Shown piece after piece: positions 1-23,556 of a DNA stretch of 23,556 nt. This DNA is from a virus. The notes under the pieces are model-generated. The model saw nothing but the letters and a program-made list of their open reading frames with translations. It was not told the origin of the DNA and searched no databases. Each line of letters opens with the position of its first letter. Positions within the stretch are counted from its first letter, which is position 1. Made by a program: the position numbers and the translations under genes. The stretch covers positions 1 to 23,556 of the IMG/VR virus record IMGVR_UViG_3300024265_000205. One strand, written 5' to 3'.

Positions 1-1
1 T

Positions 2-268
2 TATTACGAATTGGATAAACTCATTAAGAAGGCTCTGGGCATCACGTATGAGATGGTTGCGGATGAAGAGCTTCGGAACGATATGCACGTTGTCTACCAC
101 ATCCGAGAAGACTGGAAGCTCATGGAGCCGTGGGATTCGGACAGGATAGCTGAGGCAATGATGGCCGGAAGATTCAAAGGCAATTACAACCTGTCAAAAA
201 TTATGCTCTTCCTTCGGGATGAGGGTATCATCGAAAACGGCACCTACATCATTCACGTAAGTTGGTAA
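2..268 (+). CDS. Hypothetical small protein, 5'-truncated at window edge
   Basis: The frame is open to the left edge of the window, and the first possible start inside it is a TTG at 11 with no ribosome binding site, so the true start probably lies outside. At least 85 residues are visible. I do not recognise the family. The C-terminal half (a helical stretch followed by a segment with LRDEGIIENGTYIIHVSW) has the helix-strand-turn-strand look of a small winged-helix domain, but this is only an impression. It is the first visible gene of a compact plus-strand series and is followed after 13 nt by the next gene. The role is unknown. An accessory phage function such as host takeover is an inference from gene size and position. 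Confidence 0.6.
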   Translation, partial: YYELDKLIKKALGITYEMVADEELRNDMHVVYHIREDWKLMEPWDSDRIAEAMMAGRFKGNYNLSKIMLFLRDEGIIENGTYIIHVSW

Positions 269-281
269 GGAGGTAAATCTA

Positions 282-512
282 ATGGACGTGATAAAAGCCC
301 TGAAAGAAAGCTTGGTGCCAAGAGGAACGGCCCCACTTGTCAAGCTGGAGGTTGGTGGAGATATGGGGTACTACCCGTTGGACGAAATCACCGAAGCCAT
401 TGATTGTCTTGAAACGAAAATTACAGCGGCCGCACTGGGTGAGAAGCTGAACCCACTGGAACGAATAGCTGTTGAGATTCTGTTAAAGACCGCTAACATA
501 GAAGGTTACTGA
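282..512 (+). CDS. Hypothetical small acidic protein (76 aa)
   Basis: The ATG at 282 follows a strong Shine-Dalgarno sequence (AAGGAGG) at the usual distance, which fixes the start. The protein is 76 aa and mostly helical by eye, with a PLDEITEAIDCLETKI stretch. It has no signal peptide, membrane segment or metal-binding motif. I do not recognise the family. It lies in the plus-strand operon, with 13 nt before it and 11 nt after it, so it is almost certainly co-transcribed with its neighbours. Confidence 0.65.
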   Translation: MDVIKALKESLVPRGTAPLVKLEVGGDMGYYPLDEITEAIDCLETKITAAALGEKLNPLERIAVEILLKTANIEGY

Positions 513-523
513 ACGGAGACATT

Positions 524-856
524 ATGAAAGAATGGAAGAGAACAATCGGATCACCTCCCCGGCTGAGAAAGAAAACTGTGTTGGAGTGGGAAGTCCATAT
601 CCCCCTGATGATAGCTCACTGCGGTGGACGGTACGTCTGGGCAGATTATGATATTGGCAAACGTGGCCTGAAGTCTTTGAAGTTCTTGGAGAGAATAGGC
701 TGGGTAAAGGTGGAAAAGAAGTCACGAAGTTTAACGGGCCTCCCGGTTTACAAATTCGGGAGACATGTTGGCTGGGGCGGCTCCAAATTCTGGTCAGAGT
801 ACATTGTGACAGTTGGTCCCAATTTCCCCAAGAGGTTGAAAGGAGACCCACTATGA
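524..856 (+). CDS. Hypothetical basic protein (110 aa)
   Basis: The ATG at 524 is preceded by an ACGGAGA ribosome binding site. The 110-aa product is basic, with a lysine/arginine-rich first 20 residues. In the middle is a segment (around residues 45-75) that could be a helix-turn-helix followed by a beta hairpin, which suggests possible nucleic-acid binding; I cannot confirm this. Its stop overlaps the next start as ATGA, so the two are probably translationally coupled. A minus-strand open frame covering 522-968 lies across it, but that frame has no ribosome binding site and crosses two coherent genes. Confidence 0.65.
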   Translation: MKEWKRTIGSPPRLRKKTVLEWEVHIPLMIAHCGGRYVWADYDIGKRGLKSLKFLERIGWVKVEKKSRSLTGLPVYKFGRHVGWGGSKFWSEYIVTVGPNFPKRLKGDPL

Positions 857-1143
857 GCCTTCCCACGAAAACCAGAGACAGTCTAGTCAAGGCTGTTAAC
901 AAGATGTTTCCTGAGCATGATAAAGGGTATCCGATAGCCTTTGATGTTGATGATGAAGTCAGGATCACCGGGGAGAGTTGGTGTTCTTACAAAGGCGAAG
1001 GTCCGATGTCGGTGGTTGATTATTACGAGGCACCCCGTGACTGGGATTTCGGCGTCCACCCAGCGCTTTCTGCCTATCTGGAGAAGCGGGGTTTTTATGT
1101 TGAGTGGGCAAACCCGGCCTACGTGGTTGTTTACGAAATCTAA
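853..1143 (+). CDS. Hypothetical acidic protein (96 aa)
   Basis: The start overlaps the upstream stop (ATGA at 853-856) and is preceded by AAAGGAG. The 96-aa product is acidic and rich in aromatic residues in its second half (tyrosine and tryptophan around residues 45-90), suggesting a small beta-rich fold. I recognise no family. It is coupled to the gene before it and followed 10 nt later by the next gene. Confidence 0.65.
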   Translation: MSLPTKTRDSLVKAVNKMFPEHDKGYPIAFDVDDEVRITGESWCSYKGEGPMSVVDYYEAPRDWDFGVHPALSAYLEKRGFYVEWANPAYVVVYEI

Positions 1144-1153
1144 GGGGGCAATC

Positions 1154-1552
1154 ATGAAATTGACCACAGAGAATGTAACAGAAGTATTTAAGAAGTGTTT
1201 GTGGATTGATGAGGAAATAAAGGAATTTTCCCGTGATGAGTTATGGAAACGCTCTACCGTCATTGAAGGAATCGTCAAGACTGCGGGGTTTAGTCCAGAG
1301 AAAGTTGATGAGCAGAGGGAGAATATTATTGATCTCCTTAACCAACTTCCCATTGAGTTCCATAAGGAGAGTGGGGGTGGGTATACCTTCCTCAACGCCC
1401 CCTTTGATAAAGAAGGGAAGCTTTGGGGACAGCAGACCAACGCTGAGGACTTAATGATGTTGGGCATGGCCATCGATAAGGTAAGTTACTGTTTGCCGAG
1501 ATCAACGTGGTCTGTCTTTCCGGGGTCAGTACCCTATTTCGTAATTGAATAA
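1154..1552 (+). CDS. Conserved phage/bacterial hypothetical protein (132 aa)
   Basis: The ATG at 1154, ten nucleotides after the previous stop and preceded by AAGGGGG, is the proper start; the frame stays open further upstream, but that part overlaps the previous gene. The 132-aa product looks like a widespread uncharacterised family found in phages and bacteria. It shows the family's landmarks in order: an N-terminal helix, an IEGIV segment near residue 38, an LLNQLP-EFH segment in the middle, a glycine-rich GGGYTFLNA motif near residue 75, and a C-terminal LPRSTWSVFPGSVPY motif. I recognise this pattern from memory of similar proteins; no function is established to my knowledge. A cytosolic accessory role is likely. 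Confidence 0.75.
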   Translation: MKLTTENVTEVFKKCLWIDEEIKEFSRDELWKRSTVIEGIVKTAGFSPEKVDEQRENIIDLLNQLPIEFHKESGGGYTFLNAPFDKEGKLWGQQTNAEDLMMLGMAIDKVSYCLPRSTWSVFPGSVPYFVIE

Positions 1553-1567
1553 AAGGAGGCAAATCTT

Positions 1568-1810
1568 ATGGCTATAACAGGTGATAGCAAAGAAGTTGTT
1601 GCTGATGTAGTTAAAACTGGAATGTGGGCTCTTAACATTATGGGTTCTATTCTCAGTGCTTCGGGAGTAGAGGCTGATATTCTGGAGATTAATGATGATG
1701 TCCCTATAGCTCCCGTCCGTCTGTGTACTGATATTCTGGAGATTGTTGTGGAGTGTCGGAAAGAACTCACCATCGCACTTTGTAATCTCGCAAAGGAGGT
1801 TCCGGTATGA
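1568..1810 (+). CDS. Hypothetical small protein (80 aa)
   Basis: The ATG at 1568 has a strong AAAGGAGG site upstream. The 80-aa product is helical, acidic in the middle, and has three cysteines in the C-terminal half (around residues 50-72) that do not form a CxxC pair. A mildly hydrophobic stretch near residues 18-32 is too short and polar to be a convincing membrane helix. The stop overlaps the next start as ATGA. No family recognised. Confidence 0.6.
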   Translation: MAITGDSKEVVADVVKTGMWALNIMGSILSASGVEADILEINDDVPIAPVRLCTDILEIVVECRKELTIALCNLAKEVPV

Positions 1811-2100
1811 GCAAAAGAGCCCAACGAAAATTGCGGCGGAAGATGGAGGTGGAGAGCATCAAGGACCGTATTCAGGATGCTGTTACAAAGTCTTTCAGAG
1901 ATTCGATGAAATTATCTCTGGATGAAATGGATACAGTTGAGGCATGTGACGAGGCAATAGAAGCTCTTCACTCCGAAAAGGCCAGAGAAGCGGCTTACAT
2001 CGCCGGGAATACGGTGGTGATAAACCTCTATAAAGAGTATGGCCCCACAGAAAAACATCTGGTTAAAGCGGCAGTGGCGGAACTTAATCGGGGAGTATGA
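1807..2100 (+). CDS. Hypothetical helical protein with basic N terminus (97 aa)
   Basis: The start overlaps the previous stop (ATGA) and is preceded by AAAGGAGG, so the start is well supported. The 97-aa product begins with a strongly basic stretch (SKRAQRKLRRK) and then appears entirely alpha-helical with alternating charges. The basic head could bind nucleic acid, but this is only inference. It is the last gene of the plus-strand operon and is followed by the hairpin terminator beginning at 2137. Confidence 0.65.
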   Translation: MSKRAQRKLRRKMEVESIKDRIQDAVTKSFRDSMKLSLDEMDTVEACDEAIEALHSEKAREAAYIAGNTVVINLYKEYGPTEKHLVKAAVAELNRGV

Positions 2101-2136
2101 TTACTGGCAACGGGTCTGAATGATCCGCTATTAGGA

Positions 2137-2168
2137 AGGGGCTCTAATTCTGGAGCCCCTATTTATTT
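2137..2168 (+). terminator. Rho-independent terminator between convergent operons
   Basis: An 8-bp perfect stem (AGGGGCTC pairing with GAGCCCCT) with an 8-nt loop is followed on the plus strand by the T-rich ATTTATTT. It sits 37 nt after the last plus-strand gene and directly after the last minus-strand gene. It should stop plus-strand transcription well. The minus-strand T tract (TTCCT) is poor, so it may be only a weak barrier in that direction. Confidence 0.8.
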
Positions 2169-2403
2169 ACCTCTCCCACCTGTAAGTATTACCCCCGGCT
2201 GGGACAAGAAGGCCATCATCAATAAGACCTTGCCATGCTTGGTCAAAAAGATTTTTAGTAGCGCCTTTGATAGTCTGGGATACTGTCTGCCATAGCATAT
2301 TACCCTTGACAGACCTATTGGTCCCGGAAAGGTGATCACGAATAAAATTCTCTAATTCGCTCTTGATATTCATCTGAGCTTCGTTAACATTTTTAAATTT
2401 CAT
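2167..2403 (-). CDS. Hypothetical small protein, possible winged-helix fold (78 aa)
   Basis: The ATG at 2403 is preceded by GAGGT at normal spacing. The 78-aa product is helical at the N terminus and ends with GLIDDGLLVPAGGNTYRWER, a pattern that resembles the last helix and beta hairpin of small winged-helix domains. It is the last gene of the minus-strand late block; its stop is 7 nt from the terminator stem. The function is unknown. Confidence 0.6.
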   Translation of the reverse strand: MKFKNVNEAQMNIKSELENFIRDHLSGTNRSVKGNMLWQTVSQTIKGATKNLFDQAWQGLIDDGLLVPAGGNTYRWER

Positions 2404-2405
2404 AA

Positions 2406-2738
2406 TTACCTCAACTTATGGTAATAGTTTTTCCATTTTATCCAGACAGGGGATTGCTTCGGATTCGATTCAACAAACTGTTTCATCCCCGTGGTCTTTG
2501 TTGATGTGTCCCACCACTTCCGTGGGGGTTTACCGTTTTGACATTTGGTAAAGGTATCAAGGTCCACTTCAAAGTAAGGTCCACCGGCAAAAGTACCACC
2601 CGGCAAAGCTGGAACACGTTTAATCATCTCCGTAGTGTTCTTCTCCGTCTTCTTATTTGATGGGGTAATCTGGCCTACGGCTTGTGGCACATCAGCGGAC
2701 AACGTAGACTCTTTTACATATTCCCTGAATCCTTTCAT
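2406..2738 (-). CDS. Putative internal capsid protein with T4-like capsid-targeting N terminus (110 aa)
   Basis: The ATG at 2738 has AAAGGAT upstream and overlaps the stop of the preceding gene by four bases. The first residues, MKGFREYVKES, fit the pattern of the T4 capsid-targeting sequence (M-K-x-Y/F-x-E-F-I-x-E), which directs internal proteins and Alt into the prohead and is then cut off by protease gp21 after the final glutamate. Here the cut would fall between E10 and S11. The remaining 100 residues are basic and contain several tryptophans (WWD, VWIKW), as expected for a small protein packed with DNA. Targeting is inferred from the N-terminal match only; the mature domain is not recognised. 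It shares a late transcript with the coiled-coil membrane protein upstream. Confidence 0.6.
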   Translation of the reverse strand: MKGFREYVKESTLSADVPQAVGQITPSNKKTEKNTTEMIKRVPALPGGTFAGGPYFEVDLDTFTKCQNGKPPRKWWDTSTKTTGMKQFVESNPKQSPVWIKWKNYYHKLR

Positions 2739-3274
2739 TTCGTATCCTTTTCTACGTTGTTTTGTTCTAATTCCACTACTGGGGTTCTACCATCCAACAA
2801 TTTAGCAATGTCCCTATGACTTAAAGTCTGCGAATTATTAAATGATATAACAGTTCCAACGACACCCACAACGATGGCCGTTACTACAATAAACACCAAT
2901 TTCTCGCCCCATCCCCGAAAACGAGTATTCTCCTTTATCTGGGGATTGACATCATTTTTAAATTTTTCAAGCGTATCTACTTTCTTGGCATTGTCTTCTG
3001 ATCTAACTGATAAGATCGTAACCTTTTCCAACATCTCAGAATTGTATTTGTTTAATCTACGTATCTCTTCCCAGATAGCGTTCTGAAAATTTTGCAATGC
3101 CAATTCACGGGACTTCAAATCATCAGCAATATTATTAACACGCTCCTGTGTTGCGGCCAACGTAATAATTGCGTCCTCTATTTTTCCTAGACGCTCACCA
3201 TATGCTCCCACTGTTGCGTTAACACCCGAAAGTTCCGTTTGTATAGCTATTAAGACATCCTGTTCTGGGGGCAT
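2735..3274 (-). CDS. Coiled-coil protein with one C-terminal membrane helix (179 aa)
   Basis: The ATG at 3274 has AAGGAGAG upstream and is the first gene after the late promoter at 3308-3322. Residues 1-110 look like a long coiled coil (heptad-like spacing of leucine, isoleucine and valine among charged residues). Residues 125-146 form a clear hydrophobic membrane helix containing a VVGVVG core, and about 30 polar residues follow. A coiled-coil head with a single membrane helix recalls XhlA-type lysis accessory proteins, but those have almost nothing after the helix, so the match is weak. A late membrane role such as lysis or inner-membrane contact during infection is possible. No confident family assignment. 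Confidence 0.6.
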   Translation of the reverse strand: MPPEQDVLIAIQTELSGVNATVGAYGERLGKIEDAIITLAATQERVNNIADDLKSRELALQNFQNAIWEEIRRLNKYNSEMLEKVTILSVRSEDNAKKVDTLEKFKNDVNPQIKENTRFRGWGEKLVFIVVTAIVVGVVGTVISFNNSQTLSHRDIAKLLDGRTPVVELEQNNVEKDTK

Positions 3275-3307
3275 CTTCTCTCCTTGTATTGAATGTGAAA
3301 TGTAAAC

Positions 3308-3322
3308 TTTTAAGTATTTATA
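3308..3322 (-). promoter_or_regulatory. T4-type late promoter
   Basis: The minus strand reads TATAAATACTTAAAA, an exact match to the T4 late box TATAAATA followed by a CTTAAAA extension shared with the other late promoters in this window. It lies 34 nt upstream of the start of the 179-aa membrane protein gene, in an intergenic gap. In T4 this box is read by RNA polymerase with the phage sigma factor gp55; use of a similar factor here is inferred. Confidence 0.8.
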
Positions 3323-3363
3323 ATCGTTTCACTCCACGTGTCTTTATCTCATAACGGGAGACG

Positions 3364-4647
3364 TTAGAATTCAATGACTTCAATAGCAAGGAAACAAGAT
3401 AAGGAGTTTAAAGCAACCCCAGAATTCTGTTTCATAACGCCCTTGATGTAAGCGCCTCCATTAATGGTCCCGTCTAAAGGTGGGGTTACAATGTGTTGTC
3501 CACACTCTTGTTGGCCACTATCATTATCCCCACTTCTCTGAGCCACGGAGAATCGTTTTTCAAGGCTAGGAGTTCCGTCATAATAATCAAGATGGAGCCA
3601 TCTCCATGTTGATGGATTGGTAGTAGCCGGGATATTCCACAACACCCCAGCATAAGCCCGGAATTTTTTAACATTCGGAACATAAATGTAATTATCCGAT
3701 GGAGAATTAAATACTACGATTCCTTCTTGAAAGAAAACAGACCCGCCGCCACCACCACCCGTAGGAATTTCAATTTCTGTGTCATTTGCTACCGATAGGG
3801 CGCTGTTATCTCCCCCGGCTCCAATTGATAAAGGCGCAACGAATTTCTTATTACTCCCTACCAATTGCCATACATTGCTTGATGAGTCCACAAACATAAA
3901 CTCAAAAATATCTCCAGTTGCCACGGTAATATCATTTCCATATGGAAGAATAAGGCTAGAACTATTATGAGTAATTACATCTCCCCCGGCTCCAATAATT
4001 TCCAAGATAACAGTCATGCCCTTCTGAAAGAAGAAATGAGGACTTTGATAAAATCCCGCAAGAGTTGTGAAAGTTCCGTATTTGTAATATTTTTGTCCGG
4101 GTGTCAAGTCCATGTAATTTGCCGGGGTTCCTCCCAGACTTCCCGGACCACCGATAGCCATTGGCATATTAGTAGGTTCTGAATTGCTAATAAGCTCCCA
4201 ATAATCTGCGGCTGTCTTTCTGAAAGTTAATATTTGTCCAGAGGCCGCTGATATACTGGTGTTTGGTGATGCTGGTCGATAAATGTTCCCAGTCGCAAAA
4301 TTAAATCTGATCCTACCACTGGATATAAACATCATATCAAATTGTGTTCCTATCGGCGCTGTATCATTAATAAAAGTAGTTTTTACAAGAAACTGATTAA
4401 ATCCACTTGTCTGTTGGACCCGAAGAAAACTTGCTGTTCCATCACTGATAGAACTAATGTCCATGTTAACTGATAAATCATCTACCCCGACAGTAACCAC
4501 CCCGGACACAATCATTTTTGGAAATTGGGCTGGAACGAGCTTACTTGTGGCCGGATCAAGGTCCGCCTTCCAATCCACAAGGTCATTGATTTTTGTTCGT
4601 TGGATTTCTATTGTATCTGTTGCCTGTACGTAAATAGGTTCTGGCAT
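3364..4647 (-). CDS. Tail fibre / receptor-binding paralogue 3 (427 aa)
   Basis: The ATG overlaps the stop of the upstream fibre gene (TAATG at 4645-4649), indicating translational coupling. The N-terminal 45 residues (IEIQRTKINDLVDWKADLD, then a PAQFP segment) match those of the next two upstream genes, so this is probably the attachment module that plugs the protein into the baseplate or a fibre. The body is beta-rich and carries a repeated GD-I-x-EF...W-x-L-x-G pattern at about residues 132-153 and 242-264. A six-glycine hinge near residue 295 precedes a C-terminal domain of about 125 residues rich in aromatics, a plausible receptor-binding tip. No enzymatic motif is visible. A fibre function is inferred from architecture and position after the baseplate genes. 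Confidence 0.65.
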   Translation of the reverse strand: MPEPIYVQATDTIEIQRTKINDLVDWKADLDPATSKLVPAQFPKMIVSGVVTVGVDDLSVNMDISSISDGTASFLRVQQTSGFNQFLVKTTFINDTAPIGTQFDMMFISSGRIRFNFATGNIYRPASPNTSISAASGQILTFRKTAADYWELISNSEPTNMPMAIGGPGSLGGTPANYMDLTPGQKYYKYGTFTTLAGFYQSPHFFFQKGMTVILEIIGAGGDVITHNSSSLILPYGNDITVATGDIFEFMFVDSSSNVWQLVGSNKKFVAPLSIGAGGDNSALSVANDTEIEIPTGGGGGGSVFFQEGIVVFNSPSDNYIYVPNVKKFRAYAGVLWNIPATTNPSTWRWLHLDYYDGTPSLEKRFSVAQRSGDNDSGQQECGQHIVTPPLDGTINGGAYIKGVMKQNSGVALNSLSCFLAIEVIEF

Positions 4648-6530
4648 TACTCTATAATCTCCATCCAGAATTCTTTAATTTGATTTTTGGGCGGGTCTCC
4701 GTCTGGTTCTCCACCAAAATAAGAATCTAAAGAATACGTATCACCCTCTGATACCGGAATTGTTGGTGTTGTCATTAAAAGATTGTGATCAGGGTCCACC
4801 TGTCCATCACCAAAAGTCGCTTCTGACAAAATCACGTTTTGAGTAGAATTAAACTCTTGTATTGCTATCCATATTGGGTAATCAGAATCTTCTCCATCAA
4901 GTGTTTGGTTCCAGTCATTATCTACTGAAACGGGTCCATTAATATTGTCTCTGATAGATCGTAATGTTGAAATATTTGGGTGTTGATTACCCAGAAAAAA
5001 TCCATTTGCGGTTCCACTCTCAGTTGGAAATATTGCGCCAAGTTCTTCGGCATTTGCCGCTACTAATCTTACATAATTCCCAACACCCGGATCATTTTCA
5101 AAATCAAACAAGTAACTTGCATATTCCCCTTCATCTATAGCTCCAACAATCGGCGCATTAAAACTAAAAATTCCCGGAACAATATCGGCGTTTGCAATCG
5201 TTATAGTATCATTAGCTGTAACGATTGGATTATAATATGATCCTAATTTGGTTTCATCATATCCATAAATTTTCAAATCACCAGCCGCCGCCAAATTACC
5301 CACCACGGAATCAATTTTGAAATGAAGATATGTTACTGGGCCTACAGAAAAAATAGTTTGATTAAGCCATGTCACAGCACGAGACAAGTAATTCCCAGAC
5401 GGATTCCCAACAATTACTGTTTCTCCTAAAGTCCCAACATTTTCTGGTGTAAATTTGGCATAATTTTTAAGCAACCTGAATCCATAAACGTGTGGCTCAA
5501 GTTGTGTTGTACTGGGAGCATAAACCAATACCCCAAATCTAGCTTTAGTCACCCCGTCAGGGATTTTTATTTGTGTTGGTCCTGCAATATATGATGATTC
5601 GTAATTATATTTTATAGTTGCATTTCCAGCAAAGAAAGGTTCATAAGTAGCATCAGATACGGTTCGCAAATCACCATCTTGTATTACAACAGATTTTGTT
5701 GGTGGGAGTTGTGTTGATGATTTTCCCAACAAAACAAAAGTATCGGTTGATTCATTAATCTGAAGGAATGAAGCAACATCACCCGGCTGAAGAATAAAAT
5801 CCCGACCTTCTGGAAGTTGTAAAGTTGATGAGTTTATAACTGTTAATGATTTAGACGCCTCATCCAACACAATAAAGTGAACAGTTCCACGGTTGGTGTA
5901 TGCTTCCCCGCCAGTTGTTGGGTTACCAAACCCAGTAAACGTTTTATCATCCGCTGTAATGGTTACATGATGGATATTATAATCATATGATATGATGATG
6001 TTCCACGGTGATCCGGCATCACCAACGGAATATGTACTAGACCCCTGTGCGAATTTCTCTGGAATGTTCGTTCCTATAAAATGGAACTGGGATACTCCGG
6101 GGCTTATATAAATTTCCACAAAGACTAACTCAAGACCGGGAACGATATTTATTATAGCGGCCCCACTTCCTTCTGATCCGTAATTTGCTGGCATGACAAG
6201 GTTGCCGAATCTAGGGGTAATAAATCCAGTTGTCTCAAATCGGACAACAATTAACCGTGCATCTGTTTCTCCAGTAGACTTTTGTTCAATATCATAAATA
6301 AAATTTCCTGCAATAGCTGTAACGATAAGGAGGTTACCGTCATCATTATATTCTAATGTAGTACCATTCATAGCTACGCCAGTAGCTTCTACCAGACGTT
6401 GCTGACTCCAACCTTGAGCAACTTTCAGTCTTCCACCTATAGCAGTGAGTTGTCCCTTCTCATCAACCTGTTGATTGATTTTAGTACGTTGAATTTCAAA
6501 ATTGTCGCCGTCTAATATTTTATCCGTCAT
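4647..6530 (-). CDS. Tail fibre / receptor-binding paralogue 2 (627 aa)
   Basis: This starts 11 nt inside the end of the previous fibre gene, with GAGG upstream of the ATG at 6530. The first 45 residues (FEIQRTKINQQVDEKGQL, then GGRLKVAQGW) match the N terminus of the two neighbouring fibre genes. The body is beta-rich with two copies of the GD/PG...F...IG repeat (about residues 129-153 and 230-269). The C-terminal half (about residues 290-627) is unrelated to the neighbours by eye and is the longest of the three. No collagen-like repeats, protease or depolymerase motif could be recognised. It probably acts at the virion surface in host recognition; this is inference from position and the shared anchor. 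Confidence 0.65.
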   Translation of the reverse strand: MTDKILDGDNFEIQRTKINQQVDEKGQLTAIGGRLKVAQGWSQQRLVEATGVAMNGTTLEYNDDGNLLIVTAIAGNFIYDIEQKSTGETDARLIVVRFETTGFITPRFGNLVMPANYGSEGSGAAIINIVPGLELVFVEIYISPGVSQFHFIGTNIPEKFAQGSSTYSVGDAGSPWNIIISYDYNIHHVTITADDKTFTGFGNPTTGGEAYTNRGTVHFIVLDEASKSLTVINSSTLQLPEGRDFILQPGDVASFLQINESTDTFVLLGKSSTQLPPTKSVVIQDGDLRTVSDATYEPFFAGNATIKYNYESSYIAGPTQIKIPDGVTKARFGVLVYAPSTTQLEPHVYGFRLLKNYAKFTPENVGTLGETVIVGNPSGNYLSRAVTWLNQTIFSVGPVTYLHFKIDSVVGNLAAAGDLKIYGYDETKLGSYYNPIVTANDTITIANADIVPGIFSFNAPIVGAIDEGEYASYLFDFENDPGVGNYVRLVAANAEELGAIFPTESGTANGFFLGNQHPNISTLRSIRDNINGPVSVDNDWNQTLDGEDSDYPIWIAIQEFNSTQNVILSEATFGDGQVDPDHNLLMTTPTIPVSEGDTYSLDSYFGGEPDGDPPKNQIKEFWMEIIE

Positions 6531-7842
6531 AACCTAAAACCTCACAAGCAAGATGAGTAACAAAAACATTTCCTGTTTCATCAAATTCTTTAAATCCCCA
6601 CCTGATTTCATTATCCGATGTCACTAAGAAAGGGGGGGATTCAATACTAAAAGGAGCCGAAGAGTATACATATTTACTTTGAGACACGTTTGCTTCAAAG
6701 AATGGTGAACCACCATTATTACTTAAACGAATTACATGGTCGGCTTGTACCATCGAAATTGTTCCGTTAATCCACATCTTGGCATAGTATCCCACAGGAA
6801 GAATGAATCCAAATGTAGACGCTTTGATTATGGGAGGGTCTATATACACGACCGACCCACCAACCGAATCCGGATATACCCACGCATTATTAGAAGACAT
6901 GGAAATTGGTCCGGCAAAACCAGTATACAATGCTTTGGGGTTACCACCGGAAACAGACCGTGACATCCCGATACATTTCCATATACTGACAGAATCATCA
7001 AAAATATATTCTAACACATCTCCGGTTTTGGTTAATATGTCAGCCCCTCCAGATTGCCAAAATCCATCGGAGGTATGTTGTAAAGTAATATTCGGTGATT
7101 GTATATGGAGAGCTATTCGTTGACCATCAGTTGTTGTGCCTGTTATATCTAAAATAGTATATGCCATTCCATCTGTGGTTGATACTGTTACATATGTTTT
7201 ATCATATCCAGTATCAATCCAACTAATAGTCCTGACTCCACCCCCAGCCGATAACACAAATTCAAAACTTTTGACTCGGTGTATGTAATTGTTAGGTGCG
7301 GCCATACCACCAATTGGTTGAAGCACCCACTTGGTAGAATTCCACACAAACTTATAAACATGGTAAAGACCATCAGCAGTAGAACGAATCAACTCTGGAT
7401 ATCCTGATAGAGTTAAAATATTTGCGGATGGACCTTCAGGGGTAATATATTTGACTCCGGGTACTTTAGCTTCTGGATCATTATCAAGTTGGAGATAAAG
7501 AATCTGACCCGTTTCGGGAACTATTATTTGGTCGGCGTCATTATATACTTCAATTTCATTAATCCGTGTAGTTGAAATCCAATCTGCGGCTGGTACTTTG
7601 ACTATTTGATCCCCAAGGTCTCCAATATAAACCTTGACAATCAAATACGTTCCTGTATCCGTCCCCGTTCCTTTCTGGGGTTGAAGCGCTCTGGTCAGGG
7701 GTGGATTATCAGGAGCCTGAGCGATAATCAGACGGCCACCGTTAGCGATGGTATCATCAAGATCGGCTTTATAATCAACCATCTCATTAATAAGGTTCCT
7801 CTGAGCCCGAAATGTGGCCCGTGCGGTGATTTTATCAGCCAT
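6520..7842 (-). CDS. Tail fibre / receptor-binding paralogue 1 (440 aa)
   Basis: The ATG at 7842 lies 8 nt inside the end of the small coiled-coil gene; a GAGGGG further upstream could serve as a ribosome binding site. The N terminus (FRAQRNLINEMVDYKADLDD, then GGRLIIAQAP) is shared with the two downstream genes. A GDVLEYIFDD...WKCIG unit at about residues 272-292 is the same beta repeat seen in the paralogues. The C-terminal 140 residues form a separate beta-rich domain. It is the first of the three fibre genes transcribed, directly after the baseplate genes, consistent with a distal tail appendage. The exact role is not established. Confidence 0.65.
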   Translation of the reverse strand: MADKITARATFRAQRNLINEMVDYKADLDDTIANGGRLIIAQAPDNPPLTRALQPQKGTGTDTGTYLIVKVYIGDLGDQIVKVPAADWISTTRINEIEVYNDADQIIVPETGQILYLQLDNDPEAKVPGVKYITPEGPSANILTLSGYPELIRSTADGLYHVYKFVWNSTKWVLQPIGGMAAPNNYIHRVKSFEFVLSAGGGVRTISWIDTGYDKTYVTVSTTDGMAYTILDITGTTTDGQRIALHIQSPNITLQHTSDGFWQSGGADILTKTGDVLEYIFDDSVSIWKCIGMSRSVSGGNPKALYTGFAGPISMSSNNAWVYPDSVGGSVVYIDPPIIKASTFGFILPVGYYAKMWINGTISMVQADHVIRLSNNGGSPFFEANVSQSKYVYSSAPFSIESPPFLVTSDNEIRWGFKEFDETGNVFVTHLACEVLGYDG

Positions 7843-8020
7843 TGGTGGTCTGACCCCTCAATTTCTGTTTGTGTTCCTCTGAGAGACCCATATCGTTCAT
7901 AATAAGCTCCAGAATCTTCTCCATGCGGTCTACTCTATCAGCGATACGTTTCTCTTCCAACTCCCGTGGTCCGGGAGTGAAGATAATCATACTGCTATTA
8001 CTATCTCTTCGTTCCTTCAT
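7835..8020 (-). CDS. Small coiled-coil protein between baseplate and fibre genes (61 aa)
   Basis: The preferred start is the ATG at 8020, which overlaps the stop of the giant baseplate gene as TAATG; a GTG nine codons upstream (8047) is also open but has no ribosome binding site. Neither start has a strong Shine-Dalgarno sequence, so translation probably depends on coupling. The product has a helical stretch from about residue 18 to 55 with regular leucine/isoleucine spacing (ELEEKRIADRVDRMEKILEL), suggesting a short coiled coil. The stop overlaps the first fibre gene. It could help join or fold the fibres, but no family is recognised. Confidence 0.55.
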   Translation of the reverse strand: MKERRDSNSSMIIFTPGPRELEEKRIADRVDRMEKILELIMNDMGLSEEHKQKLRGQTTNG

Positions 8021-11000
8021 TACGGTTGGGCGGCTTGTAGAATCCACCGGAGGTTTTGAAGTTTCGGGGAACTTTGTCCGTTGATATCCGCAAGGAAAGC
8101 TATCTTTCCTCTAAAAGTGGTAGCGTTCTTTCCGGCCAGTCCGGTGGTATTGAACTGGAAGGTATATCGTTTCCACCCCTCCAAGATATCTTCCATAGTC
8201 ACATCCCCACTGGCTCCGCCTGAGAAATCATTTCCAACCCACGCTTCAATTTCCGTAGTAGGATCAACATAAGCGAAACATGGCCGGACATCATCATTTG
8301 TTGGATTCGGAAGATACACATCCACAATACATTTCACGCTCAAATAGTTGTCGGCTCCAGCGGCTCCAATATTTTCCGTGAGTCGGGTAACCAATCCAAG
8401 GGATGTCTCAGCGGTTCCAGCATCCGTGGGTAATGTCAACGGAGCGGCGGCGGCGGTCTGGGCGATGTACTTGGATGTGATAAAGCTATGGTTTTTGGAC
8501 ATGAGTGGCGTATGGCTTCCGTCCAGAGAAATCATTGTAACCAGCACCCGGACCTCACGTGCCATTTCATTCAAATCAAGTTCTTGATTCGGCTCAAAAT
8601 TCTCCCACTCTGTCCAGACTCCATCAGAGTCCCGATGATATTTGAATTGAAACTGAAGATCAGTCCCGTCCGGCGCAAAGATTTCTGAAGCGAATAGGAA
8701 GCGTGAGCATGTATCAATACGAGCGAATTCCAACGTTCCCGTGTTTGCCCCGGAGCCCACAAATTCATCTGCCACGTAAATCTTCATGGTAATATCACGA
8801 TCTTGGAAAGCTGTCCATGTAACGTTGTTCGAAGAAGCGAACAGTGTTCCGGCCAGATACGGGTTAAGCTCCACAGTCTTCTGGGTGTTGAGGTCCAGTG
8901 ACCCAAGCTCAGCAATAGCGGCTGTATAGTCCGTGCTGTCACTCAGGAGAGTAATACAGAACGGGGTCTTGGCTGGAATATAAACGGGTTCCGGAAACTC
9001 AATCTCAACAGGATTTAGAATATACTGATTTGACCCTTGGTCATAATAACTCCAATCGATTAGAGTGTGAGGCAAAGTCTTCTCTGCCCAGATTTCATCT
9101 CCGGGCAATCCAGCAATCATGTTCCCAATGGATACATGGACCGGGAAGGCTGAGGTAACTGCGCTATCCAAATTTAAGTTCCCTGTATTGAACAGGTAAA
9201 CCGTGGCCTTAGTCAGTGTGACAGGCTCATCAAAGATAAAACCTTGTGCCAGTGGGTCATCTCCACCGTCCCTGTCAGATCGTACCCGATTAACAAAAAC
9301 CGTGCGCATACGTCTGGCAATAGTGATACGTTCCTTGCCACGAGAATCGTATGATTGATTTCTCTCAGCGAAGAAATTAGCGTTCCCGGCGGCCGCATCA
9401 CCTGAATCAGCGTATGCCCGGAAAACAATCTTTTTACGTCCTTGATTCACCCCAGTTGGAATAAATATATATTCTTGTAAAGTTCCATTAGCCGGAACTG
9501 TTTGATGGTAAACCCCCGAACTACGGGAGATCATTTCCATTGGTTTATCATCAATGTATGCCCGAACAAAGAATTGTGTCTGGGTTACAAGATCAGGCAT
9601 GTATATCCAGTTCAAAATATTCATCTGGAGACGGAGTGGACGACAGAAAGGAAGAACCCGTTCCCATCTTTTCAGAATACGGATTCGTTCAATGGGTGAT
9701 CGCTGTGCGTTTCTTTGTTGTATCCAGCCTTGGCCATTACGCCACGTCCACGAAAAGTTACTGTTCTGGACCCATACCGTAGTTTCACGTGTGATAGTAG
9801 ACCTCCACCGCACAATATTGGATATCCAATGATCTTTGTTTGGTCTTGTCCAAACACGTCCGGCTGATTTTTTATACTGAACATAACCGTTCAAAAGTTG
9901 AAGCCCAGTAATGTTGGTTACTTCAACACGAGTAACATCATTAACCGGAAGCCTGTCCAGATACCAGAATTCTGATTCTGTTTCAGTGACTACACCTGTC
10001 AGGGTTGGATTGGATTCGAAGATGTCATCATCATCAACCGAGATTCCCCTGTTGATAGGAAGACTGGCCGTATTCTCATCAAGGTCCAGAGCGAAGTGAG
10101 TATCAGACCTCCCTAAATTAACCCGGTCAAAGTTGTCAAAGTTATCAACCAGAATTCCTCGGAGCGCTGATGAGAAATTTTCATCTTTAGTCTGAGTCTC
10201 CAGCGCAAGAGTGGCAATATCTTCTTCAAGGTCATCTACCCGACCTTTTATAACATTTATTTCTTGCATAGTCAGGCGCTTGGTTGCAATTTGTTCAGTG
10301 TCAGTTAAAACCTCCCGGACCCCCGCTACCTCAATATTGGGCCATTGTTTTACCAACCCCATAAGTTGCATAGTCGTATCATTAATATTCGGGAAGTTCG
10401 TAACAGAAGCTTTGATAGGAATGCCCTGAATCACAGCCAGAATTCCATCTGAGTTAAGGTAAATTCCATCAGTTCTTCCAAGAACGTAATTATAGGAAAG
10501 ACGAATATTCCCATCAACAAGGAACCCACGATTAACCGAAGAGATAAAGTCTGAATAATCAATCCTGTCGATTGAAATAGCTCCCCAGTAAATCCCGTCA
10601 ACGTCCGTGTATGTTGTGGCCGTATTACTTCCCAGCCACATAAACGTAGCGCCTGTCAAGTCTGCGGTTCCAGCGGCTCCGGGTGTTAAGTCTCCATCAG
10701 AGTGTACATTAACCAGATACCAACCAGCCTGTCCCAGCGCCCCAACCTTGATGACATAAAAGTCATAGGTTCCGTCATTATACACCGTATCTTCAACTAA
10801 TACATCTGTTGGAGTTTTGATGACCACTAATCTAGTTTTGTAATACGGTTTGTCAACTGGGTCAGCGATATCAAAATCATAATGATACCTATCAGGAAAG
10901 TTTACATCCTGAGCAAAGTCATAAACCGTGCGTTCGATACCATCCACCCGCTCAAAGTAATACATGATATAGAATGTCTGAGACGCCGCAAGTCCGGTGA

Positions 11001-12126
11001 TTTGGTCACCGCCAGAATCCCATGTATAGGATGATACCCACGCCCCGGTGTTATCATAAATTCCGAGGATGTCTACCACTTCTCTATCGGCCCCAAAATC
11101 CATATCAATGATACCAGAAACATTTGAAGTGGTCTCATGAAGAAAGTGGATTAATTGAGGTTGGAATACTGCGATATCCGCCGGGGTAGCCCCCTGATAA
11201 ATAAAATCATCCTCCACCTGTACCATGTGAGCAAAATCGCCTGTTATGGTATAGGGGGTAATGATAAGAGGGATGTTCCAAAGTGAAGTTTCGGTGGATA
11301 CAGTAACACGTTCGATAGCAACGTCAGTTGCGGCATCAATTCTGTAACCGTTGACATAAGCAACTCCAGCACGAAGTCCGATGGTAATATCGTTGATAAT
11401 TCCATCTGATTCGGGATCGTTTTCATCAATATATACCTCCATACCATCCACAACATAGTTCCCGGATTCATCAAAAGTCCTTTGAGCCATATCCCGTCCA
11501 ATGTCAGAATAAGACGATGTTTCCGGCTCTGTTACCTCAATATTGTTCACCTTTTTGAATGTGATGTACCCTTCAGTATCATCAAGATCAACGAAGGCTT
11601 TAATCAGAGTATCATCAGAATCGTATAGGTTATCGCTGGAAGCTCTCCTTGCCATTTGAACAACAGCCAAAAGTCTATCAGCGCCTTCGGCTCCAACGTT
11701 CGTAAACCCGGAAGCATTGTCACCAAGATCATTATCCGGACCATACTCCGCTGGGTTGTCAGCAGACGAACCTTCCACACCAATACTGTACATCTTGATA
11801 TAAAATCCGACCTCTGTATCTGTTGGGTCCACTGTGACCGGTAACAGGTTGGATATTTGAAGAAGATAATTATTCCAGAAGATAAACCCATCATTGATGT
11901 AGAATTTATCATCTTGGGCGATGTACCAGTCACAACCTTTAATAACAGCGTTCCGTTTCCAGATGGCGCTGAAGCCTTTAGCCACTTGATCCTGTACATA
12001 AGAAATGATGTTATTCAACTCTCGTGTCTGGACCGGAACTCCCGGCTTGAACAGAACCCTAATATAACCCTTGGATAATTGGGTTTCTGCATCGTCAAAA
12101 TATTGAACAAGAATAGAATCAGACAT
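8020..12126 (-). CDS. Giant baseplate structural protein, DUF4815-like N terminus (1368 aa)
   Basis: The ATG at 12126 has AGGAGT upstream and follows the gp8-like gene after 9 nt. The N-terminal region (residues about 1-120, with KPGVPVQTRELNNI and a following helix) resembles the DUF4815 region of large virion structural proteins of marine T4-like phages. Near residue 950 a DPLAQGFIFDEP motif is the recurrent 'DPLAQ-F' landmark of these proteins, followed by beta domains through to the C terminus. Between about residues 750 and 830 is an unusual tryptophan- and arginine-rich segment. Position after gp27- and gp8-like genes and before fibre genes suggests a baseplate wedge protein that may take the place of T4 gp7 and/or gp10; sequence alone does not decide which. 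Confidence 0.7.
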   Translation of the reverse strand: MSDSILVQYFDDAETQLSKGYIRVLFKPGVPVQTRELNNIISYVQDQVAKGFSAIWKRNAVIKGCDWYIAQDDKFYINDGFIFWNNYLLQISNLLPVTVDPTDTEVGFYIKMYSIGVEGSSADNPAEYGPDNDLGDNASGFTNVGAEGADRLLAVVQMARRASSDNLYDSDDTLIKAFVDLDDTEGYITFKKVNNIEVTEPETSSYSDIGRDMAQRTFDESGNYVVDGMEVYIDENDPESDGIINDITIGLRAGVAYVNGYRIDAATDVAIERVTVSTETSLWNIPLIITPYTITGDFAHMVQVEDDFIYQGATPADIAVFQPQLIHFLHETTSNVSGIIDMDFGADREVVDILGIYDNTGAWVSSYTWDSGGDQITGLAASQTFYIMYYFERVDGIERTVYDFAQDVNFPDRYHYDFDIADPVDKPYYKTRLVVIKTPTDVLVEDTVYNDGTYDFYVIKVGALGQAGWYLVNVHSDGDLTPGAAGTADLTGATFMWLGSNTATTYTDVDGIYWGAISIDRIDYSDFISSVNRGFLVDGNIRLSYNYVLGRTDGIYLNSDGILAVIQGIPIKASVTNFPNINDTTMQLMGLVKQWPNIEVAGVREVLTDTEQIATKRLTMQEINVIKGRVDDLEEDIATLALETQTKDENFSSALRGILVDNFDNFDRVNLGRSDTHFALDLDENTASLPINRGISVDDDDIFESNPTLTGVVTETESEFWYLDRLPVNDVTRVEVTNITGLQLLNGYVQYKKSAGRVWTRPNKDHWISNIVRWRSTITRETTVWVQNSNFSWTWRNGQGWIQQRNAQRSPIERIRILKRWERVLPFCRPLRLQMNILNWIYMPDLVTQTQFFVRAYIDDKPMEMISRSSGVYHQTVPANGTLQEYIFIPTGVNQGRKKIVFRAYADSGDAAAGNANFFAERNQSYDSRGKERITIARRMRTVFVNRVRSDRDGGDDPLAQGFIFDEPVTLTKATVYLFNTGNLNLDSAVTSAFPVHVSIGNMIAGLPGDEIWAEKTLPHTLIDWSYYDQGSNQYILNPVEIEFPEPVYIPAKTPFCITLLSDSTDYTAAIAELGSLDLNTQKTVELNPYLAGTLFASSNNVTWTAFQDRDITMKIYVADEFVGSGANTGTLEFARIDTCSRFLFASEIFAPDGTDLQFQFKYHRDSDGVWTEWENFEPNQELDLNEMAREVRVLVTMISLDGSHTPLMSKNHSFITSKYIAQTAAAAPLTLPTDAGTAETSLGLVTRLTENIGAAGADNYLSVKCIVDVYLPNPTNDDVRPCFAYVDPTTEIEAWVGNDFSGGASGDVTMEDILEGWKRYTFQFNTTGLAGKNATTFRGKIAFLADINGQSSPKLQNLRWILQAAQP

Positions 12127-12135
12127 TTCTTACTC

Positions 12136-13248
12136 CTAGAATTCGATGATTGCGGAAATGATTTCGCTCTGGTCAGCCACCCGTGTGACCGGAGTTCTGT
12201 TGTCCAAATACACCAACTTTCCGGATTCATCAAACCCCGTTTCCAGATACCAGTTGTTCTGACCATGGCTGGTTGGTCCGGGGTCTGAGTATTCAGAATC
12301 TGTTGCAAGACCACCTCCAGATTCAGTCGGGTCTTGTAGAATCCCTACTTGGCGGAAGCTCAATCCTATTGGAAAGGTAATGCCGAACGTGGCAGTCATG
12401 TAAACGAAATTGGCCTCATCAGCGTATATTCTTGACCGCTGATACTTAATGGGGTATGGTGTAACCCCCACTGAAGATTCAATGACACTGGCGGCTGTAG
12501 TCCAGTCACCTGTCAGGGGGACTACCGTTAGGAAGAAATACCGGGTGGTATCATCCGCCCCGACGATTTCATATTGCTCTTTCCAAATAACCCGCCCAGT
12601 AATGCCGGAATCAACAGAATCTTCAATTGTATCACCTATTGCTATTTCCGTCAAGTCGTTGGTCAAGGCTGGGTTTGATGGACCAAACACAAGGTGCAGA
12701 TGATTATAATTAATATCCTTCCAATACGTTGTCCGGAATAATGTCCGTGTCACTGGGTCCAGAACCAAAGGCTGAGCCTCCAGAGATGTGCCACCCGTGA
12801 TGGTATCCCCAAGAAGGAACGTTCCAGAGATCGGTAGTACAACCAATTCATTGGTCTTTCCAATCATAGACCCACCAGAAAGTCTCCATTTGACAGTCCC
12901 GGACGCTCCTCCCGTTCCGGTGACCGTTTCAGCATCATCGTATGCGGATGCATCAGGAACAGTCAACCACACATACGAATCCACTTCCCCAGTGTCATAT
13001 GCTGTCGGATCATCGACCAAATATTTGACATTTGCCGCAACAATTTTTTTCATAGCAAATGTCTGATGGAAGAATCCCCACTCTTCATCCCGACCACCAT
13101 CCGGAACATCGGGGGTTGGCTCTCCACCCCATGCAAGCACACGGGACAAGGCCATATAGACACTGTGGTTGGCGACATCTTTGATGGTATCTTCTACAAA
13201 AACTTCCGCCTTTTCCACCCTTGCGGTGTTTTCAATGATAGCAGACAT
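12136..13248 (-). CDS. 8: Baseplate wedge protein, T4 gp8-like (370 aa)
   Basis: The ATG at 13248 has TAAGGAG upstream. Length is close to T4 gp8 (334 aa). The C terminus shows the gp8 signature: SFRQVGILQDP around residue 305, matching GFRQISIITNP in T4, and the last 30 residues with SGKLVYLDNRTPV and DQSEIISAIIEF, matching the T4 ending SGEMIYMENRPPI and DQTEEINILFTF. The N terminus also has a SRVLAW-GGEP segment comparable to the T4 FGRSEPW region. The middle (about residues 104-222) carries GDT/GETVTG-SGATGTV-type repeats also seen in this phage's tail sheath. gp8 joins the wedge arms of the baseplate with gp6, gp7 and gp10. It has its own probable late promoter at 13274-13288. Confidence 0.85.
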   Translation of the reverse strand: MSAIIENTARVEKAEVFVEDTIKDVANHSVYMALSRVLAWGGEPTPDVPDGGRDEEWGFFHQTFAMKKIVAANVKYLVDDPTAYDTGEVDSYVWLTVPDASAYDDAETVTGTGGASGTVKWRLSGGSMIGKTNELVVLPISGTFLLGDTITGGTSLEAQPLVLDPVTRTLFRTTYWKDINYNHLHLVFGPSNPALTNDLTEIAIGDTIEDSVDSGITGRVIWKEQYEIVGADDTTRYFFLTVVPLTGDWTTAASVIESSVGVTPYPIKYQRSRIYADEANFVYMTATFGITFPIGLSFRQVGILQDPTESGGGLATDSEYSDPGPTSHGQNNWYLETGFDESGKLVYLDNRTPVTRVADQSEIISAIIEF

Positions 13249-13273
13249 GTTAATCTCCTTATTAAGTCTTTGG

Positions 13274-13288
13274 TTTTAAGTATTTATT
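13274..13288 (-). promoter_or_regulatory. Late promoter variant (AATAAATA)
   Basis: The minus strand reads AATAAATACTTAAAA, one base away from the T4 late box but with the full CTTAAAA extension found in the other late promoters here. It overlaps the last codon region of the gp27-like gene and lies 26 nt upstream of the gp8-like start. It probably gives extra or weaker transcription of gp8 and the downstream baseplate and fibre genes. Confidence 0.6.
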
Positions 13289-14510
13289 ATCCCACGCCCA
13301 CATTTTTAGAAGTACGTATTAAATTACCTTTCGATAAAGTAAAATAAGAGTCTCTAATAATGGTCATCACCTGTAGATATTGAATATCACTCCAGATGTG
13401 GTTTATAGACTCGATCAAATATTTCCCAGTAAGTTTCTGGTTTTCCATTTCTGAACTATCTTGAGAATCTATATAAAAATCAACCACCTGTCCGGCTGAT
13501 AATTTCGACGTACCTTGCATACTAATTTTCAAACGACTCTGTTTAATCATGCTCTTCTTCATCCGGTCCCGGCCAGCAACGTGGAACCATTTATCATCCC
13601 CGCCTTGCCTGAGCATAACCGCTTGAGTATTTATCCTCTCCGGGGAGAGCGGGGCCACCGCTCCCAGTGTCACCGTTCGTTCGAAGAACTCATCAAATGA
13701 TATTTTCTCCGTGACAATCGCTTTAGTAAACTTGTTCCAGCCCACCATAGTAAACCCAATGGTTCGTTCTCTAATAGCTCTCAGTATGTCAAAATCTATA
13801 AGACGTTCCCAACGCTGAACGTTCCCTTCGTATAGGGGGTTTTGAGCATTGGGAACCAATCGCATAGTTGGTTTCTGTTGAAATAATGATGATAGGGATT
13901 GAAATTTATACCCTTCTTCTGTATTCTGGAAAAATACATACCCTCCATCATCATGACTGATTGAAGATGCTGAGAATGATAAATCCATGATAGCCTGATG
14001 AGGGGTCACGTATGACATGATGTAATTGGTGTCATACTTTGTCTCTTCTACATGAGACATAGTTACACCTATCATCTTCTCAGCAATATGTTGTACTATT
14101 TTTGATACAGATTGTTCTTTGAAACTTCGGCTGTACTCTTTGTTAATTGAGTTAACAAATTGCTCATCAGCCACAAACAGCTTAAACGTTCTCTGGTAAT
14201 TCTGTCTATCAGACCCTATGGTCTCTTCTCTCCCAGCAAATACCCGGAGACGTAAATCATTAATCGGGTCTGGATTATCTTCTCTTCCCCGGCTCTGGAA
14301 CCTTAAAATAATAATCTCATCCCCGGTAATAGGAAGCAATTCCTCAATACCCTTACGGTGGGTGATGATTATCCGACCAGTAATAAACGGGGCTGTAATA
14401 GATTCAAATATTTCGAAAGCAAGAACTTCTTCTGGAGTCAAGAAAATTTCCTTATCGTCCTTGAGAATCTTGAACTCTTCGATGATTATATTAGTTGATT
14501 CGAATGACAT
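13287..14510 (-). CDS. 27: Baseplate central hub protein, T4 gp27-like (407 aa)
   Basis: The ATG overlaps the stop of the gp53 gene (TAATG at 14508-14512), so the two are translationally coupled. Length is near T4 gp27 (391 aa). The protein begins with beta-rich segments typical of the hub (gp27 / gpD) fold: an N-terminal tube-like domain with ITGRIIITHRKGIEELLPI and a GDEIIILRF strand, a middle helical region (FKEQSVSKIVQHIAEKM, the 'late control D' type helix), and a C-terminal tube-like domain with LSAGQVVDFYI and LTGKYLIESINHIW. In T4 a gp27 trimer connects the spike lysozyme gp5 to the tail tube. No gp5 gene is visible here, so the spike is either elsewhere in the genome or different. 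Confidence 0.8.
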   Translation of the reverse strand: MSFESTNIIIEEFKILKDDKEIFLTPEEVLAFEIFESITAPFITGRIIITHRKGIEELLPITGDEIIILRFQSRGREDNPDPINDLRLRVFAGREETIGSDRQNYQRTFKLFVADEQFVNSINKEYSRSFKEQSVSKIVQHIAEKMIGVTMSHVEETKYDTNYIMSYVTPHQAIMDLSFSASSISHDDGGYVFFQNTEEGYKFQSLSSLFQQKPTMRLVPNAQNPLYEGNVQRWERLIDFDILRAIRERTIGFTMVGWNKFTKAIVTEKISFDEFFERTVTLGAVAPLSPERINTQAVMLRQGGDDKWFHVAGRDRMKKSMIKQSRLKISMQGTSKLSAGQVVDFYIDSQDSSEMENQKLTGKYLIESINHIWSDIQYLQVMTIIRDSYFTLSKGNLIRTSKNVGVG

Positions 14511-14941
14511 TATATAGTGATACCTAAGTCTTTCTTAATAGATGCAATAATCTCATACACAAACTCAGCACGGGGAACTTTAATAGTCCTCTTTAATTCA
14601 TTCTCTTCCCTTATAGCCGCTTCAACTTCTACTGGGTCAGCAGTGGGATTTTCTGCTATTACAAGGGTAAGGGTATCTTTAAGCTCTTCCTCTGTCATAG
14701 GAAAACCAAAAAACGGATCATTAATATCATTAAACAAAAGAATCAACCACCACCACTTAGCATTTCCGAAAAACTGATATGCAAGGATGTCGGACCTATC
14801 TCCATCCTGTACCGTGTACTCATAATAAAATGTCACGTCTTGAACGTAACGCCTGTTCACTTGATATTTATTAAAGAGATTTTTGTAAGTAACCCCATCA
14901 ATTTCTATATCTGGGAATAGCTGAAAATAATCAATAGCCAT
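14510..14941 (-). CDS. 53: Baseplate wedge protein, T4 gp53-like (143 aa)
   Basis: The ATG at 14941 has TTAAGGAG upstream. The product begins with DYFQLFPDIEIDG and contains a LysM-like segment at about residues 42-85: a YTVQDGDRSDILAYQFFGN helix-turn, then KWWWLILLFNDINDPFFGF, the tell-tale pattern of T4 gp53 ('single peak at W-W, N-DP'). At 143 aa it is shorter than T4 gp53 (196 aa), missing mainly the C-terminal part. gp53 locks the wedges around the hub. It sits between the tube-cap and hub genes and shares their transcript. Confidence 0.85.
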   Translation of the reverse strand: MAIDYFQLFPDIEIDGVTYKNLFNKYQVNRRYVQDVTFYYEYTVQDGDRSDILAYQFFGNAKWWWLILLFNDINDPFFGFPMTEEELKDTLTLVIAENPTADPVEVEAAIREENELKRTIKVPRAEFVYEIIASIKKDLGITI

Positions 14942-14950
14942 AATTTCTCC

Positions 14951-15868
14951 TTAATACAGGGCTGAACTTTCCAGCTTATCCGTGGTAAAAATTCGAGTCT
15001 CTCTCCAAGTTGAATCAATACTAATTTTTATAGGAGTTCCATCCCGATAGAAATTAAAAGAATCTCCCTCATTGTAAGTGATAGTCAAGGCAGTGTTAAC
15101 ACATTGCAGAATTTCAAAAATTTTAACCTTGCCCCCAGATGGAGATTGATATTCAATTTGGATATCCCAAGTTGCGGGATATGATAAAAAGGATAGATTA
15201 ATATTTTCGTTACGAATTATTGGAGTAGGTTCTTTCCCTCCCTCTACTTCCTCTCCACCGGGACCGGGAAATCTCTGAACACCATCTTTAACCACTCTTT
15301 TAAGATGAGTAACAGAATCCGCTAACGCCGCTATAGTTTTAACAATTTTGGTGCCTTCCGCTAAAGATGGTGAACAATAATATTTCAGTGCCTTAATTAT
15401 TTTCCGAATTTCAAGAGCTTCTTCTTGAGATTCTGGTAAAAGAGTCCATTGGAATTGAAATTCTCTGGGTTGTGATCCCTTATATAATTGAACAATATCA
15501 GCGTTGACATTAGATATCCCGGAGTTTACTTGAGCCCTACGTCCAAACATACCCAGAGCGTCTGATAACTTTACACCAACCTGAGCCACAATCAATTCAG
15601 CTATACTGTTGGTGTTTAGTGCTGACTCCCACTCGTTGTTAATGGTTTCACTGAGAGCCGGGGGAATTGGTAAATGTATAGCTCCTTTGGACGTGGTTTG
15701 TATTTTAGAATCATTCAACTTTTCTTTGTTAAATTCCACGTGTCGAACTGTAGGGATTAATGTAAGAGTAGACCCATGTTCATAAACATTTTTAGGGTAT
15801 TCCAGACTACCAAAATTATCCGGGGAAGCTGATTTTGGGGCTGATTGGGATTTATCTATCTGTGGCAT
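14951..15868 (-). CDS. 48: Baseplate tail-tube cap protein, T4 gp48-like (305 aa)
   Basis: The ATG at 15868 is preceded by TAAGGAG, 10 nt after the tape measure stop. A central segment at about residues 130-170, YKGSQPREFQFQWTLLPES followed by an EEALEIRKIIKAL helix and a YYCSP end, is characteristic of T4 gp48/gp54-type tube initiation proteins. The C-terminal third has beta strands with NLSFLSYPATWDIQIEY and a terminal SWRE-like strand pair typical of tube-fold proteins. T4 gp48 is 364 aa and sits on the hub as the base for tube polymerisation. I cannot separate gp48 from gp54 with certainty; the order after the tape measure matches T4 (29, 48). Confidence 0.7.
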   Translation of the reverse strand: MPQIDKSQSAPKSASPDNFGSLEYPKNVYEHGSTLTLIPTVRHVEFNKEKLNDSKIQTTSKGAIHLPIPPALSETINNEWESALNTNSIAELIVAQVGVKLSDALGMFGRRAQVNSGISNVNADIVQLYKGSQPREFQFQWTLLPESQEEALEIRKIIKALKYYCSPSLAEGTKIVKTIAALADSVTHLKRVVKDGVQRFPGPGGEEVEGGKEPTPIIRNENINLSFLSYPATWDIQIEYQSPSGGKVKIFEILQCVNTALTITYNEGDSFNFYRDGTPIKISIDSTWRETRIFTTDKLESSALY

Positions 15869-15878
15869 TTGTTACTCC

Positions 15879-17453
15879 TTACGGTCCAAGAGATGACCAC
15901 ATTTCGTCTTGACTATTAAATCCCTGCGTCATGAATGTGGGAGCAGATGCGTTTTGTTGAAGCACATTAATAGGTGGTGTACTCACTGGAGCAAAAAGTC
16001 CCGGCCCCGCCAGCATTTCTGTCTGTGCCCCGGTTGCTTGGGCTCCCCGTGCAATCTTTATAGCCTGAGCTTCTTCAGCCATAACCCCACGGGCCGCCGT
16101 AACATCAGCTTTCATAGCGGAAGCAAAATCTTTGATACTCGCACCAATACCCGGAACAAAATCCAGTTTTTCCCCTACCCACAACAGTACGCTGGCCAGA
16201 GCATCCTTGATGGTGATGAAAAATTGTTTAACCGGTTCCATGATGTAATCGTGCCACACCGTTTTCATGAAATCTTTCATGGTCTTTAGGAGTTCTCCGT
16301 CTGTAATGAATGACCAAAACTCTTTGATAGTATCAAGAACGTTATTCCACCCAGCTATAAACTTTTGTCTGGTATTTTCAATAAGCTTGGCAACAGTTTC
16401 ACCATCCAACAAACCAAAAGTGAGTCCTGAAATAATACCACCAATAGCCGCTTCCATCTTCTGAATAAGTCCAGCCCCTTCACCAAAAATTCCCTCAGCC
16501 GCCATAAATCCTGAGATAGCGTCCCATGCTGTCATAAGAATAGTAATAGGTAAAAATATCTTTCCAAGGAATTTTCCAAGGCCGCCACCCAATTTCAACA
16601 TCCGGGCAACTACCGGGTTCTTGGCGATAAGACCCCCAACCCTTGATAGAAGTTTCCATATATCATCGAAGTATCGGGTAACTGGTTTGAACACTTTCAA
16701 TATCATCTGTCCAAATTTGGATTCCTTAATAAAGACAAGTATCTTAGCGAAGGGTTTTAGTACCCAACCAAAAAGTATTTTTAGATTTTTCTTTACCTCA
16801 ATTACAAACTCTGAAGCCATAGCAAGCGCAAATGCTCCAGCCGCCAATAGAAGAATAGTGATGGGACCGAACATTCCACCCAATATACCCCCCAGAGCTT
16901 CTAGGAGAGGATTTTTCTTCTTACCCGGCTCTTCACCCCCGGCACCTGATATAGCGGCTTCTAAGGAATCTGAAGAAGCCTGAACAGCTTCCTTGATTGC
17001 TTCCTGTGTATCTTGAAAGTCATCTACGAAAAATCTACGCATCATTCGCATTTCTTCCCAGATACGGGTAAAGACAGGCGTTTGTTTCTTACGTTCAACG
17101 TGGGCCTTCTTGACTTCTTCTACCGTTTCTTTGGTAGCCATGGCTGTCTGTTGATCCGCCTCGTTCCCCTCATCTTTCTCAGCACCCAAACCCAACACAG
17201 CTTTAACGGACTCTGCCAATGGCCCGGTGAACAAATTGGCAAGAGATTTAATTTTAGCGGCCGCAAAATCATGGACCAAACCCAGTTCTTCTTTAGAAGT
17301 TTCCGCCACAACACCAAAAGAATTTCTCACAGCATTGCTCATATCACCCACAGACTGTTTGATAGCATTGCTCATCTCTTCAGCAACAGGCTTAAAGGCG
17401 GCCACGGCTTCTTTTGCCATATTCGCTCTGGCGGTGTCATCTGCTCTTGCCAT
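15879..17453 (-). CDS. 29: Tail tape measure protein, gp29-like (524 aa)
   Basis: The ATG at 17453 overlaps the stop of the frameshift extension (TAATG), with AAGGAG about 12 nt upstream. The product is almost entirely helical, starts with an alanine-rich amphipathic region, has a strongly hydrophobic stretch at about residues 196-222 (ITILLLAAGAFALAMASEF) and further hydrophobic glycine-rich segments around residues 285-345, and ends in a low-complexity alanine/proline/glutamine tail. This is the usual make-up of a tape measure that sets tail length and later crosses the host membrane. At 524 aa it is slightly shorter than T4 gp29 (590 aa), so a slightly shorter tail than T4 is expected. Position between chaperone-like genes and gp48 matches this role. 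Confidence 0.75.
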   Translation of the reverse strand: MARADDTARANMAKEAVAAFKPVAEEMSNAIKQSVGDMSNAVRNSFGVVAETSKEELGLVHDFAAAKIKSLANLFTGPLAESVKAVLGLGAEKDEGNEADQQTAMATKETVEEVKKAHVERKKQTPVFTRIWEEMRMMRRFFVDDFQDTQEAIKEAVQASSDSLEAAISGAGGEEPGKKKNPLLEALGGILGGMFGPITILLLAAGAFALAMASEFVIEVKKNLKILFGWVLKPFAKILVFIKESKFGQMILKVFKPVTRYFDDIWKLLSRVGGLIAKNPVVARMLKLGGGLGKFLGKIFLPITILMTAWDAISGFMAAEGIFGEGAGLIQKMEAAIGGIISGLTFGLLDGETVAKLIENTRQKFIAGWNNVLDTIKEFWSFITDGELLKTMKDFMKTVWHDYIMEPVKQFFITIKDALASVLLWVGEKLDFVPGIGASIKDFASAMKADVTAARGVMAEEAQAIKIARGAQATGAQTEMLAGPGLFAPVSTPPINVLQQNASAPTFMTQGFNSQDEMWSSLGP

Positions 17454-18339
17454 TATTTTTTAGCTCCTTCTTCTAATGCCTTCTGGCGTTCCTTTTCAGA
17501 CTTAATATAGAGGTTCAGATAAATCTCTCGTTCAAATGGATACATCTCCATGATATCACCAAGCTGAAGTCCTGCCCAGAATTGGAGAGTGTGTATGATT
17601 TCATACAGCGCCTTTAATGTAATATCACCACTAAAGGCTAGGAGAGAAAAAAAGCGGCCGCTTCCTCCAGCGCAAGGTCTCTTTCCTTGGCTTCACAGTG
17701 TCCACACTTCACTATCTTATTTACAATAATACGTGGAGACTTCTGACCATACTCTTTAGTATACTTCTCAAAAAGCTTCGGTGGAAGATTCTCTACCCAC
17801 TCTTGAATTTCATCCGGGGTAAACTCATCACTGACAGTTTCCCCCTCCACGATGTTCTTGATGGAGTAAGCAAGCACTTTGTAATTACGTTCTATCTCTG
17901 AAATCCCTTTGAGTTTGCTGACCAAACCATTGGTCGGCCATTTCAAATTAACGGTCCAATCATCCAATTGGATAGGGTCAGGGTCCGCTATCCTGAATTC
18001 CAATTCTTCGTTCGTGTCCAGCGTGTCTCGATTGATCCCCTGACACTCTTCGCATTTCCATGCGAAAGCTATAATATCCCCTTTACCTTTTTGACGAATA
18101 CGAATAAGAAGATAGTTCGTATCCACGGGAGTCATCTCATTATCCACATCCACGTCCTGAACACAATTACGGACAATACTTTCTACAGCACTCATGATCT
18201 TATCTTCTTCTTCCGTCTCCACGGCTAGAAGGAATTCTTTTTCCTCCTTCGTAGTATACGGGCGATACCTGACAATTTTATCAGGATTTGATAATAAACT
18301 CTCTTCAAAAAAATTCACATCATGTTTTGGTAAAGACAT
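17453..18339 (-). CDS. Predicted -1 frameshift fusion: gp26-family protein plus C-terminal extension (295 aa)
   Basis: Downstream of the 233-aa gene, the -1 frame stays open from the slippery run to a stop at 17453-17455 and encodes 64 residues of clearly protein-like sequence (LKALYEIIHTLQFWAGLQL, then GDIMEMYPFEREIYLNL and a basic/acidic helix). No start codon with a ribosome binding site precedes this segment: the only ATGs come halfway through and lack a Shine-Dalgarno sequence. Slippage at T TTT TTT (17653-17647) would give 231 shared residues plus 64 new ones. The fusion stop overlaps the tape measure start as TAATG. This equals the lambda G/GT layout, in which the longer chaperone recruits the tape measure. 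The frameshift is predicted, not shown. Confidence 0.7.
17610..17638 (-). promoter_or_regulatory. Stem-loop stimulating the predicted -1 frameshift
   Basis: On the minus strand GCCTTTAGTG pairs with CATTAAAGGC (10 bp including one G-T wobble) around a 9-nt loop. It starts 8 nt after the slippery heptamer, within the 5-9 nt spacing typical of -1 frameshift signals. The stop codon of the unshifted frame ends immediately before the stem begins or overlaps it by one base. Confidence 0.7.
17638..18339 (-). CDS. 26: T4 gp26-family baseplate/tail assembly protein (233 aa), unshifted product
   Basis: The ATG at 18339 has GGAGGG upstream. Length is near T4 gp26 (208 aa). Landmarks of the T4 baseplate hub (gp26) family are visible: an N-terminal KIVRYRPYTTKEEKEFLLA segment (residues 21-39), an AVESIVRNCV helix (51-60), then DTNYLLIRIRQKGKGDII (73-90). 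Two CxxC pairs, C96/C99 and C212/C215, could form a zinc site. Residues 125-200 form a helical domain. gp26 is needed to build the T4 hub, and its biochemical role is unclear; here its place just upstream of the tape measure with a frameshift at its end suggests that the family works as the tape measure chaperone. The reading ends LEEAAAFFLS. Confidence 0.8.
   Translation of the reverse strand: MSLPKHDVNFFEESLLSNPDKIVRYRPYTTKEEKEFLLAVETEEEDKIMSAVESIVRNCVQDVDVDNEMTPVDTNYLLIRIRQKGKGDIIAFAWKCEECQGINRDTLDTNEELEFRIADPDPIQLDDWTVNLKWPTNGLVSKLKGISEIERNYKVLAYSIKNIVEGETVSDEFTPDEIQEWVENLPPKLFEKYTKEYGQKSPRIIVNKIVKCGHCEAKERDLALEEAAAFFLS
17647..17653 (-). promoter_or_regulatory. Slippery heptamer for -1 frameshifting (T TTT TTT)
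   Basis: Seven T residues on the minus strand are set in the X XXY YYZ frame of the gp26-family gene (codons TTT TTT, phenylalanines 230 and 231), followed by CTC TCC TAG. A perfect heptamer two codons before a stop and 8 nt before a hairpin is the classic arrangement. A poly-T run could also cause some transcriptional slippage. Confidence 0.75.
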
Positions 18340-18341
18340 GA

Positions 18342-18635
18342 TTAACCCTCCTTTTTATTCGCTTCAACAATTTTAACCCATAGATCATCCACTATACTCC
18401 CAGTACAAACAATAATAAACATACAACAGACCAAAACGACTAAAGCAGTAATCGCTTCATTAAAACTAAGTTCAATAAAATTTTCTCCCGAAGTAAGATA
18501 CCCCCACATATTCCCGAAGCCCATAAACCCAAAGAGGCAAAACGTACCTATACCAAATCCATGAGCAAGCGTAGCACCCACATACTTGGCGATTAATATT
18601 CTAGGTATCTTGGTTAAATCAATTTTAGAAAACAT
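18342..18635 (-). CDS. Small two-helix membrane protein in the tail cluster (97 aa)
   Basis: The ATG at 18635 is preceded by CAAGGAG and is the first gene after a late promoter. Two hydrophobic segments, about residues 17-45 (with GFGIGTFCLFGFMGF) and 60-82 (with ITALVVLVCCMFIIVC), are separated by a short polar loop; the N terminus is basic and the C terminus charged (VEANKKEG). This is the outline of a class II holin, but many unrelated small membrane proteins look the same. No signal-anchor-release feature is evident. It is unusual to find a membrane protein between tail tube and tail chaperone genes. Only 2 nt separate it from the gp26-family gene. Confidence 0.65.
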   Translation of the reverse strand: MFSKIDLTKIPRILIAKYVGATLAHGFGIGTFCLFGFMGFGNMWGYLTSGENFIELSFNEAITALVVLVCCMFIIVCTGSIVDDLWVKIVEANKKEG

Positions 18636-18653
18636 AACTCACTACTCCTTGTT

Positions 18654-18668
18654 TTTTAAGTATTTATA
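18654..18668 (-). promoter_or_regulatory. T4-type late promoter
   Basis: The minus strand reads TATAAATACTTAAAA, identical to the promoters at 3308 and 21864. It is 18 nt upstream of the small membrane protein gene and immediately downstream of a hairpin terminator, so a new transcript starts here for the chaperone, tape measure and baseplate genes. Confidence 0.85.
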
Positions 18669-18693
18669 AACAAAACCCCCCAATTTCGGGAGG
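18669..18693 (-). terminator. Rho-independent terminator after the tail tube genes
   Basis: On the minus strand CCTCCC pairs with GGGGGG (one T-G wobble) around a 6-nt loop, followed by TTTTGTTT. It lies a few bases after the stop of the second tube-like gene and ends the sheath-tube transcript, partly or fully. Confidence 0.7.
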
Positions 18694-18699
18694 TATGTT

Positions 18700-19407
18700 T
18701 TACTTTTTAAGGAGAGCGGTTAATGATGAGGGGGGTGGAATGGCAGTCCGGAGAAGTGCTGATAATCCTCCGGGTGTTACCATACCGTGCTCTTTATAGA
18801 CATAACGGTCATAATCGAAAGTTGTTTGGAAGGACGCAAATTCATTCTCACTAGCATGGGCCAATGGAAGATCACCCAAAACTGAAGGAAAGCATCCCTC
18901 AAAAATGATCTCTACCGCTGGTTGTTGATAATCATTATAAATAACAATCCGCATTGTAGATTTATATTCATTCGGGAACAGTCGGTAAGGATTAGAATCA
19001 TTCTGATCAATAGCGAACATCCACCAATACATAAAACGACGGAGAGCCCCATCCCTATCATGGAAGAAATCCACATTCAGGGTATCATAACTCTTCATCA
19101 TAGCAACCGTGCGGATACGGCTATTAATCCTTTGCTTTTCTGTCTCTAAATTAATGGATGGAACAGACACACCTTTACAGTAGACCCCCTGTACCAAATG
19201 CATGGCAGAGGACTGTAAAGCCTTCCATCTCAGTTCATCCATATGACGTTTCATTAGATATTCGAAATTTGTGGACCCCATTTTTAACACGCTTGGGGAC
19301 ACGTCAATATGAAATGAAAAATGATGTGCCCGTGTCAGCCCAAATCGGGCTAGGTCCACGGGCACAAGAACTGAGAATCGGGCCAATTCTAAGAGATTAA
19401 ACGCCAT
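18700..19407 (-). CDS. Tail-tube-fold protein (gp19/gp54-like), 235 aa
   Basis: The ATG at 19407 has AGAGGTGAGG upstream, 13 nt after the tube gene. The central part, CKGVSVPSINLETE, then TVAMMKSYDTLNVDFFHDRD, FMYWWMF and STMRIVIYND...VEIIFEGCFPS, reproduces the strand and loop order of tail tube proteins (a 'gp19-type' beta barrel), though it is longer than the tube protein next to it. It could be a tube initiator such as gp54, a tube-sheath adaptor, or a minor second tube protein. The direct position after gp19 favours a tube-associated role. Start choice is firm; the exact T4 counterpart is not. Confidence 0.65.
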   Translation of the reverse strand: MAFNLLELARFSVLVPVDLARFGLTRAHHFSFHIDVSPSVLKMGSTNFEYLMKRHMDELRWKALQSSAMHLVQGVYCKGVSVPSINLETEKQRINSRIRTVAMMKSYDTLNVDFFHDRDGALRRFMYWWMFAIDQNDSNPYRLFPNEYKSTMRIVIYNDYQQPAVEIIFEGCFPSVLGDLPLAHASENEFASFQTTFDYDRYVYKEHGMVTPGGLSALLRTAIPPPSSLTALLKK

Positions 19408-19420
19408 ATGGCCTCACCTC

Positions 19421-19957
19421 TTAGTCTAGCGGGAAGAAGTAATCATATGCGTAAGTCACGTTGAACTCTTCGATAGTGCTTTCCGCTGAAGTATCATAAG
19501 CGACTTCGCTGATATCTGTCGGCCAGAGGCCATTCAGTTGAACACTATAAAGAACTTCTCCAGCCTCATCCAGTTGATGGACTTCGGCTCCACCTTTGTA
19601 AAGCTGTGGCTCTGAAGCAACGTTGGTTACGGGATCACGAACAAGGTGCATCCATGAAAGCATCGTCTTATATGCACCGAACTTCTTGTCAAGCCAGAAC
19701 CCACATGGCCACTCCGCAAAAGTGGGGTCTCCGGATAGACGAATTTTCATCCCCCTATGGTAAACCGCATCAATGGGAGCAATGTTCATATTCGGGATAG
19801 ACGCAGACTTCACCATAAAGCTCAGTGTTTCACCCGTGGCCGCATCACCCGGAACTGATAGCCCCGGAGGAAGCTGGAAAATGACTTCGAAGAGGTTCTG
19901 ACGTGCCCCCGGCCCAAACTGGGCCTTGAACCTTTCAATTGAGTTTTTACTTGCCAT
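19421..19957 (-). CDS. 19: Tail tube protein, T4 gp19-like (178 aa)
   Basis: The ATG at 19957 has AAAGGAGAAAG upstream. Length is close to T4 gp19 (163 aa). The beginning (IERFKAQFGPGARQNLFEV), the SASIPNMNIAPID segment around residue 52 followed by YHRGMKIRLSGDPTFAEW, and the FGAYKTMLSWMH helix are standard gp19 tube landmarks, as is the end with AYDYFFP. Hexamer rings of this protein form the inner tail tube that guides DNA. It is transcribed with the sheath gene directly before it, the same 18-19 order as in T4. Confidence 0.9.
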   Translation of the reverse strand: MASKNSIERFKAQFGPGARQNLFEVIFQLPPGLSVPGDAATGETLSFMVKSASIPNMNIAPIDAVYHRGMKIRLSGDPTFAEWPCGFWLDKKFGAYKTMLSWMHLVRDPVTNVASEPQLYKGGAEVHQLDEAGEVLYSVQLNGLWPTDISEVAYDTSAESTIEEFNVTYAYDYFFPLD

Positions 19958-19973
19958 TATCTTTCTCCTTTAA

Positions 19974-21836
19974 TTAACGGCCTACAATTTCATCGAAGCT
20001 GGCACCACTTCTGGTAACCGCAACGTTAAGCAGAATTGATTCCGCCGCCTGTGTGGGCTTCAGAAGAAGGTCTACACGAACTTGCTGGTTGTCGATAACT
20101 TCTTGAGTGTTGTTTGTGGTATCACATACCACACGGAAAGCTTCTCCACCCTCTGGGTCATTGACCCCTCTACGACCTTCAATATCGTTCATAAAGGAGA
20201 TAACAAGAGCAGAAATCTGACTTCTCAAGAAACTATCATTCGGTTTGAACAAGAACGCTGGAAGTGATTTGGATAGGGCTTTCTCAATGTAGATAAGAAG
20301 CATACGCACGTTCATCCTGTTCAGCGCTGAAGCTGTACCAGTCAAGATTCTCTGACTGAAGATAACCGTTCCTTGTCCAGCAAATGTTGTGATGGCGTTC
20401 AGCCTTGCAACAGCCAGTTGATCCCTGTATGCTTGTGCTGGATTCCATGCCAGTTTGTTAACGTTTTTAATTTGAGCATCGAAGGCTCCAACTGCGAACC
20501 ACGGCTCTTTCTCAACAGCACTCTGTGCCCAGAGGCCAGCAATGTCCCCGCCCAACGGAATCCAACGATATTCCTGATTCCACTTATCGTACTGATTCTT
20601 CCAGTTGGTCAGAGGGAAGGCATACTTGCTGTCAAGATCATCATAAGTAGTTTTCAGAGCAGTGAGTCTGGCGCTGTCTATTAGCGCTGTTCCAACAACA
20701 TCCGATTTCGGACAGTCAAGGAAGGCTACGGACAACTTACCAATTTCAACTACACTTTGAGTGATGTAATCATGCATCGTATCTGATGTATGGGGACCGG
20801 CGATAGTAAAGGTTACATCGATTTGCTCTGTATTAGCAAATAAATCGTACCCCTTCATATAATCACCATCAGCGATGCCAGCAACCCCATCATCTCCGCC
20901 AGCCATTGCAACAGATTGTACCAACACGTCTTCTACAAAATCGACATTGGCATTCTTGTATCCGGTGAGGTATCTGGAATTATTGCGAAGATAGGCGTCA
21001 ATGTAATTTACATCTCCCCTGTCATTGGTATTCTGTGGGGTCAACGACACAACCAATTTTTCAACAATGTCATCAGTTGATGTTAAAACGAGTACAGCGT
21101 ATTCGTTTTTAGCCGCTGATGGTATCTCTTCTAAAACATCCGCAAATGTCTGGGTTCCACCCAGAACAATTGCTTCTGACAGGTTGGTTGGCCCTGCGAT
21201 GGCAACTTTGTAATCGTTGCCTTCAATGCCGGGATATTTGGAATAGATATGAAGCACATCACCAACCACTTCAGCATCATCATAACTATCAAGGTCTTCG
21301 ATATACGCCGAATGCTGGGTATTCGCCATAAGGATTGTTTGGATAATAGAAGTATCCGCTCCATTATCATCCGTAACAGTTTCGCCGTCTTCAAATGCCA
21401 GTGTCAGGATGGTTACATCAATGTAGTTCCCGTCAATCACATCAATAGTTCCTGTGGCTCCTGAATCACTTCCGGTAAGGGTATCCCCTACATCATGAAC
21501 GGAAGCATCATCAACCAAAAGGACTACAGAAACACTGTCAGATTGGACAGCCATCCCAGCGTTCAAAGCGGTATCCGGGTCAACACACCTGACCACGTAA
21601 ATCGCTCCCGCATACTGAAGAAAATTCCAAACAGTATAAAAATGATCATAATTCGCATTGCTTGGAGTTCCAAAAATATCAACAAGTTCCAGTTCATTAG
21701 TGACTAGAACTGGAGTGAACACTGGTCCCTTGGCGAAGAGTCCCGCAAACGCACCTACGGAAGCCGGAACCGCCGGGGTTACGGCCGACAGGTCTTCTTC
21801 CGAAATATATACTCCGGGTGAAATAATGTTGGGCAT
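19974..21836 (-). CDS. 18: Contractile tail sheath protein, T4 gp18-like (620 aa)
   Basis: The ATG at 21836 has AAAGGAGAAGAG upstream and is the first gene after a late promoter. At 620 aa it is close to T4 gp18 (659 aa). The N terminus (SPGVYISEEDLSAVTPAVP, then AGLFAKGPV and an EL-DIFG segment) and the C terminus (DNQQVRVDLLLKPTQAAESI, then a VTRSGASFDEIVG end) are classic sheath motifs; the conserved C-terminal domain lies in about residues 470-620. Residues 116-165 carry a GDTLTG-SGATGTI type repeat, which would sit in the protruding outer domain. Sheath subunits wrap the tube and contract to drive it into the host. Confidence 0.92.
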   Translation of the reverse strand: MPNIISPGVYISEEDLSAVTPAVPASVGAFAGLFAKGPVFTPVLVTNELELVDIFGTPSNANYDHFYTVWNFLQYAGAIYVVRCVDPDTALNAGMAVQSDSVSVVLLVDDASVHDVGDTLTGSDSGATGTIDVIDGNYIDVTILTLAFEDGETVTDDNGADTSIIQTILMANTQHSAYIEDLDSYDDAEVVGDVLHIYSKYPGIEGNDYKVAIAGPTNLSEAIVLGGTQTFADVLEEIPSAAKNEYAVLVLTSTDDIVEKLVVSLTPQNTNDRGDVNYIDAYLRNNSRYLTGYKNANVDFVEDVLVQSVAMAGGDDGVAGIADGDYMKGYDLFANTEQIDVTFTIAGPHTSDTMHDYITQSVVEIGKLSVAFLDCPKSDVVGTALIDSARLTALKTTYDDLDSKYAFPLTNWKNQYDKWNQEYRWIPLGGDIAGLWAQSAVEKEPWFAVGAFDAQIKNVNKLAWNPAQAYRDQLAVARLNAITTFAGQGTVIFSQRILTGTASALNRMNVRMLLIYIEKALSKSLPAFLFKPNDSFLRSQISALVISFMNDIEGRRGVNDPEGGEAFRVVCDTTNNTQEVIDNQQVRVDLLLKPTQAAESILLNVAVTRSGASFDEIVGR

Positions 21837-21863
21837 TACTCTTCTCCTTTAACTTGGGCTGGT

Positions 21864-21878
21864 TTTTAAGTATTTATA
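21864..21878 (-). promoter_or_regulatory. T4-type late promoter
   Basis: The minus strand reads TATAAATACTTAAAA between the gp67-like gene and the sheath gene, 28 nt upstream of the sheath ATG. It should drive the sheath and both tube-fold genes. Confidence 0.85.
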
Positions 21879-21884
21879 ATACTT

Positions 21885-22064
21885 TTACTCATCTTCTCCG
21901 TTGCCACCATCGCCAGCCGGAGCGTTACCAAACTCTGCTCTTACATTATCCCGAATCATGGCAGATTCCTGCCCAACTCTGGAATCAACTTCCTGATTGA
22001 AGGTATCCTTAAAATCGGACATCTCTCCGTTAACGACGTGTTTAAGCATTTCTCTTTTTTTCAT
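21885..22064 (-). CDS. Putative prohead core protein, gp67-like (59 aa)
   Basis: The ATG at 22064 has AAGGAGG upstream, which overlaps the end of the portal gene; the two genes are 2 nt apart. The 59-aa product is one charged helix followed by an acidic, glycine-rich tail (GDGGNGEDE). From memory, T4 gp67 lines up without gaps over about 41 residues starting near residue 6, sharing two phenylalanines, one arginine and the hydrophobic spacing, and T4 gp67 also has an acidic tail and follows portal gene 20. gp67 is a small scaffold-core protein required for prohead shape. The similarity is low in identity, so this rests on position, length and pattern. Confidence 0.55.
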   Translation of the reverse strand: MKKREMLKHVVNGEMSDFKDTFNQEVDSRVGQESAMIRDNVRAEFGNAPAGDGGNGEDE

Positions 22065-22066
22065 AA

Positions 22067-23556
22067 CTAGCCTCCTTGGTTACCCCCCGCCTTTTTTTCG
22101 GGTTCTTTCGGCGGGGGACTTATTGGTGTGGGTTCTATTTCTTGCGGTTGTTGACCGGGTGGTGGTTTATCGGACTTGAATTCAGGTTCATCAAACCCTC
22201 CTCCATCTTCATCATCAGGACTCGCTCCTTCAATCCAACCATCGCTAATCTCCTGTTCAATTTGCTCGTCCATTTCTTTGATATCTTCTTCTGTAAAATT
22301 TAAAAGTTCCATCATAATATACTGTCTGGAGAAGTAACGTCCTAAATACCCATCCGCACTTGAGACCACATTCATCCGTTCTGTCATGACCTCTAGTTTT
22401 GTCATCTCACTGAAGCGGTTGTCAGATGCCCAGTCAAATGTAATAAAGTCTTCTACTTTATTCCAATCATGTTGTGACATCTTCCCAGTGATAATAAGGT
22501 TCTTCTTGATGATGTCTATGAATACAATATTGAACATACGACGAAGTTTTTGTATGAACTTATAGAACCGTAATTCCTCACGGGTAATTTCTGTAGTCCG
22601 TGAACCCACAAAAATTGATTCTGCACTCAGACGGCCGCTAGGAACCTTTAAAGTCTTGTATAACTTCTTAAGGAAGTATACAATATCATCCGTCTCACCA
22701 AGAGCTTGTCCACCCTGAAGAGTTTCAATCTCAGTTCCCTTACCCTCACGTCGAGGAAGCCAGAAATCCTCAACTGCGGCTAATGTCAACTTGGCCGTCT
22801 CTATTTCCCCTGTAGACGTGTTGTAAATTTTTGTGTTGCGATATTTGTTTGCTAGATTCTGAATATGTTGTTCGGCTTTCGCTTTGGGCATCTTTCCAAC
22901 ATCTATATAAAAAGCTCTCCGCTCAGGTGCCCGAACCATCCTGTAAATGACAAGAGCATCCTCCATCATCCTCAACTGGTTAGCAACACGAACAGACCTA
23001 TTCAGGAAGGATAAAGGAACAGTTTTATCAATGTTCCAATATCCCATGGACACGAAAGTAACTAAATTATCATCGAGAATGTAGGAATCTTCCCGACGGT
23101 AAGCGGCCGTGGCTTTGTTGTCCGCCACTGGTGTATACTTGAAATACCGTCTCCCATCCTGATCATAAAAAATTTCCATGTGGTGGGGAGCCAGAAGGTT
23201 GAGTTTGATAATACCCTTCTTGAGATCATCCAAATAATAAACATTCTCTAAATATAAGGCACCATCAATATAAGCCTGTCGGAAGAGTTCATCCAACTTA
23301 CGGTTAATACTTAAAAGCTTCTTGACACGGCCCCACTCCAATTCGATCTTTTTCTTATCTTCTTCGGAGAGTTTGTTTTTGTCATCTTCGGTGAAAGTGA
23401 TATCAATGATATCCCGTTCATCATCCATCACCACAGCTTCATTAGTAATCTCTTCAATAGCATCTTCAACCTCTGCCATCTCTGACATTTGCCGCCATGT
23501 CTTGATGAGTTTCGGGTAATTGATTTTGTTGGTCTTTGTGGTCATTCCACCCATGG
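22067..23556 (-). CDS. 20: Portal vertex protein, T4 gp20-like, N terminus outside the window
   Basis: The frame is open to the right edge. An ATG at 23554 lies at the edge but is probably internal, because the sequence there already matches T4 gp20 at about residue 70 (here TWRQMSEMAEVEDAI, T4 TYRNLMNNYEVDNAV). Further landmarks are VANQLRMMEDALVIYRMVRAPERR, FYIDVGKMPKAKAEQHI, a WLPRREGKG segment, and the KVPSGRLSAES loop, all standard gp20 motifs. The C terminus is acidic, then proline-rich. About 495 residues are visible of an expected 520-580. Twelve copies form the ring at the head vertex through which DNA is packaged and to which the tail connects. Confidence 0.9.
   Translation of the reverse strand, partial: MGGMTTKTNKINYPKLIKTWRQMSEMAEVEDAIEEITNEAVVMDDERDIIDITFTEDDKNKLSEEDKKKIELEWGRVKKLLSINRKLDELFRQAYIDGALYLENVYYLDDLKKGIIKLNLLAPHHMEIFYDQDGRRYFKYTPVADNKATAAYRREDSYILDDNLVTFVSMGYWNIDKTVPLSFLNRSVRVANQLRMMEDALVIYRMVRAPERRAFYIDVGKMPKAKAEQHIQNLANKYRNTKIYNTSTGEIETAKLTLAAVEDFWLPRREGKGTEIETLQGGQALGETDDIVYFLKKLYKTLKVPSGRLSAESIFVGSRTTEITREELRFYKFIQKLRRMFNIVFIDIIKKNLIITGKMSQHDWNKVEDFITFDWASDNRFSEMTKLEVMTERMNVVSSADGYLGRYFSRQYIMMELLNFTEEDIKEMDEQIEQEISDGWIEGASPDDEDGGGFDEPEFKSDKPPPGQQPQEIEPTPISPPPKEPEKKAGGNQGG

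Follow-up and report, generated by a model that had tools for sequence, protein, structure and literature searches.

The T4 gp26-family gene in the 23,556-nt stretch of viral DNA analysed here (the window) very probably undergoes -1 ribosomal frameshifting close to its end, and would in this way encode both a short and a gp51-type long tail assembly chaperone of the G/GT type. The gene for the short chaperone form ('TAC-N', 233 aa) lies at positions 17638-18339 of the minus strand, and its assignment to the gp26 family, already proposed in an earlier note made from the letters of the window, was borne out by matches to PF12322 (T4_baseplate; 4.6e-34) and PHROG 150 (1e-31). The protein is a divergent member of the family, with identities to the sampled relatives not exceeding 29%, and no close relatives of it were found in viral contigs. 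The gene ends with GCC GCT TTT TTT CTC TCC TAG; the in-frame slippery heptamer T_TTT_TTT that had been claimed two codons ahead of the stop occurs at exactly those bases (17653-17647, minus strand), with two sense codons between it and the zero-frame stop TAG (17638-17640).

In-frame heptamers of the form X_XXY_YYZ occurred 26 times in the 19 minus-strand genes of the window, and this site was the sole one whose -1 frame ran past the zero-frame stop. When the downstream sequence was randomised, an open -1 frame of 64 codons arose by chance in 0.8% of trials. The extension in this frame ('TAC-C'; 17456-17647, minus strand, 64 codons), which would bring the fusion (long form) to 295 aa, was a homologue of the domain that ends T4 gp51: it matched PHROG 634 (2.3e-9), the 'baseplate hub assembly catalyst' or T4 gp51 family, as well as the last 50 positions of PHROG 150 (positions 231-281; 5.7e-4). 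As the earlier note had described, the frame is open for 64 residues and closes in a TAATG (17451-17455, minus strand), in which its stop TAA (17455-17453) shares one base with the ATG (17453-17451) of the tail tape measure gene. The latter (15879-17453, minus strand; 524 aa) was recognised by PHROG 58, a tape measure family (9e-7), and PHROG 1272 (2e-5), and the chaperone gene is therefore directly upstream of the tape measure gene in the window; a single small gene stands between the two in Caulobacter phage Cr30 and in Pelagibacter phage HTVC008M.

Some other genes of the same strand also drew attention. A small protein of 97 aa, apparently membrane-spanning and with no PHROG match, is encoded at 18342-18635, between a tube-like gene and the gp26-family gene. 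Two adjacent genes, at 18700-19407 and 19421-19957, encode tail tube-like proteins, both of PHROG 45; the product of the former may be a tube initiator (gp54-like), and a gp54-like gene precedes gp26 in some phages. Further away, three consecutive large genes (3364-7842) share a similar N-terminal motif, about QRTKIN..VD.K, and probably encode paralogous virion attachment proteins.

The decisive support for the predicted frameshift site came from its conservation in relatives, for which 214 gp26-family loci were collected, on the searched strand, from scans of viral contigs and phage records. An in-frame T_TTT_TTN was located within the last codons near the gp26 stop in 210 of the 214 loci, most commonly as TTTTTTC (132/210), and all of the 203 complete -1 extensions, that is, those ending within the locus, were 52-70 aa long; extensions in the +1 frame at the same loci measured 1-31 aa. 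The alignment of relatives proposed in the earlier note thus returned a conserved site and a conserved extension. The heptamer was missing from four loci: T4, the truncated contig L080, and Stenotrophomonas phage IME-SM1 in two copies (L011 and L214). The latter lack one base of the slippery run relative to the sister genome L213, and their annotated gene goes on for about 28 codons in another frame; a +1 shift was considered for this phage and discarded, a one-base indel, probably from sequencing, being likelier because L213 keeps an intact heptamer. Homopolymer runs are indeed error-prone, and the missing base in IME-SM1 is a case in point; that the window itself carries a sequencing error or a pseudogene, gp26 and the extension being truly one frame, is nevertheless hardly credible, since the same frame break recurs in more than 200 loci from many assemblies, forming 93 clusters at 60% identity.

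Codon constraint was tested over these 93 clusters, which were picked after the heptamer had been discovered, though merely 4 of the 214 loci lacked it. The codon before TTT always ended in T, despite a varying residue (S, D, N, A, T, G or F), against an expected frequency of 0.61 (log10 P -21, a value which, like the P values given below, overstates strength and independence because the 93 clusters share ancestry). The first Phe codon of the slip site was likewise always TTT (0.73 elsewhere), and most clusters had a -1 frame that was open for only a few codons ahead of the site.

A Shine-Dalgarno-like GGAGGAA (17662-17668, minus strand), a candidate 5' frameshift stimulator with a predicted anti-Shine-Dalgarno duplex of -9.3 kcal/mol, precedes the site in the window, with 10 nt between the GGAGG core and the heptamer. 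In most relatives the codons -6 to -4 before the site encode L-E-G; the Glu at that spot was GAG in 36 of 55 cases (28% elsewhere; P 3e-9) and 32 of 66 Leu codons had G as their last base (27% elsewhere; P 1e-4). Over the 93 clusters, mean pairing to the anti-Shine-Dalgarno sequence exceeded that of synonymous recodings by 1.4 kcal/mol (z about -10), and a duplex of -4 kcal/mol or better was present in 81% of clusters at the site vs. 9% in a control stretch. These patterns indicate that a Shine-Dalgarno-like element, placed some 10 nt ahead of the heptamer, is conserved beyond the constraint exerted by the protein.

The length and phase of the T run bear on a different origin for the long form, namely RNA polymerase slippage rather than ribosomal frameshifting. 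The window, with its run of seven T, would lend itself to this explanation, but most relatives have six T followed by C, A or G, below the runs of about nine associated with transcript slippage in bacteria (PMC5009743), and the heptamer keeps a fixed phase and the Shine-Dalgarno-like element a constant distance, both of which fit slippage by the ribosome; we regard the transcriptional route as very improbable.

The extension could also be an independent small gene, with a start of its own or translated by re-initiation after the gp26 stop, as in the public annotation ('baseplate hub assembly catalyst'). Public records do contain separate gp51 genes with internal starts, an ATG overlaps the gp26 stop in Cr30 and phiM9, and in the window codon 33 of the extension (17551-17549) is an ATG; the earlier note had held that the extension lacks a usable start, and in fact no ATG, GTG or TTG stands in frame before that codon. 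Against an independent gene, the first ATG of the extension fell at codon 18-19 in 60 of the 93 clusters and at codon 25 or later, or was absent, in 14, and in those clusters it follows the conserved block LSHxSLxNYYxxNF. Since the first ATG mostly comes after the conserved block, an independent start cannot explain the conservation, and it would leave both the heptamer and the codon-level constraint unexplained. Homologues in which the 64-aa segment forms a gene by itself, start included, had been named in the earlier note as evidence against a frameshift, but the relatives did not refute it: in most of them the conserved first half precedes any ATG, and the full separate genes that do bear the segment, T4 gene 51 and that of Vibrio phage Va1, also hold a gp26-like domain, which is what a frameshift product would have. 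An independent gene is accordingly very unlikely, if slightly less so than polymerase slippage. The three explanations were rejected on the ATG positions of the extension (independent start), the length and phase of the T run (transcriptional slippage) and the recurrence in more than 200 loci (sequencing error).

The same starts explain a peculiarity of current annotations. The cyanophage 'gp51' is only about 20% as long as T4 gp51 (PMC3037559), because the annotated stretch is the start-codon-bearing part of the predicted frameshift extension. The cyanophage and pelagiphage genes recorded as 'baseplate hub assembly catalyst' (L002:2286-2399, L004:2283-2387, L005:2253-2390 and similar ones) are truncated -1 extensions with internal starts, and in some records (L003, L008) the extension region is without any annotation. 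The annotation of several hundred T4-like genomes could be corrected on this basis.

Downstream of the heptamer, the 8-nt spacer (17639-17646) and the 10-bp hairpin (17610-17638) reported in the earlier note were both recovered on the minus strand. The hairpin, a candidate 3' stimulator with a 9-nt loop, had a predicted energy of -13.5 kcal/mol (z -2.25) and is followed at once by a second one of 6 bp (17592-17607, minus strand); the 57-nt stretch folded with both of them reached -18.4 kcal/mol (z -4.46), with 1 of 200 shuffles equally good. Across the family, downstream structure was modest (mean z -0.9 vs. -0.2 in a control stretch). The hairpins were therefore set aside as a family-wide signal, and that of the window may be lineage-specific or incidental because such structure is just modestly conserved.

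Protein structure was compared by means of predicted models. The AlphaFold2 model of the window gp26-family protein (pLDDT 90.5) had both chains of 2ob9, the tail assembly chaperone gp13 of HK97, as its first and fourth best matches among 350,542 PDB chains, although not significantly (E 2.0-2.6, TM 0.36-0.37); with an E of 2 and a TM of 0.36, the fold match is suggestive only. A T4-type gp51 model gave no HK97 chaperone match of that kind among PDB folds, the T4 gp51 sequence matched none of the solved structures, and the gp26 profile gave chance-level matches only against them. Among predicted viral structures there were clear matches to gp26-family proteins of many myoviruses, and the extension was helical in the T4-type gp51 model (L219).

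In T4 the two products appear to be distributed over two genes. The N-terminal 200 residues of gp51 matched PF12322 and PHROG 150 and its C-terminus matched PHROG 634, and for this reason it can be read as the long form contained in one gene; gp26 ends (GLKEFFELL) close to where the zero-frame products end, and gp51 runs on into the extension domain. T4 gp26 and gp51 are paralogues, the former resembling the short form and the latter the long one. The slippery heptamer is absent from both T4 genes, which read GAG TTC TTT (gene 26) and GAC GTG TTT (gene 51). In the tree built on the domain common to both, T4-type gp26 and gp51 each formed one supported group, and these fell, at an open fork (91/86), together with two phages that frameshift, LPCS28 of Cronobacter and Ahp1 of Aeromonas; a single duplication from a frameshifting ancestor is the likely source of the T4 pair. 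Vibrio phage Va1 (L225:1305-2647) has tandem gp26-like and gp51-like genes, two bases apart, with no slippery heptamer in either; the first reads GGA TTC TTC and the second bears the extension domain. They grouped together (99/83), on two very long branches whose joining may be false, hinting at a possible separate duplication that replaced the frameshift. In T4, gp51 is needed for baseplate assembly and is absent from the particle, and gp26 and gp51 have been named hub assembly chaperones (PMC3004832). Our results support regarding these two proteins, long called hub assembly proteins without a clear function, as the equivalents in T4 of gpG and gpGT in lambda.

Ribosomal frameshifting at the gp26-family gene is thus the reading that we retain, and from the computed site, frame, homology and conservation we infer slippage and its efficiency, the roles of the Shine-Dalgarno-like element and the hairpin, and binding to the tape measure, as follows. 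The 233-aa short form would come from the majority of ribosomes, which would halt at TAG (17640-17638). The others, a minority whose two tRNAs sit on TTT TTT, would slip back one base at T_TTT_TTT, probably aided by the GGAGGAA 10 nt upstream, paired with the anti-Shine-Dalgarno sequence, and by the downstream hairpin(s), and would continue to the 295-aa long form, which ends in a gp51-type domain. If lambda gpG/gpGT is a guide, the tape measure protein, product of the very next gene, would be coated by both forms, which would also recruit tail tube subunits and depart before completion of the tail. The G/GT-type reading of the earlier note is therefore supported at the sequence level, through the homology of the extension to the gp51 C-terminal domain and the retention of site, frame and extension across the T4 superfamily.

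Vladimirov, Gautam and Davidson (Virology 2022) reportedly identified the tail assembly chaperone genes of T4-like phages, and their abstract is said to state that several groups of T4-like phages retain the frameshift and that genes 26 and 51 are those used by T4. In passages citing that work, the PRFect paper mentions that a short gene and a fused long gene take the place of frameshifting in some T4-like phages (PMC10885494), and the paper on phage Adele mentions that TAC-N genes of T4-like phages have poly-T signals for a -1 frameshift (PMC12846349). The window gene is a new, divergent example of this already published type, and the remark of the earlier note that it knew of no published frameshift in the gp26 family is out of date because that of the T4-like chaperones appeared in 2022. 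The conserved Shine-Dalgarno-like element may be the new part of the finding: no report of it in T4-like chaperone genes was met in the literature searched, a search that did not extend to Vladimirov et al. 2022, and 5' stimulators of this kind are established for dnaX and many IS elements (PMC5009743). We lean, by a narrow preference, towards viewing the chaperone gene of the T4 superfamily as a three-part frameshift cassette, in which the Shine-Dalgarno-like sequence about 10 nt before T_TTT_TTN would be selected as a stimulator setting the short-to-long ratio, and which the T4 lineage (and perhaps, separately, that of Vibrio phage Va1) would have swapped for gene duplication. The element offers a directly testable handle on that ratio.

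Compared with known systems, the predicted arrangement resembles E. coli dnaX in its 5' Shine-Dalgarno stimulator, slippery heptamer and 3' hairpin (PMC5009743), but the heptamer is A_AAA_AAG in dnaX and T_TTT_TTN in the phage gene, and frameshifting in the phage gives the longer product. Among frameshifted tail chaperones, T4 was still the exception in a 2016 review (PMC5009743). With lambda gpG/gpGT the window gene shares a short form, a predicted -1 extended form and a position directly upstream of the tape measure gene. Xu, Hendrix and Duda (2004) reportedly described tail chaperones with a -1 frameshift, those of lambda among them. The T4-like family differs from the lambda type in its T_TTT_TTN, in a zero-frame stop usually 0-1 codons away and in the Shine-Dalgarno-like 5' element, and the window protein had no significant fold match to the one solved chaperone (HK97 gp13, 2ob9). 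T4 has two separate, divergently oriented genes and the window one gene with a heptamer, no split arrangement being seen within this 23.6-kb fragment; T4 gp26 resembles the short form of the window and gp51 the full long form. The T4-like chaperones of Vladimirov et al. 2022, to judge from the abstract, belong to the same gene family as the window gene and follow the same two-form scheme.
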